Part shown: positions 1-64,000 of the stretch, piece by piece
Layout of the letters: each line of letters begins with the position of its first letter
Numbering within the stretch: position 1 is the stretch's first letter
IMG/VR virus record: IMGVR_UViG_3300046328_001165
Location: 1-64,000 of that record
Length of the DNA stretch: 64,000 bases
Origin: a virus
Strand: one strand, 5' to 3'
Position numbers and translations under genes: made by a program
Notes under the pieces: model-generated
What the model saw: only the letters and a program-made list of their open reading frames with translations
Told to the model about the DNA's origin: nothing
The model's database searches: none

Positions 1-907
1 GGGTTTCTTCAGTCTTCGGAGTTGTTTGTGCGGGAAAGGAATCTTCTTGGTTTAGTGACGAAGGAGCGATCGTAAAAAAATCATCCGCTCTTATCTCTGT
101 AGTAATCTCTGTAGTAATCTCTGTATATAGATTGTTTGTCTTGCCAAAGCCGTCTTGGTTGTTTTGCTTTGGCGCTCTTGATTGATTTACCAAGACATCC
201 TTGTTTGCTTTGTTTTGACAAACAGGGATGTCTTGCTCTGGCAAACACGACTCTTCCTGCGTTTTAGCGCCTTTTTGCTGGTTGCATTTTTGGTGTGCTG
301 GGCGAATATTTCCAAAGGTGTGACCACCCCCTTTACTTAATGGGATGACGTGATCAAAAGAAATCTTGCTCACGTTCATGCCGAAATCGATCGCTTGATC
401 GCACACATGGCAGTGAAGCCCATGCGTTTTAACTACATCTCTGTAGTCCACATACTGTCTCTCAGCTTGAAGCTTTGTAGCTCTCATCAGTCCCGTGCGA
501 GATAGACTCAGTAAGGACTGCTCATTTATCTCCAGAAACGTATCGAGATCGACAATCTTTTTAGTGCCAAGAATCAACTCTCGTATGGCTAAGACATTGA
601 TGCGGTAGTAAAGCTTGCAAGGAACGCCTTCTTTCTTTTCTTGTAATACACCGATGGTCTTGAGCTTCCTTCGAGCGTTTTCTTGCTCACTTCTTGTCAT
701 CCCAGTCTCTTCCTGCCATTCGGCGGCGGTCTTGTAGAACCAACCATCTTTTTCTGGCGGGAGTGTCTTAGTCCAGTAGACGGCTTGGGATAGCATTACG
801 GCGGCTACTACGCTGCCTGCGATATCCGCAAAGCATTTGTGATACGCGATAGGGCGATCAAAAAGCCTGAGTAAGGCTTGACTATCAAGAAGATCTTGAT
901 CGTACAT
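1..907 (-). CDS. Replication-type winged-helix protein fused to HNH endonuclease domain (partial, 3' end beyond window)
   Basis: The gene reads from an ATG at 907 to the left edge, 302 codons, with no stop inside the window. Residues about 15-100 contain the pattern DRPIAYHKCF, a hydrophobic AAVMLSQAVYW and DGWFYKTAAEWQEETGM, which is the usual winged-helix domain of phage replication initiator/replisome-organiser proteins. Around residues 165-205 there is CHVCDQ, then SFDHVIPLSKGG and RPAHQKCNQQKG, the His-Asn-His endonuclease core with its zinc-binding CxxC/C pairs. The tail is rich in Gln/Asn/Thr and looks disordered. The likely role is replication origin binding or primosome loading, with the nuclease acting as a nicking or homing-type activity. 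The HNH domain replaces the loader-binding C-terminus usual in this family. It is the last visible gene of the leftward early operon. The function is inferred from domains only; no clear ribosome binding site precedes the start. Confidence 0.75.
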   Translation of the reverse strand, partial: MYDQDLLDSQALLRLFDRPIAYHKCFADIAGSVVAAVMLSQAVYWTKTLPPEKDGWFYKTAAEWQEETGMTRSEQENARRKLKTIGVLQEKKEGVPCKLYYRINVLAIRELILGTKKIVDLDTFLEINEQSLLSLSRTGLMRATKLQAERQYVDYRDVVKTHGLHCHVCDQAIDFGMNVSKISFDHVIPLSKGGGHTFGNIRPAHQKCNQQKGAKTQEESCLPEQDIPVCQNKANKDVLVNQSRAPKQNNQDGFGKTNNLYTEITTEITTEIRADDFFTIAPSSLNQEDSFPAQTTPKTEET

Positions 908-1244
908 AACTAAATTTTCCCGAAACTAAAGTGAAATAACAACCAAAGCGCCCTTGAGATACCCAAGAAATCACTCGTCTTACCAGTTTTTTCACTAATT
1001 CCCTTAAATACTCTTCACAAAGCGATCGCCATGTGTTAGAGTAATCAGGAAATTGGCGCAGTCCTAACTGGTCAAATAATGTGAAACAAAATATTTTCAA
1101 AAGATGAAAGAGCGACTTGGTGGTTGGCTCTTTTATTTTTTGCTTATTTTTAGTTGGTGGGTCTCGCATTTGCGTTTTTGGTAATCCAACAATAGCACAA
1201 CAACTTTGCGTCAACAGATCAAGACTGCGCGATCGCGTATCAGT
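908..1244. other. Intergenic stretch of 337 bp without a supported gene
   Basis: A leftward reading frame crosses this stretch but its product is low-complexity, rich in Lys/Phe/Arg, and overlaps the next gene's start, so it is not annotated. A weak stem-loop (7-bp arms 1107-1113 and 1127-1133) is followed by a T-rich run at 1131-1141 on the + strand. It could act as a terminator, but no rightward gene feeds it. HIP1-type sites are present. No other signal is seen. Confidence 0.4.
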
Positions 1245-1673
1245 CTATTCGTAGAACTCGTTAAGCTCAGAGGCATACTTCCTCGTGTCTAGCTCAATCG
1301 CGATCGCCTCTTTCAGCGACTCGTATTCAGTTTCGCCAAACACGGGTGAGACGTAAGGATCGAAATCAGAACCTTCATGGGCTAAGTGCGTCCAATAGCC
1401 TGACTTTCCTCGCCCATCAGGAGCACCGCCAAACAATGTGTTTCTTTTAAGCGCCATAGCCTCAAGCTGGCTGAGCAGGTCGGGCATATAAGCCGACTCC
1501 TCTAAGCCCTTAGCTGCTTTTAGCAAAAATTCACTACGCTCTACCTCGGATTTAGCCGCTTCGCGTAATTCGGCTACCCAGAAGAGGTATTGCCCCTTGC
1601 TTGGGGTAATTCCATCAGGTTTAGCATAGAGTGCATCCATAGCGACTTCGTAGATATTTCCGCTGCAATTCAT
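1245..1673 (-). CDS. Hypothetical early protein (142 aa)
   Basis: No family is recognised. The start is placed at the ATG at 1673 because it overlaps the upstream stop as ATGA and has GGAG nine bases upstream. A longer reading with 19 extra Arg-rich residues lies entirely inside the neighbour. The product is acidic, with a helical first half (LFWVAELREAAKSEVERSEF) and an aromatic segment GKSGYWTHLAHEGSDFDPY. It is soluble-looking, with no cysteine cluster. It is co-transcribed and translationally coupled with the two genes upstream, in a block that probably serves early infection. Confidence 0.6.
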   Translation of the reverse strand: MNCSGNIYEVAMDALYAKPDGITPSKGQYLFWVAELREAAKSEVERSEFLLKAAKGLEESAYMPDLLSQLEAMALKRNTLFGGAPDGRGKSGYWTHLAHEGSDFDPYVSPVFGETEYESLKEAIAIELDTRKYASELNEFYE

Positions 1674-1999
1674 GACTTCTCCTCTGTTTGAGCGATTGTC
1701 CAACGCTCTTCGGCGTTGCTGATTTCCCATTCGTCCTGCCCTAGAATGGCTTCAATACGAATCCTTTGAAACTCTGTTTTGGGGTAGAAGCGCATCACAT
1801 TGGGTTGATTGTGTATACCCAACCCAATAGCTATTGCCGCACCAATGCCGCGTTCAATGGGGTCTCCCTCTTCAAAATCAGCGCCAGCTTGAAATGAGAT
1901 GCAAATATTATGGGGTATATTGTTCCAAACTGCGGTAGCCATCTCAAGCGTTTCGAGAGCTTTAACTTTTTTCTTCTTTGCGATTATCATTGCGGTCAT
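1670..1999 (-). CDS. Hypothetical early protein (109 aa)
   Basis: Unrecognised small protein. The start ATG at 1999 is preceded by a good GGAG at suitable spacing. A basic N-terminus (AKKKKVK) is followed by a mixed alpha/beta sequence containing ERGIGAAIAIGLGIHN, a hydrophobic stretch that partly reflects translated HIP1 sites rather than a membrane segment. The C-terminus is acidic and ends EEKS. The stop overlaps the start of the next gene (ATGA at 1673-1670), so the pair is translationally coupled. Confidence 0.55.
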   Translation of the reverse strand: MTAMIIAKKKKVKALETLEMATAVWNNIPHNICISFQAGADFEEGDPIERGIGAAIAIGLGIHNQPNVMRFYPKTEFQRIRIEAILGQDEWEISNAEERWTIAQTEEKS

Positions 2000-2029
2000 A
2001 GTTTTCTCCTTAGTTTTTTACGCGATCGC

Positions 2030-2320
2030 CTAGCCTTCTCGGACACTAGAAATATTCTCGATATCTTCCCAGTAAGCAAAGTGATCAGGGTAGCCGCGAT
2101 CTCTTGAGAAGTAGAAGCCTTGACTTGCGAGTGCCCCCAACTTCTCTACTCGATGGTGTTTAGTCCCATCTGAAAACTCAAAGGGCAGGGCTAACTCCAA
2201 AGCATCAATAAATCGATCCGAAAGTTCGTTGAATTGGTCTTTCAGGCTTCCGTCTAAATGACCAAGCTGAAGCCATTTAGCGTTGATCTCTTTAAATTCT
2301 TGCAACAACAACAAGTCCAT
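2030..2320 (-). CDS. Hypothetical early protein (96 aa)
   Basis: Unrecognised small acidic protein with a strong AAGGAGA ribosome binding site before ATG 2320. It begins MDLLLLQEFKEINAKWLQL and has a long amphipathic helix, then an aromatic C-terminal part (FYFSRDRGYPDHFAYWEDI). There are no catalytic motifs, cysteines or membrane segments. It is first after the regulator gene in the same leftward operon, with a short gap on each side, so it is probably transcribed from the promoter upstream of 2557. Confidence 0.6.
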   Translation of the reverse strand: MDLLLLQEFKEINAKWLQLGHLDGSLKDQFNELSDRFIDALELALPFEFSDGTKHHRVEKLGALASQGFYFSRDRGYPDHFAYWEDIENISSVREG

Positions 2321-2335
2321 AGCTTCTCCTTATTT

Positions 2336-2557
2336 TTATAACGCTTCTAAATCAGCCACATTTTCGGCTTCCACGATATCCTGAATCTTGACTTGGGGGT
2401 AAGCCTTGATAATGCGATCGCAAACATCACTAGAAGGGAAGTGTTTGGGATTGTTCTTTAGGCGGTAAACAGTGTTCTGAGGTATATCTGTGTCTTGGGC
2501 AAATCTATAACCACTGACCTTTAGCTTCTTAATCAATTCTTCAATACGATTTTTCAT
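2336..2557 (-). CDS. Cro/Xre-like helix-turn-helix regulator (73 aa)
   Basis: Residues about 5-55 read as a compact helix-turn-helix domain. IEELIKKLKVSGYRFAQDTD is followed by IPQNTVYRLKNNP, the recognition-helix region, and then DRIIKAYPQVKIQDIVE, matching small Cro/repressor-type phage regulators. It is the first gene of the leftward early operon. Directly upstream lies an AT-rich gap holding a 12-bp palindrome, and the zinc-protein/primase genes diverge from the same gap. This is the arrangement expected of a self-regulating switch protein. DNA binding is inferred from the fold; the operator is a candidate only. Confidence 0.75.
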   Translation of the reverse strand: MKNRIEELIKKLKVSGYRFAQDTDIPQNTVYRLKNNPKHFPSSDVCDRIIKAYPQVKIQDIVEAENVADLEAL

Positions 2558-2714
2558 AGTACTTTTTAGTGGGCTACACTACGATAGTATACTATACAAA
2601 ACAATTTTGCAACACATTTTATATTATACATTTTTGTGCTATGTTATTTTTGTAAACGCGATCGCCTGTAAGTGGCAGGCAAACGCATTTAATTAAATCT
2701 AAGCGAGGTGCTTA
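2558..2714. promoter_or_regulatory. Divergent control region with 12-bp palindrome ATAGTATACTAT
   Basis: This AT-rich gap separates the leftward regulator operon from the rightward zinc-protein/primase pair. The perfect palindrome ATAGTATACTAT lies at 2584-2595, 27 bp upstream of the regulator start, and could be its operator. Several TATA/TATAAT-like hexamers occur (2590s and 2625-2650), but none can be chosen as the promoter with confidence. A GAGG ribosome binding site for the rightward small gene ends the region. Confidence 0.45.
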
Positions 2715-2891
2715 ATGGCTGACCAAATTTCGCAACCATATAAACTGCCAGCTAAAAGAGCAATAGTCAAGTCGAGTGTCATTATCCGAGTAGAGGGTAA
2801 GCGCTTTTTCTGTAGGTGCGGGGCGAATGTGTTCCACGAGTTTAGCGATGGCTCGCTAGGCTGTAATGCTTGCGAAACAGAGTACGAGTAA
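2715..2891 (+). CDS. Small zinc-ribbon-like protein (58 aa) upstream of primase
   Basis: This 58-residue frame starts at ATG 2715 with GAGG seven to eight bases upstream. It carries FFCRCGANVFHEF followed by LGCNACETEYE, that is CxC and CxxC pairs separated by about 14 residues, a plausible four-cysteine zinc site. It lies nine bases before the primase gene on the same strand, so the two are probably one transcript, and a role in replication or transcription control is a reasonable guess. The N-terminal third is basic (KLPAKRAIVKSS). The fold and the zinc ligation are inferred from cysteine spacing only. Confidence 0.6.
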   Translation: MADQISQPYKLPAKRAIVKSSVIIRVEGKRFFCRCGANVFHEFSDGSLGCNACETEYE

Positions 2892-2900
2892 ATAGGGTTA

Positions 2901-4652
2901 ATGCTAAAAACTAAAAATTTTCGCATCCATGCCGATACGATCGCCGCAGTAAACGATAAAGCCGACATCGTAGACATCGTGAGCGAGCGGGTTGTATTGA
3001 GGCGATCTGGACGCTCGTTTCGCGGAGCTTGCCCGTTCCACAACGGAGCCAATCCCAGCGCCCTCTCAGTAGATACCAATAGGAATATGTACTACTGCCA
3101 TAACTGCCAAGCGGCGGGTGGTGCTATTAAGTTCATGATGGAGGTCGGACATCAGTCATTTCCTGATGTTGTACTCGACCTAGCTGGTCGTTACGGTATC
3201 GAAGTCAAGACCGAGGAGCCCGAACATGCAAAGGAAATTCTCAAGGAAAAGGCGCACAGAGAATATCTGTTTGACGCAATAAACGAGGTTACTCGTTATT
3301 ACCAGCAACAACTCAGCACAAAGGCTCTCACCTACTTAGAAAAGCGCAAAATAACTAGAGATACTTGTACGCAATTCAAAATCGGCTACGCGCCTGCGGG
3401 TTGGGATAATCTTGGTGGTTTGAATATACCTGTTCAAACACTGGAAGAACTGGGACTGGTACTTCCCCGAAAAGAAAGTGATGGCTATTATGATCGCTTC
3501 CGCGATCGTTTAATCATCCCGATCGCCGACATCCGTGGGCGGGTGGTCGGGTTTACTGCTCGATCGCTGGATGGTTCAGAACCAAAATATATCAACTCGC
3601 CTGAGACCGAGCTATTCAAAAAGGGTGAGTTGCTATTTGGTTTGAACAAGGCTTGTGATGCGATCGCCAAGAACGACGAAGCGGTAATTGTTGAGGGACA
3701 TCTTGATGTGATTTCTTTACACCAAAACGGGGTTACTCACGCTGTTGGATCTATGGGAACCGCGCTCAGCGACACTCAAATCAAACAAGTTCTTCGCCAC
3801 ACCGAATCTAAGCGCATAACCTGCAACTTTGACTCGGATAAGGCGGGTATTGCGGCGACTAAAAAGGCTGTTAGTCAAATTTTGAGTTTAGTAATGGATG
3901 GTACGGTTAGCCTGCGAGTTCTGACAATTGAGGGTAAGAAAGATGCCGACGAATATTTAACCAGTTACGGGGCTGAGGCTTATACCCAAATCCTTCGCGA
4001 TGCGCCATTGTATCTCGATTGGCTGATTGACCTTGAACTAAAAGAAAAGGATTTAAACAATTCTGATGACTTCCAAAAAGCTAGTCAGACGATCGCGCAG
4101 ATACTTGCCCAGCTACCAAATAATCCTAGCCGCAGTCACTACATTCATCAGTGCGCCCAAAAGCTTGCCCAAGGGAATGCTCGGCTGGCTATCCGTATTG
4201 AGGGCGATTTACATCGACTTGCGCGATCTGTATTCCGATCTGAATCGCCTCATCCCCTCGCGCCGCCCAGTTATACCGCTCTACAATTAGCCGAGATACA
4301 GGTTTTAAGAGCCTACCTGCATACCAGTGAATGGCGACCTTATATTGTGACAGCCTGTGTGGATATCGAGTTTAGCTATGAGGATCATTGTCTACTTTGG
4401 GGTAAGTTCTTGGCTGGAGATTTCTCGGATATTCCTTACGGGATTCACGAAGTAATTGAGGGAGAAATCAAAGCGATAATTGATCGTGCGATCGCCAAGA
4501 TTCAGCATATATACTGCGAGAAGCGGGAGAGGCAGTGGCTGGAGTTGTATCGGTCAGCCAGTAGCGAGGATAAGCCATACTTTCAGACTAAGCTACAACA
4601 GGAAATACTACGAAAGGCTGGGCTGGTCAAGTTGATGGCAAGTATTAATTAA
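2901..4652 (+). CDS. dnaG: DNA primase, DnaG type
   Basis: This 583-residue protein has the full DnaG layout. The N-terminal CHC2 zinc finger has C44-P-F-H47 and C66-H-N-C69. The catalytic core follows, and then the Toprim domain with E265 in VEGHLD and D311/D313 in FDSDKAG. The C-terminal part is helical and more divergent, as expected of the helicase-interaction domain. It makes RNA primers for replication. Length is typical of bacterial DnaG. The start follows the zinc-protein gene closely, and the sequence after it (ADTIAAVNDKADIVDIVSE) aligns with normal DnaG N-termini. HIP1 sites and a copy of the ATTCCGATCTGAAT motif lie inside. Its stop codon overlaps the A-run of a terminator stem now split by an IS. 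Confidence 0.92.
   Translation: MLKTKNFRIHADTIAAVNDKADIVDIVSERVVLRRSGRSFRGACPFHNGANPSALSVDTNRNMYYCHNCQAAGGAIKFMMEVGHQSFPDVVLDLAGRYGIEVKTEEPEHAKEILKEKAHREYLFDAINEVTRYYQQQLSTKALTYLEKRKITRDTCTQFKIGYAPAGWDNLGGLNIPVQTLEELGLVLPRKESDGYYDRFRDRLIIPIADIRGRVVGFTARSLDGSEPKYINSPETELFKKGELLFGLNKACDAIAKNDEAVIVEGHLDVISLHQNGVTHAVGSMGTALSDTQIKQVLRHTESKRITCNFDSDKAGIAATKKAVSQILSLVMDGTVSLRVLTIEGKKDADEYLTSYGAEAYTQILRDAPLYLDWLIDLELKEKDLNNSDDFQKASQTIAQILAQLPNNPSRSHYIHQCAQKLAQGNARLAIRIEGDLHRLARSVFRSESPHPLAPPSYTALQLAEIQVLRAYLHTSEWRPYIVTACVDIEFSYEDHCLLWGKFLAGDFSDIPYGIHEVIEGEIKAIIDRAIAKIQHIYCEKRERQWLELYRSASSEDKPYFQTKLQQEILRKAGLVKLMASIN
4232..4245 (+). repeat. Copy 1 of 14-bp near-palindrome ATTCCGATCTGAAT
   Basis: Exact copy of the recurrent motif, here inside the primase coding region. 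The others are at 13092, 22359, 29350, 40012 (13 of 14) and 54535 (reverse orientation). Confidence 0.8.
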
Positions 4653-4666
4653 AAAAAAGATCCGAT
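4651..4666. terminator. Left arm of a split bidirectional terminator
   Basis: Eight A followed by GATCCGAT. The exact reverse complement, ATCGGATC followed by ten T, lies at 6037-6054 on the other side of the IS. Joined together, with loop TTTAAC (6031-6036), they form a 16-bp stem with T-runs for both directions, placed between the primase gene and the converging leftward operon. Confidence 0.7.
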
Positions 4667-4830
4667 GTGAACTACCAGACGCCGACCGCTTAGGCGGTAC
4701 AGCGCTGGCTTCCTGATTCAACGGGGATAGCGTCCAACAAAACCGAAGTTTTACCAGATCGACTTACATCTCCTCCACAGGCAGACTCGCTAGTTCCTAA
4801 CGAGATAATCCGCAAGGCTTCATTTCTAAT
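4667..4830 (-). ncRNA. Probable omega (reRNA) guide-RNA region at the tnpB 3' end
   Basis: In this family the 3' end of tnpB plus the element's right end form the guide scaffold, and the guide is read from flanking DNA. Here a small hairpin (ACCGC-TTAG-GCGGT, 4685-4698) has the tnpB stop codon in its loop. The element then ends with GTTCAC. The predicted guide, read on the minus strand from 4666 downward, begins ATCGGATC and runs into T-residues. The 5' boundary is not visible; the coordinates are approximate. Confidence 0.35.
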
Positions 4831-5883
4831 ATTTATCGCTGCATTTACATCACGGTCATGGTGAGTACCACAATGCTTACAAGTCCATGCCCTAACATCA
4901 AGACTGAGATTATCAACTCGATTTAGGCATACATGGCAAGTCTTAGAGCTAGGGAACCATCGATCAATTTCGATGTATTGTCTTCCTTCACTCTCAGCCT
5001 TGTATTTAAGCATTGTGCAGAACATACCCCAGCCAACATCGCTAATCGCTTTGGCTAGATTATGGTTTTTGACCATGCCCTTGATGTTGAGATTTTCCAC
5101 TGCAATAACTTGGTTTTCGTTTACTATCTTGCGGGATAGCTTGTGCAGAAAATCTTCGCGACATCTGGCAATTTTGGAGTGAACTTTTGCCACTGCCAAT
5201 CTTGCCTTTTTACGGTTTTGGCTACCCTTCTTTTTCTTGGATAGCTTTTGTTGTTTACGCTTTAAGTTGCGTTGATGCTTGATGAAAAACCTAGGATTAT
5301 CAAACTTAGAAACGTCACTGGTAATCGCAAAGTGAGTTAATCCTACATCAATACCGATAGCTTTATCCACTGGTACTAATTCAGGATTAGCTTTGCCATC
5401 ATCAACCAAGACGGATACAAAGTGCTTACCGTCAGGATTGCGAGAAACAGTGACAGTTTTGATAGCTCCTTCAAAGTCGCGATGGCGCTGACAATGGACT
5501 AATCCGATCTTAGGTAGATTAATCTTGTCACCGTCAAACTTGACATTCTGAGGGTAACTAATTGACTGCCTACCATGCTTTGATTTGAATTTTGGCAACA
5601 TTGCCCGTTTATCAAAGAAGTTTTTGTAGGCAGTGGACAAGTTTAAAGCGACTACTTGCAAGCATTGAGAATATGGCTCAGACAGCCATTCATATTCTTT
5701 TTTGAGTGCAGGAAGTAAACCTTGGATATATCCTCTAGTTAGCCCTTTACCAGTATTTTTGTAGGTTTCTTGACACAGGTTTAGGGCATAGTTCCAGAAC
5801 CATCGCGCACAGCCAAAAGACTTGGCAAGCAAGGTTTCTTGCTCACTCGTGGGATAGATTCTGTATTTGTATGCCTTATACAT
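4690..5883 (-). CDS. tnpB: TnpB RNA-guided nuclease of an IS200/IS605 element
   Basis: This 397-residue protein has the TnpB layout. The N-terminal OrfB_IS605 helix-turn-helix region includes MYKAYKYRIYPTSEQE. The split RuvC domain has D179 in GIDVGLT, E263 in VENLNIKGM and the DRD motif at about 343-345 in HDRDVNAAINI. A four-cysteine zinc ribbon (CHVC and CKHC) sits between the last two. All catalytic and zinc residues are present, so the protein looks functional. It cleaves DNA next to the TAM using the element's own guide RNA, which favours retention of the element after transposon excision. The C-terminal 45 residues past the RuvC core are Ser/Gly-rich and overlap the guide-RNA region. 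Confidence 0.93.
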   Translation of the reverse strand: MYKAYKYRIYPTSEQETLLAKSFGCARWFWNYALNLCQETYKNTGKGLTRGYIQGLLPALKKEYEWLSEPYSQCLQVVALNLSTAYKNFFDKRAMLPKFKSKHGRQSISYPQNVKFDGDKINLPKIGLVHCQRHRDFEGAIKTVTVSRNPDGKHFVSVLVDDGKANPELVPVDKAIGIDVGLTHFAITSDVSKFDNPRFFIKHQRNLKRKQQKLSKKKKGSQNRKKARLAVAKVHSKIARCREDFLHKLSRKIVNENQVIAVENLNIKGMVKNHNLAKAISDVGWGMFCTMLKYKAESEGRQYIEIDRWFPSSKTCHVCLNRVDNLSLDVRAWTCKHCGTHHDRDVNAAINIRNEALRIISLGTSESACGGDVSRSGKTSVLLDAIPVESGSQRCTA

Positions 5884-5982
5884 TTATCAAGATTACCGAA
5901 TACTGATAAGCTAATTATAACATAGATAACTTCTATTGATTCGCTGTCGCTCAATTTATTTTCTGACTCACTTTCATCCTGT

Positions 5983-6009
5983 CACTCATCCTTGTAAACG
6001 GATAGAGTG
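5983..6009. repeat. Left-end subterminal hairpin of the IS
   Basis: CACTCATCC and GGATAGAGTG form a 9-bp stem with one bulged A and the loop TTGTAAAC. Its position about 20 bp inside the inferred left end is where the transposase-recognised hairpin lies in IS200/IS605 elements. Confidence 0.6.
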
Positions 6010-6030
6010 CGGGACTTCCCGTTCGCGTGA

Positions 6031-6054
6031 GTTAAAATCGGATCTTTTTTTTTT
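6031..6054. terminator. Loop and right arm of the split bidirectional terminator
   Basis: TTTAAC-type loop bases (6031-6036, read on the minus strand) are followed by ATCGGATC and ten T. This arm pairs with 4651-4666. With the IS in place the hairpin arms are about 1.4 kb apart, so termination between the primase and the leftward operon is probably impaired. Confidence 0.65.
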
Positions 6055-6057
6055 GTT

Positions 6058-6390
6058 TTATTCTTCCGCGATCGCCTCAAACCCTTCAACAACTTCATCC
6101 TCAATCTTAAAGCCTTTCAAGATATTCTCCTGATAAGCTCTCTCTTCTCGCTCCTCAAAAAATTTCTTGAAATGCTCGTTTACATACTCCTGTGTTGCCG
6201 CCAGTTTTTTGGGCTCATGGCAGTCTTTTGGGATTAAGACCCCATGCTCCATCATAAAGCTTTCGGAAATCTTCTCAGACTTCTTCGCGCCGACCTTCAC
6301 AACGAAATAACCCTTCCCAAAACCAACTATAGAGACAATCTTGGCGGGTAGTTGTACCAATCGCCCGATCGCGGGGTGCTTCTTCAGCAT
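6058..6390 (-). CDS. Hypothetical early protein (110 aa), end of leftward operon
   Basis: Unrecognised. A compact basic N-terminal half contains hydrophobic beta-like segments (LVQLPAKIVSIVGF, GYFVVKVGAKK). The C-terminal half is charged and helical (YVNEHFKKFFEEREERAYQE). The start ATG overlaps the upstream stop, so it is translationally coupled. It ends just before the T-run of the former terminator. It could be a small DNA- or protein-binding accessory; no motif supports more. Confidence 0.55.
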   Translation of the reverse strand: MLKKHPAIGRLVQLPAKIVSIVGFGKGYFVVKVGAKKSEKISESFMMEHGVLIPKDCHEPKKLAATQEYVNEHFKKFFEEREERAYQENILKGFKIEDEVVEGFEAIAEE

Positions 6391-6611
6391 ATCTTTTCCA
6401 GAGCTAAAGGGTTAACACCATCCAGCCTCAATCCTCCGACTTTTACGCTGTAGGTTAGTCCCGAATAATTGTTTTCCTTAACACCGATAACCACACCTGT
6501 GTGGTGAGAAAAACCTGCAACCTCTACATGATCGTCAACTTTAAGGCGATCGGGTTCCATAATTCTATTTGGGTGGACAGGTCGGGGTTTAAGTATTTGG
6601 CGAATATTCAT
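6384..6611 (-). CDS. Small beta-rich protein with KOW/SH3-like segment (75 aa)
   Basis: The ATG at 6611 is chosen because GAGG lies seven bases upstream; the ATG at 6617 overlaps the previous stop as ATGA and is too close to the same GAGG. Residues about 20-65 (VDDHVEVAGFSHHTGVVIGV followed by YSVKVGG) read like a small SH3/KOW-type barrel, as seen in many phage accessory proteins. Its partner is unknown. Its stop overlaps the next start. Confidence 0.55.
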   Translation of the reverse strand: MNIRQILKPRPVHPNRIMEPDRLKVDDHVEVAGFSHHTGVVIGVKENNYSGLTYSVKVGGLRLDGVNPLALEKIC

Positions 6612-6613
6612 GC

Positions 6614-7009
6614 TCATACCTCTGATTGTTTTTCTTTGTTCATCCATTTGATTGCCCGTCCCAAGACGAGGTAGTGCGGTCTACTTGAACCGAACAGCTC
6701 TCGCATCCCAGCGGGTTCAATCCTCCATGCCATCTCATAGAGCTGTTGGGCGACTCTTCGCGTGGGGTCTTCACCATCCTCGTCGTCCCTAGCCCAGTTT
6801 GGATCTAATGGCAGATCGGGATATACGCTTTCTGGGTCGATAAGCCCGTAATCGCATTCACCTCCATCAAGCCCTTGCTCTATAGCGAGTCGATCTAACT
6901 CGATGTGCGCCCAAATCCATCTTCTGTAGGCTTCAATTAGTTGATCTCTTAGTTTTGGATCGGTATCTAGCCATGGATTGTCTAACGATTTTGGTATTAC
7001 TAACGGCAT
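6614..7009 (-). CDS. Hypothetical early protein (131 aa)
   Basis: Acidic protein without a recognised family. NPWLDTDPKLRDQLIEAYRR, then WIWAHIELDRLA, resembles the Asn-Pro...Tyr-x-x-Trp segment of the neighbouring DUF4326 protein, but the CWC..P..CHAD half is missing. It might be a diverged relative. The middle is Asp/Pro-rich (YPDLPLDPNWARDDEDGEDP). It starts two bases after the DUF4326 gene's stop and ends overlapping the next gene. Confidence 0.55.
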   Translation of the reverse strand: MPLVIPKSLDNPWLDTDPKLRDQLIEAYRRWIWAHIELDRLAIEQGLDGGECDYGLIDPESVYPDLPLDPNWARDDEDGEDPTRRVAQQLYEMAWRIEPAGMRELFGSSRPHYLVLGRAIKWMNKEKQSEV

Positions 7010-7011
7010 GA

Positions 7012-7512
7012 TTAATCAAAAAACTCCGCAATGGTGGTCTCAATTCTTAGACATTCTTCCAGATAGATTTTGTGATACCAAATCAGCGCCGATCGCAGTA
7101 TATCTGCGTGGCAAGGCTCTGGAAAACACCAGCAAATGAGGTTGATATCGCGCTGAGTAACTTCATAAGAGAGGCGAGTAAACCCGCTCTCAACTTGGGC
7201 GACACTGAATTGCTTCCATCCCGAAGCGATTTTCAAGCCTGCTGCTGTAGACAGTTTCATGGGGTCTATAAAACCCCATTGGTCTATTCGGATTTTCTGG
7301 CTTTTCATGTCGAGCCAATGGTTGATGTTCGTGAAAAGCCAGTGCTTGTAAGCCCTGATCACATGATCGCGGTTAGAGCCATTCCTATCCATCTCGTAAG
7401 GGTTGCCGAGATAGGAACCCCTGTCAACCCGAAAGTCGTTAATGCCGAAAGAGAAAGCCCCTCCGCGCATTGATCTGACTGTGATTTGTTTTAATTCTGT
7501 GCTATCGTCCAT
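7012..7512 (-). CDS. DUF4326 domain protein
   Basis: The hallmarks of DUF4326 are present in order: VDRGSYLGNPYEM, then NRDHVIRAYKHWLF, and near residue 130 ICWCFPEPCHADIL, the conserved Cys-Trp-Cys-x-Pro...Cys-His-x-Asp motif. The family is common in phage genomes; its biochemical role is not established. The 166-residue length is somewhat longer than the bare domain because of an insertion around residues 70-115. It leads a run of four tightly packed leftward genes. Confidence 0.7.
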   Translation of the reverse strand: MDDSTELKQITVRSMRGGAFSFGINDFRVDRGSYLGNPYEMDRNGSNRDHVIRAYKHWLFTNINHWLDMKSQKIRIDQWGFIDPMKLSTAAGLKIASGWKQFSVAQVESGFTRLSYEVTQRDINLICWCFPEPCHADILRSALIWYHKIYLEECLRIETTIAEFFD

Positions 7513-7579
7513 AAAGAGTCACATAGTTCTAACGTTACAAAAGAGCGTGTGTTTCGATTCTCCATCTTGTTTTGATTTT

Positions 7580-7606
7580 AACCCAGCTTAGCGGCTGGGT
7601 TTTTTA
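7580..7606 (+). terminator. Intrinsic terminator hairpin, + orientation
   Basis: ACCCAGC-TTAGCG-GCTGGGT (7581-7600) is followed by five more T. The T-run is on the + strand, although all neighbouring genes are leftward, so it would stop antisense or read-through rightward transcription. On the minus strand the stem is not followed by T, but it could still mark the 3' end of the leftward transcript of the 7604-7849 gene. Confidence 0.6.
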
Positions 7607-7849
7607 TTGGAGACCTGTCAAGACGTACTGAGGGCAGAAGCCTTCGTGAAAACACTCAAGTTGCTCGCCTCGTTGATTAAAAAAGATCCACCACTGATTA
7701 ATATCAACAGCGATCGCCTCACTGTCGATATATTTTATTTTTGCGTGAAAACTGGGAAGGGGCTTCTTGGCGAGTCCAGTACCGTCCCACCAGCCAAGCG
7801 GTTTAACCGTGACACTATCCCCGACCGACAATCTCTTTCTTTTAGCCAT
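7604..7849 (-). CDS. Small basic protein, SH3-like (81 aa)
   Basis: The ATG at 7849 is preferred, with AGGAG six bases upstream; an ATG two codons earlier directly abuts that AGGAG. The sequence MAKRKRLSVGDSVTVKPLGW looks like a small beta-barrel start. The rest is aromatic (INQWWIFFNQRG) with two Cys near the end (CFHEGFC). The upstream methylase stop overlaps this gene's first ATG, so the two are coupled and it may be an accessory of the methylase. Function unknown. Confidence 0.55.
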   Translation of the reverse strand: MAKRKRLSVGDSVTVKPLGWWDGTGLAKKPLPSFHAKIKYIDSEAIAVDINQWWIFFNQRGEQLECFHEGFCPQYVLTGLQ

Positions 7850-7851
7850 TT

Positions 7852-8745
7852 TCATCTCCTGTAAAACAATAGTTCGCCAACTCTCTGCCGCTTGGTTGCG
7901 TCAGAATTCATGCAGCCCGATCGCGTTAATTCCGCGATGTCCCAGCCAGTCCAGATTTCGCGGCTCAAAGGCGTATCGCTATTGCTCGCAAATACATGAG
8001 CGCCAAGCTCGTGCAGGCGATCGGCTTCTTGCCTAAGAAGCATTTGCTGATCGCGGCTGAAGCCCTTGGTGGTGTACTTAACAAAAGAATGTTTGGCTAC
8101 TTCTATATACGGAGGATCGAGATAAACCACATCTTTTGGCTGCACGACTTTTAAGGCATCTTCAAAGGGCTGATGGACAATGATCGCTTTCTTTAGTAGG
8201 GTAGAAAGCGCCTCCAGTCTACCCTCTGTGGGGAGGGGTATCCTTTTCTGTGAGCCGAAAGGAACGTTCATCTTTCCTTTTTTATTGACCCTCCACAAGC
8301 TATTGAAGCCTGCTTGAATTAAAAAAACCATTAATGCAGATCGTTCGTATTCGCCAACACACGCATTCTCGTCGTTAAACCGCTTCCGACATTCTATAAA
8401 AAAAGCCTTGCTGTTGGCAGACTCCTTTTTGAAAGGGATAAGCTCTTTAAGTAGCTCAAGGGGATCGTTCTGAATACAGAGCCACAGATGGATCAAATCG
8501 GGGTTACTGTCACTGATAAAAATCTTGCGATCGCCTTTAAATCCATCCGCAAAATGCAAAAACGCGCTGCCAGTTCCCGCAAAAGGATCGTGAAAGTTGC
8601 CAACCCCTTTTTTAAAGTCGATAAATCTGGGTATTGGCTCGTTCGTAAATCTTGCAGGAAAGAACTGAGCAATCTTTGGCATCAACTCGAATTTTCTTCC
8701 GACCCACTTAGTTGGAGGCTCTAGCCCCGTTATTATTTTTGGCAT
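7852..8745 (-). CDS. dam: D12-class N6-adenine DNA methyltransferase (Dam-like)
   Basis: The 297-residue protein has the D12/Dam motif order: KWVGRK at 13-18 (AdoMet-side motif X), DPFAGTGS at 53-60 (motif I), ISDSNPDLI (motif II/III region) and the catalytic DPPY at 210-213. The start at 8745 is kept although it overlaps the upstream gene by 38 bp, because the next Met would lose motif X. Dam enzymes methylate adenine, usually in GATC. That would cover every GATC and GCGATCGC site here and could protect phage DNA from host enzymes. The exact target sequence is not visible from sequence. No good ribosome binding site is seen. Confidence 0.85.
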   Translation of the reverse strand: MPKIITGLEPPTKWVGRKFELMPKIAQFFPARFTNEPIPRFIDFKKGVGNFHDPFAGTGSAFLHFADGFKGDRKIFISDSNPDLIHLWLCIQNDPLELLKELIPFKKESANSKAFFIECRKRFNDENACVGEYERSALMVFLIQAGFNSLWRVNKKGKMNVPFGSQKRIPLPTEGRLEALSTLLKKAIIVHQPFEDALKVVQPKDVVYLDPPYIEVAKHSFVKYTTKGFSRDQQMLLRQEADRLHELGAHVFASNSDTPLSREIWTGWDIAELTRSGCMNSDATKRQRVGELLFYRR

Positions 8746-9073
8746 TTTTAATCTGTTCTATAAATTCTCTGTCTGAGATCGAGCCGCTGTTATGCTGCCT
8801 AATCAGATTGGAAGTAGTGGAAACCGTACAAAGAACCATCAGAATATACTGAGGGACTGTATATTTTGGGCTGCGATGATCGGAAAGCTGCTTGGTTAGT
8901 AGCTCATGAACTTTTGAAGTAACTTTCAGCATTTTCGAGTTTGTGGACTCCAAAATGCATTCCCTGACAAGGCTTGCGACCTCCTCAGAAATTGAGGCTG
9001 GTATAAAATCTGGTAAATCGGAGCCTTTTAATCTCGCGATCGCCACCTTTGTGTCGTGACTAGAATTTCCCAT
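8708..9073 (-). CDS. Hypothetical protein (121 aa) preceding the methylase
   Basis: Unrecognised helical protein. It has Ser/Thr-rich ends and a central helical region (EEVASLVRECILESTNSKML, then VTSKVHELLTKQLSDH). It has one short hydrophobic stretch (YILMVLCTVSTTSNL) that is borderline for a membrane segment. It is first in the leftward operon starting at the 9074-9250 control region, and its C-terminus overlaps the methylase start, so it may be co-regulated with or modulate the methylase. Confidence 0.55.
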   Translation of the reverse strand: MGNSSHDTKVAIARLKGSDLPDFIPASISEEVASLVRECILESTNSKMLKVTSKVHELLTKQLSDHRSPKYTVPQYILMVLCTVSTTSNLIRQHNSGSISDREFIEQIKNAKNNNGARASN

Positions 9074-9250
9074 GAAACATTTTCGTTTTTAGTGTACTCT
9101 TGTACTAGATACGTGTTCCATATATGGATACCATAAAAGTATACCATGTATAACGAAAGAAATCACAGTATTCGCTAATCAGCCAACAAAAAGCTTAGTT
9201 TGGCAAAGCTACTCAATCCTTGGAGTACTCCCTCATGAGGATTTGTCTCA
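9074..9250. promoter_or_regulatory. Divergent control region with palindrome TCCATATATGGA
   Basis: This gap lies between the leftward methylase operon and the first rightward structural-type gene. It holds a 12-bp perfect palindrome TCCATATATGGA (9117-9128) and two direct copies of ATACCAT (9128-9134, 9141-9147), plus a paired GTACT. These look like regulator sites close to a leftward promoter. GAGG at 9236-9239 is the ribosome binding site candidate for the rightward gene. No promoter hexamer pair is convincing. Confidence 0.4.
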
Positions 9251-9979
9251 ATGCCATCACCTTATAGCCCCGATCCTGCGGCTCAAGCGCTTTCGTCGCT
9301 TACCTATAGTCAAACCGAAAACGTATCTACTCCGACAACTCTGGCTTTAGTTGCTCAAGCTAGCGCAAACTTCGTTGGCTCCAACAAGCGCAATACCATT
9401 GACCATTACCTGTCATTTAATCCTCTCGCGATCGCGCAGGTTTCTACCTTTACTTTTACCTGCTCAGCACCCACTGCGGCTGATGTCCTCAAGACGGTCG
9501 TAACCGACGGATCTGCGAGTCCCAAAACCCGCGAATTGGATTACATCCTCCAAGCTGGCGACACCCCCGCCGACATTGTTGAGATTCTGTTGGCTATGCT
9601 CAACATGAACCCCTACTTGTCCGCCAGTACTGAGTCACTCGCTAGTCCTTATCTGATTACCGTTAACTCAGTAATCCCTGGTCAAGCACACACAGTTGAA
9701 GTTACCGAAACGGGCACTTCGATGACGATTTCCCCAACCACCATCGCAACCCCTGCAAGTGGAGTGCCAAACTACGGAAAGATCTTCACAACGAATATCA
9801 CCGCCTCCGTATCTCCTGTTTCCACTTCAAGCCCTGATGCTTATTTTCAGGTGAACGTGGATATGCAACCCTTCGACGGCGCTCAGCCAGTCCCTGCGAG
9901 CACAAGTGGTATCATCGCTCTAGCCCCACTGAAGCACTCGCGAACCATCAAGGCATTACGTGCTGCCCGTGGAGTCTAG
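9251..9979 (+). CDS. Probable virion-associated protein (242 aa)
   Basis: No named family. The composition, rich in Ala/Ser/Thr/Pro and poor in Lys, with beta-type repeats, is that of phage structural proteins. The centre (DTPADIVEILLAMLNMNP, then YLITVNSVIPGQAHTVEV and ISPTTIAT) follows the same pattern as the protein encoded at 32852-33724, which lies between scaffold and capsid genes. This suggests a shared decoration-type domain. The C-terminus is basic (HSRTIKALRAARGV). It heads the rightward operon after the control region. No signal peptide or membrane segment. Confidence 0.55.
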   Translation: MPSPYSPDPAAQALSSLTYSQTENVSTPTTLALVAQASANFVGSNKRNTIDHYLSFNPLAIAQVSTFTFTCSAPTAADVLKTVVTDGSASPKTRELDYILQAGDTPADIVEILLAMLNMNPYLSASTESLASPYLITVNSVIPGQAHTVEVTETGTSMTISPTTIATPASGVPNYGKIFTTNITASVSPVSTSSPDAYFQVNVDMQPFDGAQPVPASTSGIIALAPLKHSRTIKALRAARGV

Positions 9980-10718
9980 ATCGCTTGACGATATGGTTTT
10001 CTACCGCGCTTGGCTCTCTTTGGAGCCAAGTCGGTTAGTCTCGGCATATCCATCTTTGGGTGCGATCGCCATTTCTGAGCAGGAGGTCTTTCGGGATACC
10101 TGCTCAGACAAAATGTTTTTTGGCAAAATGAGATCGCGGGAATCGATCGCGGTGAAGATGCTAGTAGTCGCTTTATCGTTTGAAGTGTCCAACAGTGCGG
10201 AGATTGTTGCGATCGCTTCTGGCACGGACTACAAAGTTTACAAAAATTACAAGCAACGATATTTATTTCAGGCGAACGTTAGCCAAGACGGGACGGGCAG
10301 GCTAGAACCCACTCAAAGGCTAAGCACTAATTACAGAGTTGATACAACCGATCAGCCTAGAGTGCTTTGTGACAGTATTTCCCTGCGGATTGTCGATGAG
10401 TACGCCGAGGGTAATGAAGTGGCGATCGCGCCCGATGGCACATTTCAGGTCAACAGGAGCTTTTATGGGAAGAGAATTGTCGCTCAAATGGCAGTTGTTT
10501 TGGTGGACGATGTTGTTGTTAGCTCTAATTTGCCCTTACCCGCAATTGAGTTAAACCTTGTGGGCATAAAAGAAGAATTGCCGTATCATGTGGTTATCAG
10601 TAATGTTCTGCCCGTCATTGAGGCGTTTGATGCCGACGCGCAGAGCATTACTCTGAGGCTCGCTTTCGATAACCACAACGTAGCTGTAAGTGCCCTTAAT
10701 CTACCCACAAAAAATTAG
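9960..10718 (+). CDS. Hypothetical protein (252 aa)
   Basis: Unrecognised. It starts at GTG 9960, chosen because AAGG lies six bases upstream; an ATG at 9993 is the alternative, losing 11 residues. It overlaps the previous gene by 20 bp. The first third contains residues created by translated HIP1 sites. The second half is beta-rich and acidic (LCDSISLRIVDEYAEGNEV, then VVLVDDVVVSSNLPLPAIEL), suggesting a structural or scaffold-like role. It is followed by another overlapping gene. Confidence 0.5.
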   Translation: MLPVESRSLDDMVFYRAWLSLEPSRLVSAYPSLGAIAISEQEVFRDTCSDKMFFGKMRSRESIAVKMLVVALSFEVSNSAEIVAIASGTDYKVYKNYKQRYLFQANVSQDGTGRLEPTQRLSTNYRVDTTDQPRVLCDSISLRIVDEYAEGNEVAIAPDGTFQVNRSFYGKRIVAQMAVVLVDDVVVSSNLPLPAIELNLVGIKEELPYHVVISNVLPVIEAFDADAQSITLRLAFDNHNVAVSALNLPTKN

Positions 10719-11424
10719 CTATGAGGACGATTCGTGGGAGTTTATCCGCGAACCGTCTTTCTATACGCGGTTTGAACTAACCCCCGTTATCGATGACATG
10801 CTGGACCTTATCAAAGGTGTGCCAGTGTACCCCCCAAACGCAATCCTCAAGGACGATATTACGGTTCATCAGTTCTTGGTTTATCGATCGCGCAAGCATT
10901 TGGAGGCGATCGCACTAATATTTCGCCGCACTCAGCCCGACAGTCTTTTACTTTTTGACAACCTCACAACGCAGTCTCGGCACGACTTCTTTTTTTGCAC
11001 CGAACCTGTAAAACCAGTTGGCTACGATCAGGAGATGCCTGGTTTATCGCAGTTGCAGTTATTGATGGGGCTAACCTACCCCGCAAAGCAAAGTCGCCAG
11101 CCCAAACAGTCCAAAGAAAAAGCTTCTGCGCCATTATCGACAGGAAATTTAGATGCTCGTATCATTGCCGCAGTTCACCTAAATTTCAAAGGGTCGGGCG
11201 ATACCGTACTCAAAAGCTTCGGCATGGGCATGGTCATGGACATTCTTGAGGAAGCCGCAAATCTTCAGCGAGACCCCAAAGATGTCGATAAAGATCAAAA
11301 ATTCCCGACTACTTCGCGAACCGTTTTGGTTGGCAAGATCGATCGGGAATTTTGGGAAGAGATTAAGGATGATGTTTTGACTGCTTTACGCGATCGTGGA
11401 GTTGACTTTCCAGATGGCTTCTAA
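10690..11424 (+). CDS. Hypothetical protein (244 aa)
   Basis: Unrecognised. It starts at GTG 10690, overlapping the previous gene by 29 bp. The N-terminal half is globular with many aromatics (SWEFIREPSFYTRFELTPVI). A Ser/Lys/Gln-rich linker at about residues 135-150 joins it to a C-terminal domain (LDARIIAAVHLNFKGSGDTV, then DREFWEEIKDDVLTALRDRG). The context, between early genes and the portal, is where terminase subunits often lie, but no Walker A or nuclease motif is present, so it is not a large terminase. Confidence 0.5.
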   Translation: MPLIYPQKISYEDDSWEFIREPSFYTRFELTPVIDDMLDLIKGVPVYPPNAILKDDITVHQFLVYRSRKHLEAIALIFRRTQPDSLLLFDNLTTQSRHDFFFCTEPVKPVGYDQEMPGLSQLQLLMGLTYPAKQSRQPKQSKEKASAPLSTGNLDARIIAAVHLNFKGSGDTVLKSFGMGMVMDILEEAANLQRDPKDVDKDQKFPTTSRTVLVGKIDREFWEEIKDDVLTALRDRGVDFPDGF

Positions 11425-11708
11425 GCATCCATTAAAAATCGAAATGTGCGCTCCTTTAAAAGCGCTGAAGCTTCCTCATGGTCAATCTCGTAGAGATCTT
11501 CGTATACACCATAAGAGTATTCTTCTAAATAGATTTTACCTTTGCATCGGAATAGGCGAACACTGCCATCCGAGAAGTTTATATTAAACGAAGGATAGTC
11601 ATGGATCTGGTCTGGATGGATATCGTGTTCGCGGCGGTAATCAAGCAGGCGAACTTCGTCGGGGTCGTGAGTAGTCGCATCGTCTCTAGTGAATAGTCTT
11701 GTTTTCAT
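11421..11708 (-). CDS. Hypothetical protein (95 aa), leftward single gene
   Basis: The start is set at ATG 11708 (MKTRLFTRDDATTHDP); a longer reading upstream would add 21 residues encoded by AT- and HIP1-rich intergenic DNA. The product is acidic and aromatic, with a beta-like stretch FNINFSDGSVRLFRCKGKIY and a C-terminal helix. It converges on the preceding rightward gene with a 4-bp overlap and no terminator between. Function unknown. Confidence 0.5.
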   Translation of the reverse strand: MKTRLFTRDDATTHDPDEVRLLDYRREHDIHPDQIHDYPSFNINFSDGSVRLFRCKGKIYLEEYSYGVYEDLYEIDHEEASALLKERTFRFLMDA

Positions 11709-11831
11709 TTTGTTCTGATTATTTTTTAAAGCGATCGCCAGTATCTCGCCGCGTATCCTTACACTTGTCACCAGCGGTGTTCTTCCTGCCGATTGAGACT
11801 TGGCGATCGCTTAATTAATATAACTCGAATC

Positions 11832-11842
11832 TGTGGTAGTAT
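11832..11842 (+). promoter_or_regulatory. Candidate extended -10 promoter TGTGGTAGTAT
   Basis: TGTGGTAGTAT followed by CAAG lies 28 bp before the ATG of the 11870 gene. The same 11-mer followed by TCAAG lies at 30195-30205, 24 bp before another rightward operon start. TAGTAT with an upstream TGG fits an extended -10. No good -35 is seen. Confidence 0.35.
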
Positions 11843-11869
11843 CAAGTCAAATATTTCGCGATCGCTGCA

Positions 11870-12352
11870 ATGCTTACACCAACATCGATAACCCAATCGA
11901 TAAACCTCTTTATTGCCCACATCGTAAGTGAGCTGCATTTGGATACCGATGGCGATTATTACAACGTGATTGCCGACGAGATAGTTGGTGTTGCATCGAT
12001 CGGCAGTTTTGGGCGCGATCGGGATCGCCCTGACAGCCCTAACCGAAAGTATTTCACTCAAAAGATTGAAGTACTCGCGATTAAAGGGTATGTCACTGAA
12101 CAGGAATACAAGAATAAGGTTCCTGTTGAGCTAATAATGCTTCCGAGCACGATCGCGAAATACAATGCGGTAAAAATTCCCGACCCTAATTTTTATGGGG
12201 TCAGGTGGGATGGAGAGGATATAACCCCAGTACCTCGCCAGCTACTAAGAAACCAGTATGACGAATCACCTGAATGGATAATAGACATTCCTTTTGGGGT
12301 GGTTCTCCATTACCAAACAAACGTGAACAAAAACGGAGAATACATTGACTAA
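11870..12352 (+). CDS. Hypothetical protein (160 aa)
   Basis: The rightward frame is chosen over an antisense frame in the same place because of its composition and its fit to the operon. It begins with a helical segment (SINLFIAHIVSELHL), then a mixed alpha/beta domain with several Asp/Tyr and a C-terminal part with PRQLLRNQYDESPEWIIDIP. No family is recognised. Its end overlaps the TTG start of the next gene by 8 bp, with GGAG in its own last codons serving that gene. Confidence 0.55.
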   Translation: MLTPTSITQSINLFIAHIVSELHLDTDGDYYNVIADEIVGVASIGSFGRDRDRPDSPNRKYFTQKIEVLAIKGYVTEQEYKNKVPVELIMLPSTIAKYNAVKIPDPNFYGVRWDGEDITPVPRQLLRNQYDESPEWIIDIPFGVVLHYQTNVNKNGEYID

Positions 12353-13091
12353 TACCATCACAGTGCGCGGCGTTGAGTACCCTTTTATCTCTGGAGAAGC
12401 CGCTCTCGACCCTGCCACCAAAATTATTTGGTCTCTACTAAAAATTTCGTCACCCAAAGCCTATGAAAGCGCTTTACTGACAAGAGATCCTGTTTCTGCA
12501 TTTCAAGCGCTGAACCTTGGAACGGATAACAGTGAACTGAGTTCACTTCTTCTTTACTCGCTAAATCTTGATACTGAGATTGAATCAGATCCAGTGAAGA
12601 ACCCTCGCGTTGCGCTGGAGAAGAATCTGAGAAAGTTAATCCCCTCTTTGCCCGAAGGTCTTGGGGCAACCGAGCTGATCGAATTCATTAATGCGGTGCT
12701 CCCCGATAAAGAGGAACCAACAGAAGTAACGCCAGAGATGATCGCTGTAGCCGAATACGTTGAACAGCTAGACGAAAAGCTTGCCCAAGTTATTGATCTG
12801 GCTCGAAATGTTGTTGAGTCTGAGGAGCCGACGTTGGAGGAGATCGTTGGTCGCGAAGTTTCCCCAGAAGAACTTACTGCGTTAGAGATTGAGGGTAAGC
12901 CTCTTGAAGATGCGATCGCTGCGCCACTGATACCAATCTCTGACACCGAGTTGGCTAAGCTTGGCGTAGATCTTGTCACCATCGACGAGGAGGCTATTCA
13001 ATTAGCTCTAGCGGAGCAGAGAGCTAACCGCCTTACCGTAGTCAGCTCTCCCGCGCCAACAGATATCGACGAGCTAGAAGATACGCTGTAG
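12345..13091 (+). CDS. Acidic hypothetical protein (248 aa)
   Basis: It starts with TTG at 12345, supported by GGAG six bases upstream. The N-terminal part resembles a small globular domain (ITVRGVEYPFISGEAALDP). The rest is very rich in Glu/Asp/Pro/Leu, with long predicted helices (EYVEQLDEKLAQVIDLARNV), as in tail-assembly chaperones or scaffold-type proteins. No family can be named. It is the last gene before a copy of the 14-bp motif and a strong terminator. Confidence 0.55.
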   Translation: MTNTITVRGVEYPFISGEAALDPATKIIWSLLKISSPKAYESALLTRDPVSAFQALNLGTDNSELSSLLLYSLNLDTEIESDPVKNPRVALEKNLRKLIPSLPEGLGATELIEFINAVLPDKEEPTEVTPEMIAVAEYVEQLDEKLAQVIDLARNVVESEEPTLEEIVGREVSPEELTALEIEGKPLEDAIAAPLIPISDTELAKLGVDLVTIDEEAIQLALAEQRANRLTVVSSPAPTDIDELEDTL

Positions 13092-13105
13092 ATTCCGATC
13101 TGAAT
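13092..13105 (+). repeat. Copy 2 of ATTCCGATCTGAAT, between stop codon and terminator
   Basis: Exact copy beginning right after the stop codon of the 12345 gene and ending five bases before the terminator stem. Confidence 0.8.
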
Positions 13106-13110
13106 TACTC

Positions 13111-13148
13111 AAAACGGGGCTGCGCTTGCAGCCCCGTTTTGCTTTTTT
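13111..13148 (+). terminator. Strong intrinsic terminator
   Basis: A 13-bp perfect stem (AAAACGGGGCTGC and its complement) has loop GCTT and is followed by GC and six T. It ends the 9251-13091 transcript and isolates the portal gene. Confidence 0.9.
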
Positions 13149-13157
13149 AGCAAGTGC

Positions 13158-13216
13158 ACATATTTAGGTAGCGATCGCGTGTCAGATGGGTGTACGCGAT
13201 CGCTACCTAAATATGT
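13158..13216. promoter_or_regulatory. 23-bp perfect inverted repeat covering the portal start codon
   Basis: Arms 13158-13180 and 13194-13216 are exact reverse complements, separated by 13 bp. Each arm contains a HIP1 octamer. The probable portal start ATG (13213-13215) is inside the right arm, and an upstream in-frame ATG (13186) is in the loop. As RNA the stem would hide the start; as DNA it could be an operator. Confidence 0.75.
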
Positions 13217-14853
13217 CTGAAACAGATTACACCCAAGCTTATATACGCAACGATGGAGCCATTATTGATGCGCTCTACAAAGCTGAGTACGAGGACGACA
13301 TTCAAGCCCAAAATGAGTTGGGTATTGACAGTGCAGGCGATCGGCGAAGACTGAGCAACAGGGCGCTAGAGGAGCTGTCTAGGGATTGGCTTGGCAAAAA
13401 GATTTGTTCGATATTCCCTGACGAAGCGACGAGGAAGTGGACAGAAGTAGCGATACCAAAGGACAAGGATCGCAAAATCGCAACAGCTTTTGAAGAATAC
13501 GAAGAAAGACTAGGAGCGAAATACAAGTTCAACAAAGCTGATTGGCTAGCAAACCTCTATGGCGGCTCAGCCATTTTGATTAACCTTGACGATGGACTGC
13601 CCCCCGAAAAACCAGTTGACACGACCAAGATTAAGACCATTAAGGGTATTTACGATCTTGACAGAGAAGACATCCGCCCGTATTTCCCAAACCTTGACGC
13701 TCCATCGGATGATCCTGAATTCTACCAAATCTTTTATTCTCAAGAGTCAAAATCAAAGCTGGAAAAATTGGGGGGAGATTACAAAGCCTTCAATCTTGTT
13801 CACAAATCAAGGGTTGTCCGCTTCGATGGTTCTCGTTTACCTCCAAGACTGCTGGCATCAACAGGCGGGTGGGGCGATCCACTGATTGTTTCGGCATTAA
13901 GGGAGATTGCTCGCTATACAAAAATATCCGACGCAATGGCGGAGATGATTCAGGATCACACGATTCTGCTTCATAAAATGAAGAATCTACAAAACCTGAT
14001 CAAGCAAAATATTGCCCAAGAAAAGGCGGCGGCTGGGGGGTCTACACCATCTGTTAACGGAGTCCCCAAGGTTTTGACTGTGCTCTCGGAACAGTTCCGA
14101 GCGATGAAGGTGCAGATAAGAAAAATGGGCGCGGTCTCCGTGGACTCGGAAGATGATCTTACCTACTTAGTCCGAAACTACCAAGGCTTATCGGATATAA
14201 AAGCGGGTTTTCAGGAGGATCTTGTTGCGGCTCTCGACATACCTTACACTATGATTTTTGGGCGTGGACCAAAGGGGCTAGCAGCAGGTGGTACGGGTGA
14301 GACGGAAGATCAGGTTTGGTCAAAGACCGTAGCTGTGTATCAGGAGAAGAACTACCGCTATCGCAAATTGGATATGCTTTACAAGTATATTTGGCTTGCT
14401 CAAGACGGTCCTACTAAAGGCAAAATCCCTGAAGGCTGGTCTTACACTTTTAAGCCTCTTTACGTTGACAGCCGCAAAGACGCGGTGGCAAATGAAACCG
14501 CTCACACAAATATGCTTATTGCTTTACAAACCCAGTCTGGGGCGATCACCAAAGACGAGGTTAGAGCCAGTCTTTATGGTGGTGGCGATTATTCGTACAT
14601 GGTGTCTCTTGATAACGAGGCTTGGGAAAAACAAAAGGAGGAAGAGGAATTAGCTAAACAGCGCCAAGAGGAGCTGGAGGCTCTGCAAGCCTACGGTGGT
14701 GACGAGACTGGAGGCTATTTTGGTGGGTCAGACCCTGCTCAGGGTGGTGCTACTAAGCAGGATTCCCTTTCGGCTATAGATATTGCATCTAACCTGTTTA
14801 AGGATCTTGATTCCCCGTTTGCTAAGATGTGGATTAGCGATCCCCTGAAGTAG
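13213..14853 (+). CDS. Phage portal protein, DUF1073 family
   Basis: This protein of about 546 residues matches the DUF1073 portal family. Features are VHKSRVVRFDG, then GGWGDP and the long helical segment with MIQDHTILLHKMKNLQNLI. A VRNYQGLSDIKAGFQEDL region and the PYTMIFGRGPKGLAAGG loop follow, and then FKPLYVDSRKDAVANETAH. Twelve copies normally form the DNA entry ring at one capsid vertex. The start is uncertain: ATG 13186 adds nine residues, but neither ATG has a clear ribosome binding site and both fall in the inverted repeat. The C-terminal 60 residues are Gln/Glu/Gly-rich and lack the His-x-Thr motifs of Acb1-type nucleases sometimes joined to this family. Confidence 0.85.
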   Translation: MSETDYTQAYIRNDGAIIDALYKAEYEDDIQAQNELGIDSAGDRRRLSNRALEELSRDWLGKKICSIFPDEATRKWTEVAIPKDKDRKIATAFEEYEERLGAKYKFNKADWLANLYGGSAILINLDDGLPPEKPVDTTKIKTIKGIYDLDREDIRPYFPNLDAPSDDPEFYQIFYSQESKSKLEKLGGDYKAFNLVHKSRVVRFDGSRLPPRLLASTGGWGDPLIVSALREIARYTKISDAMAEMIQDHTILLHKMKNLQNLIKQNIAQEKAAAGGSTPSVNGVPKVLTVLSEQFRAMKVQIRKMGAVSVDSEDDLTYLVRNYQGLSDIKAGFQEDLVAALDIPYTMIFGRGPKGLAAGGTGETEDQVWSKTVAVYQEKNYRYRKLDMLYKYIWLAQDGPTKGKIPEGWSYTFKPLYVDSRKDAVANETAHTNMLIALQTQSGAITKDEVRASLYGGGDYSYMVSLDNEAWEKQKEEEELAKQRQEELEALQAYGGDETGGYFGGSDPAQGGATKQDSLSAIDIASNLFKDLDSPFAKMWISDPLK

Positions 14854-14865
14854 GCGGAGGAACAG

Positions 14866-15285
14866 ATGAAATTGCAAGTACTTGAGAAGCTAGGGTATAG
14901 AATCGACGCGATTGCTCCTCACCAGATCGATATTATGTTTGACGACGCAATGCAGGTACTCCGCGATCGCATTGCCGAAGAGAATCCTGAAGACCTGCAA
15001 AGGTTTGACGATCAGGTTGCCGACATAGAAGAGGAGGACTTACGCGATCGGATCTCCGAGATGGCGCAGGAAAACCTAGCCCCACAAATTAGGAAATTTA
15101 GCCAAGTTATTGGGCAAAAACTAAAGCAGTGGCAAGAGGAGGGGCTATCGATGGCAGAGGCTCGTGAACGTATCGACTCAATCTACAATCTTGATGAGTA
15201 CAATGACAAGGGCTTTGCGGGTGGATTGGCGGAATGGTTAGCGATCGCGGCACTTACTGGTCAAGATCTTGGCGATCAGGGCTAA
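14866..15285 (+). CDS. Hypothetical helical protein (139 aa) after portal
   Basis: GGAGGAACAG directly before ATG 14866 is a strong ribosome binding site, 12 bp after the portal stop, so it is clearly co-expressed with the portal. The product is acidic and helical (FDDAMQVLRDRIAEENPEDL) with several coiled-coil-like stretches. A portal-associated or head-internal role is suggested by position only. The 3' end overlaps tail-to-tail with the leftward gene ending at 15254. Confidence 0.6.
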   Translation: MKLQVLEKLGYRIDAIAPHQIDIMFDDAMQVLRDRIAEENPEDLQRFDDQVADIEEEDLRDRISEMAQENLAPQIRKFSQVIGQKLKQWQEEGLSMAEARERIDSIYNLDEYNDKGFAGGLAEWLAIAALTGQDLGDQG

Positions 15286-15865
15286 TTTCACTCGCCGACA
15301 CTCCTGATTCTACCGACCAGATCTGCTCACTAACTTTCAATCCTTTTGGGAATATCATTTCAGGGTTCTCGGTAAAGCTATCCTCCTTAATCAAGACGCA
15401 ATTCGTCGGCTGAATAGTTAGGCGATCATTATCTAGCTGAATAAATTTAAACTCCTTTGCCTGCTGAGGATAGGCTGTGAATCCGTCATCCAATGGACAA
15501 ACGGTGAACAGGTAATTCCCCTCAAGGGCGAGATCGGAATTGATGGCGGCTTTACATTTCAAACCAGCGAGGTAAGTGTATTCAATTGCTGACCAATTTT
15601 GACTGTAGCAGTCCCACCTCTGGGCATCTTTGGCTTCCCAAACCTCTTGCTGGGGATTCTTGCTGAAAGCGATCGCCTGCGGAGGGAGGTTTCGGAAGAT
15701 TGCGCCACATTCGAGCAAAACATGAATTCCCCATACCCTGCCAGCGACACTATTAAGCCCGAACCAGACGGCAGGGATAAAACCAATCGGCTCTTTGTGT
15801 ATGAATTTTGAGTCAACCCAGACATATAGGTGTCTGGGGATATTGCCAATTGCGATCGACTTCAT
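15254..15865 (-). CDS. Conserved phage protein of unknown function (203 aa)
   Basis: The start ATG at 15865 (MKSIAIGNIPRHLYVWV) is chosen because the reading upstream runs into the EAL gene. Features include GFIPAVWFGLNSVAGRVWG, LECGAIFRNLPPQAIAF, RWDCYSQNWSAIEYTYL and DGFTAYPQQAKEFKFI, then LTIQPTNCVL. I recognise this set as a family that recurs in unrelated phages, often near fibre or lysis genes, but its role is unknown to me. It is the last gene of the leftward fibre/EAL operon and overlaps a rightward gene by 32 bp without a terminator. Confidence 0.65.
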   Translation of the reverse strand: MKSIAIGNIPRHLYVWVDSKFIHKEPIGFIPAVWFGLNSVAGRVWGIHVLLECGAIFRNLPPQAIAFSKNPQQEVWEAKDAQRWDCYSQNWSAIEYTYLAGLKCKAAINSDLALEGNYLFTVCPLDDGFTAYPQQAKEFKFIQLDNDRLTIQPTNCVLIKEDSFTENPEMIFPKGLKVSEQIWSVESGVSASEISPDRQDLDQ

Positions 15866-15881
15866 AATATTTAGCTGGTTT

Positions 15882-16664
15882 TTAGCTTGAGATTTTTTTG
15901 TGGCTCGACATTTTGGTGTTGAGTACTTCAATTGGCATAGGTCTACCCCAAAGCCAGCCTTGCCCGTATTGAGCGCCGAGCTGAAGGAATGCGTCTCGCT
16001 GCCAGCCATTCTCTATACCCTCAACGATTACTCCGATTTCACCCGTCGGGCAATTTTTCATGCTAGAAATTATCGATTGCGCGAACCACCGATAATTAGT
16101 ATCGAGAATGCTGTTGGCAAAACTAATATCCAGCTTAACCATCACGTAATCGTTGCTGGGAAACATTTTGAGTACTTGGGCAACTTGTAGGAAACTGGAT
16201 TCCGCGATCCCAAAGTCGTCAACAAATGCGCCAACACCCGTCTCTCTTGTTCTTATAAAATAAGGCTTAATCACCTCATAATCACAGAGCGATCGCTCTG
16301 TGATTTCCAAGAAGAAAGTAGGACGATCTCCGACTAGGACAGAAGCCTCCAGAGCTTTCCAGAAACGGTTTTGGGCTAAAGATGAAGGGGAGATATTAAC
16401 GGAGACAAAATCGCCCTCCAAGAATTCGCGGTCAACAGATGATTGCCTTACAACGAACTCGCAGATCTCAACCATGATTGACGGGTCGGCTTCGCACTGG
16501 GGTATGAAGTCACAGGGAGATCTCAGTACATCTTCGGGGTGATACCAGCGAATCAAAGCCTCGTGACCCGCAATCCTGTCGGTCGCTAACTCGATTATCG
16601 GATGATAATGAAGCTTAAATTCCCCCTTCTCAATCCCTCTTAGGACCTCACGTTTTAGATTCAC
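15882..16664 (-). CDS. EAL-domain protein, predicted cyclic-di-GMP phosphodiesterase
   Basis: The 260-residue protein is essentially one EAL domain. E35 lies in HEALIRW, N90 in VNISP, E120 in EITER, D149-D150 in VDDFG, K177 in VKLDIS, E215 in VEGIEN and Q235 in GQGWLWGRP. All residues that normally hold the metals and substrate are kept. The loop after DDFG reads IAESS instead of the usual TGYSS, which may alter dimer signalling. It would hydrolyse c-di-GMP to pGpG in the host cytoplasm. It starts with GTG overlapping the stop of the membrane GAF-like gene (GTGA), so the two are made together. A phage copy could change host surface, biofilm or motility state. Confidence 0.9.
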   Translation of the reverse strand: MNLKREVLRGIEKGEFKLHYHPIIELATDRIAGHEALIRWYHPEDVLRSPCDFIPQCEADPSIMVEICEFVVRQSSVDREFLEGDFVSVNISPSSLAQNRFWKALEASVLVGDRPTFFLEITERSLCDYEVIKPYFIRTRETGVGAFVDDFGIAESSFLQVAQVLKMFPSNDYVMVKLDISFANSILDTNYRWFAQSIISSMKNCPTGEIGVIVEGIENGWQRDAFLQLGAQYGQGWLWGRPMPIEVLNTKMSSHKKISS

Positions 16665-17380
16665 TTTATTAACCCCTCAACAGGCGATCGCTGCAACAGC
16701 AGGTAGTACATGGTGCTACAAACCTGCTTTATTCTCTGCCTCAAATCGATAGCAGAAAGATAGTCCACATGGGCTGTGTAATTAAAATGCAGGGCTAGAA
16801 TCCAAGCCGTGCTGTTTTGCTCGCCAATTTTGTAGTAGATAACGTATGCAACCCCGTAGTTGTTTAAAAATCCCTGATACTGATTTGCGTCAGAGATTTG
16901 CTCTGTCTCTCGATTTATAAACGAGTCGTCGTTGAATCTTTGCAGGATTTTTTTGACGCAATCTGCTTGATTATCCTTTGCTGAGAAGGTAATCTTCGCG
17001 ATTCCATTGTGAATAACTTCTTGCGCGACAGCAAGCATAGTACCCCTTTTGGAATCAACTTCCATCAACACAGCTCGATCTGCCCCCGTTTCACCTCGAA
17101 CTGTCTGCAATCCATTAGAGATTGCTTCTAGGTTCTCTTGAGGTCGTTTTAGCCTCGTAAGCCAAACGTACTGCCTTGGTTTAACATGGAGATCGTATAT
17201 TTTCCATGCTAGTAGTCCCGCAGAACTACAAAGCACGGTAAATATTGTCCCCCAAGATACTGAGGACGGAATATCCCAAGCTGGCGGAGGCTGCAACTGC
17301 TCAATCCTTGGCTGAGTTGTTTGTGCGATCGCCGAGTCAAAGGGGAAATCCTTGAACTCTATAACTTCTTCCCAGTTCAT
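16661..17380 (-). CDS. Membrane-anchored GAF-like sensor protein (239 aa)
   Basis: The N-terminal 40 residues are polar. A single hydrophobic segment (GTIFTVLCSSAGLLAWKIY, residues about 44-62) follows. After a short basic linker comes a domain of about 150 residues with LQTVRGETGADRAVLMEVDS and GTMLAVAQEVI, then YGVAYVIYYKIGEQ, the pattern of a GAF fold. GAF domains bind small ligands or chromophores; no bilin-binding Cys context is clear here. The stop overlaps the EAL gene's GTG, so it probably senses a signal and positions or regulates the EAL enzyme at the membrane. The GAF assignment is by pattern only. Confidence 0.55.
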   Translation of the reverse strand: MNWEEVIEFKDFPFDSAIAQTTQPRIEQLQPPPAWDIPSSVSWGTIFTVLCSSAGLLAWKIYDLHVKPRQYVWLTRLKRPQENLEAISNGLQTVRGETGADRAVLMEVDSKRGTMLAVAQEVIHNGIAKITFSAKDNQADCVKKILQRFNDDSFINRETEQISDANQYQGFLNNYGVAYVIYYKIGEQNSTAWILALHFNYTAHVDYLSAIDLRQRIKQVCSTMYYLLLQRSPVEGLIK

Positions 17381-17419
17381 AATTCCAAAGCAACCTTGCT
17401 TTCGTAGACACTCATCAGT

Positions 17420-17839
17420 TTAACCACCGAACAGCTTTGAAATGAGTTTGACCCCAGATTTGGCGAGGCTAGGCTTCCCAGTAAGGTCTACAAGGCTGGC
17501 TACTAGGCTAGGCGTTTGAAGAACCTGATCAAGTGTTGAGTGCGACGTTTTGGCGATCTCGGTGGCTTGGGCTAAGGTAATATTGGTAATCGCCTGCGCT
17601 TTGCCGCGTATAAATGGCAAGTCGGAGTACAGGTTCCCATGCTTATTGATTTCGTTCCTTGCATCGAGGAGCCCCTGAGCGATCGCGCCAAGGAATAAAA
17701 AGCCCGATGGAATTGTGAGTAAACCGACAGCCGCCATTGCGGGGTATGCGAGGGATAGAGTTGCGATCGTCTTGACTAAGATTGTCAAAAATTCCACGCT
17801 GAAGAAAAAGGGGTGGGGCTGACGTTCCAGTGTTTTCAT
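17420..17839 (-). CDS. Small membrane protein with two hydrophobic segments (holin candidate)
   Basis: The 139 residues begin with a short polar N-terminus. Two adjacent hydrophobic helices follow (LTILVKTIATLSLAYPAMAA and TIPSGFLFLGAIAQGLL, residues about 17-56), then a soluble Lys/Thr-containing tail. Size and topology fit a class II holin or another phage membrane protein, and it sits next to fibre genes, where lysis genes are frequent. No endolysin is visible nearby. The start overlaps the upstream stop as ATGA. Confidence 0.5.
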   Translation of the reverse strand: MKTLERQPHPFFFSVEFLTILVKTIATLSLAYPAMAAVGLLTIPSGFLFLGAIAQGLLDARNEINKHGNLYSDLPFIRGKAQAITNITLAQATEIAKTSHSTLDQVLQTPSLVASLVDLTGKPSLAKSGVKLISKLFGG

Positions 17840-18300
17840 AGTAAGTGGAACTCCTCTGCATTGGCAGTAAAAGTAGTGATCTGTTCGGGCGTTAGGAAGT
17901 TTTTTAAGATGTCAAAACTGCCAGAGCCGTTGATATTGGAGAATGCCATCTTATTAAAAGGCTTATTCCAAAAACTGCCCTCTAAAATGGCACAAGCCGT
18001 AGTTAGCGCGGCATTTGCGCTAACAGGGTTGAGCGCTAGCATTATGACTGGAATGTAAACCTGATGATAAAGGGTGTTGGCGGGACTAGAATCAGCCAGT
18101 CCGTACAGCTTCTCTCTGAAATTCAGCGGCTGTGGCTTCGGCGTAAAACTGGCTTCTAGTTCCGCGATCTTGGCGTTTATTTCTGCTTCAGTAAAAGACG
18201 CTAATCCGTTTTGCCACTGGATATTTTGGTAAGTTGCTTCTCCCAAAATCGCCCAACCAGTAGCGCCTAAAGCTCCTAATGCTTGCTCCAGTGTAGTCAT
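17836..18300 (-). CDS. Hypothetical fibre-operon protein (154 aa)
   Basis: Unrecognised. The first half (WAILGEATYQNIQWQNGLAS followed by FTEAEINAKIAELEASF) resembles tail-fibre assembly or chaperone proteins that contact a fibre tip. The second half is hydrophobic, with YIPVIMLALNPVSANAALTT, which may be a buried helix or membrane segment. ATGA overlaps join it to the genes on both sides. Expression is therefore coupled within the fibre operon. Confidence 0.5.
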   Translation of the reverse strand: MTTLEQALGALGATGWAILGEATYQNIQWQNGLASFTEAEINAKIAELEASFTPKPQPLNFREKLYGLADSSPANTLYHQVYIPVIMLALNPVSANAALTTACAILEGSFWNKPFNKMAFSNINGSGSFDILKNFLTPEQITTFTANAEEFHLL

Positions 18301-18791
18301 GATGCAACCTCCATAACAGTAATAAAGCAGGCGGATCGAATCGTTGCATCCACTGAATCACGATTCATATATAAAAAATTGTCGGGTGGATCTATAAATA
18401 CGGCAGTGGCTTTATATGTGCGTATATCTGTATTTGCAGCGTTATCAATGTATCGATAACTGGCTTTGATGGATTCGATAAAATTAGCGTCATAATCAGG
18501 TCTTGTCCGAAGCCCAGTATCAAAACCAAGCAAGGAGCCTACATTACCGACAGGGCTAGAGTCTTTAAAAAGCCCAAAAAGAGGCGGGTTATTAAAGCCA
18601 GAAGCGTAATATCCACTAAAATCAACGTTAATCAGCAATTCACTTGCGGCACTTACTGGCGTGTAGGCAACCTCTAAGCCATTGATAGCGGTCTGCATAT
18701 TTTGGATAAAGGTTTGCGATGTGGCGGTAGCAAGCCTGAAAGACTCAAAACCTAAAAGCTTACCGCCATTAGGCAAAGCAATGTGTGTCAT
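18297..18791 (-). CDS. Fibre-operon beta-rich protein (164 aa), possible receptor-binding tip
   Basis: Unrecognised. It is Gly/Asn/Phe-rich with beta-like segments (GKLLGFESFRLATATSQTF, LLINVDFSGYYASGFNNPPL), as in fibre head domains. It lies downstream of the modular fibre genes, where receptor-binding and tip subunits are often placed. The start overlaps the upstream stop (TAATG) and the stop overlaps the next start (ATGA). Function is inferred from composition and position. Confidence 0.5.
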   Translation of the reverse strand: MTHIALPNGGKLLGFESFRLATATSQTFIQNMQTAINGLEVAYTPVSAASELLINVDFSGYYASGFNNPPLFGLFKDSSPVGNVGSLLGFDTGLRTRPDYDANFIESIKASYRYIDNAANTDIRTYKATAVFIDPPDNFLYMNRDSVDATIRSACFITVMEVAS

Positions 18792-19219
18792 TATCGCACC
18801 TCAATAATAACAAGTGTTGTTCCTGTAGCGTCATAGGAGACGCTGTTAAGAGTATCGTTATTAGGCGCTTGCCAAGAGTATGTCATGCCTGCGGCAATTA
18901 GCTCCCCCTGGACAGTTCCAGCAGCAATACCTGAATTTGCGATTGAGAGGCTTCTCGCGCCAGCGGCGACAGTCCCAGAAGAGGATTCCACAGTTACGTT
19001 CGCATCTCTGACCGTTGTGGGTAAGGAGGTTATGCCGACATTATTGATTACAATGTCACCACTAAGAGCGACCCCGATCGCCTGCTGAAAGACAGCACGT
19101 TTGTACGATAGCTCAAAGTAAAGCTCTGGATCTGTGCCTATTTCTATATTTGTCAGCTTTGCGTCAATGGCAGCTAATTGTGCCGTTAATGCGTCTGATA
19201 CTGTTGGAAATTTTGCCAT
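18791..19219 (-). CDS. Fibre-operon hypothetical protein (142 aa)
   Basis: The start is set at ATG 19219 (MAKFPTVSDALTAQLAAIDA). A longer version from 19297 adds 26 residues that look like a signal peptide but derive from two HIP1 sites in the gap; this alternative cannot be excluded. The protein has a short helical N-terminus, a central segment ending VALSGDIVINNVGITSLPTT, and a beta-rich C-terminal half with many Ser/Thr/Val. This suggests a trimeric fibre or accessory subunit. Confidence 0.5.
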   Translation of the reverse strand: MAKFPTVSDALTAQLAAIDAKLTNIEIGTDPELYFELSYKRAVFQQAIGVALSGDIVINNVGITSLPTTVRDANVTVESSSGTVAAGARSLSIANSGIAAGTVQGELIAAGMTYSWQAPNNDTLNSVSYDATGTTLVIIEVR

Positions 19220-19306
19220 AGCGATCGCACAAGTAAATGTCGTAATACTAGCGATCGCCACCACGGAGAGTTTAGAAAGGGCGTATTTGGCGATCAAAGC
19301 AGACGT

Positions 19307-19762
19307 TTAAGCAGGAATGGCGATCGGCATATTATTGGTCTCTGCGGAATTTTTAAGTCGATTTCTCTGCCCTTCACTCAGCAACCCAACAATGCTATCC
19401 ACCCTGAATTGCAGATTCCGAATGTCATTTTCGGTCAACGTCTGAGAAAGCGCCGAACGGCACAGGGAATATATTCCTTCAGCCTGATCTGCTACTGTTA
19501 AAGCGAGTTCAGCGCCGCCATAAACAGCATTTCTATTGTCGAAAATAAGCTCTGCATACAAGCTATCTAAATCGGTTAAAAATTGCTGATAACTTGGCTG
19601 CGATTCGCTTGGGATATCTTCGATTTCCACCGTTTTTAAACTAAATATTTCTTCAGCCTTTTTTGCTTTACTATTTTTGTCAAGTAAACACAAATTTGCA
19701 TCAGACTTGTTTGAGAATTGGATTATTTCTGATTGATTAAAGACTTCATACAGTGTTCTCAT
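19307..19762 (-). CDS. Fibre-operon hypothetical protein (151 aa)
   Basis: ATG 19762 is chosen because it follows the stop of the fibre gene by four bases; a longer frame would start inside that gene. The product is acidic and helical (MRTLYEVFNQSEIIQFSNKS, YQQFLTDLDSLYAELIF), with a C-terminal helical hairpin (VDSIVGLLSEGQRNRLKNSA). It resembles small fibre-assembly chaperones in size and place but has no recognised motif. Confidence 0.5.
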   Translation of the reverse strand: MRTLYEVFNQSEIIQFSNKSDANLCLLDKNSKAKKAEEIFSLKTVEIEDIPSESQPSYQQFLTDLDSLYAELIFDNRNAVYGGAELALTVADQAEGIYSLCRSALSQTLTENDIRNLQFRVDSIVGLLSEGQRNRLKNSAETNNMPIAIPA

Positions 19763-19766
19763 AGTT

Positions 19767-20876
19767 TTATTTGTTGATATATATTCTGTGAACGCTATCG
19801 TCAAGAAAAACAGGGCGTATGTTTGAGCCTACGAGCTTGGCAAGCCTATAGGCTAAACCAGTATTTCTTCCACTAGCTACAGGTATATTGGTGTCGATGC
19901 TGCCAACAAATACACCACCAATAAAGAAATCTGCTCTAGTACCCGACCTATTAACTTCTGTTCTGTATTTGCGCCAATTTTCTGCGCCTTGCGTGACAGG
20001 CACAGTTGTTACTATAGTTGTTCTGATTGAATTAGAAGAACAAACTAATCTCCAAAAGTTGCCGCTAACAGCCTCATCGTACTCAAAGTAAACGCCATCC
20101 TGTACCACTACCCCCGCAGATTGATCCAGATATCCAAACTGAAGTCTGAACCTCTCTGTGGCTGTGGACAGATTTTGGATTGCTAGGGAAGTTTCATGGA
20201 CAAACAGCTTATTGCTGCCGAAAATAATACCGCCGCCTGTGCTGTTTTTCCACATGGTTACGATACCTGTCGCGGTAGAACCTGTGGTCATAAACACACT
20301 GCCTACCCTATTAACATTGGCTAAAGACAAGGTGGCACTTGCGCCAGCACCGTTTTGTGCGGTTGACCAGCTATCTTGACCCGCCGTAGAAAAACCTAGC
20401 CAGTCCTCTATTTGCTCAAGCATTTTCGAGTTGTCAGGTCTGGATATTTTCTGTACCCAAACACCTTGATCGGTTGTGTTATCTACCAAAGTGAATCGAA
20501 TTTCGTTGTAAGGCTCTAACCTTGCAATATCAGTGTTAGCACCATTCTGAACAACCACAATTTCTGTGTTATCGCTTAAAACGGTGATTATTTTACCGAT
20601 TGGCAGGGTAGTAGCATCGGGGAAGCTTATAGCAAAAAATTCGGCAGTGCCTCGAACAACAACAGAGCTGGTGGTAGCAGAAAGGGCGATCGCGCCAGAG
20701 GCTGTGCTTGTGACAACCAAACTTTCTGGCGCGAAGGATAGGAAGGTGTTATCTATCTTGCCAGCCGAATTAGTTGCAACGATCTTTCCGCTATCGCCAG
20801 CCCCTAAAGAGCTGGCGATAGCGGTGATCAGTTGCAACTGATTCCCAATGTAGGTAAGTAGCTGATTTAAAGCCAT
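19767..20876 (-). CDS. Modular tail fibre protein with jelly-roll-like C-terminus (369 aa)
   Basis: The start is at ATG 20876 (MALNQLLTYIGNQLQL); an earlier in-frame Met lies in the neighbour. Residues 1-50 match the start of the upstream fibre gene closely (LTYIGN.LQL, GDSGKI, SGKIDNTF), so they are a shared attachment module. Next comes a segment with FPDATTLPIGKIITVLSDNT, typical of fibre shaft/collar repeats. The last about 200 residues form a beta-rich domain (MWKNSTGGGIIFGSNKLFV, FRLQFGYLDQ, NWRKYRTEVNRSGTRADFFI) like carbohydrate-binding jelly rolls. It likely binds a host surface glycan. Confidence 0.65.
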   Translation of the reverse strand: MALNQLLTYIGNQLQLITAIASSLGAGDSGKIVATNSAGKIDNTFLSFAPESLVVTSTASGAIALSATTSSVVVRGTAEFFAISFPDATTLPIGKIITVLSDNTEIVVVQNGANTDIARLEPYNEIRFTLVDNTTDQGVWVQKISRPDNSKMLEQIEDWLGFSTAGQDSWSTAQNGAGASATLSLANVNRVGSVFMTTGSTATGIVTMWKNSTGGGIIFGSNKLFVHETSLAIQNLSTATERFRLQFGYLDQSAGVVVQDGVYFEYDEAVSGNFWRLVCSSNSIRTTIVTTVPVTQGAENWRKYRTEVNRSGTRADFFIGGVFVGSIDTNIPVASGRNTGLAYRLAKLVGSNIRPVFLDDSVHRIYINK

Positions 20877-20880
20877 TTGA

Positions 20881-21393
20881 TTAGGCGACGTATACGGCTT
20901 GAGTGGGTTGAAATGCGATCGCTGTAGTCGATACGGCAAAGCCTAAGCCTTGGATAACGTTACCACTGACAAAAGCGGGAACGTTAGGGTCAACCGATCC
21001 TGCGGGGGCTCCCAAGTAATAGTATTCCCCAACATCTAGCCCAGTCAGGGCTGTATTGGAGCCGCTACGATAAACTGTCGCATTTGCTGCGCTAGCAACA
21101 GCACCCAACACGAAGCCATTGGCGGGGCGACCATTATCTGCATCTGCTTTGCGAACGTTAGGGGTTCCTGCGTTGTCGTAAACATTAACAAAATCGCCGC
21201 CCGACAGAGCTTCCGATGCGAGGACAGTCTGAGTATCGGGAGCTAAACCGACGGGCATGAAAGTTAGGTCAAGTCTACCTGAAGCATCAGTTTGAGGGAT
21301 TTTGTTACCATCTGCCGCACCCGAACTAGAAACAATTGAAGTTACCAGTTGAAGGGCATTTCCGATGTAAGTGAGAAATTGATTAGCTGCCAT
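20881..21393 (-). CDS. Tail fibre adaptor with DUF2190-like C-terminus (170 aa)
   Basis: It begins MAANQFLTYIGNALQLVTSI, paralogous to the next fibre gene over the first 50 residues. The remainder (ALSGGDFVNVYDNAGTPNVR, RPANGFVLGAVASAANATVY, GEYYYLGAPAGSV) follows the pattern of short beta-rich capsid/fibre decoration domains. The start overlaps the upstream stop (TAATG) with GGAG about 13 bp upstream. It probably links the fibre base to the distal fibre or decorates it. Confidence 0.6.
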   Translation of the reverse strand: MAANQFLTYIGNALQLVTSIVSSSGAADGNKIPQTDASGRLDLTFMPVGLAPDTQTVLASEALSGGDFVNVYDNAGTPNVRKADADNGRPANGFVLGAVASAANATVYRSGSNTALTGLDVGEYYYLGAPAGSVDPNVPAFVSGNVIQGLGFAVSTTAIAFQPTQAVYVA

Positions 21394-22262
21394 TAGTTTA
21401 TTTGAACTCCTTGAGAGATTTTTAGGTTGATAGTCGTCGGTGCTTCGGCATTGCCGATGGGCACAATGTATCCAGAAACAGGGACGATCGTAGTGATATC
21501 CCCGCTAGAGCCAAGGTACAGCGGTGCGCCCCTTGCCCAATTCCAACTAGGGTCTGTCACCAATCCGCTAAGCACTACGGTGGGTGCAACGCCGCCAGAA
21601 ACAGCCTGAAAAGTTAAGCCCAAAACTGTTGCGTCACTAGAACTGTCGGCATATACAAGTTGATCTAAGTTATTAAGCTTTATCAATTTAAGGGCGCTTA
21701 GCGCCGCTCCTGCCAAATACGATTGGGTTGTGGATTGGGATTTTAGGGAGGGCTTGACTACCCAGCTAGCTCCAAAGTTGGAGACAACAACATCCCCTTT
21801 GTCTCCATCGGTAACACTTCCTTCTATACCTCGTTCACCCCGCTCACCTTGCTCACCCTGTTCGCCTTTGACTAGGGTAAGAACCGAAGCCAGAACCTCA
21901 ACGGGTACGCTAGAAATTCCTATGTCAAGGATTATGTCGTAACCCGTGTTTATAGAGTCGTTGCTAGGAGTTGATGAGGGGTTTACATAAGCGATCGCCA
22001 AAGTAAAACTCTTAACACCGAAAGAGCTGTCATCGAGGAACAACTGAAGAGGGTAGGGACGTGCGGAGACCAAAAAAGCGGATCTGTCTGAGGAGATTTG
22101 GAATCTAAAAACTCTGGGGTCTGCGGTGGGTTCAGGGATAAAGATATCGCCAAACATTGACAGCTTAATTTCTTGAAGCCCCAAGATATCGTAATTGGCA
22201 TCAAGTCTAATGCCAATCGTATAGCTATCGCCCTGCCGAAAACTGAAAGTGGTCGCCGCCAT
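21393..22262 (-). CDS. Tail fibre protein with collagen-like Gly-x-y segment (289 aa)
   Basis: The ATG at 22262 (MAATTFSFRQGDSYTIGI) is preferred over an earlier hydrophobic extension. The N-terminal about 130 residues form a beta domain. Residues about 132-147 are GEQGEQGERGERGIEG, five collagen-like triplets that trimerise fibres. The C-terminal part (SYLAGAALSALKLIKLNNLD, LYLGSSGDITTIVPVSGYIV) matches common phage fibre domains. It is the first gene of the leftward operon that runs to 15254. It is divergent from the head-gene operon starting at 22374. Confidence 0.65.
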   Translation of the reverse strand: MAATTFSFRQGDSYTIGIRLDANYDILGLQEIKLSMFGDIFIPEPTADPRVFRFQISSDRSAFLVSARPYPLQLFLDDSSFGVKSFTLAIAYVNPSSTPSNDSINTGYDIILDIGISSVPVEVLASVLTLVKGEQGEQGERGERGIEGSVTDGDKGDVVVSNFGASWVVKPSLKSQSTTQSYLAGAALSALKLIKLNNLDQLVYADSSSDATVLGLTFQAVSGGVAPTVVLSGLVTDPSWNWARGAPLYLGSSGDITTIVPVSGYIVPIGNAEAPTTINLKISQGVQIN

Positions 22263-22373
22263 CTGGCTCAAAAGGAAAGAATAGATCCAAAATAGCAATT
22301 CGCGTTTATAGCGCTGAGGCTCTCACTGTATTGGCGATCGCCTACTATTAGCCGAAGTATTCCGATCTGAATC
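22263..22373. promoter_or_regulatory. Divergent control region between fibre operon and head operon
   Basis: This is a 111-bp gap with one HIP1 octamer and copy 3 of the 14-bp motif. It must hold promoters for both directions or be read through; no hexamer pair is convincing. The rightward gene has no Shine-Dalgarno sequence; the motif abuts its start. Confidence 0.35.
22359..22372 (+). repeat. Copy 3 of ATTCCGATCTGAAT, abutting a start codon
   Basis: Exact copy, followed by C and then ATG of the 22374 gene. The same arrangement occurs before the 54550 gene. Confidence 0.85.
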
Positions 22374-22943
22374 ATGGCTAAATGCGGTAAAGGCTATATA
22401 TCAGCAGGTAAGCGCTGTCTCAAGCAAGGCGAGGGCGGTGGTGTTTCCTATGCTGGTCACACTTTCCCTGGCTTTAACAAGCCAGTTAAGTCATGGCGAC
22501 CAGGCAAGAAACGTGCCGTATTAGTCAAAAAGGGCGATCGCGTCAAGGTTGTGCATTACGGCGCAACTGGATATCAGAACAACTACAGCGCCGAAGCCAA
22601 GAAAAGTTACTTAGCGCGATCGGCGGGTATTAAGAACAAGTCGGGCGGCTCCACGGCTAACGACGTATTTAGTCCGAATCATTGGGCGAGAAAAGATTTG
22701 TGGTCAAAAAAGCTCCCTCCCGATGGCAGTAACAAATATAAGGTGGATTCTATGGATGGCAAATGCGGATGCTCTGACTGTAAGAAGAAGGGCTCAACCA
22801 AGTCTGAGTGCGGCTGCGGCGACAAAGAAGAAGTGCCGAACTACAAGAAGCCCTTAATTCGGAAAAGAGTTGATTCGACCAAACCCGCTGAATATCAAGC
22901 CGCCTACCTAGAAGTGAAAAGAAGTTATGCCCGATCTCGATAA
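22374..22943 (+). CDS. Cys-rich phage structural-region protein (189 aa)
   Basis: It opens CGKGYISAGKRCLK, a Cys pair seen in other proteins of this window. Residues 35-105 (KRAVLVKKGDRVKVVHYGAT, KKSYLARSAGIKNKSGG, SPNHWARKDLW) follow a pattern known from phage proteins of unknown role: Lys-rich strand, HYG, K-S-Y/F-x-A-R, W-A-R/S-C. A second Cys cluster at about 135-150 (CGCSDC, CGCGD) could hold zinc. It is the first gene of the rightward head operon, and its end overlaps the next gene by 17 bp. It is basic overall. Possibly a virion-internal protein. Confidence 0.6.
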   Translation: MAKCGKGYISAGKRCLKQGEGGGVSYAGHTFPGFNKPVKSWRPGKKRAVLVKKGDRVKVVHYGATGYQNNYSAEAKKSYLARSAGIKNKSGGSTANDVFSPNHWARKDLWSKKLPPDGSNKYKVDSMDGKCGCSDCKKKGSTKSECGCGDKEEVPNYKKPLIRKRVDSTKPAEYQAAYLEVKRSYARSR

Positions 22944-25900
22944 AAACTACCTTGCTGGTTTATACCTAGACGAAATTACTCTTGATGTTATGCCTCAAGA
23001 GTATATTGATGCAGCCTTAGAAGTGAAGCTCCGTTATGACGCTTGCCCCCCAAGATCAGGGTATAACTGCGTTCAGGATAGACGAGTCAAAGGTGGTTTT
23101 TACTATCGGAAAGCCCCTCAAGGGCAGGGAGTGAACGCCCTACCTCCATCAAAAATGGAGCGAGCTTTGGCGCGATCGCGAGAACAACCCACACAGAGAT
23201 CGGGTATAGGTTTTCTCGGCAAAGCGGCGATCGGGGCTGGTGTGGCGATCGGGGGGCTGGCGCTAACTGGCGCTCTGGTAAATGCTGGTCGATCAAGTGA
23301 GCCTTATCAAGAACCCGCTAGACAGAAGCCTGAAAAAGCGAAGACTTCTTACACTGCCGCGACTGTTGGCGTGAGCGCTGCTGCGGCGACGGTTGGTGCG
23401 GCAGTGTTTGGTCTGGGTAGAAAGCCCCAGCCTCAAGAGGTTGATGAGACAATTAAGCCACAAGAATCGGCAAAGCCTCCCCAAACAACTGAGGAGGCTC
23501 AGAGAGGGGAGGGGGCGAGCGAAGCTGCATACGATATTGCGGCAATAAAAGAGGTGGCTTCAGTTCCTCTTATCTCCGCAATGAAAGCTTATGAGAATGC
23601 TTTAGCTCCAAAATACGTGGGTAAAGCAGGGCTTGGAGGGCTTGATCTTGCTCAGGCTAGAGCAAAAGCTGCTTCGTATGGGAAGCCCGAAGGTGACGAG
23701 GACTTTGTAAGGGTCTCAGACATGGAGAAGGGCAGACCCACGAAGCCAACAAAAGCTAGTCGAGAAGAAACCTCGGCGAATCTACAAAAAATCTATGACA
23801 AGCTTGAAGAGTATGGCTTAGATGACTCAATCGAGTTTAGAAACACCCGTAGTCAGGCTCGTGGCAGGATGGGACAGGAGTTGACATCGCCATCCGCCAA
23901 TCCATATACCGTTACGAGAGGTGGTGTAACAACAAATTTTGGTGAAATAAGGTTCACACGATCGCCAAAGGATATTCAAAAGGCGATTGCTGAAAAGATT
24001 AAGAGTCAAGCTGAACCGAAAGAAAGAGTCAGAGAGAAGCCCCCTGAGCCGCCAGCTATTGCCGAAATCCCTGATTGGCTAAAAGAAGGTAGGGTTTACG
24101 GGAGCAAGGCAGGCGATCGTCCTGATGCAACACCTGCCGATGATCCCAATCCCGATACTGTGCAGGTTTCTTTGTCAGAGGCTAAAGCCCAGAAAGAGCA
24201 GGCGCAAGGTGCTTTGGCTAGGGAAATTAGACGTGGCGCTTCTGCCGCTGATGGGTTTGTAAACCAGTCAAGCCTCATGAACGACAAAGTTCTGAAAGGT
24301 CGTCTTTATGGCAATGACCCTGCAACGCTAATCGCTGAGGGGATAGATGAAGGGCGCATCCAAACCAAAAAGGTGGGCAGGAATACTTGTGTCCGCGACA
24401 TAGAGGCTATACCTCTAAAGGATTTTATCGCAGAAGCCAAGGGCTTGTCGGATGTAAAGGATTTGAATGGTGATCGCAGAGTTAAAGATCTCAACGATGC
24501 CCTTAATTACAAATCCCTAAAAGCGAGTAATGACGATGAGAGGGCTGGAGTTGTTGAGCTTAGAGCAGCGATCGCGAATATCCAAGAGGTTAAACCTGAG
24601 CAGCGTGGAGGTAAAGAACCGCCTGTATCAAAGCCTAATGGCGAAAGTGGAGAGGGCGGAGGTAAAAGGGTAAGAGGAGAGGGCTCAAAAACATCAAATG
24701 CTGCGAAGAATCTCAAAAGCCAGAAGCCAGTCGAAGAAGAATCCCCGATAATACCAATCAGTGATGAGCAGGCGATCGCCTTGACACAAAAAGACTTGGC
24801 GGAAAGACGGGCGCGACAAGAAAGGTTATCCATGTCAAGATCTGGTGTACCAACAAGACCAGACAATTACATCTCTCCAAAAAAAGCTGTAGAAGAAGAA
24901 GGTAAAAAACTTCGGGAACAGCTCGCAGAAGAAGGGGATGGTATAGACGTAGATGCTTTTAACAAAAAGATAAAGGCGTTACGCAATAACACAGTTATTG
25001 AAGGGCAGGTAGACTCGGACAGCAAGATTCGGGAGCTAACGGAAGAGTACGAACAAAGTCTAGCTGAAAAAAGAAGCTCGCTTGCCAGCGCCCGTGACAA
25101 GAAATCGGCTGATGCAATCAGATCCGAGATCTCTAAGCTTCAGGCGGAGGGTAAGGGGGCTGTCACCGCAAGAAAGAGCGAGATATACGAGAGCTTTGGA
25201 ATACCACCCCTCCTAGAGAATGAGAAAAAGAAGCCAGCCGCCGAGAAGACTCCATTAGAAACTCCCACTCCCAAACCAACCCCTGAATCAATGTCAACCA
25301 CACCTATCACCCCAGTGCCAAAAGCGGCTTCTGAGGAAAATGCCGCTGCGGTGTCGAAGGTAAGCAAAAAAAAGACCCCTCCAGTTAGAGAAGAGGAAAA
25401 TAGTAGCCCTACAGTAATCAAGCCAAAGGTGCAAGACATAGCAAGAATTGAGGATGTATATAATTCCCAAATCAAAGATGCGGAGGCTATTGGCGATAAG
25501 GCGCTAAAAGCTAGGGCTAAGCAAATCGCCTTTGAGGACAGGGAAAGAGCGATCGCGGCTCTAAGCAGCCCACCCGAACCTAGCGTTGCGCCAGCACCGC
25601 CAGTATCCGAAACTCCTAAGAGTTCAAGAGCAAAGCGTCAGCCAGTAAGCGTCGCAACCAATACCCCCGTAGAGATACCCCCTGTAAACCTAAAGACTCT
25701 ACAAAGTAATATTGATGCGACAAAGACTGCTGTAGCTAAGCTGGAGAAGAGCTTGGCGAGAATGGAATCTGGCGGAGATCCCTACAAGTCCGCGATAGAT
25801 ATTATGGGGACAAAGCAGGAGGAGCTGGACGGAATCACCAGAGAAAAGCTTATGAGTAAGCTAAAAAAGGCGATCGCCAAGAACAAAGAACGGGTCGCGG

Positions 25901-26022
25901 AAATGGAAAAGGAAGGTCGAGACTATATCGATAGTCAGACAAATAAAGACGCGATCGCCACATCAGAAGCCTACCTCAGCGCATATCACGAAACTCGTGA
26001 CAAATATCGGAGGGCTGGCTAG
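22927..26022 (+). CDS. Very long, largely disordered membrane-segment protein (1031 aa)
   Basis: The N-terminus has EYIDAALEVKLRYDACPP and GYNCVQDRRVKGGFYYRK. Two glycine/alanine-rich hydrophobic segments follow (GFLGKAAIGAGVAIGGLALT at about 93-113 and TAATVGVSAAAATVGAAVFG at about 143-163). The remaining about 850 residues are charged, Lys/Glu/Pro-rich and mostly disordered or coiled coil, with a folded patch near residues 445-500 (SSLMNDKVLKGRLYGNDPAT). This matches the layout of the Cys-motif proteins at 37-44 kb on a larger scale. It lies between the Cys-rich protein and the Mu F-like head protein, so it may be packed in the head and ejected. No enzyme motif seen. Confidence 0.6.
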   Translation: MPDLDKNYLAGLYLDEITLDVMPQEYIDAALEVKLRYDACPPRSGYNCVQDRRVKGGFYYRKAPQGQGVNALPPSKMERALARSREQPTQRSGIGFLGKAAIGAGVAIGGLALTGALVNAGRSSEPYQEPARQKPEKAKTSYTAATVGVSAAAATVGAAVFGLGRKPQPQEVDETIKPQESAKPPQTTEEAQRGEGASEAAYDIAAIKEVASVPLISAMKAYENALAPKYVGKAGLGGLDLAQARAKAASYGKPEGDEDFVRVSDMEKGRPTKPTKASREETSANLQKIYDKLEEYGLDDSIEFRNTRSQARGRMGQELTSPSANPYTVTRGGVTTNFGEIRFTRSPKDIQKAIAEKIKSQAEPKERVREKPPEPPAIAEIPDWLKEGRVYGSKAGDRPDATPADDPNPDTVQVSLSEAKAQKEQAQGALAREIRRGASAADGFVNQSSLMNDKVLKGRLYGNDPATLIAEGIDEGRIQTKKVGRNTCVRDIEAIPLKDFIAEAKGLSDVKDLNGDRRVKDLNDALNYKSLKASNDDERAGVVELRAAIANIQEVKPEQRGGKEPPVSKPNGESGEGGGKRVRGEGSKTSNAAKNLKSQKPVEEESPIIPISDEQAIALTQKDLAERRARQERLSMSRSGVPTRPDNYISPKKAVEEEGKKLREQLAEEGDGIDVDAFNKKIKALRNNTVIEGQVDSDSKIRELTEEYEQSLAEKRSSLASARDKKSADAIRSEISKLQAEGKGAVTARKSEIYESFGIPPLLENEKKKPAAEKTPLETPTPKPTPESMSTTPITPVPKAASEENAAAVSKVSKKKTPPVREEENSSPTVIKPKVQDIARIEDVYNSQIKDAEAIGDKALKARAKQIAFEDRERAIAALSSPPEPSVAPAPPVSETPKSSRAKRQPVSVATNTPVEIPPVNLKTLQSNIDATKTAVAKLEKSLARMESGGDPYKSAIDIMGTKQEELDGITREKLMSKLKKAIAKNKERVAEMEKEGRDYIDSQTNKDAIATSEAYLSAYHETRDKYRRAG

Positions 26023-26726
26023 TGGCAATACCTGAGTACCTCAAGTTAAAACCTGTTGACGCGATCGCTGCATTACGCGATCGCTTAGCTATACCAGTGT
26101 CCAGTCGAGCAATTACGGATGCCCGTTTTTACGACTATGCTTTTACAATTTCTGGTCTAATGCGAGCAGATTTGCTTGAGGCGACTAAGTGGCTAATCGA
26201 CAAATCCCTTGAGGATGGCACATCTTTTGAGAAGTTTACCCGCAGCTTCAACCGCCGCATCGGTCGCGCAGGATATCAGCCAAGTGGTCAGAGGATTAAG
26301 TTGATATTTGATACAAATATCAATAAGTCCTATTGGCAGGGACGGGAAAAGGTTATGCGGAGTCCTGAGATGCTAGCTAAAAGACCCTTGTGGTTGTGGC
26401 GCTGGCGGGACTCTGTAACTCCTCGCCCTGAGCACCAAGCTTTAAATAACAAAGCTATTCGGGCTGATCACCCATTCTGGAAGTCAATATCTTTCCCGTG
26501 TGGATTTGGCTGTCGCTGTTCTGTGTTCGCGGTGACGGAAGACTACTGCAAGCGCAACGGGATCGAAATTCTTGATAATCCGCCAGATCCTAAGATCATT
26601 GTCGATCCTAACTTTCGGCGTGGTACTGATATCAAAACTAGGGAGCAGATATTAGAACAGGGCTTGAAGAGATTGTCGCCAGACCTGCGATCGCAGGTTG
26701 AAAAACAGATTAAGGTGAAGAAATGA
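26022..26726 (+). CDS. Phage head morphogenesis protein, Mu F / SPP1 gp7 family
   Basis: The C-terminal half holds the family signature: WLWRWRDSVTPRPEHQALNN, then HPFWKSISFPCGFGCRCSV. The N-terminal half is helical (YDYAFTISGLMRADLLEATK, FEKFTRSFNRRIGRAGYQ). In SPP1 and Mu this minor capsid protein associates with the portal and is needed for head assembly or genome delivery. The gene starts with GTG overlapping the previous stop (TAGTG) and has GAGG nine bases upstream. Unusually, it lies 11 kb from the portal gene, which it normally follows directly. Confidence 0.85.
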   Translation: MAIPEYLKLKPVDAIAALRDRLAIPVSSRAITDARFYDYAFTISGLMRADLLEATKWLIDKSLEDGTSFEKFTRSFNRRIGRAGYQPSGQRIKLIFDTNINKSYWQGREKVMRSPEMLAKRPLWLWRWRDSVTPRPEHQALNNKAIRADHPFWKSISFPCGFGCRCSVFAVTEDYCKRNGIEILDNPPDPKIIVDPNFRRGTDIKTREQILEQGLKRLSPDLRSQVEKQIKVKK

Positions 26727-26844
26727 GTAGTTGTGACCAAGGCAGGATGGACGTATGAGAGCTCGAACGAACGCGAAGGTCGAACGACTCATTTTGATTG
26801 ATCGGCGTTAAGCGATAATAATTAGTAGTAGTTAGGAGTTGAGA

Positions 26845-27024
26845 ATGCTGTCAAAAGAAGAACGTATGTTCGTAGCTAGAGCTTTTGCCGCCTCCAAATC
26901 GGTAGAGCAGTTTGATCGTGCAATAGCGAGAAAAGGTTTAATTAGTCCAGAACAGACAAAGGAAGTGTCCGATCTTGTCTTCGCGATCGCCACTAACAAA
27001 CCCGTGCCGAAAAGCAATGGCTGA
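26845..27024 (+). CDS. Small helical protein (59 aa)
   Basis: ATG 26845 has GGAG six bases upstream; a TTG two codons earlier is less likely. MLSKEERMFVARAFAASKSV and the rest are helical and basic. Its stop lies eight bases inside the next gene, so it is coupled to the gpG-like gene. No family is recognised. It may be a small head-tail joining accessory. Confidence 0.55.
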   Translation: MLSKEERMFVARAFAASKSVEQFDRAIARKGLISPEQTKEVSDLVFAIATNKPVPKSNG

Positions 27025-27454
27025 CCCCGTAATCTCGCTCACCTACGACGACAAATCCATCCAGAAGCGATTGCAGAGGTTGGTCAAAAAAGTATCCGAC
27101 CTCACTCCAGTCATGAATGAGATCGGACAGCAATTGCTGCTAAGTACAGACCAGCGATTTGAGAAAGAGGTTGACCCTGACGGTGTGCCTTGGAAGCCCA
27201 ATACGCCATACACCCGCAGGCTCAAAAAAGCTAAGGGGCTTATCGGCAAAATCCTCCAAGCGTCAGGGCGTGGTCGAGCCTCAATTAATTATGGGGCAAC
27301 GAAAGATCGCGTCGTTGTGGGTACGAATGTCGAATACATGCGTAAACACCAGCTTGGGCTAGAAGGCTTGCCCGTTCGTAAATTCTTGGGTATATCCAAG
27401 GAAGACGCGGCAGAAATCGGGATCATTCTGGATGGCTACCTTAACGGCGACTAA
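27017..27454 (+). CDS. Virion morphogenesis protein, Mu gpG-like (tail completion)
   Basis: The start ATG 27017 overlaps the small upstream gene. The pattern IQKRLQRLVKKVSDLTPVMN, GQQLLLSTDQRFEKEVDPDG, VPWKPNTPYTRRLKKAKG, LQASGRGRASINYG and VGTNVEYMRKHQLGLEGLPV is the Phage_tail_S/gpG family (PF05069): a helical start, then D-P-x-G-x-x-W-x-P, then the VG(T/S)NV.YA..HQ.G motif. These proteins complete the tail end or head-tail joint. The 145-residue length is normal. It converges on a leftward gene four bases after its stop. Confidence 0.85.
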   Translation: MADPVISLTYDDKSIQKRLQRLVKKVSDLTPVMNEIGQQLLLSTDQRFEKEVDPDGVPWKPNTPYTRRLKKAKGLIGKILQASGRGRASINYGATKDRVVVGTNVEYMRKHQLGLEGLPVRKFLGISKEDAAEIGIILDGYLNGD

Positions 27455-27457
27455 TTT

Positions 27458-29332
27458 CTAATGCTTGAATAAGCTTTCAGGAAACTCAGTCCGATCGCAC
27501 CAACGAGAAACTAGATCCAACTGAGTTGGGGTCTGCACGAGGTAGTCACATCGATAGCCGAGGGATTTTGCTGCAACTACGACCTCGCCGCTGAAGGCGA
27601 AAGGGTCTAAGAAAGACTCGTTAGCATCCCCGAAAGAGGTCAGGATATTATGTAATGGTTCTAATGCCATCTTGGGAAGGGCTGATCGTAGTGGTAAAGG
27701 GGTGTCCTCTTGGGTAGTAAACAGCAGCAATTCCTCGTAGTCTTGGTGTATGAGTGTGCGGCTTGAAGAGGCGATCGCGAGTCTGGGTTTTTCGTCGTGA
27801 GAGTATATACCGCCGTCCAAACCCCGTAAATACAATCGATTGGCACTAGATACCTTACACTCCATTTCATTGATCACCGCCAAGGAGTATCTGTGCGGCA
27901 ATATCAGGGCGAACACTCCATCCTCAGCAAGCATCCTGTATATGTAGTCTTCGTTCTGGAATAGGTCTTCCATTCCGCTACTGCCGAGGCGTGAGAGTAT
28001 AAGTCCGTACTGCTTTGGCTCGTGAAAAGCGTAGTCGCGCAAGGATGAAACGATCCCCTTGGGTTGGTACTGCTCTTCAATCCAAACACGCTTCTCGGTG
28101 GCTAACTTAGAAGCCGCTGGTGTAGCCTTCACCTGCACGGGGTTGGGCTCAGAACTTTTTGGGGGTGGGGCGATTGTTAGGACTTCCTGCTGAATGTGTG
28201 TTGTACCCTCAATCTTTCTAAAGTTGTCGTACTTTTGATCGATGTAAGCGTAGCGATCAATTACGGTGCGAGCAGCTTCAGCGACATCGACGAGCCTATA
28301 AAATTTGGCGCTACGAGTTTCTATCTGCCTGATCAGCTCAGCGCGAAATTCTTCCTTGAGATTCGCGACCTTCTCTTCAGCCTTGCCTGCCACTACTTCG
28401 TGGTATTTGTGAATAAAGGGTAGATCCTGAGATTCATAGGTTTTGTTCACCTCGCAAATTAGCTGCGGCAGCAGTGTTTTTGCTAGTTGCGATTCGTCGT
28501 TAGCCGCGCACTGGCTGGCAATCTCTCCACGAATATATTCCCATCGAAGCCAGTCGCCCCAGCGATCAGGGTAGGAAGTGGATCTATTTAGCAGGTCCTT
28601 AGCTTCTTTGATAGTGTTTGCGAGCTTAGTTCGTTGATTTGCTGTGATCAGCGTGTGGTGGCGTAAGTAGAATTCTGCAATCCAAAGCTGATCCTCTTTA
28701 TCAAAATACATAAACTCAACCACGCGATCGGTGGTTCTGAACAGTCCATTTTTAGGTTCGGTCAGAACTTCAACGTCTTGCAGATCCTTGTTAGGCGAGT
28801 TTGCGGCAACATAGTCTACGAACTTACAAGCTTGGATGAATCTGGAAATCCGAGACGAGTTATACCCCACCTTTTTGGCATAATCGGGCTGGGGCATCCC
28901 CGTCTCAACGCAGGTATAATAAGCCAGCCGAGCCAGCCTCCAGTTCTCCATTCTGCGCTGCGTGTTCAGGGTTGAAAGCTTGATTAGAGCGTCCTCTTCA
29001 GTCAACTCTTCATCCACGATCGCGGGAATGTAGTCTTGCTCAATCTCCCTAAGAACCCTCGTGAGCATCCACATAGCGACAAAGCGATGGTTGCCTTCAA
29101 CAGCCTGTAAGCGATCACCTACAGGTCTTAGCAACATAGGCTTATTAGGGTTGTAGCCCTGAACCCGTAAAAGCTCGATTAGCGCTTCAACTTGAGCTTC
29201 TTCAACTTTTACTGGGTAGCCTAATATCTCACTGTATTTTTGCGAAACAGGGGCTGGATTCTGCGGATGGGTAACAATTAGGTCGATAGGTGCTTTGACC
29301 AAGCTACCAGAGGGGAGTGGCTCGTAGGGCAT
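27458..29332 (-). CDS. ParB-type N-terminal domain fused to a degenerate DNA methyltransferase-like domain (624 aa)
   Basis: Residues about 10-110 are a ParB/sulfiredoxin-like domain: NPNKPMLLRPVGDRLQAVEG followed by NHRFVAM (the G-x-H-R box), then helical partner-binding segments including YAKKVGYNSSRISRFIQA, a helix-turn-helix as in ParB. The last 200 residues follow the layout of N4/N6 methylases that end with SFLDPFAFSGEVVVAAKSLG (compare the FxGxG AdoMet motif). However, the catalytic SPPY/DPPY position reads YGLILSRLGSS and the FxGxG glycines are partly lost. Hence it is probably a DNA-binding protein with an inactive or altered methylase fold. It sits in a leftward insert with an Xre regulator, between head genes. 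Confidence 0.65.
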   Translation of the reverse strand: MPYEPLPSGSLVKAPIDLIVTHPQNPAPVSQKYSEILGYPVKVEEAQVEALIELLRVQGYNPNKPMLLRPVGDRLQAVEGNHRFVAMWMLTRVLREIEQDYIPAIVDEELTEEDALIKLSTLNTQRRMENWRLARLAYYTCVETGMPQPDYAKKVGYNSSRISRFIQACKFVDYVAANSPNKDLQDVEVLTEPKNGLFRTTDRVVEFMYFDKEDQLWIAEFYLRHHTLITANQRTKLANTIKEAKDLLNRSTSYPDRWGDWLRWEYIRGEIASQCAANDESQLAKTLLPQLICEVNKTYESQDLPFIHKYHEVVAGKAEEKVANLKEEFRAELIRQIETRSAKFYRLVDVAEAARTVIDRYAYIDQKYDNFRKIEGTTHIQQEVLTIAPPPKSSEPNPVQVKATPAASKLATEKRVWIEEQYQPKGIVSSLRDYAFHEPKQYGLILSRLGSSGMEDLFQNEDYIYRMLAEDGVFALILPHRYSLAVINEMECKVSSANRLYLRGLDGGIYSHDEKPRLAIASSSRTLIHQDYEELLLFTTQEDTPLPLRSALPKMALEPLHNILTSFGDANESFLDPFAFSGEVVVAAKSLGYRCDYLVQTPTQLDLVSRWCDRTEFPESLFKH

Positions 29333-29349
29333 GATGATTTTTCTTGATG

Positions 29350-29363
29350 ATTCCGATCTGAAT
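29350..29363 (-). repeat. Copy 4 of the ATTCNGATCNGAAT motif, 18 bp before a leftward start
   Basis: Reads ATTCCGATCTGAAT on the + strand. It fills the gap between the ParB-fusion start (29332) and the stop of the small gene upstream (29364). On the minus strand it continues CAT, as at copies 3 and 6. Confidence 0.8.
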
Positions 29364-29582
29364 TTAGATTGAGATTTTAGCCGCCGTAACCTTGGGGCGC
29401 GATCGCTTAATCTTCAATTGCTCTTCAAGCGCTAGGTATAACCTTATAGCTTGAGGCAAGATGATTTCTTCTTCGCTGTGAGAGTGGAGGATTAGCACTA
29501 GCCCTGGTAACTCTACAACCGTAACTAGCAGCTCGCCACCCTCGCGGCTTTCTCTCACGATAGTACCACTGAAATTACTCAT
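29364..29582 (-). CDS. Small hypothetical protein (72 aa)
   Basis: It begins MSNFSGTIVRESREGGELLV and has alternating beta strands (LLVTVVELPGLVLILHSHSE), like small HicB- or SH3-type folds, then a basic C-terminus (KIKRSRPKVTAAKI). The start overlaps the regulator gene's stop (ATGA). It could be an antirepressor or toxin-antitoxin partner, but no motif decides this. Confidence 0.5.
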   Translation of the reverse strand: MSNFSGTIVRESREGGELLVTVVELPGLVLILHSHSEEEIILPQAIRLYLALEEQLKIKRSRPKVTAAKISI

Positions 29583-30136
29583 AGATATTTACTCACACCT
29601 TCGGGAAAGGACAGACCTTCAGAGCAAAAAACGACCGCAATTTTATTGCGATCGCTGACGTGCCGATATTTTTGGATACCCTCGATGCTTCGACCTAGAT
29701 ATTGGTAGGGGGAAAAAGGATCGTTGCTTTCCGCCAAGGCATTTAGCTTGTTAGGGAAGAATGCCTCCATTGGTACGCCCAGAGCGATGCTAAACAATCT
29801 CAGTTCGACCGCTTGCATGATGCGATCGCTATTCTCGACCTTGGACATCCAAGACACGTCGCCCGAAACCTCTGTGTCTATGCCTACATCATGCAGGTCG
29901 TCCCGTAATTTGTTTAGGTCTGCGGCTAAATCTTTTTGTCGCTTACCTTGAAACTCTCGAAACTTGGTGAGGTTTGCAGCGACACCTATCTCTAGCGCGG
30001 TAACAACCTCTGAGAATGAGGTTATCTTGTGCATCTCATTGATGACATCTTGCTGACCGCAATCAGCGTCCGTGCGCTCCTCCTCCAACCTTCGCCCGAC
30101 GTGGGCGCTAAGCCTGACCTTATTTTTTGCTGACAT
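29579..30136 (-). CDS. Xre-family helix-turn-helix regulator (185 aa)
   Basis: The centre (residues about 55-120) carries an Xre domain: LTKFREFQGKRQKDLAADLN, then DVSWMSKVENSDRIMQAVEL and RLFSIALGVPMEAFFP. The second helix pair and the LGVP..FF end are typical of cyanobacterial and phage repressors. A polar N-terminal arm and a C-terminal about 50-residue domain may mediate dimerisation or ligand control. It heads the leftward insert and faces the rightward scaffold/capsid operon across a 92-bp gap, a position suited to control both. Confidence 0.7.
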   Translation of the reverse strand: MSAKNKVRLSAHVGRRLEEERTDADCGQQDVINEMHKITSFSEVVTALEIGVAANLTKFREFQGKRQKDLAADLNKLRDDLHDVGIDTEVSGDVSWMSKVENSDRIMQAVELRLFSIALGVPMEAFFPNKLNALAESNDPFSPYQYLGRSIEGIQKYRHVSDRNKIAVVFCSEGLSFPEGVSKYL

Positions 30137-30194
30137 ATTTTAACTGGTAACTCTATCTAGATTCTCGCACCGAAACGTGGCTTTATGGCGGTTT

Positions 30195-30205
30195 TGTGGT
30201 AGTAT
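30195..30205 (+). promoter_or_regulatory. Candidate extended -10 promoter TGTGGTAGTAT
   Basis: Same 11-mer as at 11832-11842, again followed by CAAG (here TCAAG). It lies 24 bp before ATG 30229 in the gap between the Xre regulator and the rightward operon. Likely the promoter for 30229 onward. Confidence 0.4.
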
Positions 30206-30228
30206 TCAAGAAAATTAGGAGAAATCTC

Positions 30229-30684
30229 ATGGGCGATAAAGTGGATTTGAACTTGCGGTTGAAGGTGGCGACTTTTGATGGCTATCACGATTTTCGCACT
30301 CACATGCCGCAGAACAGGATTAGCGCGAGAGAAGATGTTGGCGGTAGATTTATAGAGGTTCCCTATTACGAGCTTTCTCTTGATGTGATCGCCGAAGCTT
30401 GCGATCGGCACAATATAGGCTTTAGTCTTAAAGGGGCTGTGGATGCTAAAGAGGGGTACGAGTATGTTGCTACCTGCACGAATGCCGAGCCCATAAGTGG
30501 CGCTGGATCTACCAGAGCGATCGCTGTATGCCACTTATTTGTCGCTGTCATGACTGAGCGATCGCTGGAGAAGGAAAGGGCTATGAAGCGCGATCGCCTC
30601 GGCAGGAAGATCGCCGAAGAAGCGTTAGAGATGGCTTCTCAGTGCCTTGATTTTGAGCAGGTCTATACTCCTTCGTTTTTTTGA
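30229..30684 (+). CDS. DUF2591-like phage protein, first of a tandem pair (151 aa)
   Basis: ATG 30229 has AGGAG eight bases upstream. The core FIEVPYYELSLDVIAEACDR, IGFSLKGAVD and STRAIAVCHLFVAVMTE resembles DUF2591-type phage proteins (P-Y-s-x-D ... T-x-A-I-A-x-C-x-x-F-V-A). The adjacent gene repeats the same core, so the two arose by duplication. Family assignment is by pattern only; the function of DUF2591 is unknown. The gene ends with a run of seven T directly before TGA. Confidence 0.55.
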   Translation: MGDKVDLNLRLKVATFDGYHDFRTHMPQNRISAREDVGGRFIEVPYYELSLDVIAEACDRHNIGFSLKGAVDAKEGYEYVATCTNAEPISGAGSTRAIAVCHLFVAVMTERSLEKERAMKRDRLGRKIAEEALEMASQCLDFEQVYTPSFF

Positions 30685-31273
30685 CGCGATTGGTTTACGC
30701 AAAAAAGTTGCGGCACTGGCTGGTTGGGTTGATATTTGCCATCACTCAACAGTGGGCAGTCATGAGCTACTCGCAAAACGTCAAAAAGGTTCTGATATTT
30801 CTCAGGTTCCTCGCTATGAGGAAAGTTTTGACGCGATCGCTTCGTTACTGTCTGGGTACGGCATATTGTTTACCCTTAGCGGTATGGAGGATATGCCCAC
30901 TTTGGTGGGTAATACCCCTCCAACACTGATCTACAGAGAGATTGGGACTGAGATTGAGGGGCGTGGCAAAACAGAGGCGATCGCTCTATGCAGCCTTTTT
31001 ATCGCTGTGATGAGTAGTCCTTCCGTGGAATCCATTCCTAGCGATCACTATCGAGAGTCCTCAATCAAGCAGGCGTTAATAAAGATTGGAACTCCTTTTA
31101 CCCGAACTATTCTTCAGCACATAAGGGAGAAAGCCAGTTCGCAGACTAACTCTTGGGGTGGGCTTGATTGGGTTGAAGCGCATCGGGATATATCTCGCGC
31201 TGCCGACAGGCTTGACGCGATGCTAGCCAGAAAGGAGTTGATTGAGCTTACCTTTCAAACCGAGGCAGGTTAA
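30647..31273 (+). CDS. DUF2591-like phage protein, second of a tandem pair (208 aa)
   Basis: The start is uncertain: TTG 30647 overlaps the previous gene by 38 bp and no ribosome binding site is clear. The domain begins near GLRKKVAALAGWVDICHHST and shares VPRYEESFDAIASLLSGYGI, LSGM and KTEAIALCSLFIAVM with its neighbour. A C-terminal helical extension (SIKQALIKIGTPFTRTILQH) is extra. If RNA polymerase or the ribosome slips on the seven-T run at 30676-30682, the two genes would be read as one protein. Expression could therefore be as a fusion or as a second product. Confidence 0.5.
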   Translation: MILSRSILLRFFDAIGLRKKVAALAGWVDICHHSTVGSHELLAKRQKGSDISQVPRYEESFDAIASLLSGYGILFTLSGMEDMPTLVGNTPPTLIYREIGTEIEGRGKTEAIALCSLFIAVMSSPSVESIPSDHYRESSIKQALIKIGTPFTRTILQHIREKASSQTNSWGGLDWVEAHRDISRAADRLDAMLARKELIELTFQTEAG

Positions 31274-31323
31274 TCGCTAATTTCCACAAAACTGAATAGT
31301 ACTCTTGACAGAAAGAGAAAGTA

Positions 31324-32838
31324 ATGCCATTGAACCGAGTTATCGAGCCAATGGCATTTCGTTTTGATGATGTAAGTTTTGCGACACGCACTGAGATGCG
31401 TGAGGACGGTCTGTATGCATACAGCACCGTTTGTCGTGACGGGATACTAACGTATTTCCGAGGTGACGGCAAGCGAGTCCGTGAATTGCGACCTGCTTCG
31501 GCAAACCGCGATCGCGACTTCCTTGAAGCGCTGAAAGATCTGCCGATGACCGTCGAACATCCGACCTCTTTATTAAGGGGGAAACGAGATAGTTCTATTG
31601 GTGAGTTAACAAGGGCGGGTGAGTACAACGATTCTGAGGGGGTTGTACAGAATATTGCCCGAATCTCTAACCCCGACTTTGCTCAGTCTGTAAGGGCTGG
31701 CAAAAAGAACGGTTTGAGCCTTGGGTATGAATGCGAAATTGTTGAAGCTCCTGGCGGGGTCTGGTTCGATGCGATCGACCAGATTACCTATAAGGGCGAT
31801 TTCGATCGCGTTCAAACCAAGATTCGACCAGACCATTGCGCCGCAACCGACAACCCACGCGGGGGGAGCGATGTCAGGATGCACCTAGACAGCGCCGATA
31901 CCGATGAGGACTCAGTTGTTGGTCTAGAGCGGTTTGACTCAATCCAAGTTGACCGTCCTAGTCCGAACAGCGTTGTTGTTATTTCCACAAACAAAAATGA
32001 GGGTAGCTCCGCTATGTCCGATTTAAAGACGAAAACCTTGCGCGTGGATGGCGCTGATTATTTGGTGGAGGAAGTAGCAGCCTACCCTCTAAGTCAAAAG
32101 CTTGCCGAACTATCCACAATTAAAGCGCGTGTAGATTCTCTTGAGGCTGAACTCAAAGAGAGGATCGATACTATTGGCGAACTCACTTCTGATGTTAACC
32201 GCGCCAAGGGTCGTGCCGACGCTCTTGAAGATGAGTTAACCGAAACACTATCCGAGCTTGAAACCGCCCGTGCCGACGGAGAAAAGATGGCTAAGGAAGA
32301 CGAAGAAGGTGATGAAGATGAAGACGGCGATGAAATGCCCGACTTTATCAAGAAAAAGATGAAGAAGAAGATGAAGTCTGGCGAGAAGATGGATGCCTCT
32401 GATCTGGCAATCATCCTCGACTCTGACCAAGTTCGTGAATTTATAGCCGAAGAAATTAACAACCAGACCGCAGATCGTCTTCACGCTATTGGCAAAGCCA
32501 ATGATTTACTTTCCGCTAAGGGGGTAAAGATTGAGGACGCGGGTATCGTAACCACGATGGATTCTACCGAGATTCGTCGGGCTGCGCTCAAAGCTATCAA
32601 TCCTGATAGTGATCTAAGCGATCGCAACGACAGCTACATCGAAGCTCGCTTTGATAGCGCTGTTGAGTATGCTGCTCAAGCCCCTGCTACTAGCCATGCT
32701 GATCGTCTTGAGACCGCCGTAAAAGCTGGACGCACTACTCGTGGTGATTCTGAGCAGAAGAAGGATGCAGCAGAAGCCAACAACGAGCGCTACGGTGAGA
32801 ACCACAAAAAGCCCTTAACTCGTTCTACCAAGAAATAG
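31324..32838 (+). CDS. DUF2213 prohead protease fused to scaffold (504 aa)
   Basis: The N-terminal about 170 residues are the DUF2213 protease-like domain (EDGLYAYSTVCRDGILTYFR, LKDLPMTVEHPTSLL, GKKNGLSLGYECEIVEAPGG, DHCAATDNPRGG). The C-terminal 270 residues are a coiled-coil scaffold (IKARVDSLEAELKERIDTIG ... EDEEGDEDEDGDEMP). It matures the capsid and guides shell assembly, then is normally removed. An internal ATG at residue about 230 (MSDLKTKTLRV) after an AGGG could give a separate scaffold as in lambda C/Nu3. It directly precedes the decoration-like and capsid genes. Confidence 0.85.
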   Translation: MPLNRVIEPMAFRFDDVSFATRTEMREDGLYAYSTVCRDGILTYFRGDGKRVRELRPASANRDRDFLEALKDLPMTVEHPTSLLRGKRDSSIGELTRAGEYNDSEGVVQNIARISNPDFAQSVRAGKKNGLSLGYECEIVEAPGGVWFDAIDQITYKGDFDRVQTKIRPDHCAATDNPRGGSDVRMHLDSADTDEDSVVGLERFDSIQVDRPSPNSVVVISTNKNEGSSAMSDLKTKTLRVDGADYLVEEVAAYPLSQKLAELSTIKARVDSLEAELKERIDTIGELTSDVNRAKGRADALEDELTETLSELETARADGEKMAKEDEEGDEDEDGDEMPDFIKKKMKKKMKSGEKMDASDLAIILDSDQVREFIAEEINNQTADRLHAIGKANDLLSAKGVKIEDAGIVTTMDSTEIRRAALKAINPDSDLSDRNDSYIEARFDSAVEYAAQAPATSHADRLETAVKAGRTTRGDSEQKKDAAEANNERYGENHKKPLTRSTKK

Positions 32839-32851
32839 GAGCAACTAGAAA

Positions 32852-33724
32852 ATGCAAAAGAATTATCGCCAGTATTTTACTCAGGCTCTCGCTGGAATGG
32901 TTGAGGGTATGGGTGTCGGCTCCGTTGAAGCTTATCACAACGACAGCGGCTACACCAAGGAAGTTTGGACGGTTACAACCCCTGTAACTCCCGTAACAGC
33001 AACCCTGTATAGCATCACTTTGTATGACAAGGACACCTCTGATAGCCCTATCACCATCTCTTTCACGACCGCTTCAACCTCTCGCGCCGATCTAGCAACA
33101 GGCTTGTTTAACGCTTTCCGCGCTAACCTTCGCGCTAGTCAGATCACTTCTGTGGTTAACGGTACTTCTACCCTGACCTTTACCCATCGCAAAGACAACA
33201 CCCCAATGTTTGTCAGTGTTGGCGGCGGCGGCGCAGCTCCATTGACCGTGCCTACCACTCCAACCACCGCAGCGGCAGCGCCAACCCGCATTCTTTTTGG
33301 TGTATTTCTCACCAAAGTTGCTGGCGTAGCTCCCCGCGTTGTGGGCAACCTGACTGGCGGCAGCATTCGCCTCCCTAATGCTGGAGATGCGATTACTGCA
33401 ATTTGTGGTCTAGCTCGCTTAAACACCTCCGTTCAAAAGGATGTTGTTGGCGAATTGGCAACCGCAGGTTACGAAGCCAATCAGTTGGCGGTTGATGTTC
33501 AGCGCCGATTGGGAGATCTCTCAGGTATGTGGGTTCCTACGCTGGAAACCAGCATTCTTGAGTCCGATCCTGTCTACATCTCTGTTGCCGCTGGTTCTAA
33601 GGGCTTTGCCCAGAAGACCAATGCTAACAGCGCGATCGACGCTTCAAGCCGCGCTTTTTTCCGCTCTGATGTTGTTACAGACATCAACAACAATCGAGTT
33701 GTTCTAGTTTACGCAAACTTCTAG
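32852..33724 (+). CDS. Probable capsid decoration / minor capsid protein (290 aa)
   Basis: It lies between scaffold and major capsid genes with GGAG 6-9 bases before its ATG. The product is Ala/Thr/Val-rich, beta-type, with a central domain (SRADLATGLFNAFRANLRAS, STLTFTHRKDNTPMFVSVGG, TVPTTPTTAAAAP) and a second domain (GGSIRLPNAGDAITAICGLA, GMWVPTLETSILESDPVYIS). Position and composition fit DUF2190-type decoration or stabilising proteins. The first domain is like the 9251-9979 protein. Not named further. Confidence 0.65.
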   Translation: MQKNYRQYFTQALAGMVEGMGVGSVEAYHNDSGYTKEVWTVTTPVTPVTATLYSITLYDKDTSDSPITISFTTASTSRADLATGLFNAFRANLRASQITSVVNGTSTLTFTHRKDNTPMFVSVGGGGAAPLTVPTTPTTAAAAPTRILFGVFLTKVAGVAPRVVGNLTGGSIRLPNAGDAITAICGLARLNTSVQKDVVGELATAGYEANQLAVDVQRRLGDLSGMWVPTLETSILESDPVYISVAAGSKGFAQKTNANSAIDASSRAFFRSDVVTDINNNRVVLVYANF

Positions 33725-33734
33725 GAGGAGTCCA

Positions 33735-34640
33735 ATGGCTACTGAAATTAAAAACGATGACTGGTCAGTGGGCTACTTTAAAGAGCAGCTCGTTGAACTT
33801 GAGCAGACGATGGAAAAAGAAGAGTACGAAGAGCTTTATTGGGCTAATGGTACTCTCGTTCCTCGCGAGGACTGGAATAAGCCTTGGCTTGAAGAAACTG
33901 GCTACCGCAAGGTGACTGGTATCGGTCGGTGGGAAGCTGCTCGCGATTACACTACTCACGTCCCTAACGTTGAGATCGTATCGAGAGAGTTCCGCCAGCG
34001 CGTTTCCGAGCACATCGGTGGCTACACTGTTAACGACAAAGAGCTTGAGCTTTCTCAGCAATTTGGCACAGGCATTGACGCTGAGAAAGTTCAGATCGTG
34101 CTTGAGGCGGGTCAGCAATATCTCGATAAGATGGTATTCCTTGGTGATGGGCAGCTTCGTGGCTTCTTCAACCACCCTGACACCCTGAAGTCTTATTCAG
34201 CGTATCGCTTTGACAGCAATGCTACTGTTGCTCAGATGCTGGCTGTGTTGAACGACACTGGCAACTCTATGCGTCGCTTGACTCGTAATATCGAGACCCC
34301 CGACACCATCTTGTTTGCTCAGGCTGTTCACGACGAAATCAGCTTCCGTCGTTTGTCCGACTTCAATAGCGACTCGGTTCTTGACTATTACCTCAGTAAA
34401 GCGACTTACATCAAAGATGTAATGGCTTTACTACCTCTTGAGGGTGTTGGTGATGGTAATTCCAACGTGTCCTGCTATTACAAGCGCGACCCCAAGAAGA
34501 TCAAGTTCCGCATCACCGAGCCCTTCCAATTCAAGAAGTGGATCGAACTTCCTCGCGGTATGCAGCGCACTGCTCGCATGAGGTACGGTGGATTGATCAT
34601 CAAACGCCCTTACTCTGTGAACTGGGTTCACGGCATGTAA
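33735..34640 (+). CDS. Major capsid protein, DUF2184 family
   Basis: The 301-residue protein follows the DUF2184 pattern: an N-terminal acidic arm, then LYWANGTLVPREDWNKPWLE, VEIVSREFRQRVSEHIGGYT, DKMVFLGDGQLRGFFNHPDT and the C-terminal FRITEPFQFKKWIELPRGMQ ... YGGLIIKRPYSVNWV. These proteins have the HK97 fold and build the shell. An AGGAGG-type site precedes the ATG. It is followed by a strong terminator, consistent with high expression. Codons and HIP1 sites match its neighbours. Confidence 0.9.
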   Translation: MATEIKNDDWSVGYFKEQLVELEQTMEKEEYEELYWANGTLVPREDWNKPWLEETGYRKVTGIGRWEAARDYTTHVPNVEIVSREFRQRVSEHIGGYTVNDKELELSQQFGTGIDAEKVQIVLEAGQQYLDKMVFLGDGQLRGFFNHPDTLKSYSAYRFDSNATVAQMLAVLNDTGNSMRRLTRNIETPDTILFAQAVHDEISFRRLSDFNSDSVLDYYLSKATYIKDVMALLPLEGVGDGNSNVSCYYKRDPKKIKFRITEPFQFKKWIELPRGMQRTARMRYGGLIIKRPYSVNWVHGM

Positions 34641-34652
34641 ATGGCGATCGCC

Positions 34653-34689
34653 AATATCGAGTGTGGACATATCCACACTCGATATTTTT
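34653..34689 (+). terminator. Strong terminator after the capsid gene
   Basis: A 15-bp perfect stem (AATATCGAGTGTGGA, 34653-34667) with loop CATA is followed by its complement (34672-34686) and three T. It probably ends the capsid-rich transcript or reduces read-through into the connector genes. Confidence 0.85.
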
Positions 34690-34703
34690 GTATCTATTGA
34701 GCT

Positions 34704-35141
34704 ATGAAACAGAACCCCGATCACCTCCTCCTTAACGCGCCATTTCTGCGGAATTTTACCTACAGCGATCGCGTAATCGTCGGAACCATCGCCGACGAGT
34801 TTGATGTGGTAGTCAAAAACCACGCCGACACTATCCTTCACGCCAATCGCAATCACATTGGCGAGAGGGGCGTAATCATGTCCTGCTTTAGCGACCAATT
34901 CGGTTTGATCGCAAGGTTTATGAAGCCAGAGACACTGCGAGAACAGGCTGAGGAAGTTCAGGGCGAATCCTATGACGTACTGACTACTTACGATCCGCTT
35001 GAGGCAATCGCAATAATGCATATCGGCTGGGACAGCCAACCCCACACCGAAGCGGTATTAATTACGAAGCTTCAAGAGTATGTAGCCAAAAGCAATACTC
35101 TGCAAAAACCGAAGTCAGACATCCTTTATTTACCCGCATAA
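34704..35141 (+). CDS. Hypothetical structural-region protein (145 aa)
   Basis: Unrecognised. It starts at ATG 34704, 15 bp after the terminator, without a good ribosome binding site. The N-terminal half is beta-rich (NFTYSDRVIVGTIADEFDVV), with a central helical region and an ILYLPA end. Position between capsid and connector genes suggests a head-completion role. Function unknown. Confidence 0.55.
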   Translation: MKQNPDHLLLNAPFLRNFTYSDRVIVGTIADEFDVVVKNHADTILHANRNHIGERGVIMSCFSDQFGLIARFMKPETLREQAEEVQGESYDVLTTYDPLEAIAIMHIGWDSQPHTEAVLITKLQEYVAKSNTLQKPKSDILYLPA

Positions 35142-35152
35142 CAGAAGAAATC

Positions 35153-35761
35153 ATGCCAGAAGATATCAAAGAAACAGCACCTAAAGGGAAAGCCTCCGCA
35201 GTCGCCTTGGCGGAGCCACCAGCCCCAGAAGTTACGACTGAAGATCCAGATTCCTATGTAATTTGGCTATTTAAGCATAGCGAGCTCCGCAATGCGCCAT
35301 TCTGTATTCAGTTTCCCCCCAACGATCGCGCTAGAGATATTCTTGCCGATGTTAACGTGCCAAAGGGGATGAGTTCATTGCCATTAACAAGCGAGTGGAT
35401 TAACTTTGGTCCCAACAAGCTCAAGCTTAGCGTCGTGAGAGCAATTCAGTCCCACCCAGCCAGTGCCGCTCACGTTGAGCGCCTTGTCAAAGAAGGTCTA
35501 CTGCAAATCATGACTCCCGATCGCGCAGATATTGAAGGCATCTCTAACGACACTGCAATGTCGATCCATTTCACCGAAGAAAAGGCGATCGCGTTGGTTA
35601 ACGCCTCTTACGATAAGGCTGAGCTGGAACTTTGGAACAGCCGCGAATCCTCTGCCCGTCCCAACGTCTCTCGCTCGATCACAGCAAGACTCAAGGCGAT
35701 AAGAGAAGATGAGGAGGAAAGCCTCCGCAGTGCTGAACGCGCTCACGTAGATACGGTCTAA
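35153..35761 (+). CDS. Hypothetical structural-region protein (202 aa)
   Basis: Unrecognised. A Pro/Ala/Glu-rich N-terminal 30 residues is followed by a globular domain (SYVIWLFKHSELRNAPFCIQ, LTSEWINFGPNKLKLSVVRA) and a charged helical C-terminus (SITARLKAIREDEEESLRSA). It precedes the DUF4054 gene by five bases. It could be a head-tail adaptor component. No motif supports more. Confidence 0.55.
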   Translation: MPEDIKETAPKGKASAVALAEPPAPEVTTEDPDSYVIWLFKHSELRNAPFCIQFPPNDRARDILADVNVPKGMSSLPLTSEWINFGPNKLKLSVVRAIQSHPASAAHVERLVKEGLLQIMTPDRADIEGISNDTAMSIHFTEEKAIALVNASYDKAELELWNSRESSARPNVSRSITARLKAIREDEEESLRSAERAHVDTV

Positions 35762-35765
35762 ATAC

Positions 35766-36185
35766 ATGGCAACATTCCCCGTCGTTACCTCAGACACCTT
35801 TACCTCCGACGCTACGTTTTCGGATTTTATTGGTGAGTCACCAACCTTTATCCAGAGTTGGCTAAACGTTTATTCGCGTTTCTGCTCGATCGAAGAGTGG
35901 GGTGATAATGCGGAAATGGCGGTAATGTTGCTGACCGCCCACTATTTAGCTCTAAACACTGAAGAAGGTACGGTCACGATTTCCAATGCCAAGGCGATCG
36001 ATACTGGCGAGTCTATGTCGAATAGACGGACTTCAACCCCCGCCAACAGTAACGGCAAATTCTCCGATGTCTATCTATCGCGAACTACCTATGGGCAGCA
36101 ACTCTTGATGATCAAGGAATTGATATTGTCGGGTGGTTTTATGGGTGACAGTATCCCTGCCGTGCCGCCGTTTATTGCTTTCTAG
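35766..36185 (+). CDS. Head-tail connector/neck protein, DUF4054 family
   Basis: The 139 residues have the DUF4054 pattern: SDFIGESPTFIQSWLNVYSR, then EEWGDNAEMAVMLLTAHYLA and a C-terminal YGQQLLMIKELILSGGFMG. These are small helical connector proteins that join the portal to the tail. It ends 29 bp before a bidirectional terminator. The start ATG has no strong ribosome binding site. Confidence 0.75.
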   Translation: MATFPVVTSDTFTSDATFSDFIGESPTFIQSWLNVYSRFCSIEEWGDNAEMAVMLLTAHYLALNTEEGTVTISNAKAIDTGESMSNRRTSTPANSNGKFSDVYLSRTTYGQQLLMIKELILSGGFMGDSIPAVPPFIAF

Positions 36186-36213
36186 CCTCATGTACCACGA
36201 GTACAATGAGATC

Positions 36214-36245
36214 AAAAGCCCTAGAGAATCTTCTCTAGGGCTTTT
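36214..36245. terminator. Bidirectional terminator between converging genes
   Basis: A 14-bp perfect stem AAAAGCCCTAGAGA / TCTCTAGGGCTTTT with loop ATCT. A-runs and T-runs on both sides let it stop the DUF4054 transcript and the leftward 36276 transcript. Confidence 0.85.
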
Positions 36246-36275
36246 GCGATAGATTATACTGCGGCAATATCTTCT

Positions 36276-36752
36276 CTAGCCAAAGATTTCCTTTCTCCTT
36301 TCTTTGCTCAGGGACATCACCTCTTTGCGCGATACGTCTTTCCCTGTGGCGACAGACTTGGCGATTGCGCCTACAACCTTTATGTCGTCCGTAACTGCGG
36401 TAGCAGATCTCTTGACTACATTTTTAGCGGCTCTCGCCACACTGCCAACACCACTTTTGACTTCACCTAAGTTCTGCTTTCTCTCTTGGCTTAAATCGTT
36501 AGTTCTACCTCCAAGTAATCTGAGATCGTCTTTTACCGCCTCAGCGGATCTCCCTACCACTTTTTTTTACGGCAGAGCCAAGACCACCAGATCCTACCTT
36601 ACACTTTTCAAGCATAGGTATACAGCGCGAACCACAGGGTTTATTGCCAATCTTGCATTTTGGTGCGTCCTCCCTTTTTTTTTTATCGAAGCCTCTGCAT
36701 CTATACGCACTTGGAACTGGGAGATCGCGTATTTAACACTAGAATTAGACAC
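36276..36752 (-). pseudogene. Frameshifted Cys-motif family protein (two poly-A sites)
   Basis: Read leftward from GTG 36752 (GAGG eight bases upstream), the protein begins MSNSSVKYAISQFQVRIDAE. At a run of ten A (36684 down to 36675) the frame breaks; in the next frame it continues KREDAPKCKIGNKPCG, then SRCIPMLEKCKVGSGG. A second break at a run of eight A (36568 down to 36561) leads into VVGRSAEAVKDDLRLLGG to ERRKEIFG. One extra A at the first run and one fewer at the second would give a single frame. The CKIGNKPCGSRCIP....C motif matches paralogues at 37293, 39581 and 42208. It may be decaying, misread, or expressed by slippage on the A-runs. Confidence 0.7.
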
Positions 36753-36909
36753 GGTATAATCCTCAACGTTGATATAAGCAATTAAGACTTGTCGATTAGC
36801 AAAAAATACCACTTAATCTCAATTAGCGATCACACTATTAATATCTACGGCGATCGCTAATCTCCCAAGAAGGCTGCTTGTCCACACATTCGTGCCGAAC
36901 AATATCGTT

Positions 36910-37296
36910 ATGTCGCTAGCTAACAAGATCACCACGAAACTTCAAGGATTGCGCGATCGCCTCGCAGGAGGTGCGATCGGTGCGCCTAATGTGTTGCCAT
37001 TGACAGTTGTGACTCGCACCGCATCGGGTGAAACCAGTCTTGAAATCTTGCCGCATCCCACGATTCTGCGGGTAAACCCTAAAACTGTAGCCCTGTTTGA
37101 AAGTACCAATATCAAGGTTGGTGTTGACGATTTTCAGATCAGCGGTATATCTGCGGCGTACACCGAGGCTCAGCTTACGGGCAAGGGTAAATATTACATC
37201 GTTGATGGGCGAATCAAGTGCAACGAGGTGATGGGCACTATCGAGAATAAGAGTTTTTCTTGGGAAATTATTTTGACGAGGATGCCAAACAGATGA
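36910..37296 (+). CDS. Hypothetical structural protein (128 aa)
   Basis: ATG 36910 is used (MSLANKITTKLQGLRDRLAG); a GTG at 36892 would add six residues. A helical start is followed by beta strands (NVLPLTVVTRTASGETSLEI, YYIVDGRIKCNEVMGTIENK). It follows the connector region, where tail-completion or neck genes are expected, but no family is recognised. Its stop overlaps the next start (ATGA at 37293). Confidence 0.55.
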   Translation: MSLANKITTKLQGLRDRLAGGAIGAPNVLPLTVVTRTASGETSLEILPHPTILRVNPKTVALFESTNIKVGVDDFQISGISAAYTEAQLTGKGKYYIVDGRIKCNEVMGTIENKSFSWEIILTRMPNR

Positions 37297-37706
37297 ACAC
37301 CATTTACGCAAGAATTGACACTCTTATTGACCAGCTCCGCGAAGATGCAAAGTGCGGATCGGGCAGTAAATCCTGCGGCAAGGTCTGCATCCCCCAAGAG
37401 AAGAATTGCTTAGGCGAAACAGCAAAAGCTTTTGGTGGTGGTGCGGCTCAAGCCCTTGCGGGTCCACTTGGCAGTGGCACTTATCGGGCGTTGAGATCGC
37501 AGGGTCGTAGTCGAAGGACTTCTATTGCGGGTGCGATCGGAGCGAATGTAGCCGCTTCTGTGGGCAGTGTAGCTCTCGCTTCTTATGCGATGAACAAGGC
37601 TAAAGAAGGGCTTCGAGATCCTGTTAACAAGGGTGTAAGTCTTGGCAAAGGTATAACCAAGATGGCTGACAAAGATTTCGAGAAAGCCAAGAAAAAGGGT
37701 AAGTAA
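37293..37706 (+). CDS. Cys-motif / glycine-zipper family protein A (137 aa)
   Basis: ATG 37293 gives MNTIYARIDTLIDQLREDAK, the RID...LR.D start seen in several members. Next comes the Cys motif CGSGSKSCGKVCIPQEKNC (residues about 22-40). A glycine/alanine-rich segment follows (GGGAAQALAGPLGSGTYRAL; AGAIGANVAASVGSVALASY at about 75-95) that could insert in a membrane, then a basic tail. An earlier ATG at 37260 lies in the neighbour. The motif suggests a disulfide- or metal-stabilised knot. It is the first of four rightward genes of this type. Confidence 0.65.
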   Translation: MNTIYARIDTLIDQLREDAKCGSGSKSCGKVCIPQEKNCLGETAKAFGGGAAQALAGPLGSGTYRALRSQGRSRRTSIAGAIGANVAASVGSVALASYAMNKAKEGLRDPVNKGVSLGKGITKMADKDFEKAKKKGK

Positions 37707-37708
37707 TT

Positions 37709-39553
37709 ATGTACGAGATCGCATCTCTATCAAAGGTAGTCCGCCACGATGTCCAAACAGAGGTTAAGGTTCCAGCGCAGAACGGACGTAAGGCTTACTC
37801 GTATTTTCGCAATGCTAGCGCAGTTAAGAAAGGCGCTGCGGGTGTTGGCGCAGCTCTTGCTATTGGCGGACTGACTGCGGCGGCGATCGCGCTCAGGAAG
37901 AAGTCAGAAGAGTCAAATGCTTTGCCAGCACCAGTTGGGGTTCTCACTCCTATCGTTGCACCTCAATCCACTGCAAGTCGAGCTGGTGAGTTCGCCAAGA
38001 AAGCGGCGATCAAGGCTGGTAGGGTCGCAGGCGGAGCAGTCCTTAATGCTGCGGGAGCCGTAGTTATTGGTCAGGTCTCTGGACGTGTTATCAAGGAAGC
38101 AGTAAAAGACAGAAGATCTCCTGAGCAAAAAGCGGCAGCTTGGAAGCAAAAGGAGGAAGAAGAAAGAGAAGGGAGGGAAGCTCGATACGCCGCGTTTTTG
38201 CAATCAGATCCTAGGGCTACGGCGAAAGATAATATTGAATATCAAGAGGGGATGGCTCAGAGGGTCGTCGAAAGAGTTCGAGGCGAGGAGCTAGCGCCCC
38301 TCATTGAGCAGGATGTATCAAAATATCTCAAAGAAGTGGAAGTGGCGGAAAAAGATCTTCTAAGCAAGATGTCTAGACCCGATCGCCTGCCACCACCAAA
38401 GCCAAGACTAGAGGTTGGCGGAGCATTAGCCCCTGTCAACCAACCTCAAACCACTACACCCCCTATTCCAGATCGATTGCCATACAATCCTCGCGCACCC
38501 AAGGTGTCTACTAGCGGACTAACTTTTGCTGCAAGCGAACCTTCGGCACAACCTCAAAAACCCAAATTCGTCCAAGTTGCTGGTCAGGCTGGCGCTGCTT
38601 TGGGGCGCTTATATCGGCAAAGTAAAGAGCGGGATCGTATGGCTAGAGAAAATCTGGCGAATAATACCGTAGATCTTAATAAAGTCGCTGAAGGTGTAGG
38701 TCGAGGCGCTAGGTCTGTGTTGAGTGCTGTTGAGGGGTTCGCCCGTAAAGCCAAGCAAAGAGTTTCTGAAGATATCCAAACAATTGACATAAAAGCCGAA
38801 GAGGTAAAAGAGTCGAAGGCATCTGAGGATCTCAAGGGAGTTCAGACCAACGCGCTTCCCGAAGGTGGCAAGAGAAAACCTGGTCGCCCGAAGACCAAGT
38901 TTACGCCTAAAGATTTTATTAGCCCAGACAGTAAACGGGCGAGAAACAACTCCATTTATATGCGTATTGACAGCTTTGTTGATCGGCTCCGCAAGGATAC
39001 CCAAATCGAAGTCAAAGTCCCAGCGCAGAACGGGCGCAAGGCTTACTCGTATTTCCGCGAAGGCAATGAAGGCGAGGTGGGTTCTCCACGGATACCCTCC
39101 CGCAAAATTGTAGCGGGTGTTGGAGGCGCGATTGCGGCGGCTGGGTTGGCTGGATTAGCAGCGATCGCACTGAGAAACAGATCGGAAGCGATGAAGACTG
39201 TTGCGCCCGATGCGAAGCCTAAAAAAGCGATTGATATCAAAAAAGATATTGTTATCCCTTCAGTGATTGGGGCGAGTAAAATCGTTTTAACCGCAGAACT
39301 GGTGAAAGGTCTTAATGGTGTGGTATCTAAAGTTAGGGGAGTTAAACCCTCGGTGAAGGAAGAGTCGAAGACTGTTCCCGATCTGAAAGCCCCCAAGCCC
39401 GATCCTAGTGGCAAGGAAACGATTACGCCCGAAGAATCGGCAAAAGTAGATCCAGTAGTGGAAGTACCCTCCTTACCCGCCGAGCCAGAAGAGTCGAAGG
39501 TAGTTGCTCCAAAACGAGGAAGGAAGCCTCGCGCTGTCAAGCAGGCTTCGTAA
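37709..39553 (+). CDS. Glycine-zipper family protein B, internal duplication (614 aa)
   Basis: The sequence VKVPAQNGRKAYSYFR occurs twice, at about residues 20-36 and 435-450, each followed by a glycine/alanine-rich hydrophobic segment (VGAALAIGGLTAAAIALRKK; GGAIAAAGLAGLAAIALRNR). The second copy is preceded by NNSIYMRIDSFVDRLRKDTQ, the same start seen in protein A, so the gene looks like a fusion of two paralogues. The remainder is long, charged and disordered. Probable membrane-interacting virion protein. No enzymatic motif. Confidence 0.65.
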   Translation: MYEIASLSKVVRHDVQTEVKVPAQNGRKAYSYFRNASAVKKGAAGVGAALAIGGLTAAAIALRKKSEESNALPAPVGVLTPIVAPQSTASRAGEFAKKAAIKAGRVAGGAVLNAAGAVVIGQVSGRVIKEAVKDRRSPEQKAAAWKQKEEEEREGREARYAAFLQSDPRATAKDNIEYQEGMAQRVVERVRGEELAPLIEQDVSKYLKEVEVAEKDLLSKMSRPDRLPPPKPRLEVGGALAPVNQPQTTTPPIPDRLPYNPRAPKVSTSGLTFAASEPSAQPQKPKFVQVAGQAGAALGRLYRQSKERDRMARENLANNTVDLNKVAEGVGRGARSVLSAVEGFARKAKQRVSEDIQTIDIKAEEVKESKASEDLKGVQTNALPEGGKRKPGRPKTKFTPKDFISPDSKRARNNSIYMRIDSFVDRLRKDTQIEVKVPAQNGRKAYSYFREGNEGEVGSPRIPSRKIVAGVGGAIAAAGLAGLAAIALRNRSEAMKTVAPDAKPKKAIDIKKDIVIPSVIGASKIVLTAELVKGLNGVVSKVRGVKPSVKEESKTVPDLKAPKPDPSGKETITPEESAKVDPVVEVPSLPAEPEESKVVAPKRGRKPRAVKQAS

Positions 39554-39580
39554 TCACAGAAAAATGGCAGACAGGTAATC

Positions 39581-42208
39581 ATGTACGCGATCGCACCAAC
39601 ACCAGTAATTCAAAACGCAGATCCACTCGCAGCCAGAAAGATAATCGCGAGAATATTAACTCGCATAATTTCTCGCGCTTACGGAAGCATCGACCAAATC
39701 GTTAGTATCGACATTGCTGATGATGGTCTGATTACCTGTCTATTTCGTGACGACGACAAAGATCGAAAGTTAATTCGATTAGTGTTAGGCGATCGCGCTG
39801 AATACAGACAAATTCTTGATGGGCGTAATGATTCGCTAAATATCGATACAGATCAGTATTTAGTCGCGTATGCCAATAGTATTGGTCAGCGTACCGACAA
39901 GGTATCTAAACCGAATAACTGCAAAATAGGTACATCCTGTAAGGGCGCTTGCATCTCTAAGACCGATGTTTGTCGTGTCGATGTACCAGAGGTTTTGAAT
40001 AGGCAGGAGATTTCCGATCTGAATGACGCGGTAAACGACGTTCAGAGGGCAAAATTTGTTGGTGTTGCGCCAGTTTCGGACGAACTTGATAGCAAGAATA
40101 TTCGCGAATTGAAGGATGAAGCCCGTAAAAGGGGCGTGTACCGCTATTCGTACATGAATCAATCTCAGTTGCGAGAGTCTATTCGTTTGCAACAGGCTAA
40201 TCCCGAACGCCAAAATATTGTGCGAGAAGGGCTAAGCCGTAATGCGGCGAGTAAGAAAGCGCTCAAAAGCTTACTGCCTCAGCCTGTGGCTGGAGCATGG
40301 AAAGACATTGAGAAAATCAGTAAATTCTTTGGCGACAATCGCCCTGCGGCAGGAGTATTGGCGGCAAGCGTATTGCTAGGTATTCCATCGTCGGTAATGC
40401 TTTCAGCTCGCGATCGCTACAAAGAAGGCTTACCCGAATCGGCACTAATGGCATATCAAAGATCGCAAACCACCCCCGTAGAGCCAACTAGCAAACCTCA
40501 AATCACTTTTGCTGTAGGTGGGTTCTCTAATCTCGGATCTTCGGGCAGTAAAGTTGCTGAATACTTGAAGACACCTTTAGACACATCGAAGCGCGAGCAG
40601 TGGTTTAACAAGACCCAAGAAATCATCGCCTTTGATAGTCCTGAATTTAATGTTCCTCCTACAAAAATCGACAAAAAAGACAAGGATGGTAAATACAATC
40701 CGTTGTACTTGGGGTATGTTGCCAAGGAAAGTTTTGGTAAATATCTAAGCAATGTTGTAGGCGGCAGAAATGAAGCTGCTGTAGACTTGGCTTCCAAGTT
40801 ATATGCTTATGGCTCCAAGTACCGTAACAAACCTTTAAACGTCGTTAGCTATGGTTCTGGTGGCAATGTAATCGACGAAGCTGCGGAAATCGTTAGCCGC
40901 ATCAAGCCAGAAAAGGGGCTTGATGGCAGGGAGATCTTAAAGCGGCTAAATATTGCCAGACTTGGCGGAGCCTCTTTTGGTTTAACTGGTGGCACAACTC
41001 AAGACGAAAAGAACTGGGCAAGTATTAATAACCGTACTATCACGTCAAAAAACGATCCGTTTTCGATCCTACCCAAGAGGTTCTCTCAATTTGTTAGCTC
41101 TGTAAAGGGTGGTGAGATTGAGGATTACCTGACGAATAGCGATGCTAGAGACAAGATTCGTGAGGTGTTTGGCTTCTTCTCCAACTCTGCTGCGGGAAGT
41201 AAGATAACCAATGAAGCGAGTGACGAGATCAAGAAATCCTTGAAGGATGTAGCTAAGACGATCAATCCAAAGCTCGGAAAGTTGGCGAACCTGATTGACG
41301 GCATCTCGTCGAAATACTCAAACAACCCCGTAGCGGCGGCGATCGATACTGCTGGGGCTTTAGCTGTCACGGGTGTTGCCGTGGTCGCTAAGTCCAAGCT
41401 TAATTACAAAGAGAATCTTGGCAACTCGGCAAGCAAAGCTCAGGAGATGGTTTCTAGTGGGCAGGTCTCCCCCATCTCCATTTCCAAGCCCAACGTTATT
41501 ATCACTGTCGGAGATGCCGAGATAGATGGCGATGAGATGAAGAGAAAAATCGAAGGCGCAAAACAAAGCTCTGGGCGGGGGTTGGTAGCGAATAACTACC
41601 TAAATAACAGTGAAGTAATTGCATTTGACAGACCTTTTCTAACACCGCCCTCAAGGAATAAATTTATGGCTCCTGTAGATCTAATGGCAAAGACCTATGA
41701 AGCTGTTATGAATAGAACGCTAGCAGCGGGTACAGATCCAGAAGCCATTCGACTGGCTGCAAATATTTACGCGATCGCAAACACCCCCTACGCGGGTACT
41801 GCTAACTCCTATCCGTCTGTCTCCGTCGTGGGACTGAAGCAGGGTGGCGAAACAACGAAAAGGGCTTTGGATATTTTGGAAAAAATGACCAAGGTTCAGG
41901 TTGGGGCAAAGGCAGATCCCAATATAGTTGGTGGAAGATCTGTTTCCTCTGGTCAGGTGCATATCATCACGTTAGGAACCCCTGAACTCGATTTCGGGGG
42001 TAAAGGCGCAAACGCCGCTAGAAATGATTTATGGGTAGATGGGGACATATTTGGGCAAACACCTTTAAAAGGGTCTGCCCCATCGTACATCTCTACACAA
42101 GGTAATGGCAGTGCTAGTGATTACCTTGAAGCTCCTGTGGTTGCGGATCTATTGGGCAAGCTATCCTCAACCTCGTTTGCGAGAGCGAAGAAAAATAGGA
42201 GGCAGTAA
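39581..42208 (+). CDS. Cys-motif family protein C with two alpha/beta-hydrolase-like domains (875 aa)
   Basis: After an N-terminal domain of about 105 residues, the Cys motif CKIGTSCKGACISKTDVC appears. A helical region follows, with a hydrophobic segment at about 260-275 (AAGVLAASVLLGIPSSVML). The rest holds two similar domains. The first begins ITFAVGGFSNLGSSGSKVAE and has NVVSYGSGGNVIDEAAEIV. The second begins VIITVGDAEIDGDEMKRKIE and has SVSVVGLKQGGETTKRALDI. Both match the strand-elbow-helix of alpha/beta hydrolases, but the nucleophile Ser position reads Gly and Lys, so they may be pseudo-enzymes. The second domain ends with LGTPELDFGG, as in lipases. Confidence 0.55.
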   Translation: MYAIAPTPVIQNADPLAARKIIARILTRIISRAYGSIDQIVSIDIADDGLITCLFRDDDKDRKLIRLVLGDRAEYRQILDGRNDSLNIDTDQYLVAYANSIGQRTDKVSKPNNCKIGTSCKGACISKTDVCRVDVPEVLNRQEISDLNDAVNDVQRAKFVGVAPVSDELDSKNIRELKDEARKRGVYRYSYMNQSQLRESIRLQQANPERQNIVREGLSRNAASKKALKSLLPQPVAGAWKDIEKISKFFGDNRPAAGVLAASVLLGIPSSVMLSARDRYKEGLPESALMAYQRSQTTPVEPTSKPQITFAVGGFSNLGSSGSKVAEYLKTPLDTSKREQWFNKTQEIIAFDSPEFNVPPTKIDKKDKDGKYNPLYLGYVAKESFGKYLSNVVGGRNEAAVDLASKLYAYGSKYRNKPLNVVSYGSGGNVIDEAAEIVSRIKPEKGLDGREILKRLNIARLGGASFGLTGGTTQDEKNWASINNRTITSKNDPFSILPKRFSQFVSSVKGGEIEDYLTNSDARDKIREVFGFFSNSAAGSKITNEASDEIKKSLKDVAKTINPKLGKLANLIDGISSKYSNNPVAAAIDTAGALAVTGVAVVAKSKLNYKENLGNSASKAQEMVSSGQVSPISISKPNVIITVGDAEIDGDEMKRKIEGAKQSSGRGLVANNYLNNSEVIAFDRPFLTPPSRNKFMAPVDLMAKTYEAVMNRTLAAGTDPEAIRLAANIYAIANTPYAGTANSYPSVSVVGLKQGGETTKRALDILEKMTKVQVGAKADPNIVGGRSVSSGQVHIITLGTPELDFGGKGANAARNDLWVDGDIFGQTPLKGSAPSYISTQGNGSASDYLEAPVVADLLGKLSSTSFARAKKNRRQ
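40012..40024 (+). repeat. Copy 5 of the motif (TTCCGATCTGAAT), inside protein C
   Basis: Thirteen of the 14 positions match; the first A is a T. Confidence 0.7.
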
Positions 42209-42666
42209 TGAAATTAGATACCAAAATCAAGGTTGACGTGCCAGCAGCGCAAGGGCGAAAAGCGTACAGCTACGCTTTAGCTCTTAAAAGCCTAAAGCGA
42301 CGCGAAAAAAGGGCTCAGTCTAATTCAGACTCAAGCAGATTAGACACAACATGCGATCGCGGCAAACCATGCCAAGGCGAAGACGGACAAACTTACTGCA
42401 TCCCCCAAGGGGCTACCTGCGGTAAAGGCAAGGTCGGCAGAATCATCAAAGGTGTTGCTGGCGCGGTTGGTCGCGGCGTGATTACTGGCTTAACTGCCGC
42501 CGCGATCGCCAAACTTGCTAGCAAGGGTAAGGCTGGGTTGAAAGAGGATTTTAATACGGCGAAGATCATTTTTAATGCGGGTCGCACCACTGGCAAGATT
42601 GAGTCCAAGGTGGCGAATGGGGTCAAAGCTGTTAGTCGGATAATTAAGAACCGAGGTAAGAAATGA
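42208..42666 (+). CDS. Cys-motif / glycine-zipper family protein D (152 aa)
   Basis: AGGAGG directly before TAATG (42208) gives the best ribosome binding site of the cluster. It starts MKLDTKIKVDVPAAQGRKAY then SYALALKS, the VPAxxGRKAYSY module. Then comes a Cys motif CDRGKPCQGEDGQTYCIPQG followed by ATC, and a glycine/alanine segment (GVAGAVGRGVITGLTAAAIA). It combines in one short protein both modules that are separate in A and B. The end overlaps the next gene (ATGA). Confidence 0.65.
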   Translation: MKLDTKIKVDVPAAQGRKAYSYALALKSLKRREKRAQSNSDSSRLDTTCDRGKPCQGEDGQTYCIPQGATCGKGKVGRIIKGVAGAVGRGVITGLTAAAIAKLASKGKAGLKEDFNTAKIIFNAGRTTGKIESKVANGVKAVSRIIKNRGKK

Positions 42667-43778
42667 CAAGAGATTTAGCGGACGACCTAGCCTACCTTGA
42701 GGGGCAGATATCCGTGGCTCTACGCCATGATGCTGGCAGAAAGCTCAAATGTAAAGAAGGCTACGTTCAGCGCGGGAATGCCTGCCAAAAAGTCACTAAG
42801 AAGGCTTCTGGAGGTAATCTCGCGAGGAGTATTGGTACGGGCTTGGGTGTTGCGGCTTTAGCTGGAGGTGCGGCGGCTGGAGTGGCGATCGCGTCAAGAC
42901 GGGGCAGTCAATCAGGCAATTCGCCTGTAAGCAAACCAGATACTTTGCCTGCAAAAATCGAGACGGTTTCCTCGGCTTTACTCCCCAAAAGAAGAGAATT
43001 GATCGCGTATAAAGCGTCAAAGGTGCTCTCAGATAAGCGGGTTCGCAAAGCGGCGATCGCGGCAGGTAGTACTGGAGCTGTAATTGCAACAGTTGTCGGA
43101 ATAGGCAGTGTAAAGCTAACCAAAGATTATGCGGTTAAAGACATTGCATTGATAATGACCTACAAGCAGAGCTTGATACTAGGGAAAGCCGCAGATCGCA
43201 TCCTAGATAAATCCGATATAAACCCAGACTTAAAAGGTAAGGCTAAGGACTTGATTGGTATGACCAAATTAGCCTTGGCTAGAAAAACTATGTCCGTCAA
43301 GGGTCGCGACCTTATCGATGTGGATAAGGAGTCAAACAGCTTTACATATAGAGACAGAAAGAATGGAGGGATTTATACAGTAGCTTCTGTTGGTCCAGCC
43401 TTGTATACCTTTACCAGCGTGTTTAAAAAAGAGGTTTCCGCAGGGAAAGTTTACGAGGTTTCTTTTGCTATAAACGAATCCAACAATAGGGAAGAATCAG
43501 CGAATCTTGGGGCTTCAGGAGCTAAGCAAATTATAAGATTAACAAGACAGTCTTTCGACAAGCATGTTGAAGCCGTGCCCGACAATGTAATTCTAACCGC
43601 AGGTGCTTACGACAAAGATGGTGCAGGAAAAAAGCGTAAAAACATCTATGAGAATGTCGGTTTTGCCCCTATGGAGGGTCAAGATCCTATGGTCTTGTAC
43701 GCAGCAAAGAAGGATGGAAAACTTCAGCCGCTGTCGAGTGTCTACAGCGTGAAGAAACCCCCAGAAGCTAAGACTTAA
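42663..43778 (+). CDS. Family protein E with Cys pair, membrane segments and GNAT-like C-terminus (371 aa)
   Basis: The N-terminus is DDLAYLEGQISVALRHDAGR, then KLKCKEGYVQRGNACQK, a Cys pair like that of the 22374 protein. Two hydrophobic Gly/Ala segments follow (GTGLGVAALAGGAAAGVAIA at about 57-76 and AAIAAGSTGAVIATVVGIGS at about 122-142). The C-terminal about 180 residues (YEVSFAINESNNREESANLG, VILTAGAYDKDGAGKKRKNI, YENVGFAPM) look like an acetyltransferase-type fold ending with the IYE.(V/M)GF box. No catalytic claim is made. Start overlaps the previous stop (ATGA). Confidence 0.5.
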   Translation: MTRDLADDLAYLEGQISVALRHDAGRKLKCKEGYVQRGNACQKVTKKASGGNLARSIGTGLGVAALAGGAAAGVAIASRRGSQSGNSPVSKPDTLPAKIETVSSALLPKRRELIAYKASKVLSDKRVRKAAIAAGSTGAVIATVVGIGSVKLTKDYAVKDIALIMTYKQSLILGKAADRILDKSDINPDLKGKAKDLIGMTKLALARKTMSVKGRDLIDVDKESNSFTYRDRKNGGIYTVASVGPALYTFTSVFKKEVSAGKVYEVSFAINESNNREESANLGASGAKQIIRLTRQSFDKHVEAVPDNVILTAGAYDKDGAGKKRKNIYENVGFAPMEGQDPMVLYAAKKDGKLQPLSSVYSVKKPPEAKT

Positions 43779-43786
43779 TCATGAGG

Positions 43787-43815
43787 TTTATAACAGGCGA
43801 TGATCGCGCTATAAT
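43787..43815 (+). promoter_or_regulatory. Promoter candidate with perfect TATAAT
   Basis: TTTATA (43787-43792) and TATAAT (43810-43815) are separated by 17 bp. The -10 lies 21 bp before ATG 43837 and follows a HIP1-like GCGATgATCGC. It probably drives the small membrane protein and the tape measure. Confidence 0.5.
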
Positions 43816-43836
43816 GCCACAAAACTATGTAAAGCG

Positions 43837-44181
43837 ATGAGAAAGATCTTAATCGGATTAACGGGTGGATTGGCAGCTATTATAGTTTTCAACCACATTC
43901 GCGCTGACCTTGCAGCCTCAGCCATACACAAGGAATACAAGCGATGTGAAACAGGCTATAAGCTTCTAGGTAAAAAGGAGCGCTTTTTAAAAAATCTTGC
44001 AGAATCAGGCGAGAGTCAGGAAAAACATGCATCCACAATAAAAAGCATGGATGAGGTGGAGGATAGTTGTGCAAAATACAGTAAATACTTCGGCGAGTGG
44101 GGCGAAGGGAGAATCAAGCCATCAGACAATCTGGTATGGGCGTTATTGTCGCGATATGAGCCAGAAAAATTAAAGCAGTAG
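43837..44181 (+). CDS. Small membrane-anchored protein (114 aa)
   Basis: It begins MRKILIGLTGGLAAIIVFNH, a basic residue pair followed by a hydrophobic stretch of about 15, so it is a signal anchor or signal peptide. The remaining 90 residues are polar and helical with three Cys (C37, C77 and one nearby possible) and a Trp-rich C-terminal region. It may be a spanin-like or periplasmic protein or a tail-assembly accessory. It is monocistronic between a promoter and a terminator-like hairpin before the tape measure gene. Confidence 0.5.
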   Translation: MRKILIGLTGGLAAIIVFNHIRADLAASAIHKEYKRCETGYKLLGKKERFLKNLAESGESQEKHASTIKSMDEVEDSCAKYSKYFGEWGEGRIKPSDNLVWALLSRYEPEKLKQ

Positions 44182-44187
44182 TGAACA

Positions 44188-44231
44188 CCATAAAAATAAC
44201 TGAGAAGAATATTTCTCGGTTATTTTTATGG
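44188..44231 (+). promoter_or_regulatory. 19-bp hairpin that includes the tape-measure start codon
   Basis: Arms 44188-44206 and 44213-44231 pair over 19 positions with one T-G wobble, around a 6-base loop. The ATG of the tape measure (44228-44230) is in the right arm, and a T5 run lies just before it. It can act as a terminator and as a cover for the start codon, which has no Shine-Dalgarno sequence. Confidence 0.65.
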
Positions 44232-47200
44232 CTTCCCAGCAAACAAACGTTGTCGAGATCTTAATACAAGCCAAAGATCAAGCCTCAAAGACGATTGGCA
44301 CATTAAGCGACTCACTTGGCACGGCTGGAGCCGCAGCTCAGTTTGCTCAGGGAAAAATAACAGCTCTTGGTGGCGCATTGCTCACCACGTCTGTTTCTGG
44401 TATCAAGTCTTTAGGGTTGTTAGGTAGCGCGATTCAGTCGATTCGCTCGTCACTGGATACCCCTGTTGGGCAAACATTGATCCAACAGATCTCCTTGGCA
44501 GCGGACGAGGCTCTTGGCAAAGCAGCTAAACTCTCGACGCTAGTTAAAGAAGTATCTGGTGTATCCAAGGATTTTGGATCGGGCTTTGCGTCAAGGTCTT
44601 CGAGTAGCACGATTCAGCTATTCGACCCGTCGGTAACTGGGAAGCAGTTAGAAAACGTAGTTATCAAGACGGCTGATACATTTTCTAGGTCTCTTGAACA
44701 AAAGGTTAGAAATTCCGATCTAGCAACAGCGTTTGAATCCAAACTCGGCGTAAGTATAGATTCGATCGCTTCTCAGTTGGACAGCTCACTGTCTGAAACT
44801 CTTCTTTCAGGATTTGTGGGTAAGACGCTACCCAGCGCCCTTGACACGGCGTTAGGTAGCGTCTTCGGCGTGAACCTCACCTCAAAAATTGTTCAATCTA
44901 TACAAGCCGCAGGTAAGTCAAACCTTCTTGGCGGAGCTGTTGGTAAACTGGCTCAGGGGTCCGTAAGCGGGGCGGCAAGAGAATTGGTGATCGGAGAGCT
45001 AACCCCAAATCTTGAAGGGGCGCAGTTGGCTGGAGCCAAACTGTCTAATGTCTTTGGTAAGAAAGTAGCTCAAGCGGTATTAGGAGAAAGAACTCCTGCT
45101 AGCGCAGAATTTAAGCAGATTGACGAGCAATTAGGTGGGGCGCTTGGTGATGTCATTAGCCGCCTTGGGCAAAGATTCCCTGATGTTCTTGGAAAAAGCG
45201 ACCTCCCTATCGGCAAGTTACTTGCCACCAAGTTGAGGGGGCTTGCTGAGGTTACATCAAAAAACGAATTACAGGCAGCAGGGAATCTGTTTGTTGAAAC
45301 AGCCTTTTCTGGGTTAAGGGGCATTCGCAAGGACTTTTTGGGCGACGACTTGAATGCGGTTTTTGATCTTGTCATAGCACCAGCTTTCGACGCTCAGAAG
45401 GAAAACCTGAAAAAGCTGATTGGCATAGATTCCGACACATTTTCTCAAGGGTTTTTAGACCCGCTCAAAAAAGCGTCTAAAAATCTAGCGAAGGGCTTTG
45501 ACGACAGCTTAGAGGCAGGGCTTGGTGCGCTAGGGAATGGAGGTGCAATCGCCGAGTACTTGGGGGATGTTGATGAGTTTTTAGGTGGTGGGATAACAGA
45601 AGCCTTATCTCTTGCGGGGAATAAAGCCGCCTCCAGTTTTGCTGACGGGTTTAGAAGCGCAATTTTTGAGGAAATTACTGGCGTAATCGACAATGTTGAC
45701 GCTTTTGTTCTGGGAAATTTAGAACAGGTTAAACAGATCCCCCAGAAGCTTACACAGCCCGTTGGCTTGGTGTCATTGGTTGCAGATCCACTCGCGGGTG
45801 CTACCGAGCCGCTAGAGCTTTTTGAGTTGCTTGAAGCGGGTGCGGGTAAGGCAACCAACGCCATTTTTGAGGTTTCTCAGCGACTAACATTCCTTTCTTT
45901 TGGCTTTCAAGCTCTCCAAGGTTTCGTTCAAAACGGTCCATTCGATCTGCTTATTGGGCAGAATGCGAGACTGCAAGAACAACTTCTAGCGACACAGGCG
46001 AGCCTTGTAGCCACAAACAAGATTCTTCAGAATGGCGTCGTAATTTCCGATCCGACAGCAGCTATCAAGGCTTTGGGTCCTGCGGTTGAAGGTGCGATCG
46101 CCAAAATTCGGAAAGACTCACTAGAGCTTGTCGGCGTAACCTCCAAAGATCTCGTAGATTTATTTCAGATTGTTGCTGGTCAGGCAAGTAATATTGGGGC
46201 GAACCTAGATCAGTCCGCCAATATTGTCACGTCAACCGCTGCTGCGCTCGGAACTCTAGGCATCCCTTTGTTTCAGGCAAGGCAAGAAATCACCTCAATC
46301 GTGCAGGGGACGATTGACCAAAACTCTTTGCTAGCCAAAAACTTGAATCTCAACAATGAGATGGTCAACAAGTGGAAGGCACAGGGAACCTTCGTTGACG
46401 AGCTGTTAAAAAGACTGGAAGCGTTTAGGGCGGGGAACAAACTCGCCAGTCAGACGATATCGGGGATTACGAGTAACATTACCGAACTTTTTGATGAGAT
46501 TGGACGCAAGGCAGGGGCTAAATTTTTAAGCCCGATTGTCAAGGAATTGGACAATGTTTATCAGTTTCTTGCGGCAAACCAAGAGACGATTTCAGCCCAA
46601 GTTGAGCAGCTTGTTTCTACGTTATTCGTAGCCTTTGACAAGATCGTAGTCCTGTTTAAGTCTTTGGGAGATCCGATCGCCAAAATCTTTGGTGGCATTC
46701 CTGCTTACTTAACAGGTTCGTTGGTCGGGGCTATTACCGCGTTCTCTGATGCAATAGTTTTTACCGTAAACGTTCTCAAGCCAGCTATCTCTGTGTTTGC
46801 CGAGGTTTTTAAACTTATTGCGCCGCTAGGGGGCTTATTTATAACGGCTTCCATCGGTGCAAAGGTCCTATCCGCAGGGATACTAGGTCTGGGGCAAGGG
46901 TTTGGGTTTCTCGCAAAACTTCTACCTGGTCTTGGCGAACTACTCTTTCTTGTTGATAAGAGATCTAACAGTCTTTTTAATCAGTTTCTAAACCTTACAT
47001 CGGTATTAGGTAATAGGGGAGCGGCAGGTTTTCTAACCTTTGCGGCAAATTTAGACAAGATACCTGGAGCCGCAGGTTTCGCTACCAAGCAATTGCAGGG
47101 TCTTCTTGGTAGTCTAGCTCCTTTGTCTGGGTTTCTGGTCTCTTTAGCGCCTCAAGTCGGGGGGTTGGGAATAAAGCTGGCGGGTTTAGCCCAGGCGTTT

Positions 47201-50200
47201 CCTGCCCTTAAAAATGTTTTTGAGAAGGCTTTTATTGGCGCTCCAGGCGCTTTGTTGGTCTTGTCGAGAGTCGTTGGCAAGAGCGAGATCTTTGGAAGTC
47301 TCGCCCCCCTCATTGGGGATGCATCAAAGCAGCTTGCGAAGTTTACGGGTATTGCTGGTAATGCGGAGAAGGCGAATTCCTTACTCGCCAAGAGCTTGCA
47401 ACTAGGTGGCGCAGCCGCTAGAGAGTTCGCCGTAAATAGCGTATTACTTGGCGCTGGAATTGGTATCGGGTTCATCTTCTTTGACCAGCTAATCCTAAAG
47501 AATAAGGGTCTCCAAAAAATTATTCAAGACCTAATAGGAACTATCCGTAAATTTGCGGACACGGTGGGTGCGGTTCTTGGTCCAGTGTTTAAACTGATTG
47601 GCGACACAATTTTGCCGCTGTTTACTTTTGGGGAGAATTCTAATCCTTTCCAGAAGATTGTTGGTGGATTGCTGATTGCGATCGCGGTTGTAAAACTTTT
47701 TGGTGGAACGATAACCAATGTATTTAAAACCGTAAACGTCAGTATCGGAACTCTTGGGACTGGCATTTCGGAGACTTTTACTAAAATCAAGAGGGCTAAT
47801 GACAGCCTAAAGGAAATACTGGGGCTTGCAAGCGAGGAGGGTAAAAGCAAGACTTTTACCAGCCCCGTCCTAGAGGAAGACCCAAAGAAAAGAAGGGAAG
47901 CTAGATCTGCTCTACTCAAGGAAGCTTTGGCAGCTAAGAAGCAAGAGTCGCTCGCTTTAAGTTCTGGGGAAGCTGAAGCCGCAAGGAGTAAAAAGAATTC
48001 ACTTACGCAGGTAGCGCAATCCTTGGTAACAGGGGAGGCAAAAATTTCGATCCCTTCGGCGGGGATTATAACTCAGCGGGATGTGACCCAAGCCAAACTG
48101 CGTGTATCCGAGATAACAAAAGATATCATTCGGTTCTCGAAAGAGGCTAGACAGAGCGCGACCGTAGACCCTGTGGCTTCAAGTATCGCAACAGCGAGAA
48201 GGGAGTTTGCGATCGCTCAGGCAAATGCGGTTAGAGCAGGTATAGAGAATCAGAAACTTATAGCCCCTTTAAGTCAGTTGCTGTTTGAGAAGCCCACTGC
48301 TTTACTGTTTCAGCTCGGAGCTTCTGCATCTGAAGGGTTCAGATCAAACCTTTTGAAAGCTGGAGACGCGATTAATAATTTCGCCCTGAGAGGTGGGTTC
48401 GCATTATTAGAGCTTGAAAACAAAATAAGAAGTGTCCCAAAAGTCTTTAACGACATAGCTTTGAAAGGAGGCTTTGCTCTGCTGAGCCTTGAAAACGGAT
48501 TGAGAAACATTCCAAAATCCCTTGATACTATAACCACAAAAGCTGGGTTTGCCTTGCTAAGCCTTGAAAACGGTCTTAGAAATATTCCCAAGACTTTTGA
48601 CAACATTGCTCTGCGAGGAGGGTTTGCCTTACTAGAAATAGAGAAGGGTTTAAGAAACATTCCCACGGCTTTTTCTGGGGCGATCGCCTCTGTTGATCAG
48701 AAAATCAAAAGCCTGTTTAGTGGTGGAGCAAAAAGGTTTGATTTCGGCGAGGCTCTCAGGGACTTGGATACAAGGGCAGGCAACTTTGTCGATCCTGACC
48801 GAGCAGAAAGGCTGAAAACTCTAGAAGAAATAAAATCCTTTAACGAAAAGCGCAAAGCACTCATTGCTGACGCTAAAACCATAGATGCTGGTACAGGGCT
48901 GTCTGCGGAGGGCTTTACCGCCGAGAAGATCGGGAAGGAAGTCCAAAGTGTAGATGCTAATATTCAGGCGTTAAGCGCAAAAGCTGAGCAGCTAGATATT
49001 CCCGTAAGAAAAGCGGCGAAGGGGCTTGTCAACTCCTTTAAAAACGTTATTGCAGAAATCGGTCCAACCTTACTGCTCACGGCTTTGTTCGCTGGCATTA
49101 CTACCTATATCGGTTTCATTGATGAGCAGTCAAAAATTGCCGCCGACGGCGCTGAGCGATTAGGTAACACCCTCAGAGAAAGTAAGGCGAAACTCGATAT
49201 CCTCAACAAGTCTCAGGGTAGAGATGCTTTGGGTGAACTAACAAAGCTTACTGCGGAAAGACAAAGGTATGTAGATGCTATCAAAGATCCTAAAGTACTT
49301 AATGACGACCCAACCCTAAAGCTTTACGATCGCCAAATAAAGAAACTTCAAGAACTTAGGGCATTACAAGCTAAACCTGTAAATGCCGAAGGACAAATCA
49401 GACAGGAGACAGACAAGGAATTTGAGTCCTTCGATAAGAAGTTTATCTCCTTCTTGGGTGGTCTCACTGGAACCAACGTAAAGGAATCAACCAATCAGGT
49501 AAAGATAGCCTCAGAGAATGTCAACTTAGCCCAAAGCCAAGCTGAGGGTCGTGAGCTGAGGTCTCAGCTTCGCGAACAAGCAGCTTTGCAGGAAGGGCTG
49601 ATCAAGCTTGAACAGAGAAAGAATCTGCTTCAAGGGCAAGGTGACAGCGACGGGGTGGCTCAGATAGAGATTGAAATAGAGACACAGAAAGAATCCATCG
49701 CGGTAAGAAAGAGCTTTCTTGATACGGTTATCAAGGGTGTTGAAACCAATAAGTTAGACAGCCAAAGTAAAAGAGATCTTTTGGAAGATCTAAAAAAGCT
49801 TAAAGTTGCCTACGATCCCGCTAACTTAAAAATCGCACCTATCGACCTACCTCGTATTGGTGGTGCTATTGAACAGGCTGCGTCGAGATACCAAGCTGCG
49901 GTTACGGCGCTTGCTAGATCTGCTGGAGATCCAACCCTGTTTAAGACAAAAATAACAGAGCTGCTCGAAACGGCAACCGCATTACAAGATGCAGGTATAT
50001 TGCGAGCCGATGAAGTAGCCAAAAACTTTATCGGTATCGCTGCCAACGTATCTGCTGATCGCGATCAGCAGATTAAAGCCCAGCAAGCTATCACTGAGGC
50101 TTACCAGAAAGAGTCTCAGAAGCGTATTGCTACGATCGATGCACAGCAGGCGAAGATCCAAGCTTTGCTCGCTACTGGGAAGATCTCTGAGTCTGAAGCC

Positions 50201-52999
50201 AGCTTACTAACAGGTAAGAATGAAATAGATAAAATCGACGCTCAACTTGAAGCGGAAAGGAAAGCATTTGAAGCGAGGAGGGCGATTAGAGAGCGAACTG
50301 CCAAGGATCAGCAGGAGCAAATTAGCCGCGATCGCCTTATAGCTGAGGCTCAGGTTGCTGCGGCAACTGGCGATCCTTCCAAGATTCAAGCCCTTCGAGA
50401 TCAACAGGCTCCAATACTTGATGAGAAACTATCTAAGTTAAATCAAGAGTTAAAGGCTGAGCAAGCCAAGAGAGACTCTTTGGACTCACTCAACAAGAGT
50501 GGATTGGGGACATCCGAAAGCGTCAAACAGTTTGACGCGGCTTCTACTTCCATTAGCAACCTTGAAAAGCAGATATCGGGTATTACCGAACAAAGAGGAA
50601 AAATTGACTCAGCCTTGAAGATAAGCACTGGCACTCAAAAAGAGCTGAATGATATCACAGCGCAACTAGGTGGAACCAGTAAAGCTCTTGCTAATGCTAG
50701 ATCTGAAAGGGATCGTTTCCAGAAGGCTGTTGAGAAGCCTTTGTTAAAAGCTAGATTCCTGTCTGTAGACGAAATTACGAGTGTAGGCAAAGAAGCTAGG
50801 AAGTCCGAGTTTGAGCCACCAACCGTGGAAGACACGGACAGAGTTGTAGAAAAACGCAGGGATGCTGCCGCAAAAAGGGTTGCGGAGTTAGAACTACAAG
50901 AAAGAACCCAGTCAGAACGTAAAACCCAACTCGAAGATATTGCTAAGAAGAACCCCGAAGCCGAAGCTCGTGGCAGGGCTACGATCGCCAGCCTCAAGAA
51001 GGCGGGAGATGATGCCACGGCTTTTGCTCTTGCTCAGAAAAAGGAGGAGGAGAGGAAATTTAACGAAGTCGCTCAGGTTGCGGCGGCGAACAGGGCTAAA
51101 GCTTTAGCCGAACAGGAGCTAAGAACCCTTGATGCTCGTATTAAGGAAACCCTCCAAGCCGAAAAAGTGGGTGAGACTCAGCGCCTCGCTCAGATTACTC
51201 AGCTTCGCAAATCAGGTATTAAACTTGAATCCGAAATCAAGCTTCAAGAAACCGCTGAACGCAAGCGCAGCATAGCTCTTGAGCTACAGCTTGAGCAGCA
51301 AAAGCAGAAGCAGATTGAGGATCTGGAAAAGAAGGGTATTGGCGTTAACCAAGAAACTCAGAACGCCAATCGAATCAAAGTTGCTGAACTGACCAAGACC
51401 CTCGCCGAAGCCGAACTCGCCGCGATTGAGGGGCTAGTTTCCGCAGTGCGCGATCGCCTTAATCTTGAGGCTCAAAAGTATGCAGCCACAATCGAGCAGC
51501 AAAACCTCAAGCTTGAGCGCCAAAAGCTGCTGTTTACCGCATTGGAAAAGGGACTTGAAAATCAAAGCCGTCTTTCCGAATCGACCAACAAGCTAGCTCA
51601 GTCAACGGTAGCTCTGCGCGAGTCTGAGCTTAATACCCTCAACAAGATCTTTGACCGCCAACAAGCCGCCATCCGAAAAGCGGGTGGTGAAGGTAACTTT
51701 GCCGACCTTGAACTCGAAGAGAAAAAGCTGATTCTTGCCGAAAAGTTGGCTGTACTCAAACTGAATTCCCTCAAGGAGCAGCAGAAATTTGAGGCTGAGT
51801 CCTTAGAGCGCGATATTCAGAAGCGTGATTTAGCGCTGGAACGAAAGAGGGTTGAGAATGAAATCGCGATCGAGAGGAAGAAGGTTGACATCGCGGCACA
51901 GGATGCTGTAATCAAATCTGCCGAGCTTGAGGTTAAACAGCGCCCTGAATCCGAGGAAGCCAAGTTAAAGCTAGCTCAGGCAAGGTTGGGACAAGACAAG
52001 AACCTTCTTGAACTTGGCGGTTTGCAGCAGGAAAAGGGCTTTATCGGCGACGAAGCTAGAGTCGGTGAACTTGTTAACAACAACGATCGCCGTAATCTCG
52101 CTATCAATCAAGAGGCTCAAACTAATAACGCGATCGGTGACGTTATCGGGGCAACGAGAGACCCTGCACTGCAAGAGCGGTTACAACAGGAGCAGCTTAC
52201 TCGCATATCCCAAAATACTGGGCAGGGCGCATTGACCAGTACCGATGTAAGCAATGCGGTAGCTTTGGCGAGTCAACCTATCAACATTCGTGGAGCCAGT
52301 TTCAAAAACCCTACATCTGCTTTGCTTGGACAGGTAGAGCAGGGCGGATTTACGGCGGCGAAGGTAGACAAACCAGAAAATACACCATTTGCCACCAGCT
52401 TTGAGGAGCTGGCTGCTAGGTATCCTGACAAGAGTATCGCGAGTAGCTTTGACGACTTAAATAAAAAATATCCTGTTCAGGTCAACTCTTTTGAGGAACT
52501 CAATAATAAGTTCAGTGGCAAGCCTGAGCCTGAACAGCCAATTGTTTCTTCGTTTGACAAGTTGACTACGCAGATAAACGAAGGCTTTTTCAAAGTACTG
52601 GTCGCCCCAGACATCAAGGTGAGAGACTTGACTTTGAGCTTAGAGGCTGAGTTTGAGAGGGTGTCAAAGAAAATCAGCGAGAATCCCGTCAAGCTAGAAA
52701 TCGACGAGAAGCGCTTAGAGCAGATTCGCGAAGAATACAAGAAGCCTTTAGCTGTGTTTGACGAAAGGCAGTTGGAACGGCTTGAGGGTATTGTTGGCGC
52801 TCTAGGCAAGGGCGAGGCTAATATCGCCAACTCAGGTATAGTTGGCGCTGCCGCAGGTGGAAACCTAACTATCAATGCACCAACAACAATTAATTCTCAG
52901 GGTGGTGGTGTCACGGATAGCGAAGTCAAGAAAGCTGTCAATGATTCACTAGACAGGATACTAAAGGGTGTTGGGCGCGTTACCAGCAACGTGAGGTAG
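44228..52999 (+). CDS. Tail tape measure protein (2923 aa)
   Basis: By far the largest gene and in the right place, after head-tail genes and before baseplate/fibre genes. The N-terminus (QQTNVVEILIQAKDQASKTI) is a standard tape-measure start. Hydrophobic segments cluster at about 850-1000 and 1060-1090 (GGLFITASIGAKVLSAGILG; FAVNSVLLGAGIGIGFIFFD), used in genome ejection. Four tandem 25-residue repeats lie at about 1386-1485. From about residue 1780 to 2640 long Lys/Glu/Gln-rich coiled coils occur. No lysozyme or peptidase motif is seen. It sets tail length; by the lambda ratio a tail near 0.45 micrometre is implied. Confidence 0.9.
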   Translation: MASQQTNVVEILIQAKDQASKTIGTLSDSLGTAGAAAQFAQGKITALGGALLTTSVSGIKSLGLLGSAIQSIRSSLDTPVGQTLIQQISLAADEALGKAAKLSTLVKEVSGVSKDFGSGFASRSSSSTIQLFDPSVTGKQLENVVIKTADTFSRSLEQKVRNSDLATAFESKLGVSIDSIASQLDSSLSETLLSGFVGKTLPSALDTALGSVFGVNLTSKIVQSIQAAGKSNLLGGAVGKLAQGSVSGAARELVIGELTPNLEGAQLAGAKLSNVFGKKVAQAVLGERTPASAEFKQIDEQLGGALGDVISRLGQRFPDVLGKSDLPIGKLLATKLRGLAEVTSKNELQAAGNLFVETAFSGLRGIRKDFLGDDLNAVFDLVIAPAFDAQKENLKKLIGIDSDTFSQGFLDPLKKASKNLAKGFDDSLEAGLGALGNGGAIAEYLGDVDEFLGGGITEALSLAGNKAASSFADGFRSAIFEEITGVIDNVDAFVLGNLEQVKQIPQKLTQPVGLVSLVADPLAGATEPLELFELLEAGAGKATNAIFEVSQRLTFLSFGFQALQGFVQNGPFDLLIGQNARLQEQLLATQASLVATNKILQNGVVISDPTAAIKALGPAVEGAIAKIRKDSLELVGVTSKDLVDLFQIVAGQASNIGANLDQSANIVTSTAAALGTLGIPLFQARQEITSIVQGTIDQNSLLAKNLNLNNEMVNKWKAQGTFVDELLKRLEAFRAGNKLASQTISGITSNITELFDEIGRKAGAKFLSPIVKELDNVYQFLAANQETISAQVEQLVSTLFVAFDKIVVLFKSLGDPIAKIFGGIPAYLTGSLVGAITAFSDAIVFTVNVLKPAISVFAEVFKLIAPLGGLFITASIGAKVLSAGILGLGQGFGFLAKLLPGLGELLFLVDKRSNSLFNQFLNLTSVLGNRGAAGFLTFAANLDKIPGAAGFATKQLQGLLGSLAPLSGFLVSLAPQVGGLGIKLAGLAQAFPALKNVFEKAFIGAPGALLVLSRVVGKSEIFGSLAPLIGDASKQLAKFTGIAGNAEKANSLLAKSLQLGGAAAREFAVNSVLLGAGIGIGFIFFDQLILKNKGLQKIIQDLIGTIRKFADTVGAVLGPVFKLIGDTILPLFTFGENSNPFQKIVGGLLIAIAVVKLFGGTITNVFKTVNVSIGTLGTGISETFTKIKRANDSLKEILGLASEEGKSKTFTSPVLEEDPKKRREARSALLKEALAAKKQESLALSSGEAEAARSKKNSLTQVAQSLVTGEAKISIPSAGIITQRDVTQAKLRVSEITKDIIRFSKEARQSATVDPVASSIATARREFAIAQANAVRAGIENQKLIAPLSQLLFEKPTALLFQLGASASEGFRSNLLKAGDAINNFALRGGFALLELENKIRSVPKVFNDIALKGGFALLSLENGLRNIPKSLDTITTKAGFALLSLENGLRNIPKTFDNIALRGGFALLEIEKGLRNIPTAFSGAIASVDQKIKSLFSGGAKRFDFGEALRDLDTRAGNFVDPDRAERLKTLEEIKSFNEKRKALIADAKTIDAGTGLSAEGFTAEKIGKEVQSVDANIQALSAKAEQLDIPVRKAAKGLVNSFKNVIAEIGPTLLLTALFAGITTYIGFIDEQSKIAADGAERLGNTLRESKAKLDILNKSQGRDALGELTKLTAERQRYVDAIKDPKVLNDDPTLKLYDRQIKKLQELRALQAKPVNAEGQIRQETDKEFESFDKKFISFLGGLTGTNVKESTNQVKIASENVNLAQSQAEGRELRSQLREQAALQEGLIKLEQRKNLLQGQGDSDGVAQIEIEIETQKESIAVRKSFLDTVIKGVETNKLDSQSKRDLLEDLKKLKVAYDPANLKIAPIDLPRIGGAIEQAASRYQAAVTALARSAGDPTLFKTKITELLETATALQDAGILRADEVAKNFIGIAANVSADRDQQIKAQQAITEAYQKESQKRIATIDAQQAKIQALLATGKISESEASLLTGKNEIDKIDAQLEAERKAFEARRAIRERTAKDQQEQISRDRLIAEAQVAAATGDPSKIQALRDQQAPILDEKLSKLNQELKAEQAKRDSLDSLNKSGLGTSESVKQFDAASTSISNLEKQISGITEQRGKIDSALKISTGTQKELNDITAQLGGTSKALANARSERDRFQKAVEKPLLKARFLSVDEITSVGKEARKSEFEPPTVEDTDRVVEKRRDAAAKRVAELELQERTQSERKTQLEDIAKKNPEAEARGRATIASLKKAGDDATAFALAQKKEEERKFNEVAQVAAANRAKALAEQELRTLDARIKETLQAEKVGETQRLAQITQLRKSGIKLESEIKLQETAERKRSIALELQLEQQKQKQIEDLEKKGIGVNQETQNANRIKVAELTKTLAEAELAAIEGLVSAVRDRLNLEAQKYAATIEQQNLKLERQKLLFTALEKGLENQSRLSESTNKLAQSTVALRESELNTLNKIFDRQQAAIRKAGGEGNFADLELEEKKLILAEKLAVLKLNSLKEQQKFEAESLERDIQKRDLALERKRVENEIAIERKKVDIAAQDAVIKSAELEVKQRPESEEAKLKLAQARLGQDKNLLELGGLQQEKGFIGDEARVGELVNNNDRRNLAINQEAQTNNAIGDVIGATRDPALQERLQQEQLTRISQNTGQGALTSTDVSNAVALASQPINIRGASFKNPTSALLGQVEQGGFTAAKVDKPENTPFATSFEELAARYPDKSIASSFDDLNKKYPVQVNSFEELNNKFSGKPEPEQPIVSSFDKLTTQINEGFFKVLVAPDIKVRDLTLSLEAEFERVSKKISENPVKLEIDEKRLEQIREEYKKPLAVFDERQLERLEGIVGALGKGEANIANSGIVGAAAGGNLTINAPTTINSQGGGVTDSEVKKAVNDSLDRILKGVGRVTSNVR
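48383..48682 (+). repeat. Four tandem 75-bp repeats within the tape measure gene
   Basis: Each codes for 25 residues of the type (A/T)(L/T)(K/R)GGFALL(S/E)LENGLRNIPK followed by five variable residues. Units 2 and 3 share most positions; units 1 and 4 are more diverged. They look like amphipathic helical pairs. Confidence 0.75.
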
Positions 53000-53030
53000 G
53001 GGGCGATTCCTGATTTCGCAACAATCAAAC

Positions 53031-53076
53031 ATCAAAAAGGCGATTGCACCTTAAATAAAGCGATCGCCTTTTTGGT
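53031..53076 (+). terminator. Terminator after the tape measure gene, HIP1-bearing stem
   Basis: Arms 53031-53047 and 53060-53076 pair over 17 positions (two wobble pairs), loop of 12 bases, with a T5 run inside the right arm. The right arm includes a HIP1 octamer. ATG of the next gene follows at 53083. Confidence 0.65.
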
Positions 53077-53082
53077 GCGCCA

Positions 53083-54534
53083 ATGATATCCCTCCTGCAA
53101 TTCGACAACTTCGCGATCGCGCCAGATGGTATTCAGTTTGGCGAGGCGGAGTCAAGGGAATTTACCAAACAAGGCGAAACCAATCTTCAGAAGTTCAGGG
53201 CTTACCGCCCAAATATCGGAATAACCATTACTGGGGTTACGGATTCTGATGTTGTCTTTTATCAGTCCGCAGTAGAGGCGGGTTCTGATTTCCGTGAGAT
53301 CATTTCTTATGGCGGTCGCGGCTTGACGGGTTGCCGCTTAATCTCGGCAGAGGTATCAAATATATTGCAAGTTGGCGACATCCAATTAGTTGATACTCTT
53401 AGACTTCTTTACGAGAGCAATACATGGACGCATGGGGTCGCTTTTGAAAGGTTTAAGGGCTTTGTTGTTGACTTGGATGGTATTCAGTTCGGCGATGGCG
53501 ATTCAATTAGTGTTCAATACGCGGATTCGGGCGTGGTTCGTACCGCTATTGTTAAACGTCGAAAAGTGGGAATCACTTTAAAAGGTACTTCTCCATCCGA
53601 CTATCAGACATTCCTCAGCTTGCTTAACAGCGATCTGCTAAACCCCCTGACCGAGGATATTACTCTGGGTGGTATCACCTTAAACGATGCAGTATTAACG
53701 TCGGTAACGCCAACCGCATCAATTACCACAGGTTTAGGAGAGATTAGTGACTCATTGGTGCTTGAATACGAGACTAGGAATTATGATGTCCCATTCTCTC
53801 AGGGGACTTTCGATGGCTTCCCGATCGCGAATATTAATGTTAGCGCTGACACAAAGATATTTGTAATCAATCAGTCGGGTTCAGGGCGGCGAGATGTTCC
53901 GACATTTAAGCGGAAGATATCTTTCTCAGTCATTGGTACTCCAGCGGAGTATGCGGTTGGCTATATAAGCAAGGTTGAAAATGTTGCCGACGCGCTCAAT
54001 CCTGAGATTATCTCGCTGACAGTTGCGGGTTACACGATTGCTTCAGCGATTCTTGTTAATGTCACCCCGTCGGAGACTGTGGCCGTAGGTGGAAGGGAGA
54101 TACGGGCATCAACGCAGCTAGAGTTTATTAGTAGGTACTGGTCTTACGATCTGACTGGCGAAGGAGAAGCCAATTTCTTTGATGGATATGAAGTTGACTC
54201 GTTTTCGCTTAACGATGTTGACGGTCAACAGGTTTTACTTAATCGCAACGGTGTTCAGTCGCAGGTCGCCATAGCTCGCCAGTCTGCAACTATAGGGCTG
54301 GCAGGTGTTAAGGTTAGCGATGTTGTTTTGTGGAGATCCGCAGCCGCTGCATCGAGGAGAAATCTAGTTAATGGCTCTTCCCCTGACCTGAGATCTGTGG
54401 GTTTACTTGGGGTAGCACTGGATAGCTGCTACCTTATTAGCGCCGTGCCTTCGGGTAAAGAATACCTTGTTGGGACGGAGAAGCTCGTTGACTCAATAAC
54501 CCTGATCTACGAAACTCTTGAATGGAACTACTAA
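53083..54534 (+). CDS. Tail protein built of four tandem about 120-residue domains (483 aa)
   Basis: The same layout occurs four times, starting near residues 1, 120, 240 and 362: F...(A/V)(V/I)..DGIQFG.., then a KR(R/K) or ARQ strand with (I/V)G(I/L).(I/L)(K/T)G, then (L/Y)S..... and (L/Y)GG(V/I)... ending V.VG....(D/A)(S/T)L.L.YE....(W/Y). Examples are DGIQFGEAESREF and DGIQFGDGDSISV in the first two. The C-terminal strand LVDSITLIYETLEWNY closes the last. Such repeats are typical of distal tail or baseplate discs. The gene starts after a terminator and ends at a copy of the 14-bp motif. Confidence 0.6.
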   Translation: MISLLQFDNFAIAPDGIQFGEAESREFTKQGETNLQKFRAYRPNIGITITGVTDSDVVFYQSAVEAGSDFREIISYGGRGLTGCRLISAEVSNILQVGDIQLVDTLRLLYESNTWTHGVAFERFKGFVVDLDGIQFGDGDSISVQYADSGVVRTAIVKRRKVGITLKGTSPSDYQTFLSLLNSDLLNPLTEDITLGGITLNDAVLTSVTPTASITTGLGEISDSLVLEYETRNYDVPFSQGTFDGFPIANINVSADTKIFVINQSGSGRRDVPTFKRKISFSVIGTPAEYAVGYISKVENVADALNPEIISLTVAGYTIASAILVNVTPSETVAVGGREIRASTQLEFISRYWSYDLTGEGEANFFDGYEVDSFSLNDVDGQQVLLNRNGVQSQVAIARQSATIGLAGVKVSDVVLWRSAAAASRRNLVNGSSPDLRSVGLLGVALDSCYLISAVPSGKEYLVGTEKLVDSITLIYETLEWNY

Positions 54535-54548
54535 ATTCAGATCGGAAT
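54535..54548 (-). repeat. Copy 6 of the motif, reverse orientation, abutting a start codon
   Basis: Reads ATTCAGATCGGAAT on the + strand, directly after the stop of the four-domain gene and followed by C and ATG of the next gene. Confidence 0.85.
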
Positions 54549-54549
54549 C

Positions 54550-55401
54550 ATGTTTAAGTTAACCTCCAACGATCTCCCTGCCATCGCGCTGCCTAGCCTG
54601 TCACAGCCTAGCGCTAGTTTTACACGGCTGTGGAACGGAGCATCTCGAAGCATGGCTCCAATTGCTAATTGCGACTATCTTGCCCTTTACGCAAACGCGG
54701 TTGGATTGCAGCCAGTCGTTTACCATGCGATCTCACCTATTTATTCAGGTGTTCACTACCGATACGCTTTCCCATTCACAGCCTCACTTGTATCCGTAAC
54801 GGGATCTAGCGAGGTGGAGCCAAGGTTGGCTACACCTTATTCGTTTTGGCTGAACACCGACTCAAACACCGTCCATATATATCGACCTAGAAAAGGGGAG
54901 ATCATAGAATTGGATATACTGGTGTCGGCAACCGCGATCGCTACAAACACTGCAAACGTATATCGCATTGACACATCGACATGGGGGGCTTTTACCAGCC
55001 CCGACCCGATCTCTGTGGATGGTATCCTCTTCCCCTATTCAGCCATTCTTGGGGTTGCAGGAACTTATGGTATCGAAGCTGGGGCGATATTCGTTTATTC
55101 GACCGCACCATTCCCCAATGGTGCTACATTGCTCCATCTACAGCAAGATCTGGAACTGGAGCCCGTAGCTGCGATCGCCACTTACGAACTGACCAACTTT
55201 GCGCTGGTCTGCGATTTTGCGGGACGCACATATTTTAGAGCCGCAGATTTACAATCTCCTGAAATCTACGAATTTCTTTCTGACGATGAAAGGTATGTTT
55301 CGCTGTATATGCCAATCTCGTCGCTTACAGCAATTCAGATTGAGCCGCTCAAGCCCGTGGGTGGTATACAGGCAGTGGGCAGTATTACCTACAACTCCTA
55401 A
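54550..55401 (+). CDS. Tail tip/baseplate protein (283 aa)
   Basis: Unrecognised beta-rich protein (FTRLWNGASRSMAPIANCDY, SGVHYRYAFPFTASLVSVTG, RPRKGEIIELDILVSATAIA). It has no membrane segment. Its position between the four-domain protein and the large hub-like protein suggests a baseplate component. The start lacks a Shine-Dalgarno sequence; the 14-bp motif sits there instead. Confidence 0.6.
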   Translation: MFKLTSNDLPAIALPSLSQPSASFTRLWNGASRSMAPIANCDYLALYANAVGLQPVVYHAISPIYSGVHYRYAFPFTASLVSVTGSSEVEPRLATPYSFWLNTDSNTVHIYRPRKGEIIELDILVSATAIATNTANVYRIDTSTWGAFTSPDPISVDGILFPYSAILGVAGTYGIEAGAIFVYSTAPFPNGATLLHLQQDLELEPVAAIATYELTNFALVCDFAGRTYFRAADLQSPEIYEFLSDDERYVSLYMPISSLTAIQIEPLKPVGGIQAVGSITYNS

Positions 55402-55416
55402 TAAACACCCAAAAAT

Positions 55417-57867
55417 ATGTCAACAGTCACCCAAAAACTATCAAATTACCCTTTATTGCCCTACCCTTTGCAGGTGGGCAATTTGCAATGGTCAGAGAAA
55501 CTAGAAGACTACCCATCGGGCGAGATTCTATATAAGGGGAATACCTTGGAAGTCGCCAACGCGATCGCCGCAGCATACCCAGATCTCAAGGTCGTAACTA
55601 TCGAAGGTATCGGCTTTGTAGTTGCCCCTGCTGGCGTATCGGTCAAGAGATCTCGTTTTGGTCGAGGTGATATTGAAACTTATGATGTAACTGTGCAGCT
55701 AGAATCAAAGTGGAAAGCTAAGTGTCAGCGCAAGATCGGTATCGCTCCATTCTTACAAAGAGATGCATTCTCGAAGTTCAAATATGCATCTAGTGTCAGT
55801 GTTAGCGCGATCGCCTCTTTCTTGGGTATCTCGTATATTGGACCAGCCATTTTCTACTCACCTGAACAAATCGAAACGACTTTTGAAGAAATACTGAGGA
55901 CTAATTGCAGGAGGCTTGGGTGTTTTATTAGCTTTTCAAACCCTCAAGCAGTTAAATTGGTAGCGATCGATGGTGTCGGAGATTATGCATTTCCAAATTC
56001 GGTAGTGATCGATAGTGGCAGTAGTAAAAGAGATCCTGTCCTGCCGATCATTGATAATGTCCTTGTAACAGGTAAATTTTCTAGAGATCCTTTCGATGAG
56101 CAGGATGCCTTATTACTGCCATTGGAACCAGTTCGGGAAGTGATTAAACAGGGTGAAGATGCTAGCAGGTTAACCGAAAAGGAAAGCTACGGAACGCTGA
56201 CCAATCTGGACTTAAATTTTGACGTATCTGGACCAAAAAAAGTCTACACAGAGACAACTTTTATCGACAATATCGTTGTTAAGGAGATTAGTAAAACTTA
56301 CGGGTTTGCGTACAGAGGTATTGATATTGCAGTCTTTGGCAATATTCAGGGCGTGAATACGATTATCAAGTTAAACGGTTCCCCTCAACTTTATTGGACG
56401 CAAGTTGAGGAACAGATTACAGACTACAACTATGAATCGATAACTTCTGACTTTAATGTGATTGCCACTTATGAAGGTCGGACAGTCTCTATCTATGTAA
56501 ATCCAGACTCCGTAAATATCCTGTCGGTAAATGGCAACCAAGTTTTTTTAAAAAATGCCAAATACCTTTTAGGCACTAAAACGTCTGGATGGAAACTTGT
56601 ACGCCTCCAAAAAGAAGAGACAAAGCCTTTGGGGTCTTGGGTCAAAGCCCCTCCAGCGGTAAGTGCTCAGACGTATCAAACGCTAAGATATGGGGCTGAA
56701 CTTTGTCGGTTCAACAAGGTTGAAATAAGAGGCAGCTCTGGTGTTGAGGTTGAACCGCTAAGAAAACTTTATGGGAAATCTACGCCAATACCTTTCACTT
56801 TAGAGGTCAAAAAATACACCGATCTTGATCCAAGTACGATTACAAGGGCGGGAATTCCAGCAAGACTTATAGAGCGTAATGGCGTTATGGTCGTTGACCC
56901 TGAGTATGTCGTGGGGATAGTTAGCGCAAATGTTTCTGATTCAGAACCGTACTGGCTAAAATCGGAGTCGAGTTTTAGATCGGCGTTTACTTACGGCAAG
57001 AGCCCGAAATACAACCCCTACCTCCCAGACAACACACAAAAGCTGCGGAAAGCTGGCGATGTTAGCCCTGAATATATCTTTGCAGGGGACGAAAGCTACA
57101 CCAGCGCGGTTCGCAGGGTTTTTGTTGATTCCAAAGACCAGAATATTACGGGTAAATCCTCTTCGGAGCCTTTTGATTACGCCGAGCTTTACGAAGAAGT
57201 CCTGCTGAACGACACAGCTCAGGGACCCAATTTCTTGGAAGCAGCAAGTGAAGCGACCAAGGAAATAAAAAGAGGTAAACCCCCGATCGCTCAGGTTCAG
57301 CTCAAGCGTTGGGGGACAGCCAAGGAAAAAGCCCGAATTGCCAGCCCAAACAGTGTTCGTCGCTACACTTATGCAAAATACTACGCAACATCGGATTTGC
57401 TGACCACATTCCCTGCGGATATTATTTTGAGGTACACCGACAGCGATGTGATCGATCTCCCTTACGCCAACACCGTGCAAGAAGCTCAAAAGACTCTGGA
57501 AACTGATTTGCGGGTAGCTGGCATGAATAATGCGATCGCTGCAAAGAAATTGGCATGGTATTACCCAAATATCCGCGTGGGCGATCGCGTTACGTTTAGC
57601 GAAGGTCGGCTACGAGCTATTTCAGTGTCGAACAACCTTGAGTATAGGGGCTTGCAAAATGGGGCGTTGATGGTTGTTTCTGAGGGTACGCAGGTAGAAT
57701 GTGGGTATGACAAAGCCCGATCTGTTACGATAAAACAGGCGACCTACAGCCGTAACCTTGACAGCGAGATCGCCCCTGATGTCAGAATCAAGGGTAACGA
57801 CAGCATATCGGCTGGCGAGTTTGTCTACAACACTTCTAGGAGGAGGGACTTCAATGCCAAGCGATAA
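55417..57867 (+). CDS. Large baseplate hub-like protein (816 aa)
   Basis: Multidomain beta-rich protein. The N-terminus has LPYPLQVGNLQWSEKLEDYP and a helical patch AISFLGI-like (SVSAIASFLGISYIGPAIFY) that is common in tail-hub proteins, where strands alternate with a lysM-like segment. Later regions are Tyr/Arg-rich (YAKYYATSDLLTTFPADIIL) with a final domain ending YNTSRRRDFNAKR. It likely forms the central hub or arm contact at the tail end. No peptidase or lysozyme signature. Confidence 0.6.
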   Translation: MSTVTQKLSNYPLLPYPLQVGNLQWSEKLEDYPSGEILYKGNTLEVANAIAAAYPDLKVVTIEGIGFVVAPAGVSVKRSRFGRGDIETYDVTVQLESKWKAKCQRKIGIAPFLQRDAFSKFKYASSVSVSAIASFLGISYIGPAIFYSPEQIETTFEEILRTNCRRLGCFISFSNPQAVKLVAIDGVGDYAFPNSVVIDSGSSKRDPVLPIIDNVLVTGKFSRDPFDEQDALLLPLEPVREVIKQGEDASRLTEKESYGTLTNLDLNFDVSGPKKVYTETTFIDNIVVKEISKTYGFAYRGIDIAVFGNIQGVNTIIKLNGSPQLYWTQVEEQITDYNYESITSDFNVIATYEGRTVSIYVNPDSVNILSVNGNQVFLKNAKYLLGTKTSGWKLVRLQKEETKPLGSWVKAPPAVSAQTYQTLRYGAELCRFNKVEIRGSSGVEVEPLRKLYGKSTPIPFTLEVKKYTDLDPSTITRAGIPARLIERNGVMVVDPEYVVGIVSANVSDSEPYWLKSESSFRSAFTYGKSPKYNPYLPDNTQKLRKAGDVSPEYIFAGDESYTSAVRRVFVDSKDQNITGKSSSEPFDYAELYEEVLLNDTAQGPNFLEAASEATKEIKRGKPPIAQVQLKRWGTAKEKARIASPNSVRRYTYAKYYATSDLLTTFPADIILRYTDSDVIDLPYANTVQEAQKTLETDLRVAGMNNAIAAKKLAWYYPNIRVGDRVTFSEGRLRAISVSNNLEYRGLQNGALMVVSEGTQVECGYDKARSVTIKQATYSRNLDSEIAPDVRIKGNDSISAGEFVYNTSRRRDFNAKR

Positions 57868-58027
57868 CGATATTGTCCAGAGATTTACTGAAATAATCAA
57901 GCAAGCCTCCCCAAGCGTCACAAGATCGCCGTCTGGTATATCTATAACCCAAGGCGAGCAAACTTACGAGATTCCCTTTAGGATTGATGCCACATCCGTA
58001 GCTAAAGTGGTCTTACTAAAAAAATGA
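57854..58027 (+). CDS. Small protein (57 aa) between baseplate genes
   Basis: ATG 57854 has a strong AGGAGGAGG nine bases upstream, overlapping the end of the hub gene. MPSDNDIVQRFTEIIKQASP is helical; the second half is a beta hairpin (SGISITQGEQTYEIPFRI). It ends ATGA with the next gene. A small baseplate chaperone or plug is possible; function unknown. Confidence 0.6.
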   Translation: MPSDNDIVQRFTEIIKQASPSVTRSPSGISITQGEQTYEIPFRIDATSVAKVVLLKK

Positions 58028-60342
58028 GCACCCCCGAAGAGCTGCTAGTTCAAATTCTGGCGAATGATAAGAAAATTGCTTTTGGGACAACTCTTGGTAC
58101 TGACGTTAATGATAATTGTACCGTCCAGACAACAAGTGGCAGTATTTTGGCGCGATCGCCTGATCGTATATCTGCGGGTAATTGTATAGCTCTTAAAACT
58201 GATGACGGTGAATGGTATGCCCTTTCCGCCAGCCTTTCTGGGAGTGTGCAAAAATCTACAATATTCAAGAAGGTAAACAGGACTGAAAAAGGCGATCGGG
58301 GGACAACTGAGGTTATTTTTCTTTTTCAAAAGACCAACGGGAATATTCTTGATTTTTATGTTGGGGGAGACAGGGATAGCCCCGAAGTTTTTTACAGGAT
58401 AGAGAAATTTAAGGTAGGTAAGGTTCTGTCGCTTGTTTACGGGTCGATTCAGAAAACAGGGATTTATAAAAACAGCTTTGTCGTAAATCTGCTTATAAAA
58501 GAAGATCCTTATGTCGCTAGGTTTGACGACATCACGGAGCCTTCTACTTACTATCTATACACCATCAGAAGTATAGATGAAGGCAGTAAAGAGGAAGATG
58601 CCGAGATTGATGCCTTAGACGATTCAAGGCTTGAGGATGGCATTTACCTCTCACCAACGTTAAGCGCTTTTAAACAGAGCTTGGTTTTACCTCGATACCC
58701 AAGTCGTGATGGGTCTCAATTGTTGCAAAACTTCAGAGCTACATTAAGCGATCGCGGCTTTTACTTTGGCTTTGGTGAACCAGACCCGCAAGAGGTTAAA
58801 GGCTTCGCCGATTTTATTTTTCAATACGGATATTTTGGCAGCTTTGAGATTGGGCTAGGAACTATATCTGAGAATCGCAGTGGAGCGTGGCACGAATTAA
58901 ATATCCCCTTTGACGAGATCCCTGTCGGCTCGGTTATTCCAAGCGCAAACCTCGACTCTATTCCCCAGTTTTCGCCTGGTCAACTCAAATATCAGCAAGA
59001 ACCTTTCCAGACGGAATACGACTACACCCATGTTAAGAACCAGTATGTCGATCCACCAGTCGGGGCAGGCGTTTTTTACCGTGTGTATTTGCAGGTACAG
59101 TCAAGATCGGATTCTCAGTATGGGGGTGCGACTCTGTACGTTACCTCAGCCAGTCCTGGCGGTAATAGGCTTTTAAACCCTCCCACAAATTTATTTATAA
59201 GAACCTCTGGTTTTCGGCTTGCAGGTCCCGTTTCGGTCGTGGGTTATCGAGACACTCTTAATGTTGGCAACCAGAACGGGACAAGTACGACTAGAGGGCA
59301 AGGTATAGAATTTTCGACTGGGAATGGCAATGTAATTGTATTTGCTGGTATTTACAACTTTGACGACCCTCCCTTTAGTGGGACTGGCGACACTGTTGAA
59401 GGAACTGCATCAGTTTACAAAATACTCAGAGAGGATGGTCCAGAAGGCGATGATGGATGTAGCGACGTTGATGCGAATAACTATGTTGAAAGACAGCCTC
59501 CTCAATATCCAGATGAGTATGATTTTGAGGATGACAGGCGAACACCAAAAACTTGTACTTACAACCCTTTTGTAGTCAGAGCAAACCAACGTACTGTCGA
59601 ATGTTCTTTCGAGTTGGATACTGATATCGAAGTAGATGTTTTGCCTGAGCCAGAAATTACGCCAACCCAGCAGATATTCTCCTTTAACAATCCAATCCGA
59701 ACGCTCACAACAACTTTCCCTGACGAAGAGATCCTTGACACTCGCGAATACAGTATCCCGATCGCTGGCGGAGGGCTAACTTCGCAACAAATTGTCGTAA
59801 CCCACATCCCTAGAGATCCTTTTACCATTGGCAGGGTCGAACCACAGAGGTTACTTTTTGAGGGAGAGTATTTTGATACAAAATTTTTGACTGTCAGCCA
59901 TGATAAGCAGACTGTTTTGGTGAAAAAGCTTCCTAAGTACCCGACAGAAATCCAGAATGAGATTGAGGCGACAACGATCGGTAACACCCCAACGATAAGC
60001 TCTGAGCAGATCGCCTTGCGGGATACTGTGGTTACTGGGCTAGGTCAGGATATACCTTATTCTCAGTTTAAGATACCGAGCAACTTCTTTGATGCCCCCA
60101 GCATAAACAATGGCAACTACATCTTTGACCTTTACTCTGCAAATTTTGCGTTCGATGACACTATTTTTGTTGTGGCAGCGATCGCTATTCCCGAAGATGG
60201 TAAAACTATTGAAATTATAAAAACCAAGACAAGAACACCTCAAGGGGCTATATCAATCAGTCACGAACCACTATATAGCGATTTCGTTGGTGATACGATT
60301 GGAGATATCGTTGATGCCAGCGCTTTCTTCGAGGCAGATTAA
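58024..60342 (+). CDS. Large baseplate/tail protein (772 aa)
   Basis: Unrecognised multidomain protein: an N-terminal OB-like domain (CTVQTTSGSILARSPDRISA), a middle beta domain and an Asp/Glu-rich calcium-binding-like segment (DGPEGDDGCSDVDANNYVER), with two Cys (C about 480 and C about 512) in the vicinity that may form a disulfide. The C-terminal part is beta-rich with ALEAD ending. Coupled by ATGA to the 57-residue protein. The position suits a baseplate or fibre-attachment protein. Confidence 0.6.
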   Translation: MSTPEELLVQILANDKKIAFGTTLGTDVNDNCTVQTTSGSILARSPDRISAGNCIALKTDDGEWYALSASLSGSVQKSTIFKKVNRTEKGDRGTTEVIFLFQKTNGNILDFYVGGDRDSPEVFYRIEKFKVGKVLSLVYGSIQKTGIYKNSFVVNLLIKEDPYVARFDDITEPSTYYLYTIRSIDEGSKEEDAEIDALDDSRLEDGIYLSPTLSAFKQSLVLPRYPSRDGSQLLQNFRATLSDRGFYFGFGEPDPQEVKGFADFIFQYGYFGSFEIGLGTISENRSGAWHELNIPFDEIPVGSVIPSANLDSIPQFSPGQLKYQQEPFQTEYDYTHVKNQYVDPPVGAGVFYRVYLQVQSRSDSQYGGATLYVTSASPGGNRLLNPPTNLFIRTSGFRLAGPVSVVGYRDTLNVGNQNGTSTTRGQGIEFSTGNGNVIVFAGIYNFDDPPFSGTGDTVEGTASVYKILREDGPEGDDGCSDVDANNYVERQPPQYPDEYDFEDDRRTPKTCTYNPFVVRANQRTVECSFELDTDIEVDVLPEPEITPTQQIFSFNNPIRTLTTTFPDEEILDTREYSIPIAGGGLTSQQIVVTHIPRDPFTIGRVEPQRLLFEGEYFDTKFLTVSHDKQTVLVKKLPKYPTEIQNEIEATTIGNTPTISSEQIALRDTVVTGLGQDIPYSQFKIPSNFFDAPSINNGNYIFDLYSANFAFDDTIFVVAAIAIPEDGKTIEIIKTKTRTPQGAISISHEPLYSDFVGDTIGDIVDASAFFEAD

Positions 60343-60396
60343 TCGTTCATTCCGCCACAAAAATACAACGCGATCGCTGCATCGTAAAATCAAAAT

Positions 60397-62748
60397 ATGA
60401 GATATCAATATCAAGGCACACCAGAAACCCCGCCAGCACTTCAATTAAGCCTATTCTCTGGCAGTAGCGGTGTGGGGGGTGAAAAATACTTTTGGCTCCA
60501 ATACCGTAACCGCGCTGGGTATAGTGCGGTTGGTCAGGTGTCCTCAATTAATGCGATTAATGGGACGATTTCGATTACTATCCCTTCAGGCGCAAAGCCT
60601 CTCGCGAATGGCACTGTTTTTGGCGTTGATATTCAAGAGTATGTAATCCTCTCTTCTAAAACGAATGACCCTAGCTCGGCATTTGTTATTGCAACGTTCC
60701 CTGGGTATCAAGTCGATGGGACACCTTATGAGCTTCCCGCAGTTGTAAGCGTATTTGGATACCCTGAAGTCTCGGAATTGACCGTAGCAAACGAAGCGGC
60801 GCTGCCACTTAACCCTATTCATGGCATGAGAAGGGCGGTCGCCAATCCAAGCCAAGTCTTTGCCTATGACGCAATATTTAGCCCTATCGGATGGAAACCA
60901 GCTTACCCACCACTACTCTCGACTTACGTTTTAAACACTCAGTTTGAGAATGGTGCTGACATACCTATTTCCGACATTGTTGACGGGTCGGTGGTTATAA
61001 CTCCAAGTTACGGGGTGGATGGGACTTTCAGCAAATCGGTCGGATTCTGGCTGGTTAACGACAGCAACAACGAAATTCCAGAAGGCATTCAAATTGGTGT
61101 CTCTTTTGATCTTGACAACGTAGATGTTTCGAGCCAGTTCATCGGTCTAGCCTCAATCACCTTTCAAGGCTATGTGGATACGAATACAGGAACTTTGGAT
61201 GTGTCGGGCATGATTGTGAATACGAGCGTTCCCTATTCGGGCGCACAGACTGGCATGGTTTTGCAGAAAGCCTTGCCAGTTGGTATCGCAATCCTAATCC
61301 AATTCCAGTTAAATTTTAGGGCTTTTCAATTAGCTAACCGCCCAGTACAAGGATCTGTACTCAGGGTTTCTCCATACATTTATTCTGAGGTTGCTAGATT
61401 CGATCCAAATGGGGCGATCAATGGCTCATTAATTGCGGCAGAGTTTGGGCGGCGAAGAATCGTGCCAACCGCAGGAGCAAATGCCGCCAAAGCCTTAAAA
61501 GGGACTGGAAATATATCGATCGCAGGAGTAGGCGCTTATACTTTTACGGGCGTGACAGAATTGGATGTGATTGGATTAGAACCAAATACAGCTAACCAGA
61601 AAGCGTTTATTTCAATCAATGGTCCCCTCTATGTCGCCGACTCCACGATCGCAGGAGCAAGGCAACGTGCTTTAATCGGCACAATTGATGGCATTGGGCA
61701 TATCACCGATTGGAGTGGAAGCTATGCCCTTGACGAGACAAAAGCCCTACAAGTTGTAGCTACCTATCCTGCAAACATCTCAAATATCTACCCCGATGTA
61801 GTCTCAGGAAATTCGGACGGAATTTTTAACGCCTCCGATATTCGGGTCTATGTGCGACCTGTTGGTGGTGGAGATATAAAATCATTCGATACCAGTGTTA
61901 CAGTTGGTGCGCCGCAAAATTTTGTTGTGGGTATAACTGGTACTGGCTCTGTAGATACCATTCCGCCAACTCCTGCTGATAACTTTGGCTTGTACCGAGC
62001 CGAAGATGGAGTTTACGATGTCAGCGTTATCCTTACGACCAGCGACTTTGTGGCTGGTAATTACGAGATCGCGATCGCCTATGTGTTCAGTGGTAAAGTA
62101 ACCAGCATTAGCCATAGTACCGATGACGGCAATATCTATGAAGCTTCGGGGACATGGGCAGAATTGTATCAAGCCGCCGACTACTGGAAATACGCCGTAA
62201 CTAACCCAGCAGCACTTAGGGCTTTGCCTTCTGCGGGGTATGTCAATTTCCATAGACGGGCGATCGCTAGTTTAGGATTAGAGGTTGTCTGGAATGCTTT
62301 GTCGGTGGAAGTTGATGATGGTATTAATTTCTTCAAGCCTAGCGATCGGGATGTTTTGCAGCCTGGTCGCTATGAAGCGATCATCGCTCAGCTAAACAAA
62401 AGCCAAACCTATCGGGCGGCTCAATCTGTTCAAGTTGTTGAATACATCGCAGTACTCGGTGGTACAACCACCATTGACTTATCCGCAGGGAATGCGCGAG
62501 TTGTCTTTGAGGCAACGGGTGATACGGCGATCTCCTTTATTAACTCTTTTGATGGCGGGTCTTGGGTTATCCACCTTATTCAGCCCGATACAGGGGCGCT
62601 CTGTAATATTGAGTGGATAGACCTATTTATTGACTGGGGTGTTTTTGGTGAACCACCTCTAAGTGAAAATAAGCGAGATATAGTCACATTGGTCGGAGAT
62701 AGTGGTTTGCTATTCGGCTTTTCAACCCCAAACTTTAGGAGGGTGTAA
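60397..62748 (+). CDS. Large tail fibre/baseplate protein (783 aa)
   Basis: Beta-rich, low-Lys protein with repeated Gly/Ser/Thr-Ile-Val strands. The N-terminus (GGEKYFWLQYRNRAGYSAVG) is a fibronectin-like domain and later ones include VDGSVVITPSYGVDGTFSKS and VYDVSVILTTSDFVAGNYEI. The C-terminal domain (VVEYIAVLGGTTTIDLSAGN, FINSFDGGSWVIHLIQPDTG) resembles phage fibre collar/pectate-type folds. It begins after a short gap with HIP1 and ends overlapping the next fibre gene (TAATG). No catalytic motif is seen. Confidence 0.6.
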   Translation: MRYQYQGTPETPPALQLSLFSGSSGVGGEKYFWLQYRNRAGYSAVGQVSSINAINGTISITIPSGAKPLANGTVFGVDIQEYVILSSKTNDPSSAFVIATFPGYQVDGTPYELPAVVSVFGYPEVSELTVANEAALPLNPIHGMRRAVANPSQVFAYDAIFSPIGWKPAYPPLLSTYVLNTQFENGADIPISDIVDGSVVITPSYGVDGTFSKSVGFWLVNDSNNEIPEGIQIGVSFDLDNVDVSSQFIGLASITFQGYVDTNTGTLDVSGMIVNTSVPYSGAQTGMVLQKALPVGIAILIQFQLNFRAFQLANRPVQGSVLRVSPYIYSEVARFDPNGAINGSLIAAEFGRRRIVPTAGANAAKALKGTGNISIAGVGAYTFTGVTELDVIGLEPNTANQKAFISINGPLYVADSTIAGARQRALIGTIDGIGHITDWSGSYALDETKALQVVATYPANISNIYPDVVSGNSDGIFNASDIRVYVRPVGGGDIKSFDTSVTVGAPQNFVVGITGTGSVDTIPPTPADNFGLYRAEDGVYDVSVILTTSDFVAGNYEIAIAYVFSGKVTSISHSTDDGNIYEASGTWAELYQAADYWKYAVTNPAALRALPSAGYVNFHRRAIASLGLEVVWNALSVEVDDGINFFKPSDRDVLQPGRYEAIIAQLNKSQTYRAAQSVQVVEYIAVLGGTTTIDLSAGNARVVFEATGDTAISFINSFDGGSWVIHLIQPDTGALCNIEWIDLFIDWGVFGEPPLSENKRDIVTLVGDSGLLFGFSTPNFRRV

Positions 62749-63800
62749 TGGGATTTCCTCAACTACCTTTTAGCGCGTTCAGAAACAGGCGAGGTTTGCC
62801 CAATATTGTCGCGAGGCTCCTGCCTCGAACTAAGGGAGAGCGAGATAAAACCATGTTTGCGAGGTTGATTACTCGAAATACGTCAAGTGTATTAACCTCA
62901 TTGCTTATGCGTTTGACAGGTGGCGCGAGTACAGAGAGAGACGCAACTATGTTTTCAAGGCTGATTGCTAGAGGGTCTGCCGCGATCCAAGTCTTAAACG
63001 AAATCGCTGGCAAATACATCGCTTACTGGGCTTTTGAGAGCTACACAAGCGACTTCAACTCAGGTATTTATCAGTGGAATGATTCAACACCCAGCAATAT
63101 CGGGTTAAACCCAAGCAATACTAATTTTGTTCAAGACGGGGTGACGGCTGGGCTTATCGGCAATGGATCTAAATCAATTGGGGGAGCATATCAGCCACCA
63201 AACTATGCTCCTGTTTCTGTACCTTTAACCTCTTACCCTTATTTTGTTTTTACGGGATGGATTAAATTTGACGGCATATTTACGGCTGAGGACGCTGACG
63301 AAACTTCGGGAAGGCAGTTCACGCCCGAATCATATAGTTTTCAGTTGCTTAATGTAAATGTTGCTCCAAACTCCCTTTTTATAAATGTAGTTGCAGTACC
63401 TGGGGTTACTGGAGGAAGCGTTTTTGAAGAGCCTGGAGGAATGAGAACCAATGCAATTAGGGTTAACTACTATTACAACAGTGCGCTGGCTAGTATAGAT
63501 ATTCGATTCACAAACCAGTGGGTTTTTATATACGCAGAAATGGATGTGAGCAACAGGATACTTACTTTGGAGGTGAACGACAGCAGCCAGACAATTAATG
63601 GCTCTGGCTCCCCATCAGCAACCTTTACCGACGACATAATCGATGCTGTCGGTATTACTGTTAGTGGGTACAGTGGATACCAAGGCGATGATTTTATCGT
63701 GTTGATAGACGAAATGGGTTTCACTAACAACAGGCTAACGCCAGCAGAAAGAAGTTACATTTACAACAACGGCGCAGGGCGCACTTATCCATTCAGCTAA
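62748..63800 (+). CDS. Tail fibre with LamG/concanavalin-like domain (350 aa)
   Basis: The first about 85 residues form a basic amphipathic shaft that repeats (LPNIVARLLPRTKGERDKTM, FARLITRNTSSVLT, MFSRLIARGSAAI), perhaps binding the tail. From about residue 88 the sequence is a LamG-type lectin domain: YIAYWAFESYTSDFNSG, FTGWIKFDG, NQWVFIYAEMDVSNRILTLE, VLIDEMGFTNNRLTPAERSY and IYNNGAGRTYPF, where ALTPAE...LYN is the usual closing strand. It is likely a receptor-binding fibre. Its ATG overlaps the preceding stop. Confidence 0.75.
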   Translation: MGFPQLPFSAFRNRRGLPNIVARLLPRTKGERDKTMFARLITRNTSSVLTSLLMRLTGGASTERDATMFSRLIARGSAAIQVLNEIAGKYIAYWAFESYTSDFNSGIYQWNDSTPSNIGLNPSNTNFVQDGVTAGLIGNGSKSIGGAYQPPNYAPVSVPLTSYPYFVFTGWIKFDGIFTAEDADETSGRQFTPESYSFQLLNVNVAPNSLFINVVAVPGVTGGSVFEEPGGMRTNAIRVNYYYNSALASIDIRFTNQWVFIYAEMDVSNRILTLEVNDSSQTINGSGSPSATFTDDIIDAVGITVSGYSGYQGDDFIVLIDEMGFTNNRLTPAERSYIYNNGAGRTYPFS

Positions 63801-63809
63801 ACTAAAACT

Positions 63810-64000
63810 ATGTCTCAGTCTACTTATTTAAAGGAAGAAGATGTCAAGTGGGTAAGGAATGTTGGGGCGTATGCGCCACCGCCCACTTCCTTGTGGATAT
63901 CAATTCACGATGGCAATCCTCTACTTACAGGTGCGAACGAAATAGCTTTTTCCCGTGTTGAGGCAACCAGCTTTGGGGCTATTGTCACAAGCGACATTCT
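63810..64000 (+). CDS. Tail fibre family protein (partial, 3' end beyond window)
   Basis: ATG 63810 begins MSQSTYLKEEDVKWVRNVGA; the segment SLWISIHDGNPLLTGANEIA and FSRVEAT matches the phage fibre family with the LHTADPG.TGANEISG.YARV pattern. Sixty-three codons are in the window with no stop. It follows the LamG fibre gene by 10 bp, so it continues the fibre operon. Confidence 0.65.
   Translation, partial: MSQSTYLKEEDVKWVRNVGAYAPPPTSLWISIHDGNPLLTGANEIAFSRVEATSFGAIVTSDI

Follow-up and report, generated by a model that had tools for sequence, protein, structure and literature searches.

Phosphodiesterases of the EAL family (PF00563; MorA, RocR and PdeL are examples) have a conserved loop 6, in which the motif DFGTGYSS lies at a fixed spacing from the catalytic lysine, and the importance of this loop for catalysis is established knowledge for the family. 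Bacteria commonly carry EAL genes with sensor domains, LapD and FimX are c-di-GMP receptors with degenerate EAL domains, and known receptor-type EALs usually lack some of the catalytic residues. In published work, loop 6 has been found to matter for EAL catalysis (PMC5845226) and has been handled as a signature region of EALs (PMC12900916). The closest known systems include two from phages: Citrobacter phage Chris1 encodes a single protein annotated as GGDEF/EAL (UOL51131) near its tail-fibre and invertase genes, and Dap1 of Pseudomonas phages acts on host c-di-GMP turnover by inhibiting the host phosphodiesterase DipA, as described in PMC12846349. On the host side, E. coli PdeL guards against phage N4 by lowering c-di-GMP, on which N4 infection depends (PMC8669472), and the cyanobacterium Anabaena PCC 7120 cannot do without c-di-GMP (PMC13075795).

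The locus analysed here lies in a window of 64,000 nucleotides with which an IMG/VR virus record of 92,683 bp begins (IMGVR_UViG_3300046328_001165). Copies of the HIP1 sequence GCGATCGC number 93 in the window, where 0.7 would be expected, which makes a cyanobacterial host very likely. Among isolates, the closest portals belong to cyanophages, S-CBS4 and Aphanizomenon phage CL131 among them. We hold at roughly even confidence that two adjacent genes of this virus form a small mobile cyanophage cassette encoding a membrane-tethered, signal-regulated c-di-GMP phosphodiesterase.

The pair belongs to a minus-strand block (15254–22298) set among plus-strand genes, with the portal region on one side and further head genes on the other. 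The portal gene (13186–14853, plus strand) and the next head-region gene (together 13186–15285; phrog_146, 9e-67) are convergent with the block and mark its left edge, and pieces of a head protein follow from 22374 on the plus strand. In order, the block encodes fibre-like proteins, a TM protein of 139 residues, the membrane protein of 239 residues, the EAL protein and, last, a protein of PHROG 3704. Upstream of the pair, 17420–22298 (minus strand) is a fibre-like operon of eight ORFs, one with collagen-like repeats, and the pair sits at its downstream end. Gaps of 39 and 13 bp, together with gene overlaps, point to a single transcript and suggest that the pair is co-transcribed with the fibre operon rather than expressed from a promoter and terminator of its own. 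The first-pass annotation had placed the pair in a tail-fibre operon rather than in a cluster of host genes, and this placement inside the phage structural region holds. No Rfam family was found between 12000 and 23000, and hence no known c-di-GMP riboswitch in that interval.

The EAL gene (15882–16664, minus strand, GTG start) encodes a protein of 260 residues that is probably a c-di-GMP phosphodiesterase. Pfam EAL matches it over the full domain with 119.5 bits against a curated cut-off of 31.3 (E 1.9e-34), and its best PDB match is the EAL domain of MorA (3.1e-21). All ten signature positions, comprising the metal, substrate and catalytic residues including the general base, are present (E35, N90, E120, E123, D149, D150, K177, E215, E218 and Q235; read together, ENEEDDKEEQ), as in the characterised enzymes. 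The same ten are invariant in the EAL proteins of two other virus contigs, L110 and L113, at mutual identities of only 31–38%; given that 52 of 226 alignment columns (23%) are invariant, this would happen by chance with a probability of about 2e-7, which is good evidence of selection on catalysis.

Where the protein departs from the described enzymes is loop 6 (16134–16220, minus strand; DDFGIAESSFLQVAQVLKMFPSNDYVMVK). Its motif reads DDFGIAESSF instead of the usual DDFGTGYSSL, and an expansion of seven residues before K177 places the catalytic lysine 29 residues from the DD pair instead of 22. Among 33 other EAL proteins aligned, spacings other than 22 occur only in L110 (29), L113 (27) and, mildly, L118 (24). 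When bacterial EALs are included in the tree, the window protein, L110 and L113 form one clade (support 100/96), into which none but phage sequences fall among those compared, and in which L110 is the nearest relative of the window protein (38% identity); we did not find this clade described in the literature searched, and it appears to be new. A wider, seven-member cyanophage EAL clade seen in a quick tree was dropped when the addition of bacterial EALs split four members from these three; only the three-member clade is claimed, because the EALs of L034–L040, L047 and L027 then separate. The first-pass statement that the protein keeps all metal- and substrate-binding residues is thus right as regards the signature residues and overlooked the remodelled loop. 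Since the conserved loop and its lysine spacing are lacking, we class the protein as a variant member of the EAL domain family rather than as a proven phosphodiesterase; activity is likely, though the loop keeps it from being assured.

A loop unlike that of nearly all other EALs compared also invites the reading that the protein is a c-di-GMP receptor, an altered binder that would report c-di-GMP status to its membrane partner, itself a plausible output. We consider this unlikely, given that all three members of the clade keep the catalytic residues, general base and metal ligands among them, and that the loss of such residues seen in degenerate receptors does not extend to the window protein. 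It is also conceivable that the loop shifts specificity towards a cyclic dinucleotide of a host defence system of the CBASS type: the gene is of phage origin, the remodelled loop is close to the substrate in a clade with only phage sequences among those examined, and a membrane location could bring the protein near membrane effectors. However, the neighbourhood has no link to defence, and the genes go with fibres and not with early anti-defence genes, so that we regard such a counter-defence role as very improbable.

The partner of the putative phosphodiesterase is a membrane-anchored protein of 239 residues (16661–17380, minus strand, ATG start), with a predicted TM segment at residues 40–58 (17207–17263) followed by a soluble domain of about 170 residues. 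The hydropathy of the segment, borderline at 1.42 in the window protein, is more distinct in two homologues (1.73 and 1.77), and lysine and arginine are more numerous after it than before it, so that the C-terminal domain is predicted to be cytoplasmic; the single membrane segment first proposed is therefore upheld as likely. Homologues at 36% identity occur in L004–L006 and L015, all four with one and the same sequence, and one at 38% occurs in L113. Searches of Pfam, PHROG and solved structures returned no relative of the partner, single-sequence scans of viral contigs returned no match for either protein of the pair, and a scan of genome contigs, phages and plasmids returned none for the partner, the genome contigs having been scanned with exact short patterns that miss distant relatives.

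The soluble domain had been called GAF-like, a label that finds no backing in sequence comparison. Pfam GAF does not match even at an E-value of 10, a PDB profile search does not support the assignment, and hhalign against 31 GAF_2 domains gave a probability of 0.3%, a comparison of low sensitivity with only three divergent homologues. Hints of a GAF-like fold come from the order of predicted elements and from a low-confidence AlphaFold2 model of the full-length protein (pLDDT 38), for which the top Foldseek matches are largely GAF- or PAS-like (E 4e-3 or worse); those of a second, trimmed model are not. We treat it as a sensor-like or scaffold domain of no known family, possibly GAF-like.

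The two ORFs overlap by four nucleotides (GTGA, 16661–16664, minus strand), the TGA of the partner with the GTG of the EAL gene, as the first-pass annotation had noted, and this arrangement suggests translational coupling. The same annotation had proposed looking for the pair in other cyanophages, and it recurs in L113, a 51.5-kb record with 148 ORFs (27 HIP1 sites in 12.8 kb), where fibre-like genes are followed by a TM homologue (7328–7996) and an EAL gene (7989–8696) that overlap by eight nucleotides. Compared with the 92.7-kb window record, only 2 of these 148 ORFs match strongly, and both are the pair genes (4e-40 and 1e-28), with one further weak match at 9e-6. The two phages being otherwise unlike, the pair seems to move or to be kept as a unit, and its recurrence argues against chance acquisition.

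The nearest relatives give a different picture. Three of them keep the TM protein, its gene lying 60 bp from a convergent gene, and show no EAL within fragments of 26.6, 15.2 and 5.0 kb; the portals of L004–L006 are 78% identical to that of the window, and in L005, L006 and L015 the TM homologue likewise ends a fibre-like series. A first impression from these relatives that the pair is unconserved was overturned by L113. As regards a mobile cassette, then, the whole pair is present in L113, whereas L005 and L006 keep the TM partner without EAL, and the pair is evidently not obligatory. A third arrangement is found in L110, where a TM protein is followed by a PAS-EAL protein, convergent with fibre-like genes and not in their operon; L110 and L113 have in common a C5 methylase and fibre-like genes.

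A gene for a large serine recombinase closes the L113 record, so that this phage is probably temperate, and with sensor-domain EAL genes being common in bacteria, the pair could be a passenger or lysogenic-conversion gene set acquired from a cyanobacterial genome and serving the host cell rather than infection. This we find quite unlikely. No resolvase or tyrosine-integrase family was found in the window record, the overlapping pair is kept in two unrelated phages, and no close host homologue of the window EAL turned up: the best match in anything searched is about 36–38% identical, with genome contigs scanned by exact short patterns.

That a phage carries an EAL gene is in itself no novelty: Chris1 has one, and a single pattern scan confirmed an EAL in 170 IMG/VR contigs, a figure that may take in host flanks of prophages as well as phage genes. 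What we did not find in the open-access papers searched, a limited sample of the literature, is a phage-encoded membrane protein paired with a separate EAL protein, and to that extent the earlier remark that such a pair is undescribed stands. The Chris1 protein, about 26% identical to the window EAL, has the usual spacing in loop 6 and is not accompanied by a separate TM partner. The characterised EAL phosphodiesterases likewise differ from the window EAL, which is small, stands as a protein of its own and is coupled to a TM partner. Many EAL matches in INPHARED were set aside as bacterial contigs filed as phage (Salmonella and Acinetobacter records, for example), and a match labelled AS-1 is a 1.7-kb piece of 72% GC, probably contamination.

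Outside the clade, HIP1-rich virus contigs carry EALs in the vicinity of genes for tail proteins, peptidases or fibres, and a membrane segment and a small domain of sensor-like type often accompany them in other arrangements. A TM-EAL fusion follows the tape-measure gene in L034–L040 (359 residues at 5641–6720 in L037), a standalone EAL follows a tip-attachment gene in L047, with no TM partner in this 5.3-kb contig, and in L027 (IMGVR_UViG_2914543266_000001, 5341–6714) an ethylene-receptor-like ETR1_N domain (2.5e-11) is fused to PAS and EAL. None of these, nor L110, has the TM partner family of the window, and the loop-6 expansion is found among them only in L110. The L027 record is HIP1-rich, and its EAL gene comes after a peptidase M15 gene with a few genes between them; it is at the very end of the contig and may therefore be flanking host DNA. 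The L037-type phage appears to be large, with HIP1 sites and seemingly nucleotide-metabolism genes, and its TM-EAL gene is found in several metagenome contigs.

If the pair is indeed a membrane-tethered phosphodiesterase cassette, its TM segment would hold at the membrane a cytoplasmic domain with a probable role in sensing or scaffolding, and the EAL protein, translated together with it, would be recruited into a complex there or be regulated there. Both would be made with the fibres, presumably late in infection, and the enzyme would then lower c-di-GMP near the membrane, with changes in the surface features that this nucleotide controls, such as exopolysaccharide, pili and aggregation, and plausibly in adsorption. 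The likeliest benefit would be that fewer adsorptions are wasted and that the dying cell or its debris is superinfected less. Since c-di-GMP is essential in Anabaena, lowering it would be expected to have strong effects. Dap1 would differ in direction, since it inhibits a host phosphodiesterase rather than supplying one. For the cassette we count the overlapping pair that ends a fibre series in both the window and L113, the retention of signature residues in a well-supported clade with a common loop-6 expansion, the TM or sensor domains around EALs in L110, L037 and L027, and the precedent of PdeL against N4. Against it we count the remodelling of the loop throughout the clade, the three (fragmentary) relatives that have the TM partner but no EAL, the failure to find a sensing fold, the L110 genes convergent with fibres and the L047 EAL without a TM partner. 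A bolder version, in which loop 6 opens new substrates to this phage-specific clade or serves as a switch under the partner's control, making the pair a stage-timed, membrane-sensor-activated hydrolase that shuts the host's own receptor display or disarms cyclic-dinucleotide defence, seems to us quite unlikely.

In the form that we prefer, a membrane-tethered phosphodiesterase, the pair suggests that viruses of cyanobacteria repeatedly make use of c-di-GMP control, in a compact two-gene module that is open to direct assay, and the clade probes how far loop 6 can change with catalysis kept.

Next after EAL in the operon is the PHROG 3704 gene (15254–15868, minus strand, about 204 residues; phrog_3704, 1.5e-24), whose product occurs in many cyanophages and shares 67% identity with its counterparts in Pseudanabaena phages Pam2 and PA-SR01. 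In cyanophages it is labelled variously ferredoxin, PurM or hypothetical; because the window protein has no Pfam match, the first two names look unfounded. IMG/VR relatives of this protein (L007–L012) have zero HIP1 sites. Elsewhere in the window, an ORF at 4690–5883 resembles by eye a TnpB of the IS200/IS605 type inside the phage genome, and a protein of 624 residues (27458–29332) has weak ParB/KorB similarity (phrog_3264, 6e-5) that could hint at plasmid-like maintenance.
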